A stretch of DNA of 64,000 nucleotides from Chthoniobacterales bacterium (GTDB lineage Bacteria; Verrucomicrobiota; Verrucomicrobiia; Chthoniobacterales; UBA10450). Below, in pieces: positions 1 to 64,000 of this stretch (its first letter is position 1; every line of letters starts with the position of its first letter). Position numbers and translations under genes: made by a program. The notes under the pieces are model-generated. The model ran no database searches. It saw nothing but the letters and a program-made list of their open reading frames with translations, and had not been told where the DNA came from. Where the stretch lies: the NCBI GenBank assembly GCA_035274845.1, contig DATENU010000011.1, positions 124,001 to 188,000 on the forward strand, read 5' to 3'.

Positions 1-265
1 CAGAGGTTCCGTCGTTCCGTCCAACGCAGGCCCGGATCAGGCCAACTCCGGCGACGTGAAAAAAGTCATCGGTCGATTTCCATTGGCTGCGTTGCGACCG
101 GATCAGCGCCACGGAAAACATCCGCTGCTCGCGCAAAGCATGCTCGAGCATCGCCCGGTAACGGGGCTCAAAAATGTGCAAAGGCAGGAGAGCATGGGGA
201 AAAAGGAGCGCTCCCGGCAGCGGCATCACCGGCACTTCGTCCGGGAATTGAATTGATTCGGCCAT
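1..265 (-). CDS. LON substrate-binding domain protein (partial, runs off the left edge)
   Basis: Reading the minus strand from the ATG at 263-265 gives 88 codons with no stop before base 1. The N-terminus contains VPVMPLPGALLFPHALLPLH followed by IFEPRYRAML, the hallmark of the LON N-terminal (PUA-like) substrate-binding domain. Stand-alone proteins of this type are usually about 200 residues and lack the Lon ATPase and protease domains; they are thought to bind unfolded polypeptides, but their function is poorly known. The full-length Lon protease cannot be excluded because only the first 88 residues are visible. It lies 76 bases downstream of aroD on the same strand and is probably the last gene seen of the dsbA-VKOR-ribE-aroD run. 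Confidence 0.75.
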   Translation of the reverse strand, partial: MAESIQFPDEVPVMPLPGALLFPHALLPLHIFEPRYRAMLEHALREQRMFSVALIRSQRSQWKSTDDFFHVAGVGLIRACVGRNDGTS

Positions 266-341
266 GGCTATAAGGGAAGGGCTTCACCGGGAAGATACGC
301 TTCCAGCGCGGTCCGCAAAACCGGGCGAGTCCGACCTGCCA

Positions 342-1043
342 CTAATTGGGAGGAGCGGCGGGCCTGGAACTTGTTAGACGTCGTTCGAGTTTTCGGATTT
401 GCGCGATCGTCAATTGGCCCGCCACCTGGCGGCGGCCAATCGGCGCGTAATTGAGCACGCAGCCCCGACGAAAAAGTTCGCGCCGACAGGCCGGGCCGAG
501 TTTCCCGATTCCCATCGCGACGATTTTGGTCGGGTCTCCTTGCCGATCAAAAAAATCGAGGAGCCGATGCATTTGCGAAGTTGTGTCGGTGCGGGTGGCA
601 AATTTTAGGATGGCGGCGCCTAACGACCTGGCGGCCGAAGCGAGGTGGTCGAGCCGCATGGCACTCGGCGTTCCCCGCAAATCGTGAAAGGAAATGATCG
701 ACTGAATTTTTCGGGTGTGAGCGGTTCGCAAAACCTCACGAAAGAAGGGAGCTGCTCGTAATTCAACGTCCACATAAGCGGCGTGAGGAAGAAACTCGAG
801 CAGCAGCGCTCGCCGCTGCTTTGAAGAGAGATTATTCGCGCCGCCTTCGGCCGGGTCCCGCGCCGTAATGATCAGTGGCGATGGCAGCTGCTCGATGGTC
901 GCGTGAACCGTATCGATAATTCGAATGAGCCCGTCGAGACGTAACTCAAACAGATCCGGCGGAGTTCGCATGCTGAGGGCCCGTCGCAGATCGGCTCGGG
1001 AAGAAATGACGCCAACAATTCGTCGGGCCGCGGGCTTGGTCAT
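342..1043 (-). CDS. aroD: 3-dehydroquinate dehydratase, type I
   Basis: The 233-residue protein matches class I dehydroquinase, the Schiff-base enzyme that converts 3-dehydroquinate to 3-dehydroshikimate in the shikimate pathway (cytoplasmic TIM barrel). Visible motifs are FELRLDGL near residue 32, ITARDPAEGG near 59, YVDVEL near 90, SFHD with the likely catalytic His120, and LKFATRTD with the Schiff-base Lys147, then MGIGKLGPACRR. The length fits the family (about 220-250). The start codon overlaps the ribE stop by four bases (ATGA), so the two are translationally coupled. The last ten residues are a variable tail. Confidence 0.9.
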   Translation of the reverse strand: MTKPAARRIVGVISSRADLRRALSMRTPPDLFELRLDGLIRIIDTVHATIEQLPSPLIITARDPAEGGANNLSSKQRRALLLEFLPHAAYVDVELRAAPFFREVLRTAHTRKIQSIISFHDLRGTPSAMRLDHLASAARSLGAAILKFATRTDTTSQMHRLLDFFDRQGDPTKIVAMGIGKLGPACRRELFRRGCVLNYAPIGRRQVAGQLTIAQIRKLERRLTSSRPAAPPN

Positions 1044-1633
1044 GCCGGGCGAACTACCATTCGCTCAACATATTTCGCGAGCAGATCGAACTCCAGGTTT
1101 ACCAGGTCATGAGCGCGCGCGACGGCGAGGTTCGTATGCGCCTTCGTATGAGGAATGATCCAGGCCACGAAACTCTTCGGCGAAACGTCCGCGACGGTGA
1201 GGCTGATTCCGTTCACGGCGATGGAACCTTTTTCGACGACGTATTTGGCAAACTCGACGGGCAATTCCACTTCGAGACGCCAGTCTGTGCCAGTCTCTTC
1301 CAGGCTGATAATCCCAGAGCTGCAATCGACGTGGCCTTGCACAAAATGGCCGCCGAGGCGGCCCTCCGCGAGGAGCGCGCGTTCGAGATTCACGCGATCC
1401 CCCTTGTGTAGAGCTCCCAAGTTTGTGCGCTGAAGTGTTTCTTCCAGCAAATCGAAGACGAGCTGATCGTCGCCACGCCGAGAGACGGTCAGGCAGCAGC
1501 CATTGACGGCAATGCTCTCGCCAAGATGGGCTTTTTCGGGGAGCCCGGCCGCCGCGATAGCCAACTTCGCCCCGGTGCGATTTTTCTCCATCGCGACGAC
1601 GGTGCCGACGTTTTCAATCAAACCCGTGAACAT
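1040..1633 (-). CDS. ribE: riboflavin synthase, alpha chain
   Basis: 197 residues beginning MFTGLIENVGTV, the conserved start of riboflavin synthase, which dismutates two 6,7-dimethyl-8-ribityllumazines to riboflavin and a pyrimidine. Two internally homologous lumazine-binding barrels are visible: the first with GESIAVNGCCLTV near residue 38 and GGHFVQGHVD near 93, the second with KGSIAVNGISLTV near 135 and HTNLAVAR near 165. The protein is full length. It is followed by aroD with an ATGA overlap and preceded, 46 bases upstream, by the VKOR gene. No FMN riboswitch is visible upstream, so it is probably expressed with the run as housekeeping. Confidence 0.93.
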   Translation of the reverse strand: MFTGLIENVGTVVAMEKNRTGAKLAIAAAGLPEKAHLGESIAVNGCCLTVSRRGDDQLVFDLLEETLQRTNLGALHKGDRVNLERALLAEGRLGGHFVQGHVDCSSGIISLEETGTDWRLEVELPVEFAKYVVEKGSIAVNGISLTVADVSPKSFVAWIIPHTKAHTNLAVARAHDLVNLEFDLLAKYVERMVVRPA

Positions 1634-1679
1634 ATTCTGGAATCGCGATGCCGCGGTGCGAACGAAAGAACGCTTTGCG

Positions 1680-2138
1680 CTATAGACTCGGCGCGGCCCG
1701 CTTTTTCGCGAGGAAAAAAACGGCGGTTCCGATTGCGGAAAGCAGTCCCGTCAAGGTCGCGGAGAGCAGGCAATAATCGCAGAAAGCGTGGAGCAGGAAG
1801 GCTTGGACATACAAAAACCAACATGTGGCCGCCAGCATTCCCGCGACCAGGCAAAGAAACAGGGGCCGGACACGATCGTGACCAAACGCAGCCAACGTCG
1901 CCAGGCTGAAAGCACTGAAGTAGGCCGCGGCCCCGAACGCGGCCACCGGCACTTTCCCGATAGCGGCATACTCACTCCTGAGCACCGCCTCGCACCCGGA
2001 GGAGGCGACGCAGGTTGCAAATTGTCCGGTGAGATGGCCCACGGTGAGATAGATGGCGTCGGTCAAACCGCCGAGAGCGAAAATGGCGGCCAAGCTATAA
2101 AGGAAAATCTCGGCGCGTCGGTATCGCACAATTGACAA
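1680..2138 (-). CDS. vitamin K epoxide reductase (VKOR) family membrane protein
   Basis: 152 residues with four hydrophobic segments (about 10-33, 66-86, 91-114, 125-145). Two cysteine pairs typical of bacterial VKOR are visible: the loop pair Cys43 and Cys49 before EAVLRSEYA, and the active-site CxxC Cys120-Asp-Tyr-Cys123 in the last part. VKOR homologues replace DsbB, reoxidising a periplasmic DsbA with quinone as electron acceptor. The gene lies 44 bases downstream of a DsbA-like gene on the same strand, which fits a dedicated donor-acceptor pair for disulfide formation. The bacterial fusions with thioredoxin are not seen here; the partner is a separate gene. Confidence 0.85.
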   Translation of the reverse strand: MSIVRYRRAEIFLYSLAAIFALGGLTDAIYLTVGHLTGQFATCVASSGCEAVLRSEYAAIGKVPVAAFGAAAYFSAFSLATLAAFGHDRVRPLFLCLVAGMLAATCWFLYVQAFLLHAFCDYCLLSATLTGLLSAIGTAVFFLAKKRAAPSL

Positions 2139-2182
2139 TTCGTTAGTCGACTTTGCCCGGCGAAGGTGCCGGGTTTACGAAA

Positions 2183-2845
2183 TCATTTCGGTTTCTCGCC
2201 CAGGGCCGCGTCGATTGCCGCCCGCAAAATCTCGATTGTGATGGGAGCTGCCGTCACCTGATCTCCATTCACAAAAACGCCCGGAGTTCGCGTGAGCTCG
2301 AGGGATTCGACGCGTTCTTTGTCGGCGGCGATCCGCTTGGAAACTTCCTCGCTGTCCATGTCTTTTTTGAACTTCTCCAAATCCAAATCCAGGTGGGACG
2401 CGCACAGGGTCAGCGCCGCGCGGGTATCTCCCGCCCCGATCCAGATAAAACGGTCTGCGTAGAGCGACTCATACATCTCCCAAAAACGCCCCTGCAGGCC
2501 CGCGGCCTCGGCGGCGCGTGCCGCCTCCATGGCGTGCGGATGAATCTTCACCAGGGGAAATTCGCGGAACGTGACGCTCAGGCGATCGCCGTATTCCTTC
2601 TGTGCCTGTTTTAAGATGGGCCAGAATTTCGAACACGGCTCGCACTCGAAATCGCCAAACTCTTCCAGCGCCACGGGGGCCTTCGGGCGCCCCTGAATGT
2701 GAGGAGGATCCGCCCCCGGCTTGCCGAAAGCCATTTTTCCCGGCCGGGCCGGCTTTTCATTCTTCGATTGGTAAAGCTCGACGCCGAACACGGTCGCGAT
2801 GCAAAAAACGACCGCAATTATTACGAAAGGGAGATAACGCTTCAT
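2183..2845 (-). CDS. DsbA-like thiol:disulfide oxidoreductase, membrane anchored
   Basis: 220 residues with an N-terminal hydrophobic anchor or signal (about 5-24) and a DSBA/thioredoxin-like domain. The redox centre is Cys68-Glu-Pro-Cys71 in GDFECEPCSKFWP, and the cis-proline loop TPGVFVNG is present near residue 187. HPHAMEAARAAEAAGLQGRFW near 100-120 is the usual helical insertion of this class. It would act in the periplasm as a disulfide oxidant, with the downstream VKOR as its likely reoxidant. The start ATG at 2843-2845 gives a short positively charged n-region (MKRY). It is the first gene of the leftward run; the divergent TonB receptor starts about 315 bases away. Confidence 0.85.
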   Translation of the reverse strand: MKRYLPFVIIAVVFCIATVFGVELYQSKNEKPARPGKMAFGKPGADPPHIQGRPKAPVALEEFGDFECEPCSKFWPILKQAQKEYGDRLSVTFREFPLVKIHPHAMEAARAAEAAGLQGRFWEMYESLYADRFIWIGAGDTRAALTLCASHLDLDLEKFKKDMDSEEVSKRIAADKERVESLELTRTPGVFVNGDQVTAAPITIEILRAAIDAALGEKPK

Positions 2846-3096
2846 GGCTCGCTGACGGGAAAATTACCTTGAACGGGATCTAACGTTTTTCCAGTCATTT
2901 AATCTCTTTGGCGGCCCCTTGCCGGCGCCTGGGACTTGCCTGGGGCCAAAGGCGGGTGCCCAAGGGAAGAGTCCCCGAGTCGAAAATTGGCGAAAAAAGC
3001 AGAAAACCGGCACAAAAGAGGCTTGACTGGGGTCCCCGCCCGACATCAGTCTGTCCGCGTCCGTTCAAAATATTTTAAAAAAAGTGAAAAAAAGGC

Positions 3097-3124
3097 TTGT
3101 CAGCCCCTCAAAACGTCGTTAATC
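3097..3124 (+). promoter_or_regulatory. candidate promoter of the TonB receptor gene
   Basis: TTGTCA at 3097-3102, a 16-base spacer and TTAATC at 3119-3124, about 35 bases before the start codon. It is preceded by A-rich sequence (3067-3093), which could serve as an UP element. The element shares GGCTTGTCA with the better promoter at 15272. A second TTGACT at 3023 has no convincing -10. The remaining part of the 316-base gap (2846-3096) holds no gene that I can support. Confidence 0.35.
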
Positions 3125-3161
3125 CTCACCGCCAAACCTAACCAAACCAATGGAGAAACTA

Positions 3162-6100
3162 ATGATAAGATACGTACTACGACCATTAGGATCCCTTCGC
3201 TCGGCTCTCGCAGTCGGTGTTGGGCTTCCTTTTTTGATCGCCAGCGCCTACGCGCAGGCGCCCGCCCCGGCACCCGCGAGCGAAGCCACAACCGAGCGCG
3301 TGATTGTGACCGGTTCCTACATCCCAACCGCGGAAACTGAATCGGCTTTGCCGGTGACGGTTTACACGGCGGAAGTCCTCAAGAAGCAGGGCGCCAACAC
3401 CCCAGTCGAAGGTTTGCGTCAGTTGCCCTCATTCGTGGGTAACACGCTGACTGAAAACGATTCGAACGGCGGTAACGGCCAGGCGGCCGTCAATTTGCGC
3501 GCTGTCGGACCGGAAAACACGCTGACCCTCATCAACGGTCGTCGCGCGTTTGAATTTTCCGACGTTAACGCTATCGCGATCGGTTCCTTGAGCCGCACCG
3601 AAGTCCTGAAGGACGGCGCCGGCGCTATTTACGGTTCCGACGCAGTCGCGGGTGTCGTGAACTTCATCCTCGTCAACGGGCCCGGTGAAAAGCCGTATGA
3701 GGGTGCTGAACTCTTCGCCTTGTATGGCAATACGACCGACACGGACGCTCACGTTCGCCAGGTTTACCTCAAGGGTGGTGTGACAGGTTTGGATGGTAAA
3801 GTCGCTATCGCGGCCGCCGGTGAATATTATTCCCGCGCCAACCTCTACTCGCGCGATCGTCCCGATGTGGCTCGCAGCGGTGATACAAGCAACAACCCGG
3901 ACGGCATGCAGTGGGGCGGTCTCAATAACAACAGCCCGACGTATGCTGGTCGCGTGAGTATCGCGACGGCAGTGAATGGGATTGCCGGCCAGCTTACTCT
4001 GATCAGTCAAAGCGAGAACCAAGTCACCCCGGGCAGCTATCGGCGGTTCGACGTTCCTGCTGGCACTGATCCGTTCCGGTTCAATTTCCGCGCCTTCACT
4101 CCGGCCATTCCGGCTGTGGAAAAGGCGATGTATTACGTGACTGGCCGCTACAAAATCTTCGGTGACGGCCTCCAGCTCTATGGGGACATCATGTATTCCC
4201 ACACCAAGCAGGATAACGGTCTCGCCGGCTCTCCCTTCGCTATCACGAGCACCCTCAACGGCCTCACCGAGGCCCGCGCTTCGGTGTTCAACCCGTTTGG
4301 CAACAACCTCGGGTCCGTCCGATATCGTCTCCAGCAGGAAGTCAAGAACCCTTCTGGCCGCCGGTCGTTCTTCGATCACGATTATCAGCGCTATGTGGCT
4401 GGGATTAACGGCGACTTTAATATCAAAGATAACGGCTTCATCAGCCGCTTTGGCTATGACAGCGGCTTCGTTTACGAACACTTCCAGGAAGATCGGATCG
4501 ACAGCGGCGACGCTCGCCGCTCGTCTCTGAGAGCGCTGATTGCTAATGGCACCTTCAATCCGTTTATCGGCCAATTCGCGCCGATTACCGGCACGGCCCC
4601 GACTTACGTTAACGGCGTGCCGACCGGCCTGACCGCTGCCTACGACAATAGCATAGCGGGTGTAGATTATTTGCAGGGCGGGGCCACCTACATTGGTCAC
4701 TCGCTCTTCCTCGAGCGTGACTTCCTCTATGATGCCAAGATCAATGCCCATCTATTCCCGAACCTGTGGAATGGTGGTATTGACTTCGCGCTCGGTTACG
4801 AACATCGGGAAATTCAGCAGCACTCGATCCCCGATCCAGTGCAGGCTTCGAATGATCAGCTCGGCTTCAATCAAGCGCCGAATACCAAGACCAAGCAGGA
4901 AGTCGACTCCGTCTTCTTCGAGTTTGGGATTCCGATCGTGACCTCGACCATGAACGTTCCGTGGATTCGTTCGCTCGATCTCTCGATCGCCTGGCGTTAC
5001 GAGAAGTTCGATGACGAAGATCAATTCACCCATGTTACGGGTAGCTTCGACAACGCTAATCCCGATGAGGACTTCGGTGGAGCGCCTCGTGTGTCGCTGC
5101 GCTATCAGCCGACTGCGGACCTGACGTTGCGCGCTTCCTGGGGCCAGTCATTCCGGTCGCCCAGCCCGGCGAACCTGTTCGATCCGAATACTCAGGACTT
5201 CCCGCAGCTCCTCGATCCGTTCAATCCTGGTGGTCCAGTTACCTTGCAGCCACCGAGCGGCGTCTTGAGAAGCGGAAATCCTGGAACGCAGGCAGAAAAG
5301 ACCGATTCTTATGGAGCCGGCATTGTCTGGACACCGAAGTTCCTGCCTGGTTTCACGATGACCGTGGACTGGTATCAGCTCTTCACCACGGATCTCATCC
5401 TGGGTGGGAATGACTTCGCCCAGGTGTTGCTGGCTGGCAACGTCCTGTCGCCGGTCCAGACCTTCCCCGACGGGTCTCCGTTCTGCACTGACCAAATTGA
5501 TCCGGCCACCAACCTTGGTGCGGTCCGCGACGCCGGCGGGGCGTTGCAGTGCGTGTATTCCCAGGTCGGCAACGCCGGTAAGCGGCACGTGCAGGGCATC
5601 GATGTCACGGCGGTCTATGAAATTCCGACCGAGCGCTGGGGCAAGTTCACCTTTTCCGGTGGCTGGAACCACTTCTTCACTTGGAAGGCGCAACCGGGCA
5701 CAGGAGCGTTCAATAGCTTCCTTGGAAACTATAACAACGGCACATTGCCGCTGGCTCCTGGTGCGATTCCTTGGAACAAGGCCTTCCTCCGCGGCGAATG
5801 GGAATGGAGACATTTCGACTTCGTTTCCACGGTTAACTACATCGGCGATTTCCGGGATGACCCGGGCTTCTTCGGACCCGACTACATCCGCCTCTACGGC
5901 GCCGACACGCCGCGGAATGTGGACAGCTACATTACCCTCGACATGCAGCTGAGCTACGAGTTCGTGAAGCCGCCAGTCGAGCCGGCTCCTTACGTGAAGG
6001 AGTCGAAGGACAGCAAGAACGTGATGCAGACCGAAGCCGCTACGGCCTCGATCTGGCAGCGGATGCTCTGGGGCACCAAGCTGACGGTGGGCGTGAACAA

Positions 6101-6215
6101 TGCGTTTGATCGCTACCCGCCATCGGTTATCGGCGCGTTCAATGACAACTACGACACCTCGCTCTACTCGATCCGTAACCGGTTCTGGTTCGCGAGCCTG
6201 ACGAAGAAGTTCTAA
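3162..6215 (+). CDS. TonB-dependent outer-membrane receptor
   Basis: Starting at the ATG at 3162 (GGAG lies 6 bases upstream; the ATG at 3150 has no ribosome site) gives 1017 residues. There is a signal peptide ending in ASAYAQA, then a Pro/Ala stretch, then VIVTGSYIP, a TonB-box-like segment. The plug domain follows (about 45-170; VEGLRQLP, INGRRAFEF, DGAGAIYGSDAVAGVVNFI), then a long beta-barrel with many aromatic strand ends, closing in FWFASLTKKF with the C-terminal Phe needed for Bam-dependent assembly. The family imports siderophores, cobalamin, nickel or carbohydrates using TonB-ExbB-ExbD energy. No substrate-binding SusD-like or periplasmic partner lies nearby, so the ligand is unknown. 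It is larger than simple siderophore receptors (about 700). Confidence 0.92.
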   Translation: MIRYVLRPLGSLRSALAVGVGLPFLIASAYAQAPAPAPASEATTERVIVTGSYIPTAETESALPVTVYTAEVLKKQGANTPVEGLRQLPSFVGNTLTENDSNGGNGQAAVNLRAVGPENTLTLINGRRAFEFSDVNAIAIGSLSRTEVLKDGAGAIYGSDAVAGVVNFILVNGPGEKPYEGAELFALYGNTTDTDAHVRQVYLKGGVTGLDGKVAIAAAGEYYSRANLYSRDRPDVARSGDTSNNPDGMQWGGLNNNSPTYAGRVSIATAVNGIAGQLTLISQSENQVTPGSYRRFDVPAGTDPFRFNFRAFTPAIPAVEKAMYYVTGRYKIFGDGLQLYGDIMYSHTKQDNGLAGSPFAITSTLNGLTEARASVFNPFGNNLGSVRYRLQQEVKNPSGRRSFFDHDYQRYVAGINGDFNIKDNGFISRFGYDSGFVYEHFQEDRIDSGDARRSSLRALIANGTFNPFIGQFAPITGTAPTYVNGVPTGLTAAYDNSIAGVDYLQGGATYIGHSLFLERDFLYDAKINAHLFPNLWNGGIDFALGYEHREIQQHSIPDPVQASNDQLGFNQAPNTKTKQEVDSVFFEFGIPIVTSTMNVPWIRSLDLSIAWRYEKFDDEDQFTHVTGSFDNANPDEDFGGAPRVSLRYQPTADLTLRASWGQSFRSPSPANLFDPNTQDFPQLLDPFNPGGPVTLQPPSGVLRSGNPGTQAEKTDSYGAGIVWTPKFLPGFTMTVDWYQLFTTDLILGGNDFAQVLLAGNVLSPVQTFPDGSPFCTDQIDPATNLGAVRDAGGALQCVYSQVGNAGKRHVQGIDVTAVYEIPTERWGKFTFSGGWNHFFTWKAQPGTGAFNSFLGNYNNGTLPLAPGAIPWNKAFLRGEWEWRHFDFVSTVNYIGDFRDDPGFFGPDYIRLYGADTPRNVDSYITLDMQLSYEFVKPPVEPAPYVKESKDSKNVMQTEAATASIWQRMLWGTKLTVGVNNAFDRYPPSVIGAFNDNYDTSLYSIRNRFWFASLTKKF

Positions 6216-6238
6216 ACTAACGTAGAATAATCAACGCG

Positions 6239-6275
6239 AAGGCGGGTGGCAGAAAGCCACCCGCCTTTCGCTTTT
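6239..6275 (+). terminator. rho-independent terminator after the TonB receptor
   Basis: Perfect stem GGCGGGTGGC (6241-6250), loop AGAAA, GCCACCCGCC (6256-6265), extended by AA/TT pairs and followed by TTTCGCTTTT. It lies 24 bases after the receptor stop codon. Confidence 0.9.
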
Positions 6276-6319
6276 CCGGCAGGCAAGTTCGAACGCGGGG
6301 ACTTGTTTTTGCGATCGGT

Positions 6320-8074
6320 TTGAATTATCAAATCGGGATGGCATCGCACGCATTGACGCTGGAGAAGATGCCGCGATCGGAAGGTAGCGAAGCAAAGCAC
6401 GCTCCGTCGGCGGCGGCGCCGAAGTCGTCACCCTGGATTCTGGACCGGTGGCGGGATTTACTTTTGTTCGTCGGGACGCCGGCCCTTCTGATCCCGATTT
6501 TCACTGCGGCTCAGGCGCGTTGGAGCGCTCAGGATATTTTCCTTTTTGTCGGCGCCTTTGGCGCGATGGGGCACCATTTGCCGGGTATGATTCGGGCCTA
6601 CGGAGACCGTTCCCTTTTTGATCGCTTCAAGGTTCGGTTCATCGTTGCTCCTCTGGCCATTCTCGCCGTATGCGTTTGGTCATCGCTTTACAACATTCAG
6701 GCCGTTCAACTCGTGGCGATGGCGTGGGGAATCTGGCACGGAATGATGCAGACCTACGGTTTTTGCCGGATCTACGATGCCAAGGCGTCCGCCAAGGCTG
6801 CGGCTCGGGCGCGTGTAGATCTCGCGCTATGTTTCGCTTGGTTTTCCGCGGCCGTTGTGTTGTCCCCGGTCCGCTTTCGATCGCTGCTCGAATTGTATTA
6901 CGAAAGCGGTGGACCAGCATTGGCTTCGGCTGCGATTTCCGCAGTGCGGTTGGGGATTGTGGTTGCGCTCGGACTCGTCACGGCTGTCTTCTTGTGGCGA
7001 CAATGGAGTGACTGGCGCGCCGCTCGAGGCGCCAGCCCGGTGAAAATCACCCTCCTCGTGAGCAGCATCGCCTTCTGGTGGTACTGCAACAATGGCGTTC
7101 AGAATATCCTGGTGGGCATCGCACTCTTCGAGGTTTTTCATGATGTGCAATACCTGGCCATCGTCTGGATTTATAACCGGACCCGGGTCGAGCGGGACAA
7201 GACTATTGGTGGGTTCATGCGCTTCGTCTTCCGGCGAAGCGGGTCGCTCATCGGTGTGTATGTCGGGTTGGTTCTGGCTTACGGGGCGATCGCGTTGACT
7301 CAATCCGCCATTACCATCGAGTGGATCCGACAGGGCCTCATCGGCATCGTGACGGCTTCCGCGTTGCTTCACTTTTATTACGACGGATTTATCTGGAAGG
7401 TCCGCGAGCCGCAAACGCGGACCGCGCTGGGAATCGAAGGGGCTGGAGCAGCGGCTCTGGCATCGCCACGGCTCTGGCCGGCGTGGGCCCGCCACACCCT
7501 GCGTTGGGCGGCGCTGGTGCTCCCTTTTGGAGCTCTGTGCGCTGCGCAACTGGTTGGTCGGGTCGTTCCGCCTGTTGAGCGGAGCGCGAAGGTGGCGGAG
7601 GTCCTGCCGCAAGATCCCGAAGCGCAATTGAATTATGGGAAGGCGCTGTTCCGGACGGGTCGGGTCCGGGAGGCGATTGCAAAGTACGAGTTTGCAATTG
7701 CGACGAAACCCGGGTTCTCCGAGGCCGAGTACTATCTGGGAGGTGCCTGGTATTCTCTCGGAGATTTTGACCGGGCACTCGAGCACTTTGAGCGTTCGTT
7801 TCGACTCGATCCGAAGAACGGCAAGTGCGAAGTATTCCTCGCCCAAACACTTGTCCTGTTGGGACGAAACGAAGAAGCGCGTTCGCACTTCGAACACAGC
7901 CTGTCACTGAATTCCGATCTTCACATCGCGCATAAAGAGTTGGCGGATTTGCTGCGTGACAGGGGCGAATACGATGCGGCCATCTCGCATTACGAAGCCG
8001 CCCTGCGAATCCAGCCAGATTTCCCAGAGGCAAAGAAAAACCTGAGTTTTGCCCGGTCCCTCGCGGGCCATTGA
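6320..8074 (+). CDS. polytopic membrane protein with C-terminal TPR repeats
   Basis: 584 residues (579 amino acids if translation starts at the ATG at 6338, which I cannot separate from 6320). The first 410 or so residues hold about ten hydrophobic segments with histidines placed in or near them: GAMGHHLPGM near 93, WGIWHGMMQTYG near 135, FEVFHDVQYL near 270 and LHFYYDGFIWK near 350. The C-terminal 160 residues are at least four TPR units (for example AQLNYGKALFRTGRVREAIA, AEYYLGGAWYSLGDFDRALE). The His-rich membrane part suggests a bound metal or haem, but I recognise no named family; the TPR part would bind a partner. It stands alone between the receptor terminator and small secreted proteins. 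Function unknown. Confidence 0.75.
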   Translation: MNYQIGMASHALTLEKMPRSEGSEAKHAPSAAAPKSSPWILDRWRDLLLFVGTPALLIPIFTAAQARWSAQDIFLFVGAFGAMGHHLPGMIRAYGDRSLFDRFKVRFIVAPLAILAVCVWSSLYNIQAVQLVAMAWGIWHGMMQTYGFCRIYDAKASAKAAARARVDLALCFAWFSAAVVLSPVRFRSLLELYYESGGPALASAAISAVRLGIVVALGLVTAVFLWRQWSDWRAARGASPVKITLLVSSIAFWWYCNNGVQNILVGIALFEVFHDVQYLAIVWIYNRTRVERDKTIGGFMRFVFRRSGSLIGVYVGLVLAYGAIALTQSAITIEWIRQGLIGIVTASALLHFYYDGFIWKVREPQTRTALGIEGAGAAALASPRLWPAWARHTLRWAALVLPFGALCAAQLVGRVVPPVERSAKVAEVLPQDPEAQLNYGKALFRTGRVREAIAKYEFAIATKPGFSEAEYYLGGAWYSLGDFDRALEHFERSFRLDPKNGKCEVFLAQTLVLLGRNEEARSHFEHSLSLNSDLHIAHKELADLLRDRGEYDAAISHYEAALRIQPDFPEAKKNLSFARSLAGH

Positions 8075-8165
8075 AGCCGACCGCCCAGTTTCAACCGTGC
8101 AACCCAGAGCGGCTTGAGCGCTCCGCGGCTTGGCACAAGCAGTGCTCATAAAAACCATAATCACT

Positions 8166-8549
8166 ATGGTTCTCGTCAGCCTTCGACCTTTTGCCTTTAG
8201 GAGGATCATTCTGGTGGCGGCCGCTATTCTTGGCCTCTCTTCCGCCGTCTGCTTTGCTGATTCGCTTTTCATGGCGCGGCGTTACGCACCAGTGGAGCAA
8301 CCGGCTGGTTCCGACGCGGCAAGGTCCGTCGGTCTTTCGGCGCCGGCGGGATGTGAAAGCAGTGAAAATGGCCAGGCGAGATTGCGTGAGGGATTTTCCG
8401 AAACGGAGACCCCCGTTATTACGCCGATTGTGAATCAAGTCGGCCATATGCCGGCCTGTATTCGCCGCGCGGAGGCGTCAAATGTCGCACGGCCGGCAGC
8501 GATTCTAACCAACTCGGTCGGCCCCAGCGTTCCCTTTTTCCGGGGATAA
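8166..8549 (+). CDS. small putative secreted protein
   Basis: From the ATG at 8166 the frame encodes 127 residues with an N-terminal basic/hydrophobic segment (RRIILVAAAILGLSSAVCFA) that looks like a signal peptide. The rest is low in recognisable motifs and I know no family for it. An exact inverted repeat, AACCATA-N5-TATGGTT (8153-8171), covers the start codon and could fold over it. The opposite strand is open too, so coding status rests mainly on the signal peptide and is uncertain. Confidence 0.4.
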   Translation: MVLVSLRPFAFRRIILVAAAILGLSSAVCFADSLFMARRYAPVEQPAGSDAARSVGLSAPAGCESSENGQARLREGFSETETPVITPIVNQVGHMPACIRRAEASNVARPAAILTNSVGPSVPFFRG

Positions 8550-8558
8550 GGTTTATCC

Positions 8559-8651
8559 ATGAATGCAGCAATCCAAGAGGGTAAATTAGCCTCGGCCCGA
8601 CAATGGCGGCGGGAGGCCGAGAAGGAGGAGAAAAAGCGAGCATTTCTCTAG
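8559..8651 (+). CDS. possible 30-residue basic/acidic microprotein
   Basis: ATG at 8559 with AAGG seven bases upstream, and an open frame of 30 codons that encodes a charged peptide (EAEKEEKKRAFL at the end). It begins ten bases after the previous gene. Only the ribosome-site spacing and the charged composition support it; it may be untranslated leader of the next gene. The rest of 8652-8771 holds no gene I can see. Confidence 0.2.
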   Translation: MNAAIQEGKLASARQWRREAEKEEKKRAFL

Positions 8652-8771
8652 GGGTTGTGACAGAATGGTCGTGGTAGGATGCTTCCGCGAAAAATATCGG
8701 CAGAGGCCTAAAGATTTTTATTGCCGAGACGAAGGAAACGTCCTACTATCGTTTTTGTGGATATGGAAATT

Positions 8772-9587
8772 ATGAGAACGCTCGCCTCCGCTTTTACCCG
8801 CTCTGCCACTTGCATCCTCCTCTCGGCTTCAACCGTTTTTGCTTCGGACATCGTCCTGCAAAAGGTGCCTGCCGCCGAGACTAACTCGGTCACAAAATCG
8901 AGCCTGAGTCCGCAGGCCAGCTTCGCCCTGATCAATTACAATGTGCGCACGCAGGCGCGCGCCCTGTATGTCAGCTCGGGTGCGGACCTGAAGGACGCGA
9001 ACAACATGATCGACGATCAGGCCGCAACTTCGTTTGTCTTTTCCCCGACGGACAATTCTCCGGTCGCAGTAATCGATCTTGGAAAAGTAGCGACGGTTCG
9101 CAAGCTCTCGGCTGTTTATTCACCTCGGGCTACGGCAATTGATTTTTATGTTCTGCCGACGTTGCCTGGAGTGGAGAGCGATGGAGCGCTGAAGCTTAAC
9201 GAGAAGACATTCTCGAGTCTCAAGTCTGTCGCGTCTGCAATTGATGATGGGACACAGGGCAACGCGAGTGTGGATTTTCCTGCCACGTCCGGTCGCTACC
9301 TGATGGTGCGGTGGTCACCAGCCGCGCACAGCGACACCGCTTTCACGGTTGCAGAAGTTTCCGCTTTCAGTCCGACTCGTGGCAATCTCCTGGCTTCAAA
9401 TCGGAATTTCTCGAGCGCCCAGACTACGGTCGACTCCAAAGACGTCGGAGACTCGAAGGATGTTGGTGAAAGCAAGGACCTGCCTGAAGTAGCTCCTCCT
9501 GCCCCTCCGGAAGAGGGCCCGCCGCCGCCGCTCGCGCCGCCGCCGCCGTTCACCTTTATTCCGCAGATCGTGCCTGCCAGCGACTAG
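8772..9587 (+). CDS. secreted protein with a discoidin-like domain and proline-rich tail
   Basis: Start taken at the ATG at 8772, with GGA upstream and a signal peptide (TCILLSASTVFASD) directly following; in-frame ATGs at 8721 and 8763 would put 3-17 extra residues before it. The mature part contains ANNMIDDQAATSFVFSPTD, then AVIDLGKVATVRKLSAVY and a strand ending YLMVRWSP, the pattern of F5/8 type C (discoidin, galactose-binding-like) modules in which a sugar or surface is bound. The C-terminus repeats SKDVG-type units and ends in a proline-rich stretch (PPPPLAPPPPF). Exported, possibly to the cell surface. A strong terminator follows. Domain assignment is by eye only. Confidence 0.65.
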   Translation: MRTLASAFTRSATCILLSASTVFASDIVLQKVPAAETNSVTKSSLSPQASFALINYNVRTQARALYVSSGADLKDANNMIDDQAATSFVFSPTDNSPVAVIDLGKVATVRKLSAVYSPRATAIDFYVLPTLPGVESDGALKLNEKTFSSLKSVASAIDDGTQGNASVDFPATSGRYLMVRWSPAAHSDTAFTVAEVSAFSPTRGNLLASNRNFSSAQTTVDSKDVGDSKDVGESKDLPEVAPPAPPEEGPPPPLAPPPPFTFIPQIVPASD

Positions 9588-9601
9588 CTAGGATTCTTTC
9601 T

Positions 9602-9642
9602 AAAGCCCGTCCATCAGCCCTGCTGATCGACGGGCTTTTTGT
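9602..9642. terminator. bidirectional rho-independent terminator
   Basis: AAAGCCCGTC (9602-9611) pairs with GACGGGCTTT (9629-9638), with an inner CATCAG/CTGATC stem, and a T-run to the right and A-run to the left. It serves the upstream secreted-protein gene; the convergent gene on the minus strand ends at 9699. Confidence 0.85.
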
Positions 9643-9698
9643 TTGCGCGGGGACTTGGTAAACATCCGCCGTTATTGGTTCGGGTTTCGGCAGCCGTG

Positions 9699-10970
9699 TC
9701 AGAGGAGATCCCGGATCATGTTGAAGATCGCAGTGTTGTCCTTCGAGCCCTGCAAATCCTCGGTGCCCGGCCCGGCACCGAAAGCAATGACGTCGTCGAC
9801 CGTTTCCAGCGCTAAGGGCGCGTAAAACGCCGCGGGTTCTTGGGAAATCTCGGCCGAGGTGGAATTTGCCTCCGTCGTATTGGTCGCAGTTAATTTCGCG
9901 GCTCCGTAGGCTTTCGGGCCCTTCGGGCCGGTCGCCCATGACAACCACGGTTCGCCAGCTGAATTAAGGCCGAGGACGGCGATTCCACGGTCTTTCCGAA
10001 ACGGGTACCCATTAAGACTCAACCCTCCAATCGCCACGTCGCCGCAAACAAAGATGGCGGACTTGTCGCCGGCGTATCGGCGCGCAACGGCGACCGCGCG
10101 ATCGAACTCCACTGTCTCGGCCAAGGTATGTTCCGCATCATTCTGTTCCGCCGCTTTTCGCATCAGCGCTGCATCGACGATCAGAAGGTAGCCGGCGCGG
10201 TTGTATTGCAGCAGTTCGATGGAGCGCCGAACCATGTCGGCGAGACTTGGTTGTTCCCCCCGCGCTTCAATTTGATCTGTGTAGGCAAGTTCCGCCCGGC
10301 TAAAGGCGCCAAAGAGCTTTGGGCGCCGCCAGCCCGGGATCGCTTCGAGCTCCGCTTTCGAACGCACAAGATCAATGCCTTTGCGTCGAATCTCCGAGAG
10401 AAGATCGCGTCCGTCCTTCCTCGTGCCCTCCTTTGCTTCCGGCAGAAAATCCCCTGCGCCTCCGCCCAGGACCAAATCGATCGCTGGTCCGTCCGTCATC
10501 TGTCGGGCGATGTCCGCCGGACCACTTTGGTTTGAGGCGTGCACGTAAAAGGCGGCGGCGGTGGGATTGACGATACTTCCATCGGTGATCAACCCCGTCG
10601 CCCGGCCTGCCTGCCGTGCTAACTCAATGAGGTTCGTTGCGGTCCCGTGTGAATCAGTTCCGATCGACTTATTGTTAGCCTTCACTCCGGTCGCGAGGAC
10701 CGTGGAAGCAGCCGCCCGGTCGGGCGCTGCAAAATCGTTTGAGTAATTTGTGATCAACGCCAGGTGAGGCATCGAATCGAGCGCGAGAGGCTTATCCGCA
10801 CCGCCGGCATAAACCCGGGTCGCCGCCAGGCGGCCCGGGGCCAGGCCTTCCCCGATAAACAAAATAATACCAAAGGGTTTTTGAACGACCCAATGTTGAA
10901 AGTAGAGCACTCCAAACGCCGCGAACAGGATCAGGCAGAACAGCGCGAGTAACTGATTCCGCCACTTCAT
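9699..10970 (-). CDS. alkaline phosphatase-fold protein lacking active-site residues
   Basis: 423 residues with an N-terminal membrane anchor (about 6-24) and the alkaline phosphatase scaffold: IILFIGEGLAPGRLAATR, LDSMPHLALITNYS, LATGVKANN, TNLIELARQAGRATGLIT, AETVEFDRAVAVARRYAG and FGAGPGTEDLQG all align with the PhoA family. The catalytic positions do not: the metal-ligand Asp51 is Glu41, the nucleophile Ser102 is Arg85 (APDRAAAST), Asp153 is Asn, Arg166 is Gln, the EGxxIDxxxH motif reads VDAALMRKAAE, the DH pair reads GDV, and His412 is Leu. It is therefore very probably not a phosphatase. The scaffold looks intact and the frame is open, so it may be a binding protein kept by selection rather than a decaying gene. 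Confidence 0.85.
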   Translation of the reverse strand: MKWRNQLLALFCLILFAAFGVLYFQHWVVQKPFGIILFIGEGLAPGRLAATRVYAGGADKPLALDSMPHLALITNYSNDFAAPDRAAASTVLATGVKANNKSIGTDSHGTATNLIELARQAGRATGLITDGSIVNPTAAAFYVHASNQSGPADIARQMTDGPAIDLVLGGGAGDFLPEAKEGTRKDGRDLLSEIRRKGIDLVRSKAELEAIPGWRRPKLFGAFSRAELAYTDQIEARGEQPSLADMVRRSIELLQYNRAGYLLIVDAALMRKAAEQNDAEHTLAETVEFDRAVAVARRYAGDKSAIFVCGDVAIGGLSLNGYPFRKDRGIAVLGLNSAGEPWLSWATGPKGPKAYGAAKLTATNTTEANSTSAEISQEPAAFYAPLALETVDDVIAFGAGPGTEDLQGSKDNTAIFNMIRDLL

Positions 10971-11064
10971 TAGGCCGATGTAGGAGTCCGGGCTTCACGT
11001 TGTCAATCCCGCAGAGCGGGAAACCGCTTGTGCGCGCCCTCGATCCTCGGCAAACTGCGCCACC

Positions 11065-12603
11065 GTGGCGAAACCGATTCTGCTCATGATTCGCGATGGC
11101 TGGGGTATCAATCCCGGCGGGCGGGAGAAGCGCGAAGAGAATGGCGACGCCACCTTGCTGGCACGAACACCTTTCCATGATCGGCTTTACCGCGAGTACC
11201 CTGGAGGCCGGCTCAGCGCCAGCGGTCTCGATGTTGGGTTACCCGAGGGACAAATGGGCAACTCGGAGGTGGGCCACCTTAATCTCGGAACGGGCAGAAT
11301 CGTTTATCAGGATCTTACCCGAATCAACAAGGCGATCGCCGAAGGGGAATTATCGCGCAACCGCGTTGCTCAAGAAGCTTTTTCGCGCGCCCGCGGTCAT
11401 CGGCTCCACTTCCTCGGACTCTTTTCTGACGGCGGCGTGCACAGCCATTACCGGCATTTGATCGCGCTTGCTGACGCCGCTCAGGCCGCGGGAGTCACGG
11501 ATATTTTGGTGCATGCTTTCACGGATGGGCGTGACACGTCTCCCACTGGTGGCGCGGATTTTCTCGAAGCCTGCTGGGCCGGACTAACGAAAAGCGGGGC
11601 AAAGATAGCGACTGTGGTCGGCCGCTATTTTGCGATGGATCGCGATCGCCGCTGGGATCGAACTAAGAAAGCGTGGGACGCTATCGTGCTGGGACGCGGC
11701 GATGTTTGCGAGAGTTCGCCAGCCGACGCTGTGCGAAGGCAGTACGAAAGCGGGACAACGGATGAATTCCTGCCGCCACTGGTTTTTTCCCAGCCGAACG
11801 AGCAACGCGTTCGCGACGGCGATACTGTTTTCTTTTTTAATTTTCGCGCCGACCGCGCCCGGCAACTTTCGCAGGCTTTTCTCCTGCCGGATTTCGACGG
11901 ATTCGACCGGGAAGTCTCGCCCCAGGTGCATTACGTCACCCTCACGCAATACGACGTCACTTACCCATCGCCCTTCGTTTTCGCTCCGGACGAGTTGCCG
12001 CAGATCCTGGGCGAAGTCGTGAGCGCGACCGGGAAGACCCAGCTGCGAATCGCGGAGACGGAAAAGTATCCGCACGTCACCTATTTCTTTAATGGCGGAA
12101 TCGAGCGCGCGTTTCCGGGGGAGGACCGCAAGATCGTGCCGTCGCCGAAAGTGGCGACCTACGATCTTCAGCCGGAGATGAGCGCGCTGGGAGTGACGGA
12201 TGAAGTTCTGGGCCGTCTGGCCAATTACGATCTGATCATCCTCAATTTCGCCAACCCCGATATGGTGGGACACACCGGCGTCGTCGCCGCGGGCGTCAAA
12301 GCGGTGGAAACGATCGATGAATGCGTTTCGCGGATTGTGCCGGAGGTTCTCAAACTGGGCGGGGCCTGCCTGATCACAGCGGACCACGGAAACTGCGAGC
12401 TGATGCGGAACCCGGACGGTTCCCCGAACACCGCGCACACGACAAACCTCGTCCATTTCATCTACGTGGCGGAGAACGCCGCCGAGTTTCGGGTCGAAGA
12501 CGGTATTCTGGCCGACGTCGCACCCACTCTTCTCTTTCTGCTAGGTCTCTCCCAACCGAAGGAAATGACCGGCCGCAATCTGCTCGTCCCGAAACACGGC
12601 TGA
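11065..12603 (+). CDS. gpmI: 2,3-bisphosphoglycerate-independent phosphoglycerate mutase
   Basis: 512 residues, the expected length for iPGM, which interconverts 3- and 2-phosphoglycerate in glycolysis using two Mn ions. Visible are IRDGWG with metal ligand Asp11, GNSEVGHLNLG with the phosphoserine nucleophile Ser67, HAFTDGRDTSP near 152, FFNFRADRARQL near 267, and the ligand-rich NFANPDMVGHTG and ITADHGNCE near 395 and 445. The start is GTG at 11065; no ATG lies nearby. It is convergent with the next gene: their stop codons are directly adjacent (TGATCA). Confidence 0.95.
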   Translation: MAKPILLMIRDGWGINPGGREKREENGDATLLARTPFHDRLYREYPGGRLSASGLDVGLPEGQMGNSEVGHLNLGTGRIVYQDLTRINKAIAEGELSRNRVAQEAFSRARGHRLHFLGLFSDGGVHSHYRHLIALADAAQAAGVTDILVHAFTDGRDTSPTGGADFLEACWAGLTKSGAKIATVVGRYFAMDRDRRWDRTKKAWDAIVLGRGDVCESSPADAVRRQYESGTTDEFLPPLVFSQPNEQRVRDGDTVFFFNFRADRARQLSQAFLLPDFDGFDREVSPQVHYVTLTQYDVTYPSPFVFAPDELPQILGEVVSATGKTQLRIAETEKYPHVTYFFNGGIERAFPGEDRKIVPSPKVATYDLQPEMSALGVTDEVLGRLANYDLIILNFANPDMVGHTGVVAAGVKAVETIDECVSRIVPEVLKLGGACLITADHGNCELMRNPDGSPNTAHTTNLVHFIYVAENAAEFRVEDGILADVAPTLLFLLGLSQPKEMTGRNLLVPKHG

Positions 12604-13317
12604 TCAGGCGTAGCCGAGTTCTTCGCGAGTGATAGCGAAAGCGCGATTGAACTGGCGCGTGCCCGCGGTGGCAATGCGCTGGAGCAATCGAATCCGGGCC
12701 TGGGCGGCGTTGTCATGCCAGGTTGGTTTCCGCGCCAAATCGAGCGTCCCGCCTGTTTCCACGAGCACACCCCAGCCAGTTGGCACCTCCGTGTCGCGAA
12801 ACAACTCGTTAGGCAGAACGAGAAAAAACAGATTTGCGCATCGGTAACGGCACAGGCACTCGAACTTGGTTCCGCCGTAGAGCCGATTCTCGAGCGCGGC
12901 GGACTCCCGCAGGACGCGTCGATAACCACGATGGCCGATCGCGTCGAAATCGTGTGAGTCGTACTCGGCGAAAAGCGAGTCGCCCGTGCGCAGGGTGGGG
13001 TAATGGACCCGCAAATGTTTTTCGAGAATCTCCCGCCGGTGCCGGAGCGAGCGGAGCCGCTCACGGGTTTTCGCGGTTTCGCAATTATCCCGACGTAAGT
13101 CGGGAAGAGCCTGCTTGCATTCGAAGATGGCGGTCACGGTTTGTTCACGCGGCCGTGCTCGATACGCTGCGACATCAGCCCGATAGCGGCATTGCGGCAG
13201 GCTCACTTCCGCGGCGCAGGCGGAGTAGCCATTCGCTTGCGCCCAAAGCAACGCCAGACGCTTCAGCCGCAGATGGGCTTCGGTTTCAGCACGGCGCGCG
13301 GTTACGGGCGAGTCCAT
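12604..13317 (-). CDS. putative PD-(D/E)XK nuclease-fold protein
   Basis: 237 residues from the ATG at 13315-13317 (upstream codons are hemB sequence). The middle shows CRYRADVAAYRA near 45-56 followed by TAIFECKQALPDLRRDN near 65-80, an Asp...Glu-x-Lys arrangement typical of the PD-(D/E)XK nuclease fold and reminiscent of MmcB-like DNA-repair proteins. The C-terminal half (RYRCANLFFLVLPNELF) fits the core beta-strand that often follows. It overlaps hemB by 16 bases and is probably co-transcribed with it. The exact role and whether it cuts DNA are unknown. Confidence 0.65.
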   Translation of the reverse strand: MDSPVTARRAETEAHLRLKRLALLWAQANGYSACAAEVSLPQCRYRADVAAYRARPREQTVTAIFECKQALPDLRRDNCETAKTRERLRSLRHRREILEKHLRVHYPTLRTGDSLFAEYDSHDFDAIGHRGYRRVLRESAALENRLYGGTKFECLCRYRCANLFFLVLPNELFRDTEVPTGWGVLVETGGTLDLARKPTWHDNAAQARIRLLQRIATAGTRQFNRAFAITREELGYA

Positions 13318-14279
13318 TCGGCCAGCTCCCGCGCCCAATAGGTCACGATCAAATCTGCGCCGGCGCGCTTGAGCGACGTCATGATCTCCATCACCGCCGC
13401 ACGTTCTTCGAAACATCCTTTCTCGGCCCCGGCTTTCACCATCGCGAACTCTCCACTTACATGATAAACCGCCGTCGGTTTCGCGAAGCGATCGCGCACC
13501 CGCCAGAGAATATCGAGGTAAGGCAGGGCCGGTTTCACCAGGATGATGTCCGCGCCTTCGTCGATATCGAGCGCGACTTCCCGCAAAGCCTCGCGCGCAT
13601 TAGCGCTGTCCATTTGGTAAGTACGGCGGTCGCCGAACTGCGGCGGGCTCTCCGCGGCCTCGCGAAACGGTCCGTAAAAGGCCGACGCAAATTTCGCCGC
13701 GTAGCTCATGATTCCCGTGTCCTGAAAGCCGCTGGCATCCAGCGCCTCCCGGATCGCGCCGATCCGGCCATCCATCATATCGCTCGGCGCGACAAAATCG
13801 GCCCCGGCGGCGGCGTGCGAGACAGCCGTTTTAGCGAGCAGTTCGACCGATTCATCATTCAGAACGTGGAAGTGCTCGCCGTCGATTCGCGTCACGCCGC
13901 AATGGCCGTGGCTCATGTATTCGCAAAGGCAAACATCCGTCATCACGACCAGCCCGGGACAGCGCTCCTTGATGATGCGCACTGCTTGCTGGATAACGCC
14001 GTTCTCAGCATAGGCCCCGCTGGCGTGCTCGTCTTTTTCGCGCGGGATGCCGAAGAGTAAGACCGCCTGCAATCCCAGGTCATGGGCGCGTTGAGCTTCC
14101 GCGATCACATCCCCAAGCGCGAATTGGAATACGCCGGGCATGCTCTCGATCGGCTTTCGCGCCGTCAGCTTTTCGCTGATGAAAAGGGGGAGGATGAAAT
14201 CGTGCGGGGTAAGCCTCGTTTCCCGAACGAGGTTTCGCACGCCTGCGCTGCGGCGCAAACGACGCGGGCGCTGAACCAT
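13302..14279 (-). CDS. hemB: porphobilinogen synthase (delta-aminolevulinic acid dehydratase)
   Basis: Condenses two 5-aminolevulinates to porphobilinogen in haem synthesis. Starting at ATG 14277-14279 gives 325 residues, the family norm, opening with RPRRLRRSAGVRNLVRETRL; an upstream ATG at 14384 would add a low-complexity leader. Motifs: FILPLFI near 30, the zinc-binding VCLCEYMSHGHCG, DFVAPSDMMDGR, the two active-site lysines in YAAKFASAFYGP and ILVKPALPYLD, and YHVSGEFAM near the end. The upstream ATG option would overlap, base for base, the divergent coaX start. Confidence 0.93.
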   Translation of the reverse strand: MVQRPRRLRRSAGVRNLVRETRLTPHDFILPLFISEKLTARKPIESMPGVFQFALGDVIAEAQRAHDLGLQAVLLFGIPREKDEHASGAYAENGVIQQAVRIIKERCPGLVVMTDVCLCEYMSHGHCGVTRIDGEHFHVLNDESVELLAKTAVSHAAAGADFVAPSDMMDGRIGAIREALDASGFQDTGIMSYAAKFASAFYGPFREAAESPPQFGDRRTYQMDSANAREALREVALDIDEGADIILVKPALPYLDILWRVRDRFAKPTAVYHVSGEFAMVKAGAEKGCFEERAAVMEIMTSLKRAGADLIVTYWARELAEWTRP

Positions 14280-14382
14280 TTTTCTCACGCGCCCGAGGCT
14301 AAACGTTGCCCGGTGAGGTCGCAAGCTTCCGCGCTGCCCGAGGGGCGAGTCTGATGGACTTGACGGAGCCGGTCGTTCCGGC

Positions 14383-15159
14383 ATGAAATGCCCTTCAGGA
14401 ATGCGTGCGGCCAGGAAAAGACAGACCGAATATCTGCTGGTCGACATCAGCAATTCCTTCGCAAAAATTGCCTTCGCGACCCGGAATCGGATTGAAAAAC
14501 CGGCGCGTCATCCGACAAACCAGCTCACCGCGAAAGCCATCCGCCAGATTCTGTGTGGCCGAACGGTGGCGACGATCGTTGTCTCCTCAGTTGTCCCTCA
14601 AAAAAACAAAGTCATCACCGCGGCGGCCGGTTCTGCGCGCACTCTTTTTCTAAGTCCGAAACTTGATCTTGGCGTCGGGATTGATTATCCCGCGCCGCGA
14701 TCCATTGGTGCGGATCGTCTCGCGAATGCGGCGGCGGTTGCTCAATTGTACGGTTACCCCGCGATCGTGGTGGACTTCGGTACGGCCGTCACCTTCGATG
14801 TCGTTTCGGCCGCCGGGAATTATGTCGGCGGGGTGATTGCCCCCGGTCTCGAGGCGATGACGAATTTTCTTTATCAGCGGACAGCGTTGCTGCCTCGGCT
14901 GAAACTGAGCGAGCCTGCGCGGGCGATCGGGAAAACAACCCGGGACGCCATGATGTCCGGCGCCGTTTTTGGATATCGGGGCCTGGTCCACGAGATCCTT
15001 GATCGCCTCATTTGTGAGAATTTTCCGCGGAAAAGGCCGCGAATGGTTGCAACCGGCGGGTATGCTCAATTGATCGCGCGAAAATTGCCAGAAATCGAAG
15101 CGGTCCACCCGAACTTGACGCTGGAAGGGTTGCGGATCATCGCGAATCGGAATGTCTGA
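14383..15159 (+). CDS. coaX: type III pantothenate kinase
   Basis: 258 residues of the CoaX family, which phosphorylates pantothenate, the first step of coenzyme A synthesis, and needs a monovalent cation. Seen: LLVDISNSFAKIAFA (the ATP-binding Asp-x-x-Asn at the N-terminus), GVGIDYP, GADRLANAAAV near 107, VVDFGTAVTFDVV near 127, GGVIAPGLEAM near 148 and ATGGYAQLI near 225. The ATG at 14401 is an alternative start. It is divergent to hemB with almost no intergenic space, so the promoters must lie inside one another's 5' regions. Confidence 0.88.
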   Translation: MKCPSGMRAARKRQTEYLLVDISNSFAKIAFATRNRIEKPARHPTNQLTAKAIRQILCGRTVATIVVSSVVPQKNKVITAAAGSARTLFLSPKLDLGVGIDYPAPRSIGADRLANAAAVAQLYGYPAIVVDFGTAVTFDVVSAAGNYVGGVIAPGLEAMTNFLYQRTALLPRLKLSEPARAIGKTTRDAMMSGAVFGYRGLVHEILDRLICENFPRKRPRMVATGGYAQLIARKLPEIEAVHPNLTLEGLRIIANRNV

Positions 15160-15271
15160 GGCGCAGCAGCGGCCGTGGGAGGCCGCGGAGGCGGAAAGGG
15201 ATCGATTTTGGCCCTTGGGGGTGCGACCGGCAAAAAATCGAATTTTCGCGGAGAAAACGGCAAAAATTGGC

Positions 15272-15300
15272 TTGTCATTGGGCATGCGCAAAGCTTGTAT
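15272..15300 (+). promoter_or_regulatory. sigma-70-like promoter of the large TPR protein gene
   Basis: TTGTCA (15272-15277), exactly 17 bases, TTGTAT (15295-15300), preceded by A-rich sequence. Predicted transcription would begin near 15307, only a few bases before the ATG at 15311, giving an almost leaderless message. The same GGCTTGTCA context occurs before the TonB receptor gene. Confidence 0.5.
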
Positions 15301-15310
15301 GCGTCCTGGC

Positions 15311-18300
15311 ATGAACATTCGGAAATTCGCGACGATTACGGTCCTGGTCCTCAGCTCTTTTGCGGCGACAAATGTTGCCCCCACCAAGGCGGAGCTCGAG
15401 TCGATGTATGACAAGGCTTTCCGGGAATTCAACGCCAACAATTATCCCCAGGCACTGAAGGAACTCGACGCGATCGATGCCCGCCAGCCGGATTTGGCCG
15501 AATCCCAAAACCTGCGCGGTGTCATCCTGATGCGGCAGGCCCAATACGATGAGGCCGAGGCCGCGCTCCAAAAGGCGCTCGCGACCGACCCGAAATTCTG
15601 GAATGCCCGGTTCAACCTGGCTGAGATCCCGTTTTTGCGGAAAGACTGGGCTGAGGCGCGGAAAAGATTTGAGGGTCTGCTCCAGGGAAATGCCGAGCTC
15701 CAGGGCGAAGCGTCGCAGCTCATCCAATACAAAGTCCTCCTGACTTATCTGCTCGAAGGGAAGGAGAACATGGTCGATTCGATTCTGGCGAAGTTTGAAC
15801 TCTCGCCCGATACCCCGGCCGTCCATTACTCGAATGCGGCCATCGCTTTCCAGCACAAAAACGAAAAGGAAGCGAACGATCTCTTGGCAGCGGCGGAGAA
15901 GAAATTCTCACCTCAGCTGAACAAGCTTTTTGCCGAATCTCTTTACGAGGTCGGCTGGATGCAAAAGCCGGCGGGCCAAACACGGGTGGCTTTGGAAATC
16001 ACCACGGAAGCGGAACGTCAGGCGAAAGCCAAGGCGATGGCCACGGAAAAATTTGAGGCAGCTGAGCAGGCTTTTCAGCAGCGCGATCTGACCGCCGCCC
16101 GCCGCCTAGTGGACGAAGCCGACGCGGCCGATCCCAACCAGCCCGCGACAATCAATCTCCGGGGCGAAATTCTGCTGGCCCAGAAAGACTTCGACGGGGC
16201 GGAAGCCGCGTTCAAGCAAGCGGCCAAGATCGATCCGAAATTCCGGGAAGCGCAGTACAACCTCGCGCAGATCCCCTTCAAGAAAAAGGATTACACCAAG
16301 GCGCGCGAACGATATGAGGCGCTCTTCAACTCCACGCCTTCACCGGGCGGCGACAAGAACCAGGCTGCCCAGATCATCAAGTTCAAAATTTACCTGACGC
16401 TGCTGCTCGAGGGCAAGGACAGCCGCGCTCAGAAGATGATGGAGCAATTCCAGTTTACGGGCGATACCCCGGCGCTCTACTACGCCCAGGCCGCCTGGGA
16501 GTTCAAACATAACAACACCGCGAAAGCGAATGATTGGATCGTTTCCGCCCGGAAAATTTATTCCCCGGCGCTAAACCTCGTGTTCGCCGATTCCTTCTAC
16601 GATCTCGGCTGGATCCAGCAAAACGTGGCGGCCGCGCCAGTCGCTCCATCCAAGGAAGTGGCCAAGGTGGAATCGACGCCTTCGATTGAGCCAAGCCCCA
16701 TTCCGGCGCCTGCGCTGGCTTTGAACAAATCCGCCAAGCAGCCGGCCGAAACGGCGCCGCAGAAAGCGCCACCGCAGGTTTCCAGCACGGACGCGACGAC
16801 CGCGAACGCCAAGACCGAGAAGCCGCCCGCGCCTGTAACGACCAATTCGCCGAGCGTGGAAACGCCGGTAGTCTCGAACGCATTGCCGTCCGAAACGCGC
16901 GCGCCACTTCCGCCTGAACCTGCTTCCAGTCCCGCCACTGCGCCTGAAACCGCTACCGCGAAGACAGAGCAAAGCCCGGCTACAGGACCAGCGACCTCGA
17001 TGGCGAAGACGGAGCAAAGTCCGGCGACCGGCCCGGCGACGTCGAACGCCGTTACCCAAAAGACCAGCCCGGCCACTTCACCCGCAAACAAAGTTGCCCC
17101 AGCGCCCGCAACGACGACGACCACTTCCGCCACCACACCGGCCACCGTAATGGTGCCCGCAACCGTGCAGACCGTGGGCGAGAATCCGGATCGTTTCAAT
17201 TACAACAGCTTGCTGTTCGGCGGCCTGATTACAGCCGCACTTCTCATCCTCGCCTGGGTTGGATATTCTGAGTTTCGCCGTCGCGTCAGCGTTTCGGTTT
17301 ACCGTTCTCCCGCGCCCGCCACCGGCCCGAGTTTCGATGCGGTTGAGGCGCCGGCTACCGAGCAGAAATTGGCAGCTCCCAAGCGCCTTGCCGGCGGACC
17401 TCCGCAAGTCTCGCTGCATCTCAAAGCCTCCGAACCTTCTGTCCGCCGCGCCGCGGTTCCTTTTGGCAAAACGAATCGGCCTTTTGGCACAAATGGCGGA
17501 ACGACTCCGGCTGGACTCGGCGCCGCCATCGAGAATTTGGTTCCACGCGCTCCAGTTTCAGAACCGGAGCCGGAGCGGGTCGAGACGCCTGCAATCGAGC
17601 CGGTCTCGGAAATCGTGTCGGCGCCGGAACCGGTGGCCAGCCCCAAGGCCAATCGCGACTTCGCTTCGTTCGCGCCGATACCGGAGTTCAGTTCTGTCGG
17701 CGAACCGAAAGTCATCGAGCCCGCGGTTGTGGAGGAAAACGTTCAGGCCATTTCGAGCTTTGCAGAAATTCCGGCCGCGCTGCCGGAAGAACCGATCGTC
17801 GCCGAACTCCCGGCGGCCGCGATGGCGGAAGAACCGGTTGTGGCCGAAATTCCGGCCGCGCTGCCGGAAGAACCAGTCGCCGCCGAACTCCCCGCCTCGA
17901 TGCTGGAAGAGCCAGTCGTCGCCGAAGTCCCTGCGGTGTCGGAGGAGGTGCCGTTTGTTCCCGAAGTTCCGGCTTGGACGCCGCCGGCAATGCCCGAGCC
18001 TGTTTGGGCCCCGCTTTCGTTCCAGGAATCCGTGCCGGTGTTCGAAGCCCCGGCTCCATTCGAGGCGTCCGCTCCAATCGAAGAAGCCGCCGTGCCGGTC
18101 GCCGAAACTGCAGAATCATTCGAATCGGTCGGTGAACCGATTTTCGCGGCTCCGGAGATCGTGGCCGCGCCTCCGCCGGAGGAGATCGAGAAAACTTGGG
18201 AGCCGGAGCTAGAACCAGTTGCACAAGGCCAACCTATCCCGTATCAAGTTCCCGCGTTTTCAACCGATTCGCCCATGGCCGAAATCACCAAACCGGAACC

Positions 18301-19129
18301 GGAAGCCCTTCCGGCCCATCTAGCCCAGGACGTTGTCCCCGGGACGACGATGGCCGGGATCGGCGCTCTTCGTCATTCTGTCGAATCGCCGTCGTTTGCG
18401 CCTCAAGTCATATCCACCGAGCCTTTAGCTCAGCAGCCAACCATACCAGCCACCATGCCTCAACCGAACCAACCAACACCCGCTCCCGCAATTCGCCCAG
18501 CTCCAATGATGGGGGGCGCTCCGCAATCTCAACCCGCCAGCGGCATGCAAACCGCAGTGCAGCTGACGTTCTCGTTTGAGATCGCGTCGCTGCAACTTAC
18601 GCCGAGCTTTAAGATGGGCGCGCTCCAGCTCAAGCCGACCTCGAAGATCGTCACCATGCGTCTGGCGCCCTCGCAACAGCCGCAGCCGGCGATGAATCTC
18701 CAAGTCACGTTCGAAGTCTCCACCGTGCAGGCCGCGGGTGGTGGCATCGGTCAGATTCGGCTTACTCCGTCACAACAGCAACGGCCCAGCGTGATCAGCT
18801 CGCCCGCCTTTAATATTGCCGGACTCCAGCTTCTTTCCGGCACGGATGCCGGCGCGGTTCAGCTCACCCCTTCGCAACAAGGGCAGGCTTCCGTCCATGT
18901 CACGGGGCGGTTCCAAATCGCGACCGTGGAATTCTCGCCGTCGTTCGAGATTGCTTCGATCGTCCTGAACTCCACTTCCAAGAGTGTGTCGGTGCAATTG
19001 CCAGGCGCAGGTCCGAGCGCGGTTGAAGGCGCGCCGGTCTTCGAGATTGCCAACGTCCAGATCTCCCCGAATGGCGAGATCGGCATGATGCAGCTCAACG
19101 CGCAGGGCGCGGGCCCGAAAGCGGCGTAA
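15311..19129 (+). CDS. large TPR / transmembrane / repeat protein
   Basis: 1272 residues from the ATG at 15311, chosen because it directly precedes a signal sequence (FATITVLVLSSFAATNVA). Residues 30-440 are two homologous TPR modules of about 200 residues each; both contain an NLRG segment, an AQ/FNLAxIPF segment and a block ending in a Tyr/Phe-x-LGW-like helix. A Pro/Ala/Thr-rich linker with repeated TATAKTEQSPATGPAT-like units follows (450-620), then one membrane segment near 630-652 followed by RRR. The rest lies on the other membrane side: Glu/Pro/Ala repeats (LPEEPVVAE-type, near 815-890) and a C-terminal block (about 1080-1265) of short beta-strand-like repeats such as FEIASLQLTPS. I recognise no family for the whole. 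The N-terminal half is likely periplasmic, scaffolding an unknown partner. Confidence 0.75.
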   Translation: MNIRKFATITVLVLSSFAATNVAPTKAELESMYDKAFREFNANNYPQALKELDAIDARQPDLAESQNLRGVILMRQAQYDEAEAALQKALATDPKFWNARFNLAEIPFLRKDWAEARKRFEGLLQGNAELQGEASQLIQYKVLLTYLLEGKENMVDSILAKFELSPDTPAVHYSNAAIAFQHKNEKEANDLLAAAEKKFSPQLNKLFAESLYEVGWMQKPAGQTRVALEITTEAERQAKAKAMATEKFEAAEQAFQQRDLTAARRLVDEADAADPNQPATINLRGEILLAQKDFDGAEAAFKQAAKIDPKFREAQYNLAQIPFKKKDYTKARERYEALFNSTPSPGGDKNQAAQIIKFKIYLTLLLEGKDSRAQKMMEQFQFTGDTPALYYAQAAWEFKHNNTAKANDWIVSARKIYSPALNLVFADSFYDLGWIQQNVAAAPVAPSKEVAKVESTPSIEPSPIPAPALALNKSAKQPAETAPQKAPPQVSSTDATTANAKTEKPPAPVTTNSPSVETPVVSNALPSETRAPLPPEPASSPATAPETATAKTEQSPATGPATSMAKTEQSPATGPATSNAVTQKTSPATSPANKVAPAPATTTTTSATTPATVMVPATVQTVGENPDRFNYNSLLFGGLITAALLILAWVGYSEFRRRVSVSVYRSPAPATGPSFDAVEAPATEQKLAAPKRLAGGPPQVSLHLKASEPSVRRAAVPFGKTNRPFGTNGGTTPAGLGAAIENLVPRAPVSEPEPERVETPAIEPVSEIVSAPEPVASPKANRDFASFAPIPEFSSVGEPKVIEPAVVEENVQAISSFAEIPAALPEEPIVAELPAAAMAEEPVVAEIPAALPEEPVAAELPASMLEEPVVAEVPAVSEEVPFVPEVPAWTPPAMPEPVWAPLSFQESVPVFEAPAPFEASAPIEEAAVPVAETAESFESVGEPIFAAPEIVAAPPPEEIEKTWEPELEPVAQGQPIPYQVPAFSTDSPMAEITKPEPEALPAHLAQDVVPGTTMAGIGALRHSVESPSFAPQVISTEPLAQQPTIPATMPQPNQPTPAPAIRPAPMMGGAPQSQPASGMQTAVQLTFSFEIASLQLTPSFKMGALQLKPTSKIVTMRLAPSQQPQPAMNLQVTFEVSTVQAAGGGIGQIRLTPSQQQRPSVISSPAFNIAGLQLLSGTDAGAVQLTPSQQGQASVHVTGRFQIATVEFSPSFEIASIVLNSTSKSVSVQLPGAGPSAVEGAPVFEIANVQISPNGEIGMMQLNAQGAGPKAA

Positions 19130-19154
19130 GGCAAGTCGTCCAGTTTATCAACGG

Positions 19155-19188
19155 AACGAGGAGGCAGGGTTGCCTCCTCGTTTTGTTT
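19155..19188 (+). terminator. rho-independent terminator after the large TPR gene
   Basis: AACGAGGAGGCA (19155-19166), loop GGGT, TGCCTCCTCGTT (19171-19182), then TTGTTT. Twelve perfect pairs, 25 bases after the stop codon. Confidence 0.92.
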
Positions 19189-19266
19189 GTAGTGACGCCG
19201 CTCTGTCGGCGGACGACGCCCACCCTGCTGCAACGGCTGTTTACGGCGACAGAGCGCCGTCGCTAC
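19189..19266. repeat. REP-like inverted-repeat element (GTAG...CTCTG family)
   Basis: Left arm 19189-19211 (GTAGTGACGCCGCTCTGTCG...) is an imperfect inverted copy of the right arm 19243-19266 (...CGACAGAGCGCCGTCGCTAC), about 20 matches in 23. It resembles the element at 48376, which also begins with GTAG and carries CTCTG within its arms. It sits directly between a terminator and the convergent aminopeptidase gene. Confidence 0.6.
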
Positions 19267-19285
19267 CTTGGCAGGCTCGCTATGA

Positions 19286-20401
19286 TTACTTCTTCGTGAA
19301 CCGTCCGCGATTCAGCGACCGCAAGGGAGCGGGAAGAAATTCACCATCGCGGCGGATGAGTTTTCCATCGAAGTAGACCTCACCGCCGCCGTAATCAGGA
19401 CGCTGGATATTGACCATGTCCCAATGCACCTGGCTGCGATTGCCATTGTCCGCGTCTTCGTAGGCCTGACCGGGAGTGAAATGAAAGGACCCGGCAATTT
19501 TCTCGTCGAAGAGAATGTCGCGCATCGGGTGCAGGACATACGGGTTAAAGCCGAGCGAGAATTCGCCGATATACCGGGCCCCCGGATCGGAATCGAGAAT
19601 CTTGTTCAACTTCTCGGTCAGATTGCTCGTCGCCTTCACAATCTTCCCATCCTTGAACTCCAGCCGGATGCTGTCGAAACCGGTGCCCTGATAAATGGTG
19701 GGCGCATTGAAGAGGACGTGCCCTTGGACGGAATCCTTGACCGGGCAACTGAAAACCTCGCCATCCGGGATGTTCCGGTCGCCTCCGCAAATCACGGAGC
19801 CGATGCCTTTGATGCTGAAGCGCAAGTCCGTTCCGGGACCCTTGATCTCCACCCGGTCGGTCTTGTCCATGAGCGCCTTGAGCGCTTTCATGCCCGGCTG
19901 CAATTTCCGGTAATCGAGCGTGCAAACATCGAAATAGAAATCTTCGAACGCTTCGCTGCTCATGGAAGCAAGCTGGGCCATGGAAGGCGAAGGCCACCGC
20001 AGCACGACCCATTTTGTTTTCTGGACCCGCCAGTCGGTCACCGGCCGCATCTTCTTTGCGCTCAACTTCATTTGCTCCGGAGGAACATCGGACAATTCCG
20101 TGACGTTATTTGCGCCGCGGATAGCGATGTAGGCGTCCATTTTTTTCATCCGAGCCAATTCATGAGCGGCGGTGATACTTAATTGGCGCTCCGTCGCGTC
20201 GAGCGCTAGCGCCCGGTTAACTCGGGATCGCAGCACCTGGGCGAAAGGAATCGCTCCGGCCTTTCGCGCAGCCCGCACCAACGCGATCGTCATTTCGTCC
20301 GGCACGTCGAAAGTCTCGATCAGGACGGTTTCGTTCCGCTTCAATCTGGTCGAATATTCGACCAGGATTTTGGCGAGTTTGTCAAAGCGCGGGTCATGCA
20401 T
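19286..20401 (-). CDS. M29 family aminopeptidase
   Basis: 371 residues of the AmpS/thermophilic aminopeptidase family (M29), cytoplasmic dimetal exopeptidases that remove N-terminal residues. Visible are the metal/active-site segments [12 protein letters not shown] near 225, [12 protein letters not shown] near 295, and [20 protein letters not shown] with HWDMV near 325-345, all in the C-terminal half as expected. The N-terminal half ([19 protein letters not shown]) is also typical. Length fits (about 370-410). It is last in a leftward run that includes rsmB and ugd, though a 63-base gap separates it from rsmB. Confidence 0.85.
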
Positions 20402-20464
20402 AGCGCCTTACGATTCCACTGGCAATCGCGGATGCAAGATGACGTTGCGCGGGGATTGGAATCA

Positions 20465-21718
20465 TCACTCAGCGCGCACGAGTTTGCCGGCGTAAGCGCC
20501 ATCGAATCCATCACGGAAGGGGAGCAGCGAACGTTGCTCGGTCAGTTGAAGGAACGAAAACTCACGCAGGATCGCGTCGATGACCTTCTCGTTTTCCTCC
20601 GGTTCGATGCTGCACGTGCTATAGACCAAAGCTCCTCCCGCTTTGAGCAGCGGAATGATCGCGCGAACAATGCGAAGCTGCTCGTGCGGCATGCGCGAGA
20701 AATCTTTCGGGCTCAACCGCCAGCGGAGATCGACCCGGCGCCGCATCACCCCGGTATTGCTGCAAGGCGCATCAATCAGGATCCGATCGAACGGACAAGT
20801 TACCCACGGTTCCGGCAGGGCCTGGCCCGTGGTCCAATCGTGTTGCGCCACTCGGACGACTCCGACGCCGAGGCGGTCCAGATTATCCTGGAGCGTTTGG
20901 ATTCGGCCGGCGTCACGATCGCAGGCCACGATCGCCCCCTGATTTCTCATTAGCTCGGCGAGCAGACCGGTTTTGCCTCCAGGCGCAGCGCAAGCGTCGA
21001 GCACTCTCTCGCCGGGTTTGGGATCGAGCAGCCGGCAGGCGAGCGCCGTGCTGGGGTCCTGAATGTAGCAATGTCCGGCGGCCAGCGCCTCGCCGGGAAT
21101 ACTCTTCAGGCGCATGAAGTTCGCATTTTCGGGCAGTGCTTCGACTTCAGGGTGTCGGCTGACGAAGTTCTCCAACGAAGTTTTTAGCAGATTAACGCGG
21201 GCATATATTGGAGCTGGAAGGTTGTTCCATTCACAAAGGGCAGCGGCGTTTTTCTCTCCAAAGTTGTGGGCCCAGCGCTGGATCAGGAATTGAGGATGCG
21301 AGCTTCTGATGCTGAGGTCCTGCTGGCCCGCACGAGCCAGAAGCAGCTCCTTTTGGCGAAGAGCATTGCGCAAAATGGCATTGACCAGGGATCGCAATCT
21401 CGTGCTGGCCAGCGCGACGGTCTCGAAAACCGCGGCATGCTCCGGGGTCTCCAGGAAAAAGAGCTGGTAGAGACCGAGCCGCAGGATGTCCCGGGCATCG
21501 GGATCCAAATTCACCGGCCGCAGCGAAGCGATCCAAAAATCGAGCAGTGCGATATTGCGGATGACTCCGTAAAAGAGCTCCGTGGCGAATCCACGATCGG
21601 CAGGCATCAGCTCACTCGCGCGCAACCGGCGCGAGAGAATTGCATCCGCAAAGGTTTCGCTGCTGCGCCATTCCTGGAGCGCGGCCAGCGCCAGAGCGCG
21701 TGAACTCGTGTTTGACAT
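20465..21718 (-). CDS. rsmB: 16S rRNA (cytosine-967-C5)-methyltransferase
   Basis: 417 residues with a NusB-like RNA-binding domain at the N-terminus (about 5-135, RGFATELFYGVIRN) and a Rossmann methyltransferase domain behind it. VLDACAAPGGKTGLLAEL is the SAM-binding motif I; IDAPCSNTGVMRRR and VYSTCSIEPEENE carry the two cysteines of m5C methyltransferases (nucleophile and release). The protein methylates C967 of 16S rRNA before subunit assembly. Family length is about 430. A REP-like element lies directly before its start codon. Confidence 0.9.
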   Translation of the reverse strand: MSNTSSRALALAALQEWRSSETFADAILSRRLRASELMPADRGFATELFYGVIRNIALLDFWIASLRPVNLDPDARDILRLGLYQLFFLETPEHAAVFETVALASTRLRSLVNAILRNALRQKELLLARAGQQDLSIRSSHPQFLIQRWAHNFGEKNAAALCEWNNLPAPIYARVNLLKTSLENFVSRHPEVEALPENANFMRLKSIPGEALAAGHCYIQDPSTALACRLLDPKPGERVLDACAAPGGKTGLLAELMRNQGAIVACDRDAGRIQTLQDNLDRLGVGVVRVAQHDWTTGQALPEPWVTCPFDRILIDAPCSNTGVMRRRVDLRWRLSPKDFSRMPHEQLRIVRAIIPLLKAGGALVYSTCSIEPEENEKVIDAILREFSFLQLTEQRSLLPFRDGFDGAYAGKLVRAE

Positions 21719-21794
21719 AGGTGGATCGAGCGCTCCGTCGCTCGATTAGAGCTGGCTGAGAACGTTATCGCGCGGCCGAGCGCACGATCCACCT
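21719..21794. repeat. REP-like palindromic element (GGTGGATCG family)
   Basis: AGGTGGATCGAGCGCT at the left end and an inverted copy ending CGCACGATCCACCT at 21794. It fills the gap between the rsmB start codon (21718) and the ugd stop codon (21796). Two further members lie at 31549 and 34942. Confidence 0.7.
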
Positions 21795-21795
21795 G

Positions 21796-23115
21796 TTACG
21801 ATCCACGCGGTTTTGCACTCGCGCGGCCAATTGAGTGATAGTGGAAGCCGAGTTTCGCCATGGTTTCGGGATCGAACAGATTGCGTCCGTCGAAAACTAT
21901 CGGCGTGGTCATCTTTTCCTTCACTACTGCCAGATCGATGTTGGCAAATTCCGCCCATTCCGTGGCAATGACCAGCGCTTCAGCGCCTTCCACCGTTTCC
22001 AGCGCCGAGCCCGCGAATTTCGCTCCGGCGATCGCCTCGAGCGAGCGCGCCTTTTCCATTCCTTTCGGATCGTAAACCGTGACCTGAGCGCCTTCCTTAA
22101 TCATGTCCGCCACGAGATCGATTGCGACGGAAGATCTAAGGTCATCGGTGTCGGGTTTGAAAGTCAGTCCCCAAACCGCGATTTTTTTCTCGCGCAAAAC
22201 CCAGAGCGCTGCCCGGAGCGATTTCAAAAACCGGTTCTTTTGCTCGGCGTTGATCCGCTGCACTTCTTTGAGCAGGTTGAAAGGAACGCCCAGCTGTTCG
22301 CTGATCGTAATGAACGCGGCGAGGTCCTTCGGAAAACAGGAGCCGCCGTAACCGATTCCCGCGTTGAGAAAATTCCGTCCGATCCGGCGATCCATCCCGA
22401 TGCCGTCCGCCACCTTTTCGACGTCGGCTCCGCTCGCCTCACAGATCGCCGAAACCGCGTTGATGTATGAAATCTTTAGCGCCAGGAAAGAATTGGCGGC
22501 GTGCTTGATCAACTCAGCACTATTGATGTCCGTGACCAGAATCGGCGCCATGAAAGGCTCGTAGACTTTTTTCATGAGGTCGATCGCATGTTCGCTCTCG
22601 GCGCCGATCACGATGCGGTCCGGCTGCATCAAGTCCGCGACGGCGCAGCCTTCGCGCAGGAACTCCGGGTTGCTGACGACGTCAAATTCAGCGCCATGCC
22701 GGTTATAGCGCTTGATTGATTCGCGCACCTTCTCGCCGGTTTTTACCGGCACGGTGCTCTTGTCCACGATGACGCGATAGCTGGTCAAAACGCCCGCAAT
22801 TTCTCTCGCGACCTTTTCGATAAAACTGAGGTCGACGCTGCCGTCCGGTTGCTGCGGGGTGGGGACGGCGATGAACACGATCTGTGAGTTATCGACCCCT
22901 TCCTGGATGCTTCCGGTAAAGCGGAGCCGCCGGGCGGAAACGTTCCGGTGAATCACTTCTTCCAGGCCCGGCTCGTAAATGGGCACTTTGCCGGCCTGCA
23001 ACGCCTCTACCCGGCGCGGATCGTTATCCACGCAGATGACGTTGTGGCCCACGTCCGCAAAACAAGCCCCGGTAACGAGACCCACATAACCTGAACCGAT
23101 AATGGAGATGTCCAT
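21796..23115 (-). CDS. ugd: UDP-glucose 6-dehydrogenase
   Basis: 439 residues; oxidises UDP-glucose twice with NAD+ to UDP-glucuronate, a precursor of capsule, exopolysaccharide or modified LPS sugars. The N-terminal Rossmann fold starts MDISIIGSGYVGLVTGACFA; VPTPQQPDGSVDLS, STVPVKTGEKV and NPEFLREGCAVADL follow, and GYGGSCFPKDLAAF holds the catalytic cysteine. The C-terminal UDP-binding domain contains WGLTFKPDTDDLRSS. Full length. It lies 85 bases downstream of lptD on the same strand, consistent with an envelope-polysaccharide role. Confidence 0.94.
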   Translation of the reverse strand: MDISIIGSGYVGLVTGACFADVGHNVICVDNDPRRVEALQAGKVPIYEPGLEEVIHRNVSARRLRFTGSIQEGVDNSQIVFIAVPTPQQPDGSVDLSFIEKVAREIAGVLTSYRVIVDKSTVPVKTGEKVRESIKRYNRHGAEFDVVSNPEFLREGCAVADLMQPDRIVIGAESEHAIDLMKKVYEPFMAPILVTDINSAELIKHAANSFLALKISYINAVSAICEASGADVEKVADGIGMDRRIGRNFLNAGIGYGGSCFPKDLAAFITISEQLGVPFNLLKEVQRINAEQKNRFLKSLRAALWVLREKKIAVWGLTFKPDTDDLRSSVAIDLVADMIKEGAQVTVYDPKGMEKARSLEAIAGAKFAGSALETVEGAEALVIATEWAEFANIDLAVVKEKMTTPIVFDGRNLFDPETMAKLGFHYHSIGRASAKPRGS

Positions 23116-23200
23116 GAGAAATTAGCGCCGCGCGTCAGGCGCAGCGCGGAAAAGAACGGGCAAAGCGCGCAAATTGCAATCGGGAACGCGCCACGCCGTC

Positions 23201-25438
23201 TTATTGCGTTTGTTCGGCGCCGCCCGGATCGAAGTTAAGATCGAAGCTAAACTTCGGCAGCGCTTTCAAAGTGAAGGTCAGGAGAACGCCGTATTCTTTT
23301 ACCCCGCCATTGTCGCGGATAATGGCCCCGACCGACGCGACCCAACTCGTCAGATCCCGATAGATCGAATAGCGTTGTTGCTCGAGGACACCGCTGGTTC
23401 CTTCGTATTGTTCCGAAATTCCGATGCCCCAGTTGTCATCGATCCGATAGAAGCCCCCGAAGACGTAGAGGCTGCTGTTATCGAAAAACGGATTCTGGTT
23501 CAAATACCGATGGGCAAACGAGAGCTGAAGATTCGCGATTGGCTGAACGTTGATGCTGGTGTTGACCTCGGTGAAGCCCTTCTCGAACAACGGCACCTGC
23601 GAAGAAACGCCGAACGACATCCAGGGGACCGGTGTGAAATTGAGCCGGTTAAACAGGTTCGAATACTGCGTCTTGTCGAACGGGTTATCGAAGTTCACGT
23701 CCATGTAGGTCTCGATGTCCATCCAGCTCACCGTGAAATCGTCTCGCCGGGTGAGGAGCCGATTGCGCACGCCGAAGCGCAGGATGGTCCAGTTATCAAT
23801 CGAGTCTATGGTGGTGAACTGCGGGAAATCGATTGGCCGCAATTGCGTCGAAGGCTGGTAGCGGTCGAATTGCAGGATCGACGCCGGATCGTTCGCGGAC
23901 GTCGAAACCCAGGAGAAATTCACGAACGGCTGGATGACGTGCTTGAGACCGTCGAGACCAACGGCGCTGCTCTGCGCGCCGTCCCACGTCCGGGTTACCT
24001 TGAATGAACTCTCGATCCCGCCGTTGAAGACCGTCCGCAATTTGTTCCCGGCGAAAACAACCTTATCCGTCAAATCGACGTTCAGGAAATCGGGGATGAA
24101 GGGGTTGTCGCTTGGCATGATATCCGTCTTCGTGACGTCGCGCGTTTTGTCATAGTAGGTCGCGCGGAAGCCGACCCGCGGCACGACGGAGAGCCAGCCG
24201 AAGAGTGTCGTCGGGAAGGTGAACTGATGGAAAGAGTCGAGCCGGAGCGTGCTGTAATCGTGCTTGGGCGAATCTTCCTCGAAGCTGCGATGGAGGTCGG
24301 CGATGCCGGTCTCGCCTTCGTAAAAGATCGGGCCGCCGAAGATCGGCATGCGTTTGACGTCGAGGACAATTTCGGGCAACCGCTCGGTCGTCTCGTAGAA
24401 TTCGTTGGCCTGGAAACGGCCGAGCATGGTGAGCGTGTAATTCGGATTGCTCTTCGTTACCGCGACGATGTTGTCCGGCTGCGGATTTAGCTGGAACTCA
24501 CCCTGAAAAAAGTCCTGGAGCACGAACTCGTCGCTTAGCTTCGTGATGTTCGCGATCCCGTAGATGTCTTCGGTAAACAGCGTCCGGCTCTGGATTGAAA
24601 CCCGGTAACGATTTTCGGGAATGTCCGGACGCACCGCAGAAGTGCGATTGATGTCCGGATTTTCGTCCTTCAATAAGTAGGTCCGGATTCTGGCCCAACT
24701 TCTCTTGTTTTCACCGAAGCGGATGTAGGGATCGAACCCAAACGCGAGTCCGCGCCGGGAACGATAATCAAGGCGAATGTCAGCCTTGATATCATCGGTA
24801 ATCGGCATGCTGATCCGGCCCAAAAGAGATGGGCCCCAGGAGCTCAGGTAGGCCGGGGAAATCATGTAGGTGAAAGAGTCGTCGAGCGATTGGTAGAGAT
24901 AGGGCCACCAAAAGATCGGGACGTTCCGGACGTAAAAAACCACGTTCGAAAAGACCACCCGGTCGTGCTCATACACTCGAATCTTTTTGGCCTGGAGACG
25001 GAAATCCGGCTTCGAGGAATCGTGGGTGGTGAAGGAACCTTTCGAAACCAGATAGGCGTCTTCCGAGATGGAAGTGACATTCTCTCCGCTGACCAGATAC
25101 GGCGTCTTGTCGGTCCGCATGTCGACCGCCTGGATTTTTTTGGTTTCGGTGTTGTAAATCGCGCGGTCGCCGACGAACAGCCCCTGGGTGCGATAAATCC
25201 GGACATTTCCCTCCGCCAGGACCTCGTGGGTCTTGGGGTTGTAGCGGACGGAATCGGCGTAAATATCGGCATCACCGGCGTGAATGGCCACGTTGCCGTG
25301 GGCAGTGGCGATGCCGTTCTCGTAATTGGTGTCGCCGGTGGCGGATATTTCGAGAGGCTGTTTCTCCGTGCCCAGCTCCGCTTGGGCCAGGGAAGCGGCG
25401 CAAAGAAGGCCAAAAAAAGGTAAAAACAGCCTACGCAT
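23201..25438 (-). CDS. lptD: LPS-assembly outer membrane protein LptD (OstA-like)
   Basis: 745 residues with a signal peptide (FFGLLCAASLAQA). The N-terminal OstA/LptA-like jellyroll (about 25-170) shows the repeat pattern GIATAHGNVAIHAGDADIYAD, then VLAEGNVRIYRTQGLFVGD; the C-terminal part is a large beta-barrel with many aromatic residues and ends in a segment (FTLKALPKFSFDLNF) suited to outer-membrane insertion. LptD with LptE places lipopolysaccharide in the outer leaflet. Only two cysteines lie near the signal region, so the inter-domain disulfides of E. coli LptD appear to be absent. It implies an LPS-bearing outer membrane. Confidence 0.85.
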   Translation of the reverse strand: MRRLFLPFFGLLCAASLAQAELGTEKQPLEISATGDTNYENGIATAHGNVAIHAGDADIYADSVRYNPKTHEVLAEGNVRIYRTQGLFVGDRAIYNTETKKIQAVDMRTDKTPYLVSGENVTSISEDAYLVSKGSFTTHDSSKPDFRLQAKKIRVYEHDRVVFSNVVFYVRNVPIFWWPYLYQSLDDSFTYMISPAYLSSWGPSLLGRISMPITDDIKADIRLDYRSRRGLAFGFDPYIRFGENKRSWARIRTYLLKDENPDINRTSAVRPDIPENRYRVSIQSRTLFTEDIYGIANITKLSDEFVLQDFFQGEFQLNPQPDNIVAVTKSNPNYTLTMLGRFQANEFYETTERLPEIVLDVKRMPIFGGPIFYEGETGIADLHRSFEEDSPKHDYSTLRLDSFHQFTFPTTLFGWLSVVPRVGFRATYYDKTRDVTKTDIMPSDNPFIPDFLNVDLTDKVVFAGNKLRTVFNGGIESSFKVTRTWDGAQSSAVGLDGLKHVIQPFVNFSWVSTSANDPASILQFDRYQPSTQLRPIDFPQFTTIDSIDNWTILRFGVRNRLLTRRDDFTVSWMDIETYMDVNFDNPFDKTQYSNLFNRLNFTPVPWMSFGVSSQVPLFEKGFTEVNTSINVQPIANLQLSFAHRYLNQNPFFDNSSLYVFGGFYRIDDNWGIGISEQYEGTSGVLEQQRYSIYRDLTSWVASVGAIIRDNGGVKEYGVLLTFTLKALPKFSFDLNFDPGGAEQTQ

Positions 25439-25534
25439 CGCCGGATGCCGAAGCTACTGGAGGGGAGGGCAGTTGCAAAGGCAAAAGCGGGGAAGCAGGG
25501 CTGCGTATAGGGCGGAAATCGGGGTTGGGCGAGG

Positions 25535-26641
25535 TCAGGCCGGCGGCGAGAACGCGAGACGCAAACCGGCGACCTGCTGGTTTAAGCCGCAGGTCGAGAC
25601 GATGGCGGTGCGCAGCGGCGCCTGGATGGCCGCTGCGCCGAGTGAAAGCGCAGGCACACGCTGCGTTCGGAGGGACTGGGCCGCGCAAATGGTTTGCCAG
25701 AGACTGCTCGCCCCCACGCTTTCGCCGAGAGCCTGTTTGATTGCATAAACCCTCGCGTCCGGACAGTGCTTCGAAATCGCCCCGCGTTCCCCCTCATCGA
25801 TGAACGTTCCATTCGCGCTGGCCGCGACGAAATCGGGTGGCTCAAGGCAAACTTCGCCGACGACTTTCTCGATGCACGACGCGGCTTCGCGCTGAGTGCG
25901 AAAATTGGTTCCGCTGGCGATCTTCTCAATCGCCACTGGTCCGCGTCGCCCCAGCAAGATAGCTCCCGCACCTTCGCTCAGAATCATTCCGTGGGGTGGC
26001 TGTTGAAAAGGCTCGACCGGCGGAGCCGAACGAAGAAGGCGCCACTTCCGATAGGCATCGCAGAGCAACCAGTCGGCCTCTTCGGCGCCCACCACCAGGC
26101 AGTAGTCGAGCGCGTCGTTCCCCATTAGCTCTTCCGCCATCTTCAGCGCGAGAGTTCCGACCGCCCCGTCGCCTACCAAAGTGTAACTCGCTCCAGAAAT
26201 TCCGAGAATGGCGGCCAAATGACTCGCTGGGGCGTTGAAGACCGTCTCGGGAAAAAGCAGCGGGCTAGCCGCCTGCGCGCCCGATTCGACGACATCATGA
26301 TAAAATCGTTTTGTGTAGATCACGCCGCCGTTGGAGACCGCGAAGATCAGGGCCGTTTTGCCGGCGATGTCCGGATCAAGCGTGAGCTTGGCGTCGGTCA
26401 GGGCGGCAAGCCCGGCCACGACCGCGAAGCGCGAGATGGCGCTGGAGCGCCGCAGCCGCGGATGGGGCGGAGCCTGGCCGGTTGCCTCAGCCGGCACCCT
26501 AAAAGCCAGATAGTCGGGCCCAAGGGGGCTGGAAACGGCGCTGGCGGCTGCGCTCTCGCCCTTCAAGAGGCGCTCCCAGACCTCCTCGACGCCGCTGCCC
26601 AGCGGCGTGACCCAACCCATGCCGGCAATTCGCAGATTCAT
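25535..26641 (-). CDS. ketosynthase-like protein without the catalytic triad (chain-length-factor-like)
   Basis: 368 residues with the thiolase/ketosynthase fold: MGWVTPLGSGVEEVWE at the N-terminus and ILSEGAGAILL in the middle. The catalytic Cys-His-His set of FabF is lost: the cysteine loop reads YTLVGDGAVGTLAL, the first His motif reads ASANGTFIDEGE (His to Asn) and the second reads KQALGESVGASSL (His to Glu). It starts inside the stop of an intact ketosynthase gene (ATGA overlap), giving a KS-alpha/KS-beta arrangement as in type II polyketide and aryl polyene systems, where the dead partner sets chain length. No acyl carrier protein, ketoreductase or dehydratase lies in view. Confidence 0.8.
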   Translation of the reverse strand: MNLRIAGMGWVTPLGSGVEEVWERLLKGESAAASAVSSPLGPDYLAFRVPAEATGQAPPHPRLRRSSAISRFAVVAGLAALTDAKLTLDPDIAGKTALIFAVSNGGVIYTKRFYHDVVESGAQAASPLLFPETVFNAPASHLAAILGISGASYTLVGDGAVGTLALKMAEELMGNDALDYCLVVGAEEADWLLCDAYRKWRLLRSAPPVEPFQQPPHGMILSEGAGAILLGRRGPVAIEKIASGTNFRTQREAASCIEKVVGEVCLEPPDFVAASANGTFIDEGERGAISKHCPDARVYAIKQALGESVGASSLWQTICAAQSLRTQRVPALSLGAAAIQAPLRTAIVSTCGLNQQVAGLRLAFSPPA

Positions 26642-27864
26642 TCCGAGCAGGCCCGCAGGATTATCGATGCGTTGGTGCCGCCGAAGCCAAAGGAATTGGA
26701 AAGAACGGTCCGGACCTGGCCGTTCCGGGCTTGGTTTGCGATGATGTTCAGGTCTAGGTCTCCGTCTCCTTTGCGAAAGTTAATGTTCGGAGGCAAGAAT
26801 TGGCCCTGGAGCGCGAGCATGCTGAAAACAGCCTCAATCGCTCCAGCCGCGCCCAGCGAATGCCCCATCATTCCCTTTGTCGAGCTCACGCGCACGCCGT
26901 TGAAAAGCTCGGCGATCGCTTTGCCTTCGGCGGCGTCGTTGAAAGGCGTGGCCGTTCCGTGCGCGTTGATGTAGTCGATCTCGCTCGGCCCAATCGCAGC
27001 ACTCCGTAAAGCACTCTCCATCGCCTGACGCGGACCGCTTCCGGATGGATTTGGCTGGGTAAGGTGATGGTTATCCGTCGAGATGCCGTATCCGACGATC
27101 TCGGCCAGGATCCTGGCGCCCCGGGCCTGGGCGGCGTCAAAATTCTCGAGGAAGAGCACCGCGGCCCCTTCTCCGAGAACCATTCCGGTGCGTTCGCTAT
27201 CGAACGGCCGGCAAAGTTCAGGAGTCGAGGCCTGGAGGGAATCGAATCCAACGAATACGAGCTCCGAGATGGCGTCATATCCTCCCGCCAGCACCCGCTG
27301 ATAGCGACCGGAACGGACGCATTCAAAAGCATGGCCAATCGCGTTTGTCCCAGAGGCGCAGGCATTCGCAATCACCTGGCAGGGTGCTGTGATCCCGAAG
27401 GCTTCCTGAGCGTCCATAACTGGCTTTTGCGGGGTGTAATTGGCGATCAGGGAGGCTGCGTGGCGGGTGCCGGCTTTGTCATTCAGGGCGCGGTAGTAGG
27501 CCTCGCCAAACGTCATCCCGCCGCTGGTGGTCCCTACCACGGTAAGCTCCGGTTGAAAGCCCTCGCTTTGGGCGAGCGCTTCTTGCAGGGCCAGGATCAT
27601 CATTTGCGCGACCCGATGCAGCCGCTCCGGGTGGGGGGAAAGGTCACGGGCCTTGCCCAAACGGGAGTCTGCGACCTGTCCGGCAGTCTTGCAGCGGCAT
27701 CGATCCACCTCAAAAGACATCACCGGCGTGACGCAATCCCTCCCTTCGCGCAAAGCAGAAGAAGTCTCCGTCAAGCCGCACCCCAGCGGGCTAACGACAC
27801 CGGCTGCTACCACGGCCACGCGGACGGGATTTGGCGACTGCGGGGCGGAGGAAAAATTAGCCAT
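26638..27864 (-). CDS. beta-ketoacyl-ACP synthase (KAS II/FabF-like, KS-alpha)
   Basis: 408 residues. All catalytic positions of a decarboxylating condensing enzyme are present: Cys169 in ANACASGTNAIG, His302 in AHGTATPFND and His335 in GMMGHSLGAAG, with the C-terminal NSFGFGGTNAS. It extends acyl-ACP with malonyl-ACP. Chain-specific housekeeping FabF usually stands beside acpP and fabG; here it is translationally coupled to a dead ketosynthase homologue instead, so a dedicated pathway for a specialised lipid or polyene is more likely. It begins the leftward run that also holds lptD and ugd. Confidence 0.88.
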   Translation of the reverse strand: MANFSSAPQSPNPVRVAVVAAGVVSPLGCGLTETSSALREGRDCVTPVMSFEVDRCRCKTAGQVADSRLGKARDLSPHPERLHRVAQMMILALQEALAQSEGFQPELTVVGTTSGGMTFGEAYYRALNDKAGTRHAASLIANYTPQKPVMDAQEAFGITAPCQVIANACASGTNAIGHAFECVRSGRYQRVLAGGYDAISELVFVGFDSLQASTPELCRPFDSERTGMVLGEGAAVLFLENFDAAQARGARILAEIVGYGISTDNHHLTQPNPSGSGPRQAMESALRSAAIGPSEIDYINAHGTATPFNDAAEGKAIAELFNGVRVSSTKGMMGHSLGAAGAIEAVFSMLALQGQFLPPNINFRKGDGDLDLNIIANQARNGQVRTVLSNSFGFGGTNASIILRACSE

Positions 27865-28043
27865 TTTTAGCAGGGACAGAGGGCCCGATTCTATTTGCTT
27901 TCACCGGCAAAAGCCTCTACTAACGCCGATAAGAAAACGGAAGCTCGGTGCGTTGGTAGATTGTCAGTTGAGATTTTCAGTGGCGATTTGAAATCCGATG
28001 AGCGGGAACAGTGGCCTGGCGGCGTTTTCCTCAGTAAACTCAG

Positions 28044-28451
28044 ATGGGAACTAAATTATACGTAGGAAATCTTTCCTTCAACACGACCGAAACAGATCTT
28101 CAGGATCTTTTCGCTCAAGCGGGACCAGTTCAAGAGGTCACGTTGATGCAGGATAAGTTCACCGGGAAATCGCGCGGCTTCGCCTTTGTCACGATGACAA
28201 CGGAAGCAGACGCCCAGAAAGCAATCACCGAGTTCAACGGCAAGACGGTAGAAGGCCGTCCCCTGACCGTGAACGAAGCGCGTCCCCGTGAAGCTCGCCC
28301 GCCCGGTGGCGGACGTGGCGGCGGTTATGGTGGCGGCGGCGGTGGCTACGGCGGCGGTGGTGGTGGCTACGGCGGTGGCGGAGGCGGTGGCGGAGGTGGT
28401 TACGGTGGCGGACGTCGCGACAGCGGCGGAGGCAACCGTCGCGGCCGCTAA
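28044..28451 (+). CDS. RRM-type RNA-binding protein with glycine-rich tail
   Basis: 135 residues. Residues 3-80 form one RNA recognition motif with RNP2 LYVGNLSF and RNP1 KSRGFAFVTM, both with their aromatic RNA-contacting residues. The C-terminal 50 residues are Gly/Tyr/Arg-rich (GGYGGGGGG units). Such proteins in cyanobacteria and other bacteria bind single-stranded RNA and are often cold-induced; function here is inferred. The 179-base gap before it contains no gene but has candidate leader sequence with TTGTCA near 27970. The glycine-rich codons produce the GGT/GGC repeats of 28310-28440. Confidence 0.9.
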   Translation: MGTKLYVGNLSFNTTETDLQDLFAQAGPVQEVTLMQDKFTGKSRGFAFVTMTTEADAQKAITEFNGKTVEGRPLTVNEARPREARPPGGGRGGGYGGGGGGYGGGGGGYGGGGGGGGGGYGGGRRDSGGGNRRGR

Positions 28452-28586
28452 GCCGGCGCATTCGCGCGCCATTTCAGTCGATTTCCAACGGTTTGGAGTC
28501 CCATCCTCCAGACTTGTCCTTTTGTCGCGGTTCAGCGTGACGATACGCTGGCCCCAATTGCTGCCGGCATTGTCCCTGGCCGACCT

Positions 28587-29285
28587 GTGAAATTCTCCCA
28601 CAAAGTCGTTAAGCTGGCGCAGCCACTTACCTACCGCCGGGCCTGGCGGCGAGCGGAGCGGTTCATCCACCCGCTGCCTCTGGAGCCCATTTTCAACCGG
28701 ATCGATCAGGCGAAACTGGCCGGGATCCAGGCGCAATACGCTTCCTCGAAGGAACACTACGCGAAATACGCCGATGTGCGGCGATGGCTGCGGCTGAACA
28801 TTATCCGGGCGCAGGACCTCAAATTGCATCTCTGTCCCCGCAAGTCGGTCCTCGACCTCGGGTGTGGTGGCGGGTTCTTTCTCTTCGTCCTCCAACATCT
28901 CGGGCATGATTGCCTCGGCCTGGATATCGACGAATTCCCGCTCTTCACCCAGCTGCTCGAGCTATTCCATGTCGAACGTCGAGTGTGGACGATTCGGCCG
29001 CACGAGCCGCTTCCTGATCTGGGACGGAAGTTCGATTTGATCACGGCGTTCTCGACCGATTTCAACCGGATCAGCAAGCAGGATTGGTGGTGGGGGCCGG
29101 TCGAGTGGGGTTTCTTTCTGGACGACCTGGATCGCCACCTCAATCCCCGGGGCCGCATTTTCCTTGGGCTCAATCCGGGCAAGAACAAGGAGTATTACAC
29201 GCCGGAATTGCGCGAATTCTTCCTGGGCCGCGGTGCCTCCGTCGAACGGGAGAACGTCTTCTTTCCCCCCAAGGTTGGACCGTAG
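28587..29285 (+). CDS. class I SAM-dependent methyltransferase
   Basis: 232 residues with motif I VLDLGCGGGFFLFVLQ near 89-104, acidic motif LGLDIDEFPL near 114 and a motif IV-like DLITAFSTDFN near 148. The C-terminal half is rich in Trp (DWWWGPVEWGFFLDDL) and ends with a helix before ASVERENVFF. This is the fold of small-molecule or lipid/sugar methyltransferases, but no substrate is evident; its neighbours give no pathway. It starts 135 bases after the RRM gene, with a weak GC stem-loop (around 28453-28470) between. Confidence 0.75.
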   Translation: MKFSHKVVKLAQPLTYRRAWRRAERFIHPLPLEPIFNRIDQAKLAGIQAQYASSKEHYAKYADVRRWLRLNIIRAQDLKLHLCPRKSVLDLGCGGGFFLFVLQHLGHDCLGLDIDEFPLFTQLLELFHVERRVWTIRPHEPLPDLGRKFDLITAFSTDFNRISKQDWWWGPVEWGFFLDDLDRHLNPRGRIFLGLNPGKNKEYYTPELREFFLGRGASVERENVFFPPKVGP

Positions 29286-29397
29286 GTTCGCGCTCGGAGC
29301 CGAAATCCGAGGCAAAATCAACACCGGCCACGTCTAAAAGCGCGGCGGCATCCGAAGTACATTCAAACCAACCTACCGCCCAAGGGGCACCCACGTT

Positions 29398-29901
29398 ATG
29401 GCTGAAGAAAATCAACAATCCAACGAACCCTCCAGTTCATCTGAAAACATCGAGATTCCACCTATTTCCAAACAGACGGCTGGCCTCGCGACTGGCGCGG
29501 TCATCGGCAGTGTCGCCGGCCCTGTAGGCGCAGTGGTGGGCGGTGTGCTCGGCGCGATCGCTGGAAGGGCCGCGAGCTCTAAAAGTACGGCTCCAAAAGT
29601 GCGCAAGGCCGTTAAGAAGGTCGCCGCCAAAGCAAAGGCAGCCTCCAAGAGCGCGAGCAAGAAGGCTTCACGACCCGCGAAGAAGAGCAGCAAATCCCGG
29701 AGCGCCAAAAAAGCGGCTGCGAAGAAGAGCAAAGGGACAAAGACGAAGTCCCGAGGAAAAGCCAAGAGCGGCGCATCGCGGGGCAAAAAATCAAGCCGCA
29801 CGAAATCCGCGGCCAAAGGCCGGGGCAAGAAAAAGGGCGGAGCAAAGGCTCGTTCCGCGAAGGGTGGCGGCAAGAAGCGGGGCGGGAAGAAAAAACGTTA
29901 A
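29398..29901 (+). CDS. histone H1-like lysine-rich protein with a glycine-zipper segment
   Basis: 167 residues. After an acidic N-terminus (about 1-25) comes a glycine-zipper hydrophobic stretch, about residues 28-60 (ATGAVIGSVAGPVGAVVGG...), which can insert into or pack on a membrane. The remaining 105 residues are almost entirely Lys, Ala, Ser, Arg and Gly (KKVAAKAKAASKSASKKAS...), like histone H1 or the Hc1/Hc2 tails of chlamydiae. The tail would bind DNA. The combination suggests a nucleoid protein tethered to the membrane. AAGGGG lies about a dozen bases before the ATG. The low-complexity tail prevents orthology assignment by eye. Confidence 0.8.
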   Translation: MAEENQQSNEPSSSSENIEIPPISKQTAGLATGAVIGSVAGPVGAVVGGVLGAIAGRAASSKSTAPKVRKAVKKVAAKAKAASKSASKKASRPAKKSSKSRSAKKAAAKKSKGTKTKSRGKAKSGASRGKKSSRTKSAAKGRGKKKGGAKARSAKGGGKKRGGKKKR

Positions 29902-29965
29902 GCCTCGGTCAGCGCCAAGGCGGATTATCGACAGAACGAGGTAACTGCGTCACGATCCGGCCTTC

Positions 29966-31408
29966 ATGGCGGAGGAAGATCGTCTTGCAGCCGCAACTCT
30001 ACGCGCCGGCGAAGAACGCGTTGAGCAAAGAAGCGCGGAGTTCCGAAAAGAACTCGGCCTGCGCGATCTCGCGCTCACCCAGATTCTTTTCATCATCGGG
30101 TTGTCGTGGGTCGGCGCGGCCGGGAAGCTTGGTCCGGCGCATGTCATTTTTTGGCTGCTCGCCATTACCTTCTTTTATCTGCCGTCCGCAGCGGTGGTCA
30201 TTTATTTGAACCGGCTCATGCCGCTCGAGGGCGGGCTTTATCAATGGGCCAAGCTCGGTTTCAGCGAAGCGGCCGGTTTCATGGTCGCTTGGAATCTATG
30301 GCTCTACGTCATCACCAACACCTCTGAGCTCGGCCTCCAGCTCACGACCAACCTGGCCTACGCTATTGGTCCATCGGGTGACTGGATTTCGTCCAATAAA
30401 TGGTTGATCACCCTGACCAGTGTCGTGGTGATTGCCTTGCTCGTGGTCGTTTCCACAATCGGACTCAGCGTGGGAAAATGGGTCCACAATGCCGGGGGCA
30501 TCATCATGTTGACGATCTTCGCGGCCCTGCTCGCGCTGCCCTTCATTCATGTCGCCCGCGGCGAGCTGCGGGAGTATCACCCGCTGGCGACGGCGATGCC
30601 GGTCTTCTCGCTTTTGAGCCTGAACATTCTGGGCAAGCTCGGTTTCGGCGCGTTGGGTGGATTTGAGTATGTGGCCATCCTGGCGGGCGAATGCCGCAGC
30701 CCGGCCCGGACAATTGGCCGTTCGGTGATGGTCGCCGCGCCGCTTATCGCGGTCATGTTTATCCTGGGCACCAGCTCGGTCCTGGCGTTCGTCCATCCGG
30801 ACGACATCGACCTGATTGCGCCCATTCCCCAGGTCCTCAGCCTCGGATTCGGCACTTTTGGGGTCGCGGCCCTGGTCGTTCCCATCGCGCTCGCTCTCCT
30901 AATCGTTCTCCGAATTGCCCAGGCGAGCGTGAACTTCACCGGCCTAACGAGACTCCCAATGGTCGCCGGCTGGGACCATCTCATGCCGGGCTGGTTTACC
31001 AAACTGCATCCCCGTTTCAAAACTCCCGCGAATTCGATCCTCTTTGTAGGCATCGTCACTCTGGTGATGGGAGCGTTGAGCTTGATCGGAGTCGGCCGGC
31101 AGGAATCGTTTCAGCTTCTTTTCAACGCCGGCGGGATCTTTTACGCGCTGACTTACCTGGTCATGTTCGCCATTCCGCTGGCCGGTTTGTCCGCGCTTAA
31201 ACCAGCGCCGCCCTGGTGGCTGCGGATCGCGGCGGCATCGGGATTTCTCATGACGCTCCTTTACGTCGTGCTCTCGGTCTTTCCGATCATCACCGTGCAA
31301 AGCAATTTCTCGTTCACCCTCAAGATCAGTGCTGTGATTATTGGGGCCAACATTCTCGGGGCCGGCATTTTCCTGGCCGCGAAGGCAAGACGCGCGCGAC
31401 AAGGTTAG
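29966..31408 (+). CDS. APC superfamily amino acid permease
   Basis: 480 residues with about twelve transmembrane segments. The first segment begins RDLALTQILFIIGLSWVGAAG, the APC start, followed by a Pro/Gly-rich second segment and the conserved LNILGKLGFGALGGFEYVAI with Glu. The C-terminus has RARQG. It transports an amino acid or related cation with proton or sodium coupling; the substrate is not predictable. Start at ATG 29966 yields a 30-residue hydrophilic N-tail that may be partly untranslated. It is 64 bases from the H1-like gene; no co-regulation is evident. Confidence 0.85.
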   Translation: MAEEDRLAAATLRAGEERVEQRSAEFRKELGLRDLALTQILFIIGLSWVGAAGKLGPAHVIFWLLAITFFYLPSAAVVIYLNRLMPLEGGLYQWAKLGFSEAAGFMVAWNLWLYVITNTSELGLQLTTNLAYAIGPSGDWISSNKWLITLTSVVVIALLVVVSTIGLSVGKWVHNAGGIIMLTIFAALLALPFIHVARGELREYHPLATAMPVFSLLSLNILGKLGFGALGGFEYVAILAGECRSPARTIGRSVMVAAPLIAVMFILGTSSVLAFVHPDDIDLIAPIPQVLSLGFGTFGVAALVVPIALALLIVLRIAQASVNFTGLTRLPMVAGWDHLMPGWFTKLHPRFKTPANSILFVGIVTLVMGALSLIGVGRQESFQLLFNAGGIFYALTYLVMFAIPLAGLSALKPAPPWWLRIAAASGFLMTLLYVVLSVFPIITVQSNFSFTLKISAVIIGANILGAGIFLAAKARRARQG

Positions 31409-31411
31409 ATA

Positions 31412-31494
31412 TGGGCAGGAGTGGATTCGAACCACTGAAGGCGTAAGCCAGCGGATTTACAGTCCGCCCCGTTTGGCCACTTCGGTACCTACCC
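31412..31494 (-). tRNA. tRNA-Tyr (GTA anticodon)
   Basis: On the minus strand GGGTAGG (5' stem) pairs with CCTGCCC (3' stem) and the discriminator is A. The anticodon arm reads GGACTGTAAATCC with anticodon GTA, the TpsiC arm holds GGTTCGAATCC, and a long variable arm (GCTGGCTTACGCCTTC) is as expected for class II tRNA-Tyr. 83 bases; CCA is not encoded at the end. It stands between the permease gene and the convergent DegT gene. Confidence 0.95.
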
Positions 31495-31548
31495 GATTGC
31501 CGGCAAAGGCGAGCGTTGATATAGGCTTGGACGTGCACTGCCGCAAGT

Positions 31549-31632
31549 GGTGGATCGGGCGCTCCGCGCGCGATTGTAGGCAGGCTTCCACAGTGAACGG
31601 CAACCATCGAGCGCGGAGCGCTCGATCCACCT
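31549..31632. repeat. REP-like palindromic element (GGTGGATCG family)
   Basis: GGTGGATCGGGCGCTCCGCG at the left is mirrored by CGCGGAGCGCTCGATCCACC at the right, with a 40-base centre. The right arm contains the last base of the DegT aminotransferase stop codon (TAG read at 31631-31633), so the element abuts, and partly encodes, that gene's end. Confidence 0.75.
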
Positions 31633-32812
31633 AGAAAAACTCCGCGATCGCTTCCGCCACGTAGCGCTGGGCATCACGAGTCAATTCGGGATAGATCGGC
31701 AGGGCCAGCGTCTCCTGCGCGGCGCGCTCGGTCTCCGGGAAATCTCCTCGACGATATCCGAGGTATTCGAAGCATTTTTGCTCGTGCAGTCCCAGGGGAT
31801 AATAAATCGCGGTCCCGACTTCCTTCCGCGTCAAATGCTCCCGCAACGCATCCCGGCGCGGTGTATGGATCACATATTGGTGATAGATGTGGTGATTCGT
31901 CAGGCCTTGTTTCCGGTACGGTTCCGGCGGAAGCGAGATTTGATTCGTTAGGCCAAGGCGGTCGAATTCCTCGCGGTAAAAATCAGCGACGTCTCGCCGG
32001 GCGGCCGACCAGCCATCAAGGAAAGGCAGCTTCACGTTCAGGATAGCGGCCTGGATTTCATCCAGGCGGAAATTGCCTCCGATGAAGTGATGAAAATAAC
32101 GCGGTTCCATTCCGTGTTGCCGGCACTCCCGCAGGCGTTTCGCAATCGATTCTTCCTGGCAGATCACCATCCCGGCGTCGCCGGCGGCGCCCAGATTCTT
32201 CGACGGATAAAAACTGAAATAACCGATCTGGCCCATCGTCCCGGCTTTCGCTTTCCCGCCCCGAAAAGGGTACTCAGCGCCGATGGCCTGGGCGGCGTCC
32301 TCGATTACCTCCACCCGGAATCGTTCGGAGATTTCCTGGATGGCGTCCATCTCACAACACAGGCCATAGAGATGCACGGGAACGATGGCGCGTACCTTCT
32401 GGCCCTGCGCGGTGCGGAGCGATCCATCGCCGTCACGGTGGCAGCCGGAAAGATAGCGCTCCAGCGCGGCGGGGGAGATATTGCAGGTATCCCGATCGAT
32501 ATCGATGAAGACCGGCGTCGCTCCCACGCGTGCGACGCAGCTGCCGGTGGCAAAGAAGGAGTAGGCGCTGGTGACAACGGCGTCTCCGGGCCCAACCCCG
32601 ATCGCCATCAGGATCGCCAGAAGCGCATCGGTCCCGGAGGAAACGCCGATGGCGTGGGGCGAACCGCAGTAATCCGCAATCGCTTTCTCAAATGCTTCGA
32701 GCCTCGGCCCGAGAATAAACTGCTGGGTGGCAAGGATTTCGTCGATCTCCTTCCGAATCGGATTGGCGAGCGCGGCATATTGGGCGCTGAGATCGAGCAA
32801 AGGCACGCGCAT
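31631..32812 (-). CDS. DegT/DnrJ/EryC1/StrS family PLP-dependent aminotransferase
   Basis: 393 residues. Members aminate or dehydrate nucleotide-linked keto-sugars for LPS O-antigen, capsule or secondary metabolites. Seen: VPLLDLSAQY at the N-terminus, SSGTDALLAILMA for cofactor binding, VEVIEDAAQAIGAEY (Asp binding the pyridine nitrogen), SFYPSKNLGAAGDAGM with the Schiff-base lysine, and the C-terminal HQYVIHTPRRDAL. Full length. No sugar-nucleotide partners lie adjacent, though ugd is 9 kb away. It is preceded by a short divergent membrane-protein gene. Confidence 0.88.
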   Translation of the reverse strand: MRVPLLDLSAQYAALANPIRKEIDEILATQQFILGPRLEAFEKAIADYCGSPHAIGVSSGTDALLAILMAIGVGPGDAVVTSAYSFFATGSCVARVGATPVFIDIDRDTCNISPAALERYLSGCHRDGDGSLRTAQGQKVRAIVPVHLYGLCCEMDAIQEISERFRVEVIEDAAQAIGAEYPFRGGKAKAGTMGQIGYFSFYPSKNLGAAGDAGMVICQEESIAKRLRECRQHGMEPRYFHHFIGGNFRLDEIQAAILNVKLPFLDGWSAARRDVADFYREEFDRLGLTNQISLPPEPYRKQGLTNHHIYHQYVIHTPRRDALREHLTRKEVGTAIYYPLGLHEQKCFEYLGYRRGDFPETERAAQETLALPIYPELTRDAQRYVAEAIAEFF

Positions 32813-32913
32813 GGCTCGGAAAGAATGGCAGTTTCGAGTGACCGTTCAACGGGAAGTTTCGAGACCGTGCAGGCCAATTGACCTCAGAAGGCGACTAAGT
32901 TACCATTGAAAGC

Positions 32914-33090
32914 ATGTCGCTGATTCGCGGGCTTTTCTGGCTCGTTCTTTTTGTGTTCTTCACCTTTTGTTTTGTCGTGCTTTTTGAGTACGGAACGCAC
33001 GACTTTACCTCCGGCTTCCAGAAGGAATTCGAACGGGTCAAGACATTTGCCAAGGAGGCTGCCAAGCCCTCCCCCAAGCCCAAAAAGTAG
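32914..33090 (+). CDS. small membrane protein of 58 residues
   Basis: ATG at 32914 and TAG at 33088-33090. One transmembrane segment (residues 5-24, RGLFWLVLFVFFTFCFVVLF) follows a basic start and leads into a soluble Lys-rich tail (KEAAKPSPKPKK). It has good codon use and no overlap with other genes, in the gap between the divergent DegT gene and convergent mqnD. No family is recognised; single-pass proteins of this size often assist larger membrane complexes. Easily missed by length filters. Confidence 0.7.
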   Translation: MSLIRGLFWLVLFVFFTFCFVVLFEYGTHDFTSGFQKEFERVKTFAKEAAKPSPKPKK

Positions 33091-33103
33091 ACCAGCGACC
33101 GGG

Positions 33104-33970
33104 CTACTCCGCGAATTCTACCAGCGGCGCTTTCTCGAGGTAACCGCGTTCATGGGCTACCCGTAGAAATTCGCGGACAGCCTTGCGGCCCGTTTGCCCG
33201 TAATCACGGGTGTAATCATTCACGTACATCCCGATGAATTTCCCGGCGAGGCCGGCATCCATATCGCGCGCGTAAGGCATCGAATGCGCCACGGCCTCCT
33301 GCCGGTGAGCCAGTCCGTAATCAATGCTCTCGCGCATGATCGCGAGCAAGTCGCGCTGGACCGGAGGCGCGATGTCCTTGCGTAGCACATTGCCACCGAG
33401 AGGCAGGGGAAGCCCCGTCTCCCGTTTCCACCATTCGCCCAGATCGACCACTTTTTTGAATCCCGAGCGCGCATACGTCAGTTGGCCTTCGTGAATAATC
33501 AAACCCGCGGCGGCTTGTCCGGATTTTACGGCGTCGAAGATTCGATCGAACGGAACAACCGTGTGATCGAAGTCTCCGAGATACAGTTGCAAGGCGAGGT
33601 AGGCACTGGTCATTCGGCCCGGGACCGCGATCGTGCGGCCTTTGAGCCAGGCGCGGACCTGATCGTCCGCGGGATCGACGGGAAGCCCTTCGTGATTAAC
33701 GGCTACCACCATCGGTCCGTAGCCATCGCCCATGCTCGCACCGCAGGGCAAGAGGGCATAACGATCGCTCACATAGGCGAAGGCGTGAATCGAGATGGCC
33801 GAGATATGCAGCTCGCCCCGGAGCGCGCGCTCGTTCAACGTCTGAATATCTTCAAGGCGGTGCTCGAAGCGATAACCGCGCAGATCGATTTTGTTTTCGG
33901 CCATCGCATAAAACATGAAAGCGTCATCGGGATCGGGTGAGTGGCCCAGGGTGAAAACTTCGCTCGCCAT
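33104..33970 (-). CDS. mqnD: 1,4-dihydroxy-6-naphthoate synthase (futalosine menaquinone pathway)
   Basis: 288 residues from the ATG at 33968-33970; a further upstream ATG would add 47 residues of low-quality sequence. MASEVFTLGHSPDPDDAFMF carries the conserved HSPDPDD near the N-terminus, followed by GELHISAISIHAF and LIIHEGQLTYARSG. The MqnD reaction turns cyclic dehypoxanthine futalosine into 1,4-dihydroxy-6-naphthoate. Presence of this gene implies menaquinone synthesis by the futalosine route, as in several verrucomicrobia and other bacteria. The other mqn genes are outside the window. Confidence 0.88.
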   Translation of the reverse strand: MASEVFTLGHSPDPDDAFMFYAMAENKIDLRGYRFEHRLEDIQTLNERALRGELHISAISIHAFAYVSDRYALLPCGASMGDGYGPMVVAVNHEGLPVDPADDQVRAWLKGRTIAVPGRMTSAYLALQLYLGDFDHTVVPFDRIFDAVKSGQAAAGLIIHEGQLTYARSGFKKVVDLGEWWKRETGLPLPLGGNVLRKDIAPPVQRDLLAIMRESIDYGLAHRQEAVAHSMPYARDMDAGLAGKFIGMYVNDYTRDYGQTGRKAVREFLRVAHERGYLEKAPLVEFAE

Positions 33971-34064
33971 GCGCGCACGGTAGCGGCGCCCGAGCAGCTT
34001 CGCAAAATTGAGGGAAGGCATTGCCGTTTGCCTCGCGACCGCCGTTCCGATACCCTGCAAGGGC

Positions 34065-34943
34065 ATGGCGAAGTCAGCTCTCGGCAAAGGTCTCAGCGCA
34101 TTGATCACCACGCGGCCGCCAGCCGTTCGGCTCGACGCAGCACCGGGCGAGAAGATCCGTCAGGTCAGTCTTGGCAGTATCGTGCCGAGCCCTTTGCAGC
34201 CGCGAAAGGATTTCGACCGCGATGCCCTCGCCGAGCTGGTCGACTCCATTCGTCAGCATGGGATCATCCAACCGCTGGTCGTCCGGGAGGTCGCGGGGCG
34301 TCATGAATTGATCGCGGGCGAACGACGCTGGCGCGCGGCCCAGGAAGCTGGCCTCACCGAGGCGCCAATCATCACCCGGATCGCGACCGATCTCGAAGTT
34401 CTGGAGCTTTCTCTGATCGAAAATCTCCAGCGCGCGGACCTAAACCCGATCGAAGAAGCGCAGGCGTATGCCCGGCTCGCGAATGAATTCGGCATGCGGC
34501 AGGAAGACATTGCCCAAAAAGTGGGTCGCAGCCGGGCGGCGGTGACGAATTCGATGCGCCTGCTCGATCTCCACGAGCAAGTGCAGGCATGGGTGACGCA
34601 GGGTTTGATTTCGGTGGGTCACGCCAAGGTGTTGCTCGCGTTGAAAGAACCCGAGGAGCAGCGCGCCGTAGCTGAAACCATTCTTCGTCGCAGCGCCACC
34701 GTCCGCGCCACCGAGCGACTGGTAGCGCGACAACTCGGGAAGACCTACCCACGACGCAAACGCCAGTCAGCAACGACTGTCAGCTCGGCGGCGATTGACG
34801 ATCTGCAAAGCCGATTGCAGGAGCATCTCGGCACCCGGGTGACGCTGCATCACGGAGAAAAACGCGGCCGCATCGAGATCGAGTATTATGGAAACGATGA
34901 TCTGCAACGGCTTCTCGCCGCCCTCGGATTGCCAGAGCAGTAA
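34065..34943 (+). CDS. parB: chromosome-partitioning protein ParB (Noc/Spo0J family)
   Basis: 292 residues from ATG 34065 (MAKSALGKGLSALI, the classic ParB start). The CTP-binding N-terminal domain shows PSPLQPRKDFD, HGIIQPLVVRE and AGERRWRAAQEAGL; SLIENLQRADLNPIEEAQAY and the helix-turn-helix region DIAQKVGRSRAAVTNSMRL bind parS; the C-terminus ends in a dimerisation helix. parA is not adjacent, which is unusual since parAB normally pair. No parS-like palindrome (TGTTTCACGTGAAACA) was noticed nearby. A REP-like element starts within its stop codon. Confidence 0.92.
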   Translation: MAKSALGKGLSALITTRPPAVRLDAAPGEKIRQVSLGSIVPSPLQPRKDFDRDALAELVDSIRQHGIIQPLVVREVAGRHELIAGERRWRAAQEAGLTEAPIITRIATDLEVLELSLIENLQRADLNPIEEAQAYARLANEFGMRQEDIAQKVGRSRAAVTNSMRLLDLHEQVQAWVTQGLISVGHAKVLLALKEPEEQRAVAETILRRSATVRATERLVARQLGKTYPRRKRQSATTVSSAAIDDLQSRLQEHLGTRVTLHHGEKRGRIEIEYYGNDDLQRLLAALGLPEQ

Positions 34944-35028
34944 AGGTGGATCGTGCGCTCCGCGCGCGATATTTCCAAATGGGGCGCCGCGAGTCTCCAA
35001 TCGGGCGCGGAGCGCCCGATTCACCTTT
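34942..35028. repeat. REP-like palindromic element (GGTGGATCG family)
   Basis: AAAGGTGGATCGTGCGCTCC at the left is mirrored by GCGGAGCGCCCGATTCACCTTT at the right (22 positions, a few mismatched). Its left end supplies the parB stop region and its right end touches the predicted start of the next gene at 35029. Confidence 0.75.
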
Positions 35029-35922
35029 GTGCTTCTCGCGCTCGCTCTTCTCGCCGCTTGCGATCGCGCCACTTCGCAGTCCCAGCGAAACGCGCATCCA
35101 AAAATCTGGGAAGAGTTCTCCGGGGAAAAGGCGCTCGCCCATGTTCAGGCCATGGTCGACTTGGGACCCCGGCCACCGGCCACTGAGGCAATCGAAAAGA
35201 CGAGAACATACCTGACCAGCCAGCTGGAGTCTTTCGGGTGGAAAGTGGAACGCCAGGGTTTCACAGATCAGACTCCGCGAGGCAGCGTGAGTTTTGTGAA
35301 TCTGATCGCGACTTTCGGCGGAAAAGATGTTTCGCCCTCCTATCTCGCCTGTTCCCACTACGACACGAAAACATTCGATAATGCCCAGTTTGTCGGCGCA
35401 AATGATGGCGGATCCAGCACGGGAGTGCTGCTCGAGCTAGCCCGGGTTCTGGCGCAGCGTCCGGACCTCGCCCGGAAAGTGGAGCTGGTTTTTTTTGACG
35501 GCGAAGAAGCGTACGAAGCGTTCACCGAGACGGACGGCCTCTACGGCAGCCGTCATTTCGCGAAAGACCTTGCCGCCCAGAACCGGGCCAGGACGTTCCG
35601 AGGAGGAATCCTGTTCGACATGGTGGGGGACCGATCGCTCAAGATAACGCTGCCTCCGGATTCTCCCGTCGAGATCGCACGGGATATCTTCGCTTCAGCG
35701 GACGCCTTGAACCTGCGAAAGCATTTCACCTACTTCGACCGCGATGTGATGGACGACCACACGCCTTTGAACGCCATTGGCATTCCCGTGATCGATTTGA
35801 TCGATTTCGACTTTGCAGCGTGGCACACGCCGGCGGACACCATGGACAAAATCAGCGCGGAAAGCCTCCGCATCACAGGTGCAGTCGCCTGTTACTATCT
35901 GGCTGAATTTGCCCTGAAATGA
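35029..35922 (+). CDS. M28 family (glutaminyl cyclase/aminopeptidase-like) lipoprotein
   Basis: A lipoprotein signal (LLALALLAAC) lies just behind a GTG at 35029; earlier in-frame codons run back to an ATG at 34888, but that would place the lipobox near residue 60 and overlap parB. From 35029 the gene encodes 297 residues. Metal-dependent motifs are visible: YLACSHYDTK, FVGANDGGSSTGVLLELARVLA with Asp, LVFFDGEEAYEAF with Glu-Glu, and IDLIDFDFAAWHTPADTMDK with His, as in glutaminyl cyclases and M28 peptidases. It probably acts in the periplasm, on N-terminal Gln/Glu or peptides. Start region uncertain because a repeat covers it. Confidence 0.8.
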   Translation: MLLALALLAACDRATSQSQRNAHPKIWEEFSGEKALAHVQAMVDLGPRPPATEAIEKTRTYLTSQLESFGWKVERQGFTDQTPRGSVSFVNLIATFGGKDVSPSYLACSHYDTKTFDNAQFVGANDGGSSTGVLLELARVLAQRPDLARKVELVFFDGEEAYEAFTETDGLYGSRHFAKDLAAQNRARTFRGGILFDMVGDRSLKITLPPDSPVEIARDIFASADALNLRKHFTYFDRDVMDDHTPLNAIGIPVIDLIDFDFAAWHTPADTMDKISAESLRITGAVACYYLAEFALK

Positions 35923-36029
35923 GCCGGGTTTTCATGACGACGTGGGTTGAACTTCGGCATTGCTTCTCAGGCGATTTGCCGTGATTTTCAGCGGTCGCCG
36001 GTAAATCTGCGACGTAATCAGTTCAGGAA

Positions 36030-37343
36030 ATGTCCCTTCGCACACGAAAGAATATTGGAGTGGTCGGCCTTGGCATCATTGGCCAGCGGGTCGTCGACAA
36101 TCTCCGCGAACACGGGTTCCACGTTTTTGTCTGGAACCGCACCCCGCGCCCGGTGCCGAATTTTGTCGGATCGCCCGCCGAAGTGGCTGAGCTTTGCGAT
36201 TTCATCCAGATTTTCGTGTCGGATGACGACGCGTTGCTTCAGATGGTGCAACGAATGACGCCCAATCTGACCGCGCATCATATTGTCATGGCGCATTGCA
36301 CGGTGTCGCCGGACACGATGCGGGCCGCGGCCGAGATCGTGGAACGCCGTGGCGGGCAATTACTCGATTGCCCTTTTACCGGAAGCAAGAACGCCGCGGA
36401 AAAAGGCGAGCTGGTTTATTACGTCGGCGGCGATGAGGCGGCCCTGCGCCAGGCGCGTCCGGTTTTGGAAGCGAGCAGCAAGGAGATCATCGAAATCGGC
36501 AAAGTGGGTGACGCGACCACGGTGAAAGTCGCGACGAACATGATCACGGCCGCCAGCGTCCAGGCGGCCGCGGAAGCGCTGGCCCTTGTCGTGAGATCAG
36601 GCCTCCCGATGGAAAAGTTCGAAGTGGCGATGCGAAACAACGGCAGCTTTTCGGCGACCCTCGATATGAAGCTGCCCATGATGATGCAGGGCAACTTCGA
36701 GCCTCATTTTTCAGTGAAGCACATGCTCAAGGATGTCGTCATCGCGACCCGACTGGCTCGCGGATTTGGGATCGAGTTCGGCGCTACTGATGCTTCGCGA
36801 CATGGCTTAACCGAAGAACTGCGCCAGGGGCGGGGTGACGACGATTATTCGTCGCTCTTTCGCCAGTATTTTCCGGCGGGAAGTCCGCCCGGCCAGACTA
36901 ACGGTGAGGACGATCAGCCTCGTCTGGTCGGCATCGATCAGACGCAGCCGGCTGTCCCGGAAAAGATTCCCGAAGCAGTGGAGACAAAAGCGGAAGTTCC
37001 ATCCGAGGCCAAGGCGATGGGCGAGGTGGTCCCAGCTCCCGCGGCCGTTGAAGCTCCAGGGGAGGCAACGGCCGAACCAGAAGCGGCTGCACCCGCCAGC
37101 GAGGCGGCGGCTCCGAGTGAAAGCAAAGACGCGGCGCCATCGCCAGCTCCTGTTTCGCCAGCGCCGGCGCCGGCGCCGGCGGAAAAACCGGCCGCCAGTG
37201 CCGAAATTAAGTCCACCGAGTCCACCGAAACCAAGCCCGCAGAAGCTCCCATTCTTACTTTCCCGGCACCCCTGAAGGAAGGGGACGAGCCCGAGCCACG
37301 GGGATTGTGGGGAGGCTTTTGGCGGCGACGGACGGACGATTGA
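36030..37343 (+). CDS. 3-hydroxyisobutyrate dehydrogenase-like NAD(P) oxidoreductase with a C-terminal Ala/Pro/Glu tail
   Basis: 437 residues. The N-terminal 295 form a beta-hydroxyacid dehydrogenase: NIGVVGLGIIGQRVVDNL (dinucleotide-binding), LDCPFTGSKNAAEKGEL for substrate binding, and VKVATNMITAASVQ with the catalytic Lys. The remaining 140 residues are a low-complexity Ala/Pro/Glu/Ser/Lys tail (for example PAPVSPAPAPAPAEKP) that is absent from the usual family (about 290-300). Possible substrates are 3-hydroxyisobutyrate, tartronate semialdehyde or glyoxylate; not determined. ygfZ starts 20 bases downstream. Confidence 0.8.
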   Translation: MSLRTRKNIGVVGLGIIGQRVVDNLREHGFHVFVWNRTPRPVPNFVGSPAEVAELCDFIQIFVSDDDALLQMVQRMTPNLTAHHIVMAHCTVSPDTMRAAAEIVERRGGQLLDCPFTGSKNAAEKGELVYYVGGDEAALRQARPVLEASSKEIIEIGKVGDATTVKVATNMITAASVQAAAEALALVVRSGLPMEKFEVAMRNNGSFSATLDMKLPMMMQGNFEPHFSVKHMLKDVVIATRLARGFGIEFGATDASRHGLTEELRQGRGDDDYSSLFRQYFPAGSPPGQTNGEDDQPRLVGIDQTQPAVPEKIPEAVETKAEVPSEAKAMGEVVPAPAAVEAPGEATAEPEAAAPASEAAAPSESKDAAPSPAPVSPAPAPAPAEKPAASAEIKSTESTETKPAEAPILTFPAPLKEGDEPEPRGLWGGFWRRRTDD

Positions 37344-37363
37344 GTTCGTCCGAAGCGTCCAGC

Positions 37364-38284
37364 ATGACGCCATCTCCCAAGGCCAGGCGCGGCATTTTCC
37401 TGGACTGCTCGAGCCGCGCGAAGTTGCGGATTGCCGGCGCCGACGCCGTCCGTTTTCTGAATGGGCAAATTAGCAACGATTTGCGGAAAGCCTCCGCCGA
37501 TGCCGCCCTGCAAGCGTCGATCCTGAATGCGAAGGGAAAGTTGAATGGTCATGTTTACCTCTCGGCGGACGGCGATGCGTTTTTCCTCGACGCCGATTCC
37601 GAGCTTCGCGAAGCGCTCCTGGCCCGGCTGGACCGGTATATTATTGCCGACGACGTCCAACTCGAGGATGTGACCGATCGATACACGATTTTTCACGTTG
37701 AAGGCGAACCGCCGCCGCTTATTACGCGGCCGGCAAGAACCATTCTCGCCACGCGCTTTGGCTGGCTCGGTCGGGACCTTTGGTTCGAGAGTGCCGAGGC
37801 GGAAAAAGTTCGTGGCGAACTGGCGGACAGCTTCGCCTTTTGTGACGATGCTTGTGCCGAAGTTCTGCGAATCGAACAGGGGATTCCGCGTTGGGGCCGG
37901 GAATTGACGGACGAAATCATCCCGCTGGAGGCGAATTTGGAGGCGACCTCGATCGACTACCACAAGGGTTGCTATATCGGGCAGGAAGTAATTTCCCGAA
38001 TGAAGATGTCGGGCCAAACCAACAAACGGTTGTGCGGTTTGATTTCCGTTTCCGGAGAGCCGCTTGGCCCGGATTTGCGTCTCGTGGCTGGCACCGACGA
38101 GCGCAAGGAAGCCGGCTGGATTACCAGCGCCACCCGGAGCCCCCGGTTGGAAAAGGAAATCGCCCTTGGCTATGTGAAGCGCGGTTATTTTTCGGAGGGC
38201 ACCCGGCTTTACGCGGCCAAGGCCGGCGAGTCCGATGGAAATGCCGATGTAATGGTCGAGGTTGTCTCGCTCCCGTTTGTTTAG
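37364..38284 (+). CDS. ygfZ: YgfZ/GcvT-domain folate-binding protein (Fe-S assembly factor)
   Basis: Start at ATG 37364 gives 306 residues; an upstream start adds residues from the previous gene's tail. The family motif KGCYIGQEVISRM with its conserved Cys is present near residue 205, preceded by the folate-binding glycine cleavage T-like fold (ISNDLRKASADAALQASILN, GKLNGHVYL). YgfZ supports repair and maturation of Fe-S enzymes such as MiaB, using tetrahydrofolate. It lies between the dehydrogenase and the ABC-type gene with 3-20 base gaps, so the three are probably one transcript. Confidence 0.88.
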   Translation: MTPSPKARRGIFLDCSSRAKLRIAGADAVRFLNGQISNDLRKASADAALQASILNAKGKLNGHVYLSADGDAFFLDADSELREALLARLDRYIIADDVQLEDVTDRYTIFHVEGEPPPLITRPARTILATRFGWLGRDLWFESAEAEKVRGELADSFAFCDDACAEVLRIEQGIPRWGRELTDEIIPLEANLEATSIDYHKGCYIGQEVISRMKMSGQTNKRLCGLISVSGEPLGPDLRLVAGTDERKEAGWITSATRSPRLEKEIALGYVKRGYFSEGTRLYAAKAGESDGNADVMVEVVSLPFV

Positions 38285-38287
38285 ATT

Positions 38288-39418
38288 ATGGCTGGAATTA
38301 TTTTGAAGAATCTCTCGGTTGCTCGGACCAGCCTCGCTCCGGAGAGCGGGCTTCATCTCGAGATTGGCGACCGGGAATTTGTGGTTCTCACGGGACCGCG
38401 TGGCTCTGGGATTTCCACCATTCTGCGGATGATCGCGGGCTTGGAACCGTCGCAAGGGGAGACTTTGGTCGATGGCCGTCCGCTCAACGGGATTCCGCCG
38501 AAAGACCGGGATGTTGCGCTCGTTTCGAAAGACTACGCGCCTTACCCGCGGATGTCGGTCTTCGACAACCTGGCTCTCGGATTGCGACGCCGGAAATTTT
38601 CCGCGGCCGAAATTAAGAAACGCATTCTGGATGTGGCGGAAATACTCGGGTTGCAGGCGTTGCTTGATCGCGATGCCGATTCGCTGGGTCAGGAGGAACG
38701 GCAGCGCGTCGCTCTGGCCCGGGCGATGGTGCTTCAACCGAAGACGTTCCTTTTTGATGAGCCGTTCTCAAGTCTTGGGACCGAGGTGCGGCTTCGCGGA
38801 CGAGCGGAAATCAAAAGGCTCCACCAGCGTTTGCCCGCGACAATCGTTTACGCGACCCACGATCCGGTTGACGCAATGGCAATGGGGTCTCGGACCGTGG
38901 TAATCAATCGCGGGATGGTGCAACAGGATGGGAGCGCCGAGTCGATTTACGAGCAGCCGGCGAACCTATTTGTGGCTGGATTCGTCGGGAACCCGCCGAT
39001 GAATCTGGTTCACGGGACGCTGAAGCAGGATCGCGATTCTCTTCTCTTTTCGGAAGCGGGGGATGGCACAATCGAAGTGCGCCTGCCGGGTTCTCGATTT
39101 CCAGAAGCGCGAGACTTTGCGGGCAAGCCAATCGTTCTGGGGGTCCGTCCGGAAGACCTCGAGCTTTGCGCTCTGGCGGCTGGCACTGGGCCGGTTGAGC
39201 GCGCGTCGACCCGCTTCCGGGCCTTGGTGGATCGGGTTGAGCCCGGGGGAGCCGAGACGACCCTTCATCTTCAGACCGGGGCTCATGGGTTGGTTTGCCG
39301 GACTCGCCGGGGAATGGAGAGGCGTGAGGGCGGGTTTCGAGCCCAATTCGAGATCAAAGTGGAAAAAACGCACCTTTTTGACGCAGAATCCGGAGGCCGG
39401 ATTATGCAAGAAACGTAA
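38288..39418 (+). CDS. MalK/UgpC-like ABC ATP-binding subunit, degenerate
   Basis: 376 residues. An ABC ATPase domain (about 1-235) is followed by a TOBE-type regulatory domain (about 270-375) as in sugar-importer ATPases. The Walker A motif reads GPRGSGISTILRM with Ile42 in place of the invariant Lys; the Q-loop reads LVSKDYAPYPRMS (Gln to Lys); and the signature appears as SLGQEERQRVALARAM rather than LSGGQQQR. Walker B (TFLFDEPFSSLG) and the H-loop His (YATHDPVDAMAM) are kept. No permease or binding-protein gene is near. It may be a regulator or an ATPase used in another way. Confidence 0.8.
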   Translation: MAGIILKNLSVARTSLAPESGLHLEIGDREFVVLTGPRGSGISTILRMIAGLEPSQGETLVDGRPLNGIPPKDRDVALVSKDYAPYPRMSVFDNLALGLRRRKFSAAEIKKRILDVAEILGLQALLDRDADSLGQEERQRVALARAMVLQPKTFLFDEPFSSLGTEVRLRGRAEIKRLHQRLPATIVYATHDPVDAMAMGSRTVVINRGMVQQDGSAESIYEQPANLFVAGFVGNPPMNLVHGTLKQDRDSLLFSEAGDGTIEVRLPGSRFPEARDFAGKPIVLGVRPEDLELCALAAGTGPVERASTRFRALVDRVEPGGAETTLHLQTGAHGLVCRTRRGMERREGGFRAQFEIKVEKTHLFDAESGGRIMQET

Positions 39419-39496
39419 TTTCCTTCCCCCCTGAATCTTGTGAAAAGTTTGTTGTTGCCTTTCCAAGGCCCCTGCGGGTAATCTCGGTCGACTTTA

Positions 39497-39516
39497 GGTC
39501 GACCTTAAGGTTGGCC
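39497..39516. promoter_or_regulatory. palindromic operator candidate upstream of the winged-helix regulator
   Basis: GGTCGACCTTAAGGTTGGCC (20 bases) with a perfect core ACCTTAAGGT (39502-39511); an additional GGTCGACTTTAGG repeat precedes it. It lies 20-40 bases before the GTG start of the regulator and ends just before TATAGA and a GAGGAG ribosome site. Autoregulation is inferred. Confidence 0.45.
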
Positions 39517-39536
39517 TTACCTATAGAGGAGCCCTA

Positions 39537-40178
39537 GTGAACCAACAATTACTTTCCGAAATCGGCCGTACCCAACGGTTAGAAATTCTCAACACCCTCA
39601 AGCGCACCAAAGGCCTTTCCGTCAACGAGCTCGTTGGACGGATGAAGATGAGCTACATGGGCATCAAACAACATTGCCTTACCCTCGAGCGGGATGGATA
39701 TCTCGATACTTGGCGACGCCCACAAAAAATGGGCCGCCCGGAAATGGTTTATCGTCTGACCCGGCGGACCCACGATTTGTTCCCCTGCGACAGCAATGAC
39801 TTTACTTTGGAGCTGCTGAAATCGATTAAGGAGGTTTACGGCCCGAATGGGCCGGAAAAGATGCTGTTCAACGTTTTCGAGCGCAAAACGGCAGCGGTGA
39901 AGGCGAAAGCAAAAGGCGAAACCGTCGTGGAGCGTGCGAAGTGGCTCGCGTCCCAACGGGAAAAGGAAGGATATATGTCGCAATTTGTCGCCGACGAAAA
40001 AGAAGGCGGCCCCCAGATCCTTGAGTGCCATTCTCCGATCCTAAACCTGCTCGATCAATATCCGATCATTGGACGTCTCGAGCACGACCTTTTCGCGGCC
40101 GTTTTAGGGACGGAAGTGCGACGCGAAGAAACCCGCACCTCCGGTCTGTACGAGTGCGCGTTTTACTTTGCGGTTTGA
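39537..40178 (+). CDS. winged-helix transcriptional regulator (SufR/DeoR-like)
   Basis: 213 residues from GTG 39537 (GAGGAG upstream). The N-terminal winged helix-turn-helix (about 5-85: RLEILNTLKRTKGLSVNELV, MSYMGIKQHCLTLERDGYL, GRPEMVYRLT) resembles SufR, the Fe-S-sensing repressor of suf genes. The C-terminal effector domain has a Cys near 161 (ECHSPILNLL) and one near 209 (YECAFYF), but the other two ligands of a SufR 4Fe-4S site appear to be substituted. It may bind a different cofactor or none. It precedes glgE by 71 bases. Confidence 0.75.
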   Translation: MNQQLLSEIGRTQRLEILNTLKRTKGLSVNELVGRMKMSYMGIKQHCLTLERDGYLDTWRRPQKMGRPEMVYRLTRRTHDLFPCDSNDFTLELLKSIKEVYGPNGPEKMLFNVFERKTAAVKAKAKGETVVERAKWLASQREKEGYMSQFVADEKEGGPQILECHSPILNLLDQYPIIGRLEHDLFAAVLGTEVRREETRTSGLYECAFYFAV

Positions 40179-40249
40179 GTTAGTTCTTTCCTTCGCCCCC
40201 GCAGAATTTCGCTTTCGTATCAGGCGAATTTCGGTTGATTGATGGCCCC

Positions 40250-42217
40250 ATGCTCCGGCCTTTTCCGACCGCTGTTATTGAGAATCTGCAACCGCTCGTC
40301 GATGGCGGGCGCTACATGGTGAAGCGGGTCGTGGGTGACGATCTGGTGGTGGAAGCCGATGTTTTCCAGGACGGTCACGACGTGGTCGCGGCGGCCTTGA
40401 AATGGCGTCAGCTGGGTGAGACGCAATGGCACGAGACGCCCATGGCCCACGTCGACAATGATCGTTGGCGAGGCGTTTGCACCCTCTACGAAAATTCGAT
40501 CTACGAATACACCGTCGAAGCCTGGACCGACACGTTCCGCGGCTGGCAGCACGAGTTTTCCAAGAAGTTCGAAGCGGGCCTGGCGAATTTGTCGAGCGAG
40601 ACATTAGAAGGGGCGGCATTGCTGGATGGGGCAGCGGACCGCGCGGATGATCAGGCGGATGCAGCTCGGCTTCGCGAACTTGGGGAGGCCATCCGAGCGG
40701 GGCAGCCGGCTGATGTCAATGCGATCGCTCATTCGGGGGAGCTCGATGTTTTGATGGCAACCTATCCGGACCGGGCCAGCGCCACCCAATATGGCCCCGC
40801 ACCACGCGTCGTGGTCGATCGCAAGGAAGCGAGAACCGCGGCCTGGTACGAGTTTTTTCCGCGCTCGGCCGAAGGCCGTGCCGATCGAGGCTCCACTTTT
40901 CGCGATGCCATTCCCCGCGTAGACGACGCCAGGGCAATGGGGTTCGACGTGATTTATTTCCCGCCGATCCATCCGATCGGCCAGACCAATCGGAAGGGTC
41001 GCAACAATTCTGTCACTTGCGAACCGGGTGAGCCCGGGGTGCCCTACGCGATCGGCAGCGAGTGGGGCGGTCATAAGGCGATCGAACCGGCCCTCGGTAC
41101 CTTTGAGGATTTCGCCTGGCTGGAGAATGAAATCCGCAGTCGCGGAATGGAGATCGCACTCGATTTTGCGATCAATTGCTCCCCTGATCACCCCTACGTG
41201 AGGGAACATCCCGAATGGTTTTACAAGCGGCCGGACGGGACGATCAAGTATGCCGAAAATCCTCCGAAGAAATACCAGGACATCTATCCGCTGAATTTTC
41301 GCTGCCAAAACTGGCGCGCGCTCTGGGAAGAGATGAAGAGCATTATTCTCTTCTGGGCCGAACGCGGGGTGCGGATCTTTCGAGTGGATAATCCCCACAC
41401 CAAGCCGGTCGCGTTTTGGGAATTCCTCATTTCCGGAGTCCGGGCGAAGTATCCGGACGTGATCTTTCTGTCCGAGGCTTTCACGAAACCGAAGATGATG
41501 AAGGCGCTGGCCAAGGCCGGTTTTACCCAGAGCTACACCTACTTCACGTGGCGGACCGCCAAAGCCGAGTTGGTCGAATATTTCACCGAACTCACGCAGA
41601 CCGGGATGCGGGAATATTTTCGCGGCAATCTCTGGCCAAACACGCCTGACATTCTGCCGTTTCATTTGCAGGAGGGTGGCCGGCCTTCCTTCCTGATTCG
41701 CTCGGTCCTGGCGGCGACGTTGTCGAGTGTCTACGGCATCTACAGCGGTTTCGAGTTATGCGAGAACGAAGCGCTGCCGGGCCGAGAGGAATATCTCGAT
41801 TCGGAAAAATACCAATGGAAAGCCCGTGATTGGGACGCGCCGGGTAATATCAAGGATTGGATCGCGCGCCTGAACCGCATCCGGAAAGAAAACCGGGCCT
41901 TGCAGTTATACGATAACCTCAAGTTCTACTGGGCCGAGAACGACGCCATTCTCTGTTACGGAAAGATGACGGCGGCGCGTGATAACATCATTCTGGTGGT
42001 GGTGAATCTCGATCCCACCCAGTCGCAGAATTCCTATGTTCACGTTCCGCTGGGGGACTTCGGGCCGATGGATGCTGACGTTTATCAGGTGCACGATCTT
42101 CTCACGGACGCCCGTTATCTTTGGCGGGGGGAGCGAAATTACGTCGAGCTTCATCCACAGCATCCGGCCCACATTTTCCGGGTGCGCCGGTGGCTGGCGG
42201 GGGAAAAGTTTGTTTGA
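40250..42217 (+). CDS. glgE: alpha-1,4-glucan:maltose-1-phosphate maltosyltransferase
   Basis: 655 residues from the ATG at 40250 (an in-frame TTG at 40235 is less likely). GH13_3 family: transfers maltose from alpha-maltose-1-phosphate to glycogen/alpha-glucan chains. N-terminal domains precede the (beta/alpha)8 core: TAAWYEFFPRS, VIYFPPIHPIGQTNRKG, GMEIALDFAINCSPDHP, the nucleophile Asp in RIFRVDNPHTKP and the acid Glu in VIFLSEAFTKP, then DILPFHLQEGG. The C-terminal region (FRVRRWLAG) is a beta domain. TreS, Pep2 (maltokinase) and glgB are not nearby, so the maltose-1-phosphate source must be elsewhere. Full length. Confidence 0.92.
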   Translation: MLRPFPTAVIENLQPLVDGGRYMVKRVVGDDLVVEADVFQDGHDVVAAALKWRQLGETQWHETPMAHVDNDRWRGVCTLYENSIYEYTVEAWTDTFRGWQHEFSKKFEAGLANLSSETLEGAALLDGAADRADDQADAARLRELGEAIRAGQPADVNAIAHSGELDVLMATYPDRASATQYGPAPRVVVDRKEARTAAWYEFFPRSAEGRADRGSTFRDAIPRVDDARAMGFDVIYFPPIHPIGQTNRKGRNNSVTCEPGEPGVPYAIGSEWGGHKAIEPALGTFEDFAWLENEIRSRGMEIALDFAINCSPDHPYVREHPEWFYKRPDGTIKYAENPPKKYQDIYPLNFRCQNWRALWEEMKSIILFWAERGVRIFRVDNPHTKPVAFWEFLISGVRAKYPDVIFLSEAFTKPKMMKALAKAGFTQSYTYFTWRTAKAELVEYFTELTQTGMREYFRGNLWPNTPDILPFHLQEGGRPSFLIRSVLAATLSSVYGIYSGFELCENEALPGREEYLDSEKYQWKARDWDAPGNIKDWIARLNRIRKENRALQLYDNLKFYWAENDAILCYGKMTAARDNIILVVVNLDPTQSQNSYVHVPLGDFGPMDADVYQVHDLLTDARYLWRGERNYVELHPQHPAHIFRVRRWLAGEKFV

Positions 42218-42303
42218 ACGCCGCCGGTGGCGGGGCGGTCATTGGAAGCTGACCCTAATTTGCATCTGGTCTCCTCGCCGCCTATCCTAACAGCACTTTC
42301 GGA

Positions 42304-43065
42304 ATGAATAATCTCTTCGCGCTGTTTGCGGGCGCACTGCCTTTTCTGGCACAGACTCCGGCCCCGTTGGCTCCTGATATGCCGCGCACGAAGTCCATTC
42401 TGGACACCCTCATTGCCGCGGGACCGGTCATTATTCCGCTGTTCATCCTCTCCATCATCTTTGTCATGCTGGTGGTGGTGTATCTTCTTACCATTCGTCG
42501 GGGCTCGGTGGTCTCCAGCGGTTTTATGGCCACTGCCGACGCGTTGCTTCGAAAGCGCGATTACCTGGGATTGCTCGCGGTTTCCAATCGTCACGGCGAA
42601 GCGATCGCGCGGGTTGTGCAAAAGATGCTCGATTTCACCACCAAGAATCCGAGCGCCGATTTCGCGCAAGTTCGGGAAATCGCGGAGACAGAGGGCACGC
42701 GCGTCGCCTCGAGTCTGAACAATCGAGTTATTTATCTGGCGGATATCGGCATGATCGCGCCGATGCTGGGATTACTTGGAACGGTCTTCGGCATTATCAA
42801 GTCGTTCGGCGCGCTGGGCTCCGACCTTGGTACCGCCCGTTACGCGCTGCTCTCGAGCGGCGTGAGCCAGGCGCTGATCAATACCGCGGCTGGGCTGGCC
42901 ATCGGCATTCCCGCGATGATTTTCTACGCCTACTTCCGGGGGCGCGTACAAAGGATCATTTCGGAGTTGGAATCGGCCGTGACCCATATCCTGGCGCTGC
43001 TTTCCTTGCAGTACAACAAGCGGACCCCGGAACGTGCGCCGGTCCTGCTCGAAGATGAATTCTAA
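42304..43065 (+). CDS. exbB: MotA/TolQ/ExbB-type proton channel protein
   Basis: 253 residues with an N-terminal hydrophobic region, then a first transmembrane segment (about 36-62, GPVIIPLFILSIIFVMLVVVY), a cytoplasmic domain, and two more (about 140-170, 180-215) with the TolQ/ExbB pattern YLADIGMIAPMLGLLGTVFG and NTAAGLAIGIPAMIFYAYF. It forms the pore with ExbD and energises TonB-dependent receptors or Tol. It is separated from exbD by a four-helix-bundle cassette. Start ATG 42304. Confidence 0.88.
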   Translation: MNNLFALFAGALPFLAQTPAPLAPDMPRTKSILDTLIAAGPVIIPLFILSIIFVMLVVVYLLTIRRGSVVSSGFMATADALLRKRDYLGLLAVSNRHGEAIARVVQKMLDFTTKNPSADFAQVREIAETEGTRVASSLNNRVIYLADIGMIAPMLGLLGTVFGIIKSFGALGSDLGTARYALLSSGVSQALINTAAGLAIGIPAMIFYAYFRGRVQRIISELESAVTHILALLSLQYNKRTPERAPVLLEDEF

Positions 43066-43066
43066 A

Positions 43067-43521
43067 GGGATGCGGGATTCGGGATCCGCGATGCGGGATG
43101 ATATGGCACCCGACACGTGAGCTATCGAGATCTTGAGATTTGGAAACTGGCCCGGGACGCCGCGGTTGCCGTCCATCGGATGACGATTCGGGATCTGCCG
43201 AAATTCGAGATGTACGAAGAAGGGAGCCAGATTCGGCGCTCGGTGAAATCGATCCGCTCGAATATCGTCGAAGGTTACGGGCGGCGTCGTTACAAACAGG
43301 AATTCATTCGCTTTCTCGTCTTCGCCCACGCGTCTTGCGACGAGACCATCGACCATCTGGAAGGGCTCTCTGAAACCGAATCGTTGACGAACGAAACGAC
43401 CTACCAGGATTTACAAGCACGGCTCGATCTCCTCGGTCGGAAGCTGAACGTGTTCATCGAAGGCGTGGAGCGCGAGCATCGTACGCCCACCTCGCATCCC
43501 GCATCCCGAATCCCGCATCCC
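43067..43521. mobile_element. IVS-like cassette between exbB and exbD, bounded by 19-bp inverted repeats
   Basis: GGGATGCGGGATTCGGGAT at 43067-43085 is the exact reverse complement of ATCCCGAATCCCGCATCCC at 43503-43521. The repeats enclose the whole four-helix-bundle gene apart from its last codons, and lie between the exbB stop (43065) and the exbD start (43527). Additional GATGCGGGAT and GCATCCCGCATCCC copies extend both ends. The arrangement matches mobile four-helix-bundle (S23/IVS) cassettes, but no transposase is encoded and mobility is inferred. Confidence 0.6.
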
Positions 43522-43530
43522 ACTTCATGA
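43117..43530 (+). CDS. four helix bundle protein (23S rRNA intervening-sequence / Avd-like)
   Basis: 137 residues starting at GTG 43117. [39 protein letters not shown] and [20 protein letters not shown] are characteristic of the S23 family first found inside 23S rRNA genes, and related to the Avd accessory protein of diversity-generating retroelements. The C-terminus ([11 protein letters not shown]) is encoded by the right inverted repeat. The stop codon overlaps the exbD start by four bases. No reverse transcriptase is present in the window. Function in protein-coding operons is unknown; it probably binds nucleic acid. Confidence 0.88.
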
Positions 43531-43934
43531 ACTTGCGCCGGCACGCCACTCCGCAGCATCCCGGGATCCAGCTCGCGCCGCTCGTCGACGTTCTTCTCCT
43601 CCTGCTGATCTTTTTTCTCATGACCTGGAATGCGGCCCGGAATGAGAATGAGCTCGACGTTAAAATCCCAAAGGCGTCGTCCGCAAAGGAAAAAGCGACG
43701 CCGATCGGCGATGTCGTTGTGAATGTGAAAGCAGACGGCAACGTGGTCGTTAATCGGCGCACCCTGACCGCGGCTGAGCTTGGCGATATGCTCAGGAACC
43801 TGGTGCAACTTTATCCCGACCAGGCGGTCGTCATTCGGGGAGATGAGACCGGCGCCTACAAGAACGTGGTGGGCGTTCTCAATATTTGCAGCGAAGCCGG
43901 CGTGACTAACGTGGCTTTCGCCACGGCAAAATGA
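43527..43934 (+). CDS. exbD: ExbD/TolR-type biopolymer transport protein
   Basis: 135 residues. One N-terminal transmembrane segment (about 15-34) has the channel aspartate in [20 protein letters not shown], followed by the periplasmic alpha/beta domain with [15 protein letters not shown] and [20 protein letters not shown]. Works with ExbB to use the proton motive force, most likely serving TonB-dependent receptors such as the one at 3162, or the Tol system. Its ATG overlaps the preceding stop codon, and its stop overlaps the following TPR gene (ATGA). Confidence 0.88.
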
Positions 43935-46450
43935 AAATCCGGTGGGGCGCCGTTGGCCTGGTCCAGGCGGCGCTGATTTTGTTAGTGGCTTCGTTTGCGC
44001 TCGCGCAGCAACGAACGCCGGAAGTGCGCCGCGCCCAGCCAGTGGCAGAACCGCCCGCTCCCAGGGCTGTCCCGCTCGATACGCCGACTTCGTCATCGTC
44101 GGTCAAGCCTCGTCGGAGTCCGCCAGAACCGAACGTCGCTCCAAAGCCGGCTACTACCGAAGCGAATCCTCCTTCCACCGAACCGGCATCGGAAACCGAC
44201 GCGTCGGACCGCCGGCAGCTGGAGTACGCCAACGGTCTTTTTTCTCGGAAGCTCTACGATCTGGCCGCGCCGGAGTACGAAAAGTACCTCGGCCAATATC
44301 CCGGCGCTCCGGGTCGGGCCAGCGCTTACTTCTATCTTGCGGAATGTTATCGCGCCCTCAATCGAAGCAGCGCGGCGCGAACCAGTTTCCAAAGCGTCCT
44401 GGATAATTACGGCGAAAGTGAGTTTGCCGGCCCGGCCTCGTATGGGGTCGCGGAAATTCTTTTCAACCAAAAGGATTATGCGGGAGCTCTTCCGCATTTC
44501 CATCGAGCGGCGGCGAGATCCAAGGAGCCTGCGCTGGCTTTATCGGCCCGCTATTTTGAGGCGCGCTGCCTGGAAAACACCGACCGGAAAGACGAAGCCC
44601 AGAATCTTTATCAGCAGGTCGCCGAAGCGAAAAATCCCAATCCTTATCGGGATGACGCGCGCCTCGCGGCGGGCAGCATCGCGCTGGCCCGCGGCCGAAA
44701 AGCGGACGCGTTCAGGAATTACGAAGCGCTCGCCAACGAAACGTCAAAGCCGGCTCTCAAGGCCGAAGCGACCGTCAGGGCCGGAATGGTGGCGATCGAT
44801 CTCCAGCAGACGGAGAAGGGCAAGACCGACAAGACGATGGCCGAAAAGGCGCTCAGTTTGTTGCAGAAAGGGCGGTCGCTCCCGGAAGCCGGCAAATGGC
44901 GTGCGATCGCCGAAGTCGGGCTCCTGCGACTGCAATACCAGGCCGGTCAGTACGACAAGGTCTTGGCGGAATACAAACGCGGCCAGAACGAAATCCCCGA
45001 AGAAGTCAGAGCGGAAATGATGATCATCGTGGGGAACAGCCACCGCCAGCTCGGGCACGCGAAAGAAGCGGATGAGATTTATCGCCAGATCATCGCGAAA
45101 TATCCGGACAAGGAAGAAGCGAAGGACGCGCAATACCAGCGCTTGATCAACTTCTACAACACGAATTCGACGTCGCTCCTTTCCGAAATCGACGCGTATC
45201 TCAATTCGAACCCTGCGCCGGAGCGAGCCGACCAGGCAAAGCTCCTGAAAGCCGAATACTTTTACAAGGAACAGAAGTTTGCCGAGGCCGCTCCGCTCTA
45301 CGCCGAGCTGCGCGATTCCCATCTCTCGCCAAAGCTGCGGGCTGAGGCTGCCTACAAACTTGGCTGGTGTTATGTGCAGCTAAAGGACGGGGAGCACGTC
45401 ATCGAGGCGTTCGACTATTTCGTGGGAAATTTTTCGGACAGCCCGCAGATGCCTTCCGTTCTAACCCAGCGCGCCCTGGCTCATCAGGCGAATAAGAACT
45501 ACGACTCGGCGATCGGGGACTTGAACACGCTCCTGGCCCGGTATCCTGCTGCGAAGGAGCGGGAAGCAGCTCTCCAGCAAAAGGCCCTGATTCTCGGACA
45601 GCAGGAAAACGCGAAAGGAATGTCCGACGCGTTTCGCCAGCTGCTGAAAGAGTTCCCCAAGAGCTCGGTCGCGGCGCAGGCCAATTACTACATTGGGAAA
45701 GCCGCCTTCGAAGCGAAGGATTACAAAGGATCCTTGGCGCCGCTCGACGCCGCCCGGCAGCTGAACAAGGACCAGTATTACAATCTGGCCACGCTTCGAA
45801 TTGTCTCCGCCTATTTTTATCTGAAAGATCGCGCGGCCCTGACGAAGGAAGTGGACGGGTTCCTGGTGGGCAGTCCAAGCGCCCGAATCCCGGCGGAAAT
45901 TCTCGAATGGCTTGGGCTCGAGTACTACAACGAGAAGAATTACGCAGCGGCGGAGAAATATCTCAACCTTCTCGGTCAGAGCGAGTCCCTCGGAAATGTG
46001 AAACCGGATTTCTGGTTCTATCTCGCCGATGCGGAAACGAAGCTAAAGAATGTCGCCCAGGCGGAAGCCGCCTACGAAAAATATCTCCAGGTCGCGACCG
46101 ATCCCGCGGCCAAGGCGAAGACCTTGCTGGCCCTGGGGGCCACCAAGATCGCCGCGCACAAGCCAGATGACGCCCAGAAAATCGCCGAGGAAATAATGAG
46201 ATTGCAGCCGGAAGGGCGGGTGAATGCGGAAGCTCGTTTGCTGGCCGGCGACGTCCAGGTTGAGCGCCAGAATTTCGACGAAGCGGGCAAGGCCTTTATG
46301 GGAGTCGCCTTGCTTTACGACGATCCCGCGGTTACTCCGCGGGCCTTGCAAAAGGCCGCGTTTGCCTACGAAAAGGCGGGCCGGAAAGAAGAAGCCGATC
46401 GTGTGGCGAAACAACTGCGCGAAAAGTATCCCGATTTTGCCGGCGGTTAA
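43931..46450 (+). CDS. large periplasmic TPR protein of the Exb/Tol operon
   Basis: 839 residues: a signal peptide (ALILLVASFALAQQ), a Pro/Ala/Ser linker (about 30-90), then roughly sixteen TPR units ending at residue 835, such as GLFSRKLYDLAAPEYEKYL and DEIYRQIIAKYPDKEEAKDAQY. The arrangement with exbB-exbD resembles CpoB/YbgF or BamD-like scaffolds of Tol-Pal, but it is far larger than YbgF (about 260). ATGA overlap with exbD indicates coupling. It likely bridges the energising complex to the outer membrane or peptidoglycan. Downstream the minus-strand imuB fragment is convergent. Confidence 0.85.
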   Translation: MKIRWGAVGLVQAALILLVASFALAQQRTPEVRRAQPVAEPPAPRAVPLDTPTSSSSVKPRRSPPEPNVAPKPATTEANPPSTEPASETDASDRRQLEYANGLFSRKLYDLAAPEYEKYLGQYPGAPGRASAYFYLAECYRALNRSSAARTSFQSVLDNYGESEFAGPASYGVAEILFNQKDYAGALPHFHRAAARSKEPALALSARYFEARCLENTDRKDEAQNLYQQVAEAKNPNPYRDDARLAAGSIALARGRKADAFRNYEALANETSKPALKAEATVRAGMVAIDLQQTEKGKTDKTMAEKALSLLQKGRSLPEAGKWRAIAEVGLLRLQYQAGQYDKVLAEYKRGQNEIPEEVRAEMMIIVGNSHRQLGHAKEADEIYRQIIAKYPDKEEAKDAQYQRLINFYNTNSTSLLSEIDAYLNSNPAPERADQAKLLKAEYFYKEQKFAEAAPLYAELRDSHLSPKLRAEAAYKLGWCYVQLKDGEHVIEAFDYFVGNFSDSPQMPSVLTQRALAHQANKNYDSAIGDLNTLLARYPAAKEREAALQQKALILGQQENAKGMSDAFRQLLKEFPKSSVAAQANYYIGKAAFEAKDYKGSLAPLDAARQLNKDQYYNLATLRIVSAYFYLKDRAALTKEVDGFLVGSPSARIPAEILEWLGLEYYNEKNYAAAEKYLNLLGQSESLGNVKPDFWFYLADAETKLKNVAQAEAAYEKYLQVATDPAAKAKTLLALGATKIAAHKPDDAQKIAEEIMRLQPEGRVNAEARLLAGDVQVERQNFDEAGKAFMGVALLYDDPAVTPRALQKAAFAYEKAGRKEEADRVAKQLREKYPDFAGG

Positions 46451-46474
46451 TCTGGGACGCGCAGCTATCCGGAA

Positions 46475-46996
46475 TTAGACGATCGATAGTAATTCGGTCG
46501 GAAGTCCGGAGAGAAATTGGCTCGCGTCGTCGATTTGCAAGACCGGTTTCGCCAAATGAGCCGCGAGAAAACTCGCGTCGGGCGTCGGCGCGATCCCGGC
46601 TTGCGCGACGATTTCAGCATCCGCCAGCTGCTCGATGACTCGCGTAACGTTCCGGAGGAGATTTTTATTGTCCGTGAATTGGACCGTAGCAATTCCTCCC
46701 GCGGTTGCTTCGACATACGGCGCGAGCGTCCCCGCCAAATGGAGCAAAATGTCCTGGACTACCTTTTCCTGGGAAGGCAGCCGGATTCTGACCTGAAGCT
46801 GAAGACAGCGAGCCAAACCCTGGCTCGGCGTCATGCCGCGATGCACGCCGGTTTCTTCGGCCGCGGCGTTGAGTTGAATAATCGCGGCTTTTTTTTCCTG
46901 GTCGTCAATTAACGCGACAGGCTGGTCGCGCAACTCAGCCTGGTGACGCAACGCGGCTTGCAGGTGAAAATCGGGAACATAAATCGTGGCAAACAT
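46475..46996 (-). CDS. ImuB-like Y-family polymerase, N-terminal part only
   Basis: 173 residues. IYVPDFHLQAALRHQAEL, PVALIDDQEKKAAIIQLN and GVHRGMTPSQGLARCL match the palm/finger part of ImuB, the catalytically inactive Y-family homologue of the SOS mutasome. The first acidic residue of the active polymerases is replaced, as usual in ImuB. Normal ImuB is 450-550 residues; this frame stops after SGLPTELLSIV, just where the helix-hairpin-helix would begin. The region downstream holds only the convergent TPR gene. It starts inside the imuA stop codon (TGATG), so the two are coupled. Confidence 0.75.
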   Translation of the reverse strand: MFATIYVPDFHLQAALRHQAELRDQPVALIDDQEKKAAIIQLNAAAEETGVHRGMTPSQGLARCLQLQVRIRLPSQEKVVQDILLHLAGTLAPYVEATAGGIATVQFTDNKNLLRNVTRVIEQLADAEIVAQAGIAPTPDASFLAAHLAKPVLQIDDASQFLSGLPTELLSIV

Positions 46997-47640
46997 CAGC
47001 CCGTCCTCGCCATGACCTGCTTTCCGCCCTGCGCCCGTTTCACCCGAATTTGGAGACGCGCCGTCAGGCAGTCTTGTTCCAGATCGGCGAGCTGCCAGGC
47101 GTTATGGAGAGAAAGCTTTAATTGCGCGCTGTTGATAAGACTCGTGCGAGTAAGAACGAGGAAGGCAGCCGGCGCGGCTTCCACCAGGCGTTGCAGCCGA
47201 TACCAGCTCGTTTGCGGGATCTTGCGCAGCTCCTCGGAAGCATTCAGGACCAGATCGAGCACCACGAGCGGGAAATTGCCGTCGCGCAGAAGTAAATCGG
47301 CGGCTTGGACGGCTTCGAAGGCGGTTCGGCACCGGACCCAAAGCAGATGGCCCAAACGGGCATTATCAAGAGATTGGGGATCGAATGAATCTTTCCCATC
47401 CACCAGCGCGAGAAAACAACCGGTGCGGTGGGCATTTTGTAAAAGCGCGTAAAGCAATAGCGCGCTCCCCCCGCTTGGATTGGGACTGCTCAGCTCCGTA
47501 ATGGCATTTTTCGGTAATCCGCCGCCGATGGAATCATCGATCGCTGGCACTCCAGTCGGAAGACAATCAACGGTGGGAGCGAATGTCTGGGGAAAGCGTT
47601 CTGCCAGGAGCTTTCGAAGATCGATAATGCTCGTGGCCAT
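46996..47640 (-). CDS. ImuA-like RecA-family protein of the SOS mutagenesis cassette
   Basis: 214 residues from ATG 47638-47640. The N-terminal TSIIDLRKLLAERFP, then LPTGVPAIDDSIGGGLPKNAITELS and the RecA-fold core (LFLALVDGKDSF-like segment, VVLDLVLNASEELRK) correspond to ImuA/SulA-like proteins that regulate ImuB. The Walker A loop is degenerate (SSPNPSGGSALLLY), so ATPase activity is doubtful. It is followed by the ImuB fragment with a one-base overlap and preceded by its own LexA-type palindrome at 47668, so it is probably SOS-induced and separate from lexA. Confidence 0.75.
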   Translation of the reverse strand: MATSIIDLRKLLAERFPQTFAPTVDCLPTGVPAIDDSIGGGLPKNAITELSSPNPSGGSALLLYALLQNAHRTGCFLALVDGKDSFDPQSLDNARLGHLLWVRCRTAFEAVQAADLLLRDGNFPLVVLDLVLNASEELRKIPQTSWYRLQRLVEAAPAAFLVLTRTSLINSAQLKLSLHNAWQLADLEQDCLTARLQIRVKRAQGGKQVMARTG

Positions 47641-47667
47641 GCCCGAGAATGGCATAGCCGCGAGATA

Positions 47668-47681
47668 TGTTCAACTGAACA
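47668..47681. promoter_or_regulatory. LexA box upstream of imuA
   Basis: TGTTCAACTGAACA, a perfect TGTTC-N4-GAACA palindrome, 28 bases before the imuA start codon and 16 bases beyond the lexA stop codon. The same core precedes lexA itself. Confidence 0.75.
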
Positions 47682-47696
47682 GTCAGAGCTGAGGTC

Positions 47697-48323
47697 TTAT
47701 CCGCGTTTTCGCCGCGCCGCCGGCATCTGCTTCCGGATCAACGACACCATTACTCCCTGGATTCGCAGTTCCCGGGCCGGGACCAGGTTCGGATAGAGCG
47801 GGTTCTCCGCTTTCAGATAAGGCCGTCCGTGTTCCATCACGTATCGCTTCAGCGTCGTCTCGCCATCGATCAACGCGGCCACGATATCGCCGTTCTGGGC
47901 ATCTTTCCGGTCCTCGAGAATCACCATGTCGCCATCGAGGATGTGGGCGTCGATCATCGAGTCGCCGCGGACGCGGAGCGCGAACGTCTTCCCGTTCTTC
48001 GAAACGTTCGCCGAATGGCTGTCGAGGGAGACATGGCCTTCGACCGTCTGCTCGGTCAGCGTCGCCATCCCGGCCGGGATTTGCCCGTAGATCGGGATGT
48101 CCGTGATCCGCACTTTCTGCACCGGAGTGATAAGCGCCCGCGCCTTGCGCGCGTGACGGTTCAGAAAGCCCTTCCGCTCGAGCGTGTCGAGGTATTGCAT
48201 GACCGAGGTTTGGCTCGCGAAACCGAAATGCTGTTGGATCTCGCGCGTGCTCGGCGTGATCCCTTTTTCTCGCTGTTCCGACTGGATAAAATCGAGAACA
48301 CCTTGCTGTCTCTGGGTCAGCAT
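47697..48323 (-). CDS. lexA: LexA SOS repressor
   Basis: 208 residues. N-terminal winged helix (1-65, with the recognition part STREIQQHFGFASQTSVMQY), linker, then the S24 self-cleaving domain. The cleavage site is Ala84-Gly85 in QIPAGMATL, Ser122 in RGDSMIDAH and Lys159 in TTLKRYV form the dyad. RecA-ssDNA stimulates cleavage, releasing repression of SOS genes. The palindrome at 48357 is 34 bases upstream of the start codon, consistent with autorepression. Length matches classical LexA. Confidence 0.95.
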   Translation of the reverse strand: MLTQRQQGVLDFIQSEQREKGITPSTREIQQHFGFASQTSVMQYLDTLERKGFLNRHARKARALITPVQKVRITDIPIYGQIPAGMATLTEQTVEGHVSLDSHSANVSKNGKTFALRVRGDSMIDAHILDGDMVILEDRKDAQNGDIVAALIDGETTLKRYVMEHGRPYLKAENPLYPNLVPARELRIQGVMVSLIRKQMPAARRKRG

Positions 48324-48356
48324 GTCTCCATCATCCGCGAAAAGGTTGGCCTCGCA

Positions 48357-48370
48357 AGTTCAAATGAACA
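48357..48370. promoter_or_regulatory. LexA box upstream of lexA
   Basis: AGTTCAAATGAACA, one base off the TGTTC-N4-GAACA palindrome found before imuA. It lies directly next to the REP-like element at 48376, 34 bases from the lexA start. Confidence 0.65.
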
Positions 48371-48375
48371 TTTCG

Positions 48376-48445
48376 CTGTAGCGGCGGTCTCTGACCGCCG
48401 AACGAGTTATGTCGAATCCTCGACGGTCAGAGACCGCCGCTACAG
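48376..48445. repeat. REP-like inverted repeat with 22-bp perfect arms
   Basis: Left arm starts CTGTAGCGGCGGTCTCTGAC (48376) and its exact inverse ends ...GACCGCCGCTACAG at 48445. A 26-base centre separates the arms. The right arm encodes the last bases of the HscB-like gene's stop codon (48440-48442). No RAYT transposase is in the window. Confidence 0.85.
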
Positions 48446-48988
48446 GGTCAATTGAAAGGCCAGCTCATCCAATTGCGCGGACCAGCGCCCCAAGTAAGCG
48501 AATCGTTGATACAGGATCGCGAGCTCCTCGAGCTGTTGCATCTCCGTTTGCCGCAAACGCGATTCAGCCGCGTTGCTGAGTTCCTGAACTTTGTCCCGCA
48601 ATCCGCCAACCTCCTTTTGCGCGCCGATAACCTCCACCTTGAGCAACGACTTGGTCAATGGGTTTGACGCCGCGCGCATTTTTTCCAGCAACCGCGTGGC
48701 GCTCTGGTTCAACGCGCCGATCTGGAGAAAAATCTCCTGCAAATCCAACGGCACCGCCTGGTTCGCCGCCGGCGCCCGGTTCTCGAGGCTCAACAAATGA
48801 TGCAGCCGCCGCTTCGGATCCTGCAAAACCTGGTAAGCCTTGTTGAGCTCGGCGAAGCCGCCGCCTTCCGGGCCGCGCGCCGAATCCGGATGCTGCTCCA
48901 GCGTCTTCCGGTGAAAGATTTCTTTCAGCGCCGCAGGATCCAGCCACGGAACGCGTGGCTGATCGAGAAGCGCGAAATAATCGATCAT
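48440..48988 (-). CDS. HscB-like J-domain co-chaperone for Fe-S assembly
   Basis: 182 residues. The N-terminal J-domain (1-70) has DYFALLDQPR at its start and the Hsp70-stimulating HPD in LEQHPDSARG, then LNKAYQVLQDPKRRLHHLL. The C-terminal half (about 90-180) is helical, as in HscB, which delivers IscU to HscA. It overlaps the next gene upstream, an A-type Fe-S carrier, by ATGA, which supports a role in Fe-S transfer. The C-terminal end is supplied by a REP-like element. Confidence 0.8.
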   Translation of the reverse strand: MIDYFALLDQPRVPWLDPAALKEIFHRKTLEQHPDSARGPEGGGFAELNKAYQVLQDPKRRLHHLLSLENRAPAANQAVPLDLQEIFLQIGALNQSATRLLEKMRAASNPLTKSLLKVEVIGAQKEVGGLRDKVQELSNAAESRLRQTEMQQLEELAILYQRFAYLGRWSAQLDELAFQLTL

Positions 48989-49365
48989 GCAGCAAAACTC
49001 TCGCCGCAGGAACAGTGGGCTACCGCGTTGGGGTTCGTCACCTTGAACCCGCCCTTCTGCAGATCGTCGCTGTAATCGAGAAGCGACCCGCTCACGAAGA
49101 GCGCGCTCTTCGGATCGACCACCACCCGCACATTGGCCGATTCAACCATGATGTCCCGGTTCGCCGGGCCATCCACCAGGTCCATCTTGTATTGCAACCC
49201 CGAGCAGCCGCCGCCGATCACCGCCACCCGCAGCGCTCCCGTCGCGCGACCCTGCTTTTCCAGGAGCGAATTCAGTTTCCGAGAAGCGTTCTCGGTCACT
49301 TTGATGAGGCGCTCGTTCCCGATCTTGTAATTGATCGGCGCGGCGGTGGAAGCGGCTTCAGACAC
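48985..49365 (-). CDS. A-type iron-sulfur carrier (IscA/ErpA/HesB family)
   Basis: 126 residues. The three conserved cysteines are present: VIGGGCSGLQYKM in the middle and AHCSCGESFAA at the end. ITVTENA-like start KVTENASRKLNSLLEKQG and DPKSALFVSGSLLDY fit the family. Transfers [Fe-S] clusters to client proteins or assembles them. A short acidic N-terminal extension (about 17 residues) precedes the domain. It is coupled to the HscB-like gene by a four-base overlap. Confidence 0.92.
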   Translation of the reverse strand: MSEAASTAAPINYKIGNERLIKVTENASRKLNSLLEKQGRATGALRVAVIGGGCSGLQYKMDLVDGPANRDIMVESANVRVVVDPKSALFVSGSLLDYSDDLQKGGFKVTNPNAVAHCSCGESFAA

Positions 49366-49421
49366 GAGGAGATTTTAGTTCCCCGTGGATAGACGGCAAG
49401 TGGCGCCTGTGTCCCCTTTGC

Positions 49422-50081
49422 TTAGGAAAGTCCGGCATTCATCGCGAAGCGGACTAGCCTCGCGACATTGCGGGCGCCGGTCTTCGTCATCAGGTTAGCC
49501 CGGTGCGTTTCCACAGTCGGAACACTGATAAAAAGTCGTCCTGCGATTTCCTTAGTGGTCAGGCCTCCCGCAATCAGCTTCAGGATCTGGCGTTCGCGCG
49601 GAGTTAGCCGGACGTTGACACCCGCATCGCGCCGCCGTGGCCCGCCCCCGGAGCAGAAGTAGCGCTGGCCGCGGCTAACCCGATCCACCGCCAGAAGAAA
49701 ATCGTCCCAGCTATCTGTTTTTTCGACGAAACCGTCCGCGCCACAGTCGTTGGCCTCGCCGAACCAATTTTCCTTCGGGAACGCGGTGCAAAGCAAAATT
49801 CGGGTCGCGGGTGACGCCCGACGAATATCTGGGACGGCGGCGACTCCGCTGCGGTCCGGCAAGTTAACATCGAGAACGAGAAGATTGGGCTCGAAACGGC
49901 GACAGACCTTGACCGCGTCTGCCGCGGTGCCCACTGCGGCGACGACGTCGTAGTGCTTGTCGCCGCGAGTCAATTCGCGGGAGATCAAATCGCGCATGAA
50001 GGCGTGATCGTCCGCCACAGCCACGCGCGGGTGGTTGCTGAAAGGTTTGACGACTGGGGGTCGGCGCAAAATTGCGCTCAT
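49422..50081 (-). CDS. NarL/LuxR-type response regulator
   Basis: From ATG 50079-50081 the protein has 219 residues; longer starts add non-conserved sequence. A receiver domain (about 18-135) holds VADDH acidic pocket, the phospho-acceptor Asp in LLVLDVNLPDRSG, the switch Thr in LLCTAF, and Lys in VEKTD. The C-terminal LuxR helix-turn-helix (about 150-219) reads LTPRERQILKLIAGGLTTKEIAGRLF, SVPTVETHRANL. No histidine kinase gene is adjacent, so its partner is encoded elsewhere. It activates unknown targets. Confidence 0.88.
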   Translation of the reverse strand: MSAILRRPPVVKPFSNHPRVAVADDHAFMRDLISRELTRGDKHYDVVAAVGTAADAVKVCRRFEPNLLVLDVNLPDRSGVAAVPDIRRASPATRILLCTAFPKENWFGEANDCGADGFVEKTDSWDDFLLAVDRVSRGQRYFCSGGGPRRRDAGVNVRLTPRERQILKLIAGGLTTKEIAGRLFISVPTVETHRANLMTKTGARNVARLVRFAMNAGLS

Positions 50082-50279
50082 GGTTTTCCACGATCCGTCC
50101 GAAGTCCTCAACATACAAGCGGAGGTTTGAATCGAATTGCTTCCCAGCGAGCGCCGGAAACCACAAGCGTTCGGCAAAATCGAAAAAAATCACGGTTTTA
50201 CATGACTAGACGGAGCACAGGTCTGCCCGCATGATCCGCCCTCAATCGTCTCTTTGAGAACGAGCTAACCACATCCTCT

Positions 50280-52079
50280 ATGAGCACAGCCCCATCTTTC
50301 TTTCGCCCGTTCGTCGTTCCGCTCATTATCCTGGCCGCCTGCTTCGCAACTCAGAAAGCGACCGCGATCGACGGACTATTATTGCAGGACGCCTACGTCA
50401 GCTCGACCGATCAGATTAATTATGGGACGAGTGGCGACCTGAGGGTTTACTACAATGAGAATGGCATAACCGGGATCATTATCATCGGGCAATCCGCCTC
50501 GATGCGCGCCTTTCTAAAATTTAGCATTGCCACGCTGCCGCCCGGCACGACCGCGACTGACGTTACCCAGGCTCGGCTCAACCTCTGGGTAAATAGCTCC
50601 TCGTCCACCACCGGGAGGATCACACTCACTCCCGTAACAAGCGCATGGGACGAATCAACTCTGACCGGGAGCGATCGCGTCAGTTTCGGTTCCCCGAGGT
50701 ACGAAAACTTGTCCATCGATGCCATCGGCCAGTTCGTCAGCATTGACGTGACCGACTGGGTCCGGGGCTGGCTCGCGGGCACGCTCGTCAACGAGGGATT
50801 TGTGATCGAACCCAGTGATGGCAGTTCCGACATGGATCTCTATTTTGACAGCAAGGAATCCACCCAGACGAGCCACGAGCCCAGGCTCGAAATTGTTTTG
50901 GCTGGGCCTGCTGGACCGCAAGGGCCACAGGGTTTCCAAGGTCCTCAAGGACCGCAGGGATCACAAGGTCCTACCGGTGCAACGGGTCCGGCCGGTGCGA
51001 CCGGCCCGGCGGGTCCTCAAGGTCCTGCCGGTTCGCAAGGGGTCCAGGGCCCCGCTGGATCACCGGGTGCGACCGGACCGCAGGGACCGCAAGGGCGGAG
51101 TTCTGCTATTGCGTGGGGTTATTCGACCAACACGACTTCGGTCCCGCCCCTGTCCGACGGCGAAGTTCGTTTTAACAATTCGAGTCTCGGGTCCGCTACC
51201 GAGATGTATATTTCGCGCTCGGACAATTGGGGTTCGATCCAAACCACTGAAATCGATCGCTGGGATGATGGCGCCTCGGGCGTACTATATATTCGCGATC
51301 TTCTCCTCGGCCGATCTCAGGAGTTCGCGATCACGGGCGCGATCACTACCACCGGCAACTGGTTTACTGTCCCGATCGCGCGGGTCGGTGGCAGCGGCAC
51401 TTGGACCGATCTGCAGGAGGTTTCCATCATCTTCGTGCCGAACGGAGCCCCTGGCGCCGCTGGAGCCGAAGGTCCCCTGGGGCCGCAGGGTCCGATTGGG
51501 GTGACCGGCCCACAAGGACCCGCGGGCGCGACCGGCCCGCAGGGCCCCGTCGGGCCAGCCGGCGATCCAGGAATACCCGGGGTGACCGGACCGCAGGGAC
51601 TCCCGGGTGATGCTGGTCCGGCTGGTCGCACAATCCTGCATGGGTATGGCCCGCCTGACACCTCGCTGGGCGAAGACGACGACTTTTACATTGACCTGCT
51701 GGCTCGGCAGTTATACGGGCCGAAAGCTACTTTTTGGGGCGATCCCTTTGATCTGGTGGGGCCAACCGGAGCCAACGGCGTCGATGGGACCGTTTGGCGT
51801 CTTGGATATGAAGTTCCCCAGTATCCGGTCACGGAAGGCAACGTGGGGGATTTCTTTTTCAACCCGCAGACCGGCGACTACTATGTGCTTAGCGTCCAAT
51901 TCGGCGGCGGACATTTTTACGGTCTTGTTGGCAACCTGAAGGGCCCGCAAGGAGATCAGGGACAGCCCGGCGAGACCGGGCCGCAAGGCACCCAGGGTCC
52001 TCCGGGAACCTGGCCGACGCACCTCGCTCCTCTCGGCGATTTGTCGATGGGCGAATTCACGCAAGGCCCGACTCCGTAA
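50280..52079 (+). CDS. secreted DNRLRE-domain protein with collagen-like Gly-X-Y repeats
   Basis: 599 residues. A signal peptide ([15 protein letters not shown]) is followed by a DNRLRE-type beta-sandwich (about 30-205; [47 protein letters not shown]), a module found in exported adhesins. Then come three collagen-like blocks (about 213-275, 395-455 and 555-585) of [19 protein letters not shown]-type triplets that can form triple helices, with globular spacers between. It is probably a cell-surface fibre. The high GC triplet-repeat bases are its codon signature. No sortase or partner is evident. Confidence 0.85.
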
Positions 52080-52106
52080 TCGCTGCGACGCGCTCCTTTC
52101 CTTTTC

Positions 52107-52643
52107 ATGAAACCGGCCGCGCCCGATAACTGCAACGGAGTTACTCGACTCCGCGTTTTGCTTGCACTTCTTTTATGCGGGTTGCTTCCATTTCTTGCGT
52201 TTGCTGCCGCGCCGGCCTGGTGGGCAGAACGCGGAGTTACCGTGCCGAACACGTCGGCGGATGATTACGCACCGGCAAACCAGGGTCAGCTCAAAAATAT
52301 TGCCAAAGCCGCCGTTGCCGAGATGGACGACAAGCTTCCCGGCGGTGCCGGCGACGAGCTGCATAATTTGGTTACGAGCTGGGCGACTCCGTCACCACAG
52401 ACCAACGATTTTGCTCCGCTCAATCTCGGCCAGTTGAAGAACGTGGCAAAGCCGTTTTACGACCGGCTGATTGCCGCTGGTCTCGCCAACGCCTATCCTT
52501 GGACCGGCAGCGCGGCGCCCGCCGACGACTTCGCCGTCGCCAACCTCGGCCAGGTAAAGAATCTCTTCAGTTTTGACGTTTCTTCGGGGGACGTGTCGAA
52601 CGCGTTTGGTCAAGTAAAACGAAATCCAAGAAAGAAGGACTGA
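52107..52643 (+). CDS. secreted protein with repeated DDYAxxNxGQLKN motif
   Basis: 178 residues. A signal peptide (RVLLALLLCGLLPFLAFAA) precedes APAWWAERGV. Three copies of one motif follow: DDYAPANQGQLKNIAKA, NDFAPLNLGQLKNVAKP and DDFAVANLGQVKNLFSF. I have seen this motif mainly in verrucomicrobial exported proteins, often much longer than this. The C-terminus (QVKRNPRKKD) ends abruptly and could be a truncation. Function unknown. Confidence 0.65.
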   Translation: MKPAAPDNCNGVTRLRVLLALLLCGLLPFLAFAAAPAWWAERGVTVPNTSADDYAPANQGQLKNIAKAAVAEMDDKLPGGAGDELHNLVTSWATPSPQTNDFAPLNLGQLKNVAKPFYDRLIAAGLANAYPWTGSAAPADDFAVANLGQVKNLFSFDVSSGDVSNAFGQVKRNPRKKD

Positions 52644-52724
52644 CCCCGTTTGGCTGACCGATACTCCCGGCTGCCTACTGGCGGTTAAAGAGGAATCCCG
52701 TCCGGCCACCTAGACACCCGCTTT

Positions 52725-52743
52725 CGGCGGTTTCAAACCGCCG
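52725..52743. repeat. short GGCGG palindrome at the dusB 3' end
   Basis: CGGCGGTTTCAAACCGCCG, a perfect 19-base palindrome with a one-base centre, overlapping the dusB stop (52733). It is the GGCGGT...ACCGCC type of REP-like unit seen at 48376. Confidence 0.5.
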
Positions 52744-53719
52744 CTCCTTGGAGCTCCATGTGGTTCGACGCTATCTCGTCGATCTCGGCGAGGGAAGAGA
52801 CGTGCTGGAATTTTTCGCGGAGGAGTTTGGCGTGGGGGAACGCTTTCGAATAGGCCATGAGCCGGGCGCGCATCGAGCGGATCGCCTGGTCTTCGCGGCC
52901 CCATTCTTCGACGGCCAGCTGGCAATGTCGCTGAATCAGTTCCCATTTTTCTTCGAGGTTGGGCGACGGCAGATGTCCGCCGGTCGCGAAATAATGTTTC
53001 ACCTGGCTGAAAATCCAGGGAGCGCTCATGGCGGCGCGGCCAATCATGGCACCGGCGATGTTTGTCTGGGCCCGGCGTCGGATGACATCGGCGCCACTCG
53101 TCAGGTCGCCATTGCCGATTACGGGAATGGAGACAGCTTGCACGACTTCGCCGATCACTTTCCAGTCGGCTTCGCCAGAATAACCCTGGGCGCGGGTGCG
53201 GCCGTGCACGGCCACCGCCTGGATTCCGGTCTCCTCGAGAATCTTCCCGACGCGCGGCGCGTTAATTGAATCGGCATCCCACCCGATTCGGATCTTCGCG
53301 GTGACCGGAACGGGCGCCACTGCGCGCACGACCGCTTCCGCGACCGCGGTGAGGGTTGGGCAATCCTTCAACAGCGCCGAGCCGCCATTCTTCGCAACCA
53401 CCTTGTTGACCGGGCAACCGAAATTCAGATCGATGAAATCAGGGCGGACCCAATCGACCACGTGCTTCGCGGCCTCGGCCATATGCGCGGCGTTCCCGCC
53501 AAAAAGCTGAACGCCGACGGGGCGCTCGCACTCGTCAAAGTCGAGATACTCGCGGGTCCGTTCGTTGCGGCGAAAAACGCCTTCCGCCGAGACAAATTCC
53601 GTCACGAGCACATCCGCGCCGCGTTCCTTGCAAAGCTGCCGGAAAATCTTATCCGACACTCCTGCCATGGGCGCGAGATAGAGCGGGAAACCGGAGAACC
53701 AGGGTAGCGGCGAGTGCAT
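52733..53719 (-). CDS. dusB: tRNA-dihydrouridine synthase
   Basis: 328 residues of the FMN-dependent Dus family, which reduces uridines in tRNA D-loops with NAD(P)H. The N-terminal barrel shows LAPMAGVSDKIFRQLCKERG, GVQLFGGNAAHMAEAAK, IDLNFGCPVNKVVAKNGGSA with the catalytic Cys, KIRIGWD, VHGRTRAQGYSGEADW, IPVIGNGDLTSGADV and GAMIGRAAMSAPWIF. The DusB subfamily is the best fit by the VVAKNGGSALLKD segment. The last codons (AAV-stop) come from a palindrome. Orientation is minus, opposite to both neighbours. Confidence 0.9.
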   Translation of the reverse strand: MHSPLPWFSGFPLYLAPMAGVSDKIFRQLCKERGADVLVTEFVSAEGVFRRNERTREYLDFDECERPVGVQLFGGNAAHMAEAAKHVVDWVRPDFIDLNFGCPVNKVVAKNGGSALLKDCPTLTAVAEAVVRAVAPVPVTAKIRIGWDADSINAPRVGKILEETGIQAVAVHGRTRAQGYSGEADWKVIGEVVQAVSIPVIGNGDLTSGADVIRRRAQTNIAGAMIGRAAMSAPWIFSQVKHYFATGGHLPSPNLEEKWELIQRHCQLAVEEWGREDQAIRSMRARLMAYSKAFPHAKLLREKFQHVSSLAEIDEIASNHMELQGAAV

Positions 53720-53840
53720 TCGAAAGGGAACATCACATGAAAACGGCGATGACGCAGGCGGATCCAGGGCAATCTGCCTGCCGGCTGTTTGGCGCGAATT
53801 GTCTTGAGAGTTTTAACCCGGAGAAACAGCCTGACAAATC

Positions 53841-54314
53841 ATGCTAATCGTCCTTCCCGGGCCGAACGGTGAGATGGCGGTGAACATATCCGATTTCTGG
53901 CAAGACCAGCAGGACCTTGGAGTACGAGGCTGGGTCTCGGCCGAAGCAGGGCCACCGGACGGCTTGGAATTCATTTATGACCGTAACGTCGTGCCCGTGA
54001 CCTCGTGGCATTCGCGTGACGATATTGCCGCCAAGGGCCCCAGCGCGTTCCGCGGCAAGGCGGGCGGGTTGACGTTCCATTCCACCCACTTCGCGTTCCC
54101 GTTGCACGAGAGGCCCTGGGATTTCTGGCGCTACACCGATCAGGCCCTTCGGGTTCTTTTTTCTCCGCCGCTAGGGTTTGAAGTGATTCGATGTCATTTC
54201 GATACGCCCGCCAGAATGCATCCTGATCGCCAGCGGGAGGACTTGATGCACTTGCCCTTGGAGCCGGTCTGGGTGGGGCATCAGCATCCTGGCGCGAGAA
54301 GTGTCCGACCTTGA
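53841..54314 (+). pseudogene. probable decayed class I methyltransferase
   Basis: The frame encodes 157 residues whose second half reads FHSTHFAFPLHERPWDFWRY and ALRVLFSPPLGFEVIRC, the usual C-terminal segment of class I SAM-dependent methyltransferases. The N-terminal SAM-binding half is absent, and the first 60 codons look shifted. A short frame just upstream (53737-53847) holds a segment (LFGANCLESFNPEKQPDK) that could belong to the same original gene. I interpret this as a methyltransferase disrupted by frameshifts, with low certainty; it may instead be a short unknown protein. Confidence 0.4.
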
Positions 54315-54424
54315 CGCTAGGAAATTCGTCTGGTCCGCTTCGGTGGAAGCCTGCCTCGGGAGTGAGTCACGTTATCCTCTCCCCGGAGCCAGTTCCTCTG
54401 CCTGACCACGCGTTCCCGTCCGCG

Positions 54425-54934
54425 CTACGTTGCGTTCTTTAGCAACTGCGAAACTTCCTGCTGGACGTGTTCGAGTTCATCGAGACGTAAGTGAACGTCG
54501 GGAACGATGAAAACATCGCCGCTCTTCGCATGTTCGTAGATCAGCGCCGGCCGGGTTTCGGTTTCGCCGGTCTTGATTTGCTTGAGCACCCGTTTTCGCT
54601 CGAGCATCACCGCGAGGACGAAACAGGTGTTGGCGTTAGCCGCGTCCTTCTGCGCGAGGAGCCGGCGCAAGAGCTCTTCTGCATTCTCCTTCGGAAGCGC
54701 CTCCGGCGGTTCCGCCGGAGGCGCTTCGTAGCGGCTCTTCCAGAACGAAAATGGCTGGATGTTTTCATTGCGCTGCGCCCAGCCTTCTTCGCTGAGATCT
54801 TCCCGGCGGAACCCGTCCCCTTCGCGAAACAGGAGCGTGTAGAATTTCTCGCCCGGTTCAAACGGGCGCTGCGTTTTCGCGCAGACGTCCGCGCGATGTT
54901 TTATCGGCCAGTCATTTGCCAGCGAAGGATTCAT
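54425..54934 (-). CDS. conserved hypothetical protein
   Basis: 169 residues starting at ATG 54932-54934, which overlaps the permease stop codon by four bases (ATGA). ADVCAKTQRPFEPGEKFYTL resembles a pattern seen in planctomycete/verrucomicrobial proteins (Cys...tgr...pGe). The rest is helical and charged with a terminal LDELEHVQQEVSQLLKN. No domain is recognised. Coupling to an LPS-export-type permease suggests an envelope-related job, but that is only inference from position. Confidence 0.65.
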   Translation of the reverse strand: MNPSLANDWPIKHRADVCAKTQRPFEPGEKFYTLLFREGDGFRREDLSEEGWAQRNENIQPFSFWKSRYEAPPAEPPEALPKENAEELLRRLLAQKDAANANTCFVLAVMLERKRVLKQIKTGETETRPALIYEHAKSGDVFIVPDVHLRLDELEHVQQEVSQLLKNAT

Positions 54935-56076
54935 CGCGCGAGGACGACCCGCCCTTCTCGCAGGAAGCTGAGCCGGGGCGGCTCCCGATTTGTGGCCCGG
55001 TAATAAATGAGAACCAACCCGAGCAGGCCAAAGATCAGGTTCGGCGCCCAGGCCGCGGCCCATGGATTGATGCGGGCTCCCTCGCCGAGAGCCAGGGAAA
55101 GATGCGTCACAAAATTCATGGCGAAGGCCAGAAGGACAGCGGCCGCTACACTCGAGAGAATGCCGCGGCGCGAATATCCGATGCCGAGCGGCGCGGCGAT
55201 CAGTGCCACCACCAGACAGTTCCAGGGCAGCGCCAGCCGATGCTCCAGATGGGTCGCGAACGGCGCGAGCAGAGTGGCCGGAAAATCCGAGTTGAATTGC
55301 AAGTAATCGTGCAATTCCGGCACGCTCAGGAATTCCGCGCGCATGTTGGCGCTGCTCAGGCGAAACGGCGTTTCGCTCCAATCGTTGATCATGAGCGACT
55401 CGGTGTAGGGGATGATCTCGGTGATATTGCCCGCCTGATCGTAGCTGACTATCTTCAACTTGTTGAATTCCCACGCTTTGGATTCGGGATGATAAGTGGC
55501 GCTCGTGGCGATGTAATTCCTGACGATGTTATCCTGGGCGTCCTGTTGGATCACATGCACCGTGGTGAAGTCATTTTCGCCCGGAAAAAATTGCTGGATA
55601 AACCAGGTGCGATTGTCGGTCCGGTTGCGAAAAACCTGCGCGACAAGCCCCAACTGCCGCCGATACGACAGCGGATCGTCCAGCTTTTTGTGGGCATACT
55701 CGGCGTGAGGCGCGAGCGAGTAATTCAGGAGCAGGCTGGCCCCGCTGGTCAGGCCGGCGGCGATCAAAAGAGGAGAGATGATTCGCGGCAGACTAACCCC
55801 GGCGGTGAGCATGGAAACGATCTCGTTCGAGCGCGACATCCGGCCAAGGCTAAAGAGCAACGCCAGGAGCAGGGCGACCGGGAGCAAGATAACGAGGATT
55901 TGGGGCACCTGGGCGAGATAGTATTTCAGAATCAAAACCTTGGAGATGCGCTGATCCAAAAACGTCGAGATGTTGTCGCTGATATCGAAAATGAACCAGA
56001 TCGAGATGAACCCCGCGATGCAGTACAAATACGCCTGGAGAAAATAACTCAGGACGTAGCGATCGAGGAGTCTCAT
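54931..56076 (-). CDS. LptF/LptG family lipopolysaccharide-export permease
   Basis: 381 residues with the N-terminal pattern MRLLDRYVLSYFLQAYLYCIAG, three more transmembrane segments (about 58-80, 98-125, 300-360) around a large periplasmic jellyroll (about 130-280), as in LptF and LptG. With LptB2 the pair extracts LPS from the inner membrane and passes it to LptC-LptA-LptD. Only one of the two permeases is here; the other must lie elsewhere. It fits the lptD gene at 23201. Confidence 0.85.
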   Translation of the reverse strand: MRLLDRYVLSYFLQAYLYCIAGFISIWFIFDISDNISTFLDQRISKVLILKYYLAQVPQILVILLPVALLLALLFSLGRMSRSNEIVSMLTAGVSLPRIISPLLIAAGLTSGASLLLNYSLAPHAEYAHKKLDDPLSYRRQLGLVAQVFRNRTDNRTWFIQQFFPGENDFTTVHVIQQDAQDNIVRNYIATSATYHPESKAWEFNKLKIVSYDQAGNITEIIPYTESLMINDWSETPFRLSSANMRAEFLSVPELHDYLQFNSDFPATLLAPFATHLEHRLALPWNCLVVALIAAPLGIGYSRRGILSSVAAAVLLAFAMNFVTHLSLALGEGARINPWAAAWAPNLIFGLLGLVLIYYRATNREPPRLSFLREGRVVLAR

Positions 56077-56215
56077 GGAGAATTTGCGAATTTTGGATTT
56101 CGATTTTGCGCTCTAAGTTACCATTTCCGCGGAACCATTCGACCGGCTCATACACAAATCGCAAATTGCAAATCGGCAACTCCGACATTAGATCGCGAGC
56201 ACGCGAACCCGTTCG

Positions 56216-58216
56216 GTGTCGCAATTCCTAAACGTGATCGCATTACGAGATTCCCTCGAGGGTGACTTCATCGAAGAGGTGCGCTCCCTGTTTTCGCCCA
56301 ACGGCTTGTTGTCGCGGGCCCGGAACTTCGAGTACCGGCCCGAACAGCAGGAGATGGCGGTGGCGGTAGCCCGCGCTCTGGAGGAGGAACGCCATCTGGT
56401 GGTCGAGGCTGGGACCGGGGTAGGCAAGTCGATCGCGTATCTCGCCCCTTCGATCCTTTATGCGATTCAGCAGAAAAAGAAGGCGGTTATTTCCACCCAC
56501 ACGATCAACCTTCAGGAACAGCTTCTGCACAAGGACATCCCGATCCTGAAGAAGGTCCTGCCAATCGAATTCGAGGCGGCGCTCATGAAGGGCCGGCAGA
56601 ATTATCTTTGTCCCCGCCGGTTGGAGCGAGCGCTGCAACAGGCCGGCGAGCTGTTTACCACCTCGGAGAGCGCCGAGCTGGCCCGGATCGCAGATTGGGC
56701 GCGAACGACGAAGGATGGAACGTTAAGCGATCTGGCCATCGAACCGGATCCGAAGGTCTGGATCCAGGTTTGCAGCGAGGCCCATGTCTGCACCGCCAAG
56801 ACCTGCGGGCAGAATACGAATTGTTTCTTTCAGCAGGCTCGTAAGCGGTTGCTGGCCGCCGACCTCATCGTCATCAATCACACTTTGCTTTTCATGCTCC
56901 TTGGGAGTCCGGAAGAACAACTTCAGCGCGAGAGCGGGTACCTCTTCCCGAATGATTTCATCATTTTCGATGAGGCCCATACGGTGGAACAAACCGCGTC
57001 ACGGCATATCGGCATTGGTGTATCGCAATATGGTTTACGGGCCACGGTTCAGCGCCTTTACAACGCCCGGACCAAGAAGGGACTTTTCACCGTTACGCGA
57101 GACGCCGCCGGCGTGACCCTGGCAGCCACGCTCGTCGACGAGATCGACGCTTTTTTCCGCGCGATCGACGAACGCTGCGATTTCCGGAAAGGCCGCGAGT
57201 TTCGCATTCGCACCGCCGATTTCGCCCCGGACACAATCTCCGGGCGCTTGATCGCCCTCCAGGCCCGGGTTGCTGAAGTGGTGAAGCGGACTGAGGACGA
57301 ATTTCTGAAGGCGGAGTTGCAGGAATTGGGGCGCCGAATTCACGATGCGCGGGTCGGGATCGTCACTTTCCTGGAGCAGGGCGCCGAAGGGTATGTCTAT
57401 TGGGTGGAACGCACCGGAAAGGCCGCCCAGTTCCTCACCCTCAACGCGGCGCCCATCGATCTCGCGCCCGTGTTACAGCGAATGATTTTCCGGGACGATT
57501 GCTCCTGCGTGATGACCAGCGCCACTCTCGCGGTCGGCCGGCCGGACCTGGCGTATTTCCGCGAGCGGATCGGCGCAGCGGAGGTGGAGCCGTTGCAGCT
57601 CGGGAGCCCTTTCGATTTTCCCGAGCAGATGAAGCTGTTCGTCGTCCGCAAAATGCCGGATCCACGCGATGCCGATTACGGGAAGGCCCTGGCCCAGTGG
57701 GTCGGGCATTTCGTCCTGGAAACGGCAGGACGTGCTTTTGTCCTTTTCACGAGCTACCGGGTCATGCTGCAGCTGGCAGGAGAGATGGAGGAGTTCTTTG
57801 CGGAGAACGATCTGAACCTGCTCGTGCAAGGGCAGGGGGCGCCGCGTGGCAAGCTCCTGGAAGAATTCAAAACGAAGCCCCGCAGCGTCCTTTTTGGGAC
57901 CGACAGTTTTTGGATGGGCGTCGATGTGCCCGGGGACGCGCTCTCCAACGTCATCATCACGCGGCTGCCGTTTGCGGTTCCAGACCATCCGTTGATCGAA
58001 GCCAAATTGGAGTTCGTGGAAGCGCGCGGCGGAGATGCTTTCACGGAATATTCGCTGCCGGAAGCGATCCTGAAGTTGCGGCAGGGGGTTGGTCGCCTCA
58101 TCCGGACGAGAAGCGATCAGGGGATTGTGGTGATCCTCGACAATCGAATCGTGACCCGTCCTTATGGGCGTGCGTTCTTAAGCGCTCTGCCGGAATGTCC
58201 GGTGAAAGTGATCTGA
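56216..58216 (+). CDS. dinG: DinG-family ATP-dependent DNA helicase (XPD-like)
   Basis: 666 residues starting at GTG 56216 (upstream sequence is not conserved). Walker A VVEAGTGVGKSIAYLAPS, motif Ia AVISTHTINLQEQLL, the Fe-S cysteines in NYLCPRR and VCSEAHVCTAKTCGQNTN, Walker B FIIFDEAHTVEQ, then the second RecA domain with VLFGTDSFWMGVDVPG and LRQGVGRLIRTRSDQG. The fold unwinds DNA and R-loops 5' to 3' in repair and replication. The 3' end is duplicated as a decayed fragment at about 61017-61095. No LexA palindrome was noticed upstream. Confidence 0.9.
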   Translation: MSQFLNVIALRDSLEGDFIEEVRSLFSPNGLLSRARNFEYRPEQQEMAVAVARALEEERHLVVEAGTGVGKSIAYLAPSILYAIQQKKKAVISTHTINLQEQLLHKDIPILKKVLPIEFEAALMKGRQNYLCPRRLERALQQAGELFTTSESAELARIADWARTTKDGTLSDLAIEPDPKVWIQVCSEAHVCTAKTCGQNTNCFFQQARKRLLAADLIVINHTLLFMLLGSPEEQLQRESGYLFPNDFIIFDEAHTVEQTASRHIGIGVSQYGLRATVQRLYNARTKKGLFTVTRDAAGVTLAATLVDEIDAFFRAIDERCDFRKGREFRIRTADFAPDTISGRLIALQARVAEVVKRTEDEFLKAELQELGRRIHDARVGIVTFLEQGAEGYVYWVERTGKAAQFLTLNAAPIDLAPVLQRMIFRDDCSCVMTSATLAVGRPDLAYFRERIGAAEVEPLQLGSPFDFPEQMKLFVVRKMPDPRDADYGKALAQWVGHFVLETAGRAFVLFTSYRVMLQLAGEMEEFFAENDLNLLVQGQGAPRGKLLEEFKTKPRSVLFGTDSFWMGVDVPGDALSNVIITRLPFAVPDHPLIEAKLEFVEARGGDAFTEYSLPEAILKLRQGVGRLIRTRSDQGIVVILDNRIVTRPYGRAFLSALPECPVKVI

Positions 58217-58229
58217 ACCCCGATAGTTA

Positions 58230-58339
58230 GGGCGCGTTTGATCGTGGTAGGAATTCTCCTACAGCGTTCGAACTTTATTTTTATTGCCTACATATAAAAA
58301 AGTGATCACGATGCAGGTCACAACCCCCCAAACGCGCCC
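58230..58339. repeat. inverted repeat around an AT-rich leader
   Basis: GGGCGCGTTTG (58230-58240) is the exact inverse of CAAACGCGCCC (58329-58339). The 88 bases between include AT-rich sequence and TATAAA (58293), likely the promoter area of the next gene. Whether it is an RNA structure or a transposon remnant is not clear. Confidence 0.4.
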
Positions 58340-58375
58340 CCCAAAACACAAACCCTCAAAATAGAAAGAACCCCA

Positions 58376-58780
58376 ATGAACAAGGCATCCCTCAGTTCAC
58401 GCGGCTTAATCGGCTTCGTCCCCAGCTCAATTGGCATCCTCCTGGCTCTCCTCGTGATGGTCGCATTCCCAAGTTCCTCCGTCCTCGCAGATCAGTGTGC
58501 TGAGGTGGAGTTTCACGAGACTGGGAATTGTTGTATTCATAACATCTATGTGAGTCTGAGCACGGCCACCAGCGGAGCAACTATCTTCGTTACGTCGAGC
58601 ACAACGTACATGCCGGCAGATCCCACGCACAACGGCAGCACTCCCACCGGCACCACTAGTACCTGGGTAGGGCCAAATTTTGTGGTGCCCCCCGGTGGAC
58701 GGTTGGACATCAAAGCAATCGCCTATAAAGCGGGTTCCACCGATTCGGCTGTGACCGAGTATTTGGTCGAGAACTACTAA
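58376..58780 (+). CDS. small secreted protein with a CHB_HEX_C_1/Fn3-associated-like domain
   Basis: 134 residues: a signal peptide (IGILLALLVMVAFPSSSVLA) and a mature part with cysteines (DQCAEVEF, GNCCIHN) followed by the pattern ATIFVTSSTTYM...GSTPTGTTSTW...RLDIKAIAYKAGSTDSAV, which matches the small carbohydrate-associated domain found as repeats in exported chitobiases and surface proteins. Only one copy is present. It probably sits on the cell surface or binds glycans. Follows dinG by 159 bases. Confidence 0.65.
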   Translation: MNKASLSSRGLIGFVPSSIGILLALLVMVAFPSSSVLADQCAEVEFHETGNCCIHNIYVSLSTATSGATIFVTSSTTYMPADPTHNGSTPTGTTSTWVGPNFVVPPGGRLDIKAIAYKAGSTDSAVTEYLVENY

Positions 58781-58854
58781 ACCCGTTTTGCCTCTTTCGG
58801 AATAAGGGCCTGCGGGAACGTAAACGACGGTCGAGGAAGACAAGCAAGCGGCGA

Positions 58855-58882
58855 CGCCCATCGTTTGTTCGAACGGTGGGCG
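58855..58882 (+). terminator. GC-rich stem-loop after the small secreted gene
   Basis: CGCCCATCGTT (58855-58865) pairs with AACGGTGGGCG (58872-58882), one mismatch, loop TGTTCG. It has no following T-run, so termination is uncertain. 58781-59001 contains no gene that I can support. Confidence 0.4.
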
Positions 58883-59001
58883 CCGGGAGCCATTAGTGCT
58901 TGGATCGCGACGCCAAATTGCTTTTGAGAATAAGCTGCGGTCCTGGCAGCGGCGCGGAAAGCCGGTGTTTTCTGGAGGCCTGATCTCTTTAGGTTGATCC
59001 C

Positions 59002-60948
59002 ATGCAGCGCTTCGCTCTCCCGATTATCCTCGCGATCACCTCGCTGCTGATTGGTGTAGTCATTGGCCGCTATACTTCTTCGCCCAGCCAAGATATTTCG
59101 CCCCGCAACAACCCACGCAGCTCCCTGGATTCCTCGGCCATTAACCCGATAAATCCTCCCGCTGTTTCTCCGCGCAAGAGAGTTGTTGAAGAATCAGATG
59201 CAGCTTCTGCCGAAACCGCGGATTCGGCGGAAAATATTATCGCCAAAATCAAGGCCGCGCTCGGGCGTTCAAGCAGCCGTCATACTTACGCTACCTTCAG
59301 CAAGCTGGCGGAAAAAGTGGACCTCTCCAATTTGGGGCAAGTCCTCGCCTTTGTGCAGACCCTCCCGAACCCGCAGGAGAAAAGCATGCTCATTTCGCTC
59401 TTTGTCGCGCGTTGGGCGGAGCTCGATTCCCGGGCTGCCATCGCTTACGCGGAGGCGCTTCCCGCGGGCACCGCGCGAAATTGGGCCCTGACCAGTGTGG
59501 TGAGCGGCTGGGCCGAACATGATTCGGCCGCGGCGATAGCGTGGGTCCAGCAATTGCCGCCCGGACCGATGCGTGACCAGGCGTTGCAAACCGTCGTTGC
59601 CAGTCTGGGAGAAAAAGATCCGCAGGCCGCGCTTACGTTTTTGGAAAACCTGCCCCCGGGCCGGAATCGACAAAATCTTTACTGGCCTGTCTTTAGTAAA
59701 TGGACAGCCAGCGATCCAGTCGCCGCGGCGGAACGCGCGTCGCAATTGCCGCCTGGATCGAACCGGGAGACGGCGTGGCAGGTAGTCGGTTCGACCTGGG
59801 CGAATCAGGATCCCGAGGCAGCCTTAGCCTGGGCGAATACTTTGCCTGCGGGGCAGGGGCGGACCAACGTCCAGCAAAGTGTTTTGGCGAACTGGGCCGT
59901 GAAAGAGCCGGAAAAAGCGGCGCAAGTCATTCTGGCCCTGGCACCCGGGCCACTGCGCGATCAATCGATTAACAATGTCGCGCGGCAATGGGCGCAGACA
60001 GATGCGCGCGCGGCGTTGAATTGGGCCCAGGCCTTGCCGGCAGGCGATAGCCAGAGCAACGCGTTGCGATCGGTCCTCGTGAGCTGGGTCCAATCCGATC
60101 CGACCGCAGCCGCGCAATACATCTCGGCGTTGCCGCCGGGCAAGGCGCAGGAAGAAGCAACCATGGCGGTCGCGTTCCAGCTCGCCAAAAGCGATGTCCA
60201 GAGCGCCATGACCTGGGCCCAGAAACTTCCTTCTGGTCCGCAACGGCAATCCGCCCTGGTCAATATCATTGCCCAATGGAGCGAAGGGGATCCCCGGGCC
60301 GCGGCAAATTTTGCCCTGCAAGCGAGCGATCTGGATGCCCGAAAAACGCTGCTCGAAAATGTTTCCCGGGTCTGGAGCCGCAGCGATCCCCAGGCAGCTC
60401 TCGCCTGGGCTGGAAATCTGCCGGACGCCGCCGTGCGCGATCTGGTTTTTCCCGCCCTTATCGCCGCGGTCGCAGAATCCGATCCGCACCAAGCCGCGAC
60501 ATTATTGTCGCGTCTCTCCACATCCGAAGCGCAAACCGACGCGACCGCAGGCCTTGTCGGGCAATGGGCCAGCAGCGATCCGCAGGCAGCCAGTCAATGG
60601 GCCGTCTCCCTGCCGGAAGGTAAAATCAGGCAGCAAGCTGTTGAGAGCCTGATCAATCGCTGGTCGGAAAGCGCTCCCGCGGCGGCGGGCGCATGGCTGG
60701 GGACGTTGCCAGGCGGCGCTTCCCGCGATACGGCAGTGGCGGCTTATTCCCGCCGGATTTTTTCCACCGATCCCCAAACTGCCTTGGGCTGGGTCGAAAC
60801 GATCGGAAACCAAAACCTGCGCGAGTCGCAGTTGGAATCGATCGTGGTGGGCTGGCTCCGCAGTGACCCGGGGAGCGCCGCGGCCTGGCTGAGCCACTCG
60901 TCGTTATCGCCGGAAATGCGAGCGCGACTATTGTCGCAGGGGCGATGA
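59002..60948 (+). CDS. membrane-anchored helical-repeat protein, copy A
   Basis: 648 residues. One transmembrane anchor (ALPIILAITSLLIGVVIGRY, residues 5-24), a polar linker to about 90, then about fifteen helical repeats of 35-38 residues to the end. The repeat consensus is W-x-x-x-DP-x-AA-x-x-W-A-x-x-LP-x-G-x-x-R-x-x-A (for example SDPTAAAQYISALPPGKAQE, KDPQAALTFLENLPPGRNRQ). Such alpha-solenoids bind partners; I recognise no named family. It is about 60-65% identical by eye to the copy at 61851. Its stop overlaps a short remnant frame by ATGA. Confidence 0.75.
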   Translation: MQRFALPIILAITSLLIGVVIGRYTSSPSQDISPRNNPRSSLDSSAINPINPPAVSPRKRVVEESDAASAETADSAENIIAKIKAALGRSSSRHTYATFSKLAEKVDLSNLGQVLAFVQTLPNPQEKSMLISLFVARWAELDSRAAIAYAEALPAGTARNWALTSVVSGWAEHDSAAAIAWVQQLPPGPMRDQALQTVVASLGEKDPQAALTFLENLPPGRNRQNLYWPVFSKWTASDPVAAAERASQLPPGSNRETAWQVVGSTWANQDPEAALAWANTLPAGQGRTNVQQSVLANWAVKEPEKAAQVILALAPGPLRDQSINNVARQWAQTDARAALNWAQALPAGDSQSNALRSVLVSWVQSDPTAAAQYISALPPGKAQEEATMAVAFQLAKSDVQSAMTWAQKLPSGPQRQSALVNIIAQWSEGDPRAAANFALQASDLDARKTLLENVSRVWSRSDPQAALAWAGNLPDAAVRDLVFPALIAAVAESDPHQAATLLSRLSTSEAQTDATAGLVGQWASSDPQAASQWAVSLPEGKIRQQAVESLINRWSESAPAAAGAWLGTLPGGASRDTAVAAYSRRIFSTDPQTALGWVETIGNQNLRESQLESIVVGWLRSDPGSAAAWLSHSSLSPEMRARLLSQGR

Positions 60949-61028
60949 GCGAGGTCATGAGCGCGACTGCGAGATCGAAGGCGAAAGAACGCCAGACCGA
61001 AATCGCGCGCTGGATCTTCGAATCGTGA
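60945..61028 (+). pseudogene. truncated copy of the ImuB C-terminal-like gene
   Basis: ATG at 60945 overlaps the repeat-protein stop; the 27-residue product contains RSKAKERQTEIARWIFES, which aligns with the start of the frame at 63815 (KSRAAKERQAEVTRIL). Similarity ends after RWI/RIL, where a decayed dinG tail begins. It is best read as the broken end of a tandem duplication. Confidence 0.55.
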
Positions 61029-61095
61029 TCTGGTCCCAGCGAGGGGGCTTTTTGCAGGCGCTACCGGAATGCCCCGGTGAAAGTGCTTTGGTTAG
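61017..61095 (+). pseudogene. decayed duplicate of the dinG 3' end
   Basis: In one frame bases near 61043-61077 encode GFLQALPECP, compared with AFLSALPECPVKV at the end of DinG (58170-58213), and AATCGTGA precedes both. A one-base insertion then shifts the frame before GGTGAAAGTG. It marks the left end of the second duplicated unit. Confidence 0.5.
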
Positions 61096-61217
61096 CGGTT
61101 CCGGCGGAAGGAGTTACCGGCTAAAATTCAAGCTTGACTACAAATATCATAATTTACACGATGCGCTCCCACTCTCTCATAAGGGGAGAAACGGCAATCC
61201 ACGACAGAATCCAAATC

Positions 61218-61697
61218 ATGCACAAAAAAACTAAATCCATCCTTCTGGCTCTGGTGGTCGGAGCCATCGCAGCGCCGCTCCTTTACGCGGCCAGTGTTCA
61301 CTTCAAGGGCGGTTCGCCGACCTTCTCGGATCAGGGAACGACCCTTAAAACGTGTTTCAGTCTGGCGGGCCTCGGCAACGGGGACGTCACCATCACCGTA
61401 AAGACGACCGGTTCGGCAACGACCCTCTGCACCAACCAGGGAGGCAACACAGCTCCCGGTCAAAACAAGACGCCCGTCGCGCCCAGCGCCCAGCAGACCT
61501 TCCCTTCTACGCAGATTAAGAATGGAAATCTCAGCGCGTGCCTGACTACGGCGCCGCCACCGGCGCCCAGCGCGTCCGAAGCAGGCTGTCCGAACTCCAA
61601 CTGGTCAACGAGCTTGACGGATGTTTCGTTCGACACGGCGCAGATCACCGTCGTGCAAGGCGGTCAGGTAGTGCTTCAGCAGACGTTCCGGCCCTAA
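61218..61697 (+). CDS. small secreted protein, Ser/Thr/Pro-rich
   Basis: 159 residues from ATG 61218, directly before a signal peptide (KSILLALVVGAIAAPLLYAAS). The mature part contains several cysteines (LKTCFSL, TTLCTNQ, LSACLTT, EAGCPNS) in a beta-rich, glycine/threonine-rich chain ending VVLQQTFRP. No family recognised. It occupies the place of the Fn3-like gene of the first repeat unit but is not similar to it. A terminator follows. Confidence 0.7.
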   Translation: MHKKTKSILLALVVGAIAAPLLYAASVHFKGGSPTFSDQGTTLKTCFSLAGLGNGDVTITVKTTGSATTLCTNQGGNTAPGQNKTPVAPSAQQTFPSTQIKNGNLSACLTTAPPPAPSASEAGCPNSNWSTSLTDVSFDTAQITVVQGGQVVLQQTFRP

Positions 61698-61722
61698 TCG
61701 AGGGGAAACGTTGTTCTTTTGA

Positions 61723-61766
61723 CGATGCGCCGCTGCGTCACTGCGGCGGCGCATCGCTCATTTTCG
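61723..61766 (+). terminator. rho-independent terminator
   Basis: CGATGCGCCGC (61723-61733), 12-base loop, GCGGCGCATCG (61746-61756), then CTCATTTTC. Eleven perfect pairs. Confidence 0.75.
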
Positions 61767-61785
61767 GGTCGGACAAAATTTGTGC

Positions 61786-61813
61786 TTGGCGGCAAGCGAA
61801 GCTTCTTTATACT
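61786..61813 (+). promoter_or_regulatory. promoter of repeat-protein copy B
   Basis: TTGGCG (61786-61791), 16-base spacer, TATACT (61808-61813). GGAG with a suitable spacing precedes the ATG at 61851. Confidence 0.55.
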
Positions 61814-61818
61814 CATCT

Positions 61819-61833
61819 GAACATATCTTGTTC
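61819..61833. promoter_or_regulatory. operator-like palindrome at the predicted transcription start
   Basis: GAACATATCTTGTTC, perfect five-base arms with a five-base centre, overlapping the expected start of transcription. It faces the opposite way from the LexA box (TGTTC-N4-GAACA), so it is not a LexA site. Confidence 0.35.
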
Positions 61834-61850
61834 CGTGGAGAAATAACTCA

Positions 61851-63803
61851 ATGCTTCCGTTAAAGACGAAAATCGCTCTCGGGATAGCCCTGCTGTTGCT
61901 GGTCCTTGCTTTTGTCTTTCGGTTTTCGGAGCATCCTTCCGGGCCGGTGCGGGAAATTGCCGTCGAAACGAAATCCGCCCCGGCGTCTCTTCCAAGCCCG
62001 CCTCCTGCGGTAACTATCGCCCGGGACGATTCGGACATTTCGCAAAGCTCGCGAGACGACTCCGCCGTTTCCGATGTTTCCAGCAACGCTCTCATTGCCA
62101 AAATCAAAACGGCCCTGGCCCATTCTGGGAGCCGGCATACTTATGCCACTTTCAGCAAGCTCGCTGAAATGGTGGATGCAAAAAACGTCCGGGAAGTGCT
62201 GGCCTACGTCGAAACTTTGCCGAAACCGCAGGAAAAGAGCATGCTCATTTCGCTTTTGCTTGGGCGATGGGCTGAATTAGAGCCGCAGGCGGCGATGGCT
62301 TATGCCCAAACTCTTCCTCCGGGAAGCGCGCGAAACTGGGCCATTACCAGCGCAGTCAGTGGTTGGGCGGAACACGATCCAACGGGAGCCACAGCCTGGG
62401 TCCAGCAGCTCCCGGCGGGTCCCGCGAAAGAGCAGGCAATGCAAACGATTGTTTCGGCCTTGGCCGATCGAGATCCGCAGTCCGCGCTCATTTTTTTGCA
62501 AAGCCTGCCGGCCAGTCGCAATCGCCAAAATCTTTATTGGCCTCTTTTCAGCCGATGGGCGACGACCGATCCAGCGGTAGCCGCGGAGCGCACCCAGCAA
62601 CTCCCGGCGGGAAGCAATCGCGATACAGCAATTCAAGTGGTTGGTTCGACTTGGGCGAACCAGGATCCGGAAGCAGCCTTCGCCTGGGCCAACACCTTGC
62701 CGGCGGGACAGGGCCGCAATAACGCGCTCCAAACCATTTTAGCGGGTTGGGCTAACAAAGATCCACAAAAAGCCGCTGAAGTTCTTGCCACCTTGCCGCC
62801 GGGGCAGGCGCGTGATCAATCCATTAACAATGTGGCCCGACAGTGGGCTCTGACGGATGCACGCGCAGCCCTGGCCTGGACCCAGGAATTGCCTCCCGGT
62901 AATGCGCAACAAAATGCTTTGCGGGCGGTCCTGGCGGGTTGGGTGCAATCGGAGCCCACGGCCGCGGCCGAATACGTTGTCCAATTACCGCCCGGGAAAG
63001 CCCAGGACGAAGCGACCATGGCGATCGCGTTGCAATTGGCGAGCAGCGATGTCGAAAGCGCCGTTCGCTGGGTGCAAAAACTTCCCGAAGGAACAGCGCG
63101 CCAAAATGCCCTGGCCAGTATTACTTCCCAATGGAGCGAAGTTGATCCGCGAGGCGCCGCCGATTTCGTGCTCCAAACGAGTGAGGCGGACGGACGCAAA
63201 GGGTTGCTTGAAAATATTTCCCGCCAATGGGCCCGGAATGATTCCCAAGGTGCGCTCACCTGGCTCGGCAACTTAACCGACCCCGCTCTGCGCGATACGG
63301 TCTTGCCGGGCGTCATCGCCGTTATCGCGGAATCAGATCCGCGCGAAGCGGCGAAATTATTGTCGCGCTTATCGACAAACGATGCTCAGGCGAACGCCAC
63401 CGCGGCCATCGCCTGGCAATGGGCCGAAAGCGATCCGCAATCGGTCAGCAGCTGGGTCGCTACTTTCCCTGAAGGCAAAACCCGCCTCCAGGCTTTTGAA
63501 AGCTTGATGAATCGTTGGGCGGAAAGCGATCCTTACAACGCTGCTGTCTGGCTCGGCACCTTGCCCCAGAGTGAATCGCGGGACGTCGCCGTATCCTCTT
63601 TCACGCGGAGAATTGTTTCGTCCAATCCCGAGGCTGCCGCCCAATGGGCTGAATCGATTGGCGATCAAAGCATGCGCGATCGGCAAGTCGAATCGATCGC
63701 TACCACTTGGCTGCGAATCGACGCCAGTAGCGCCACAGCCTGGGTTACTCATTCATCGCTTCCCCCTGAAACGAAAGCCCGGCTGTTGGCCCAGAATAGA
63801 TAA
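61851..63803 (+). CDS. membrane-anchored helical-repeat protein, copy B
   Basis: 650 residues with the same plan as copy A: membrane anchor (KIALGIALLLLVLAFVFRF, about 5-24), acidic linker, then about fifteen 35-38-residue repeats such as QDPEAAFAWANTLPAGQGRN and WAESDPYNAAVWLGTLPQ. The repeat-rich part aligns end to end with copy A (both begin RHTYATFSKLAE and end near EMRARLL / ETKARLL). The C-terminal frame is intact. Twelve bases downstream starts an ImuB C-terminal-like frame, possibly co-transcribed. Confidence 0.78.
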   Translation: MLPLKTKIALGIALLLLVLAFVFRFSEHPSGPVREIAVETKSAPASLPSPPPAVTIARDDSDISQSSRDDSAVSDVSSNALIAKIKTALAHSGSRHTYATFSKLAEMVDAKNVREVLAYVETLPKPQEKSMLISLLLGRWAELEPQAAMAYAQTLPPGSARNWAITSAVSGWAEHDPTGATAWVQQLPAGPAKEQAMQTIVSALADRDPQSALIFLQSLPASRNRQNLYWPLFSRWATTDPAVAAERTQQLPAGSNRDTAIQVVGSTWANQDPEAAFAWANTLPAGQGRNNALQTILAGWANKDPQKAAEVLATLPPGQARDQSINNVARQWALTDARAALAWTQELPPGNAQQNALRAVLAGWVQSEPTAAAEYVVQLPPGKAQDEATMAIALQLASSDVESAVRWVQKLPEGTARQNALASITSQWSEVDPRGAADFVLQTSEADGRKGLLENISRQWARNDSQGALTWLGNLTDPALRDTVLPGVIAVIAESDPREAAKLLSRLSTNDAQANATAAIAWQWAESDPQSVSSWVATFPEGKTRLQAFESLMNRWAESDPYNAAVWLGTLPQSESRDVAVSSFTRRIVSSNPEAAAQWAESIGDQSMRDRQVESIATTWLRIDASSATAWVTHSSLPPETKARLLAQNR

Positions 63804-63814
63804 GGTCCCCAGAG

Positions 63815-64000
63815 ATGGGTGAGATTTCTAAATCCAGGGCGGCCAAAGAGCGGCAGGCCGAAGTGACCCGTATCCTGGATCTCTTGCATCGATGGGGAAT
63901 TGATACGCTGGGTCAATTTGCAGCTTTGGAAAAAGAGGCGGTCGGAGCACGCCTCGGTGCGATCGGGCTCGAGCTTTGGGAGCGCGCCCGCGGGAAGACG
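63815..64000 (+). CDS. ImuB C-terminal-like protein (partial, runs off the right edge)
   Basis: ATG at 63815 with AGAG upstream; 62 codons are open to the window end. After a basic start (KSRAAKERQAEVTRIL) the chain reads LLHRWGIDTLGQFAALEKEA and VGARLGAIGLELWERARG. This is the helix-hairpin-helix segment that follows the palm in Y-family polymerases/ImuB (the usual pattern is LGI-TLG-LAALP...RFG...A.G). The ImuB N-terminal half at 46475 ends just before this segment. A stand-alone HhH protein is the alternative; the remaining sequence is needed. Confidence 0.55.
   Translation, partial: MGEISKSRAAKERQAEVTRILDLLHRWGIDTLGQFAALEKEAVGARLGAIGLELWERARGKT

Follow-up and report, generated by a model that had tools for sequence, protein, structure and literature searches.

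A tandem array with an older, possibly imported, second allele at a predicted LexA-box locus of a Chthoniobacterales genome

Tandem arrays with a visible junction are routinely counted as gene duplications, and an ordinary tandem duplication that leaves a junction of fused gene fragments should yield units that are sister copies. In a soil Chthoniobacterales genome (4.54 Mb in 24 contigs; here G000), the order dinG end, small secreted gene, repeat-protein gene and start of the gene for the C-terminal half of ImuB (imuB-C) occurs twice in succession, as a sequence-only reading had proposed, and the question is whether the two units are copies of each other or alleles of different descent. We studied a window of 64,000 nucleotides (contig 11, bases 124001–188000) together with related genomes, among them the sister species G020 and G025. 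The features are collected in Table 1, with two earlier coordinates mended, namely the start of the second secreted gene (61218) and the end of the dinG match (near 61085). The helicase gene on the left flank matched the YoaA and DinG models with scores below their cut-offs, and it is single copy in relatives.

Table 1 Features of the two-unit array and its flanks (window coordinates unless a locus is named).
Feature	Position	Strand	Remarks
dinG/YoaA-like helicase gene	56216–58216	+	Intact, left flank; Helicase_C_2 3.7e-45; 3' end is the source type for the decayed copy
sec1, small secreted protein, unit 1	58376–58780	+	Fn3_assoc/CHB_HEX_C-like
rep1, membrane-anchored alpha-solenoid repeat protein, native allele	59002–60948	+	Without upstream LexA box; in tree with G020 and G025 (100/100)
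imuB-C 5' end stub	60945–61028	+	Homologous start codon 60957; continues into dinG remnant
Decayed, frameshifted copy of dinG 3' end	61018–61095	+	Similarity ends near 61085
sec2, small secreted protein, unit 2	61218–61697	+	Same slot in G025, G027 and G007
LexA-type box ATACTCATCTGAACATATC	61809–61827	+	Precedes rep2; score 21.8
rep2, diverged repeat-protein allele	61851–63803	+	Operon position ahead of imuB-C and dnaE2
imuB-C, C-terminal half of ImuB, intact	63815–64000	+	Extends beyond window end (L034:9816-10793)
dnaE2	L034:10809-14000	+	Downstream of imuB-C, outside window

The joint between the two units can still be read. Pairwise alignment of the dinG end (58144–58210) with 61018–61085 gave 50 identities in 69 columns and a score of 37, above all 1000 dinucleotide shuffles (top shuffle 35); the remnant contains indels, has lost its stop codon and is frameshifted. 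The stub ahead of it (60945–61028) aligns moderately with the intact imuB-C start of the same genome (63815 onwards; score 26, equalled by 9 of 1000 shuffles) and is identical to the imuB-C start of G025 at 48 of 55 bases (87%), which sets the homologous start codon. The claims that the short frames at 60945 and 63815 are related, and that a truncated ImuB-C frame runs into a decayed dinG 3' end (60957–61022 into 61018–61085), were thus borne out. The joint links approximately codon 28 of imuB-C to the last ~25 codons of dinG, and the two types of sequence overlap, in alignments read by eye, on ATCGT near 61022–61026, within 61018–61028. Since imuB-C and dinG share no homology, the joint is illegitimate. 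Its geometry is that of a tandem duplication, with the 3' end of one unit joined to the 5' start of the next and intact genes on both outer sides. The remnant of dinG offers too few bases for placement in a tree, with 5 sites like the genome's own dinG and 8 like the others.

Two full-length copies of the repeat gene at the locus occur in just one of 83 genomes of the family, the present one. Relatives with a resolvable locus have the single-copy order dinG – [sec2] – rep – imuB-C – dnaE2, with rep often 30–220 bases past dinG, in agreement with the expected single-copy state, and the tandem array is therefore peculiar to this genome. The locus thus consists of two tandem units with an illegitimate imuB-C/dinG joint, at a site that is single-copy in relatives. 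An assembly chimera of two strains would also place two alleles on one contig, and the related genomes are metagenome assemblies, so this genome may be one as well. We consider this very unlikely, as the copy of the dinG end at the joint has a frameshift and no stop codon, unlike an intact strain allele, and lies on a contig of 348,577 bases on which the dnaE2 and dinG sides continue as in relatives.

Two further irregularities of the repeat gene were seen in relatives. G027 has a second repeat-protein gene (L104:4-1023, L106:2-823), a far paralog with 41–47% identity, which we rejected as a case of the same event since neither dinG nor imuB-C nor dnaE2 lies near it on the contigs concerned. 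In G023, the single rep gene is in two overlapping pieces (L038:2744-4676), through a frameshift or an assembly error.

The joint geometry, and the presence of the array in this genome only, would suit a recent plain tandem duplication within this species followed by very fast change of rep2 and the imuB-C start. The two units are, however, not each other's closest relatives. The repeat proteins (648 and 650 aa, genes 2855 bases apart) are 60–61% identical with equal repeat register, and in the rep tree rep1 groups with G020 and G025 (100/100) with rep2 outside. A pairing of rep1 with rep2 was rejected by AU tests on protein (p 0.00115) and on DNA (p 1.4e-12; gene thirds 0.028, 0.001 and 0.001). 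The synonymous divergence between the two genes, a count suggested beforehand, is saturated (dS about 1.75, with 67% of four-fold sites different) and exceeds that between rep1 and G020 (1.13). With dN/dS of about 0.15–0.18, both genes are kept under purifying selection, and the gap is not merely fast protein change. A recent plain duplication is extremely unlikely on these grounds. Synonymous change alone was unusable for dating, given saturation (four-fold differences around 0.5 and above).

Several unlinked or flanking genes show which of the two alleles is at home. The clade of G000, G020 and G025 that contains rep1 was also recovered by rpoB (unlinked, on another contig; 100/100), dinG (98/95) and the 3' part of imuB-C (100/99), so rep1 is native. 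At sites diagnostic for G020 and G025 versus other species, counts (sister clade first) were 69:39 for rep1 and 122:47 for dnaE2 against 36:77 for rep2, which resembles the outsider G026 (30:85; rep1 versus rep2, p 2e-6). GC3 is likewise lower in rep2 (0.61) and the imuB-C 5' part (0.63) than in rep1 (0.67) and the remainder of imuB-C (0.70). Based on these trees and site counts, the divergence of rep2 is placed before the separation of this species from G020 and G025. A donor genome for rep2 was not found, the closest relatives being only 65–74% identical, with four-fold sites differing by 0.58–0.62. The boundary inside imuB-C is less sharp: the first ~225 bases lean to G022 and the remainder to G025 (switch on diagnostic sites, p = 0.08), and a tree of the 5' part is still compatible with the native clade (75/88).

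The age of the scar can be set against this old split. Four-fold sites of this genome and G025 differ by 43–57%, and for a stub free to change since the species split an identity of 0.60–0.70 would be expected, under which 48 of 55 identical bases has a chance of 1e-5 to 2e-3. A stub that is hardly under selection and so well preserved makes the scar hard to place before the species split, and it looks younger than the separation from G020 and G025, although this is the weakest link of the argument, concerning about 55–66 bases. The stub also matches the genome's own intact imuB-C less well (36 of 51) than it matches G025, hence the intact imuB-C 5' end is not its close kin. An old split of alleles together with a young joint suggests that alleles of different descent were placed side by side. 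The two ages would agree only if unit 2, or at least rep2 with the imuB-C 5' end, is foreign, or if an older duplication, lost from the sister species, left a scar that has survived unusually well.

The latter possibility is the main rival, a vertical tandem duplication on the stem of G000, G020 and G025 with later loss of unit 2 in both sister species (hidden paralogy), such that rep1 and the single genes of G020 and G025 would be one paralog and rep2 the other. A clade of these four members is compatible with the data (AU p = 0.34), rep2 leans to the G000, G020 and G025 clade in the last third of the gene (83/92), and a tandem array is able to collapse without a scar. On this view, nothing would have kept the stub from decaying from before the split onwards, and yet it equals G025 at 48 of 55 bases, and the losses would have to restore an intact imuB-C with a 5' end of the unit 1 type in the sister species. 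We therefore regard a stem duplication as rather unlikely, though it deserves the most attention among the alternatives.

The secreted genes have a history of their own. Pairwise alignment with shuffles of sec1 and sec2 plus flanks gave no convincing alignment above chance, in line with the earlier view that they are unrelated and that one was exchanged. Because sec2 occupies the same position between dinG and rep in G025 and in G027 and G007, which belong to other genera, it is the ancestral resident of the slot; a sec1-type gene was found in this slot in none of the relatives compared, and sec1 is the newcomer. Dating via sec2 was unusable, its four-fold sites being saturated (0.56–0.64). 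Elsewhere in the genome there are three weaker sec1 paralogs (C12:23574, C24:11887 and C11:309965; 37–50% identical). The sec2 of G025 (L039, about 3186-3600) has a deletion and a frameshift in its last third and may be decaying.

The two repeat genes also differ in predicted control. A single match to the LexA DNA-binding family is present in the genome, and boxes of the type TGTTC-N4-GAACA precede lexA and the imuA-like gene. The boxes beside lexA score 21.0 and 26.8. The box ahead of rep2 is of the same type as that ahead of lexA and ranks second in the window, behind the lexA/imuA box. Upstream of rep1 (58781–59001) no LexA-type box was found (best score 0.2), and sec1 fills the slot. In relatives a LexA-type box is conserved ahead of rep, or in some ahead of imuB-C. 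We infer that rep2 holds the predicted SOS operon position (LexA box – rep – imuB-C – dnaE2) and that rep1 is now a separate gene.

The ImuB gene of this genome is split in two. The N-terminal half (46475–46996) comes after an imuA-like gene and lexA (46475–48372, minus strand), with two strong LexA-type boxes (47664–47683 and 48353–48372) beside lexA (47697–48323), and the C-terminal half (plus strand; with dnaE2, L034:9816-14000) lies ~17 kb away, after rep2 and before dnaE2. Both operons of the split ImuB carry LexA-type boxes. In six other members of the genus, the N-terminal half is about 7–9 kb from rep, on the opposite strand.

Taken as the best explanation, the second unit, or at least rep2 together with its LexA box and the 5' end of imuB-C, would have come in as a diverged allele from a related lineage within the same genus, a reading for which we judge the chances to be about even. 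The simplest single step would be homology-facilitated illegitimate recombination, in which a donor fragment carrying the dinG end, sec2, rep2 and the imuB-C start pairs with homologous sequence in the resident imuB-C, and its opposite end becomes fused to the start of that resident gene across a short common sequence (ATCGT), so that the native stub remains. In this step rep1 would be displaced from its LexA-box promoter and from the imuB-C/dnaE2 operon, with rep2 taking over the position; the rep1 box was probably lost when sec1 entered the slot, and rep1, cut off from imuB-C, would persist under purifying selection. That a single illegitimate step gave a foreign allele both the resident's predicted SOS promoter and its mutagenesis operon, leaving rep1 alive outside LexA control, is a more tentative proposal, somewhat short of an even chance. 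A point against import is that sec2 is common to unit 2 and the sister species G025, with no hint of a far donor. The converse, unit 1 as the foreign one, is not favoured, as rpoB, dnaE2 and the 3' part of imuB-C all match the behaviour of rep1.

The same final picture could be reached in two steps, by a recent native duplication followed by separate allelic replacements, affecting sec1 and the 5' end of rep1 in unit 1, and rep2 with the 5' end of imuB-C in unit 2, leaving a native joint block in the middle; this is a two-step form of the import reading. The block from the rep1 3' end through the stub and dinG remnant to sec2 is indeed G025-like on both sides of the joint, and the rep1 5' part leans away from G020 and G025 (10:14 against 59:25, p 0.015), a count to be read with the fast-evolving, poorly alignable N-terminal parts of rep in mind. 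At least two imports would be required, and we find this course improbable, clearly more so than a stem duplication.

Import in a single step has counterparts in known systems. Homology-facilitated illegitimate recombination is described for Acinetobacter, Streptococcus pneumoniae and Pseudomonas stutzeri, and for E. coli conjugation (PMC3240628). As in those cases, one end of the array could be explained by a homologous crossover (in imuB-C) and the other by an illegitimate joint at what may be a short shared sequence, with the resident and the putative incoming allele adjacent; unlike those laboratory cases with known donors, no donor was found here and the imuB-C crossover is weakly supported. 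For the stacked orphan immunity genes of the Vibrio cholerae T6SS, the authors propose recombination of this kind (PMC5361080), and there too an incoming related module takes the operon position with the displaced resident kept beside it. The V. cholerae genes, however, are effector/immunity modules under competition, whereas here the displaced gene codes for a putative SOS-operon solenoid that is not known to require diversity. The setting itself resembles the LexA-controlled imuA-imuB-dnaE2 mutagenesis cassette (so named in PMC8565304), with LexA boxes, ImuA-like protein, ImuB and DnaE2 all within about 22 kb; it differs in that ImuB is split over two genes, each in its own operon, and in that the C-terminal half is preceded by a membrane-anchored solenoid.

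An ordinary tandem duplication shares with this locus the truncated downstream gene joined to a truncated upstream gene between intact outer genes, but not the repeat genes, which here are not sisters. Of the proposed ancient tandem duplication, the real joint, the tandem geometry and the single-copy relatives stand, and one gene copied and then drifting in this genome does not (AU p 0.001 to 1e-12). "Ancient duplication" is not the best name for this tandem array, whose second allele is imported or, at the least, older.

The finding is an evolutionary detail and not a new system, yet it provides a readable case of duplication-like tandem neighbours with two different histories, in which two ages can be compared by combining the scar with the trees and the single-copy state of relatives. 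In addition, it suggests that a fast-evolving membrane-anchored solenoid regularly belongs to the LexA-box – ImuB-C – DnaE2 operon of these bacteria. The named relatives of the repeat protein come from metagenome genomes labelled Spartobacteria, Chthoniobacterales or Verrucomicrobia, and its structural model has a membrane helix (4–22), a disordered linker and a helix-pair solenoid (mean pLDDT 81); a fold search with the solenoid returned general alpha-solenoid matches with low TM-scores and no functional lead. A membrane scaffold for the ImuB-C/DnaE2 machinery would fit the operon, as a guess. If the proposed takeover in one step is true, two versions of one putative mutagenesis-operon protein, one native and one foreign, are at work in the cell under different control.
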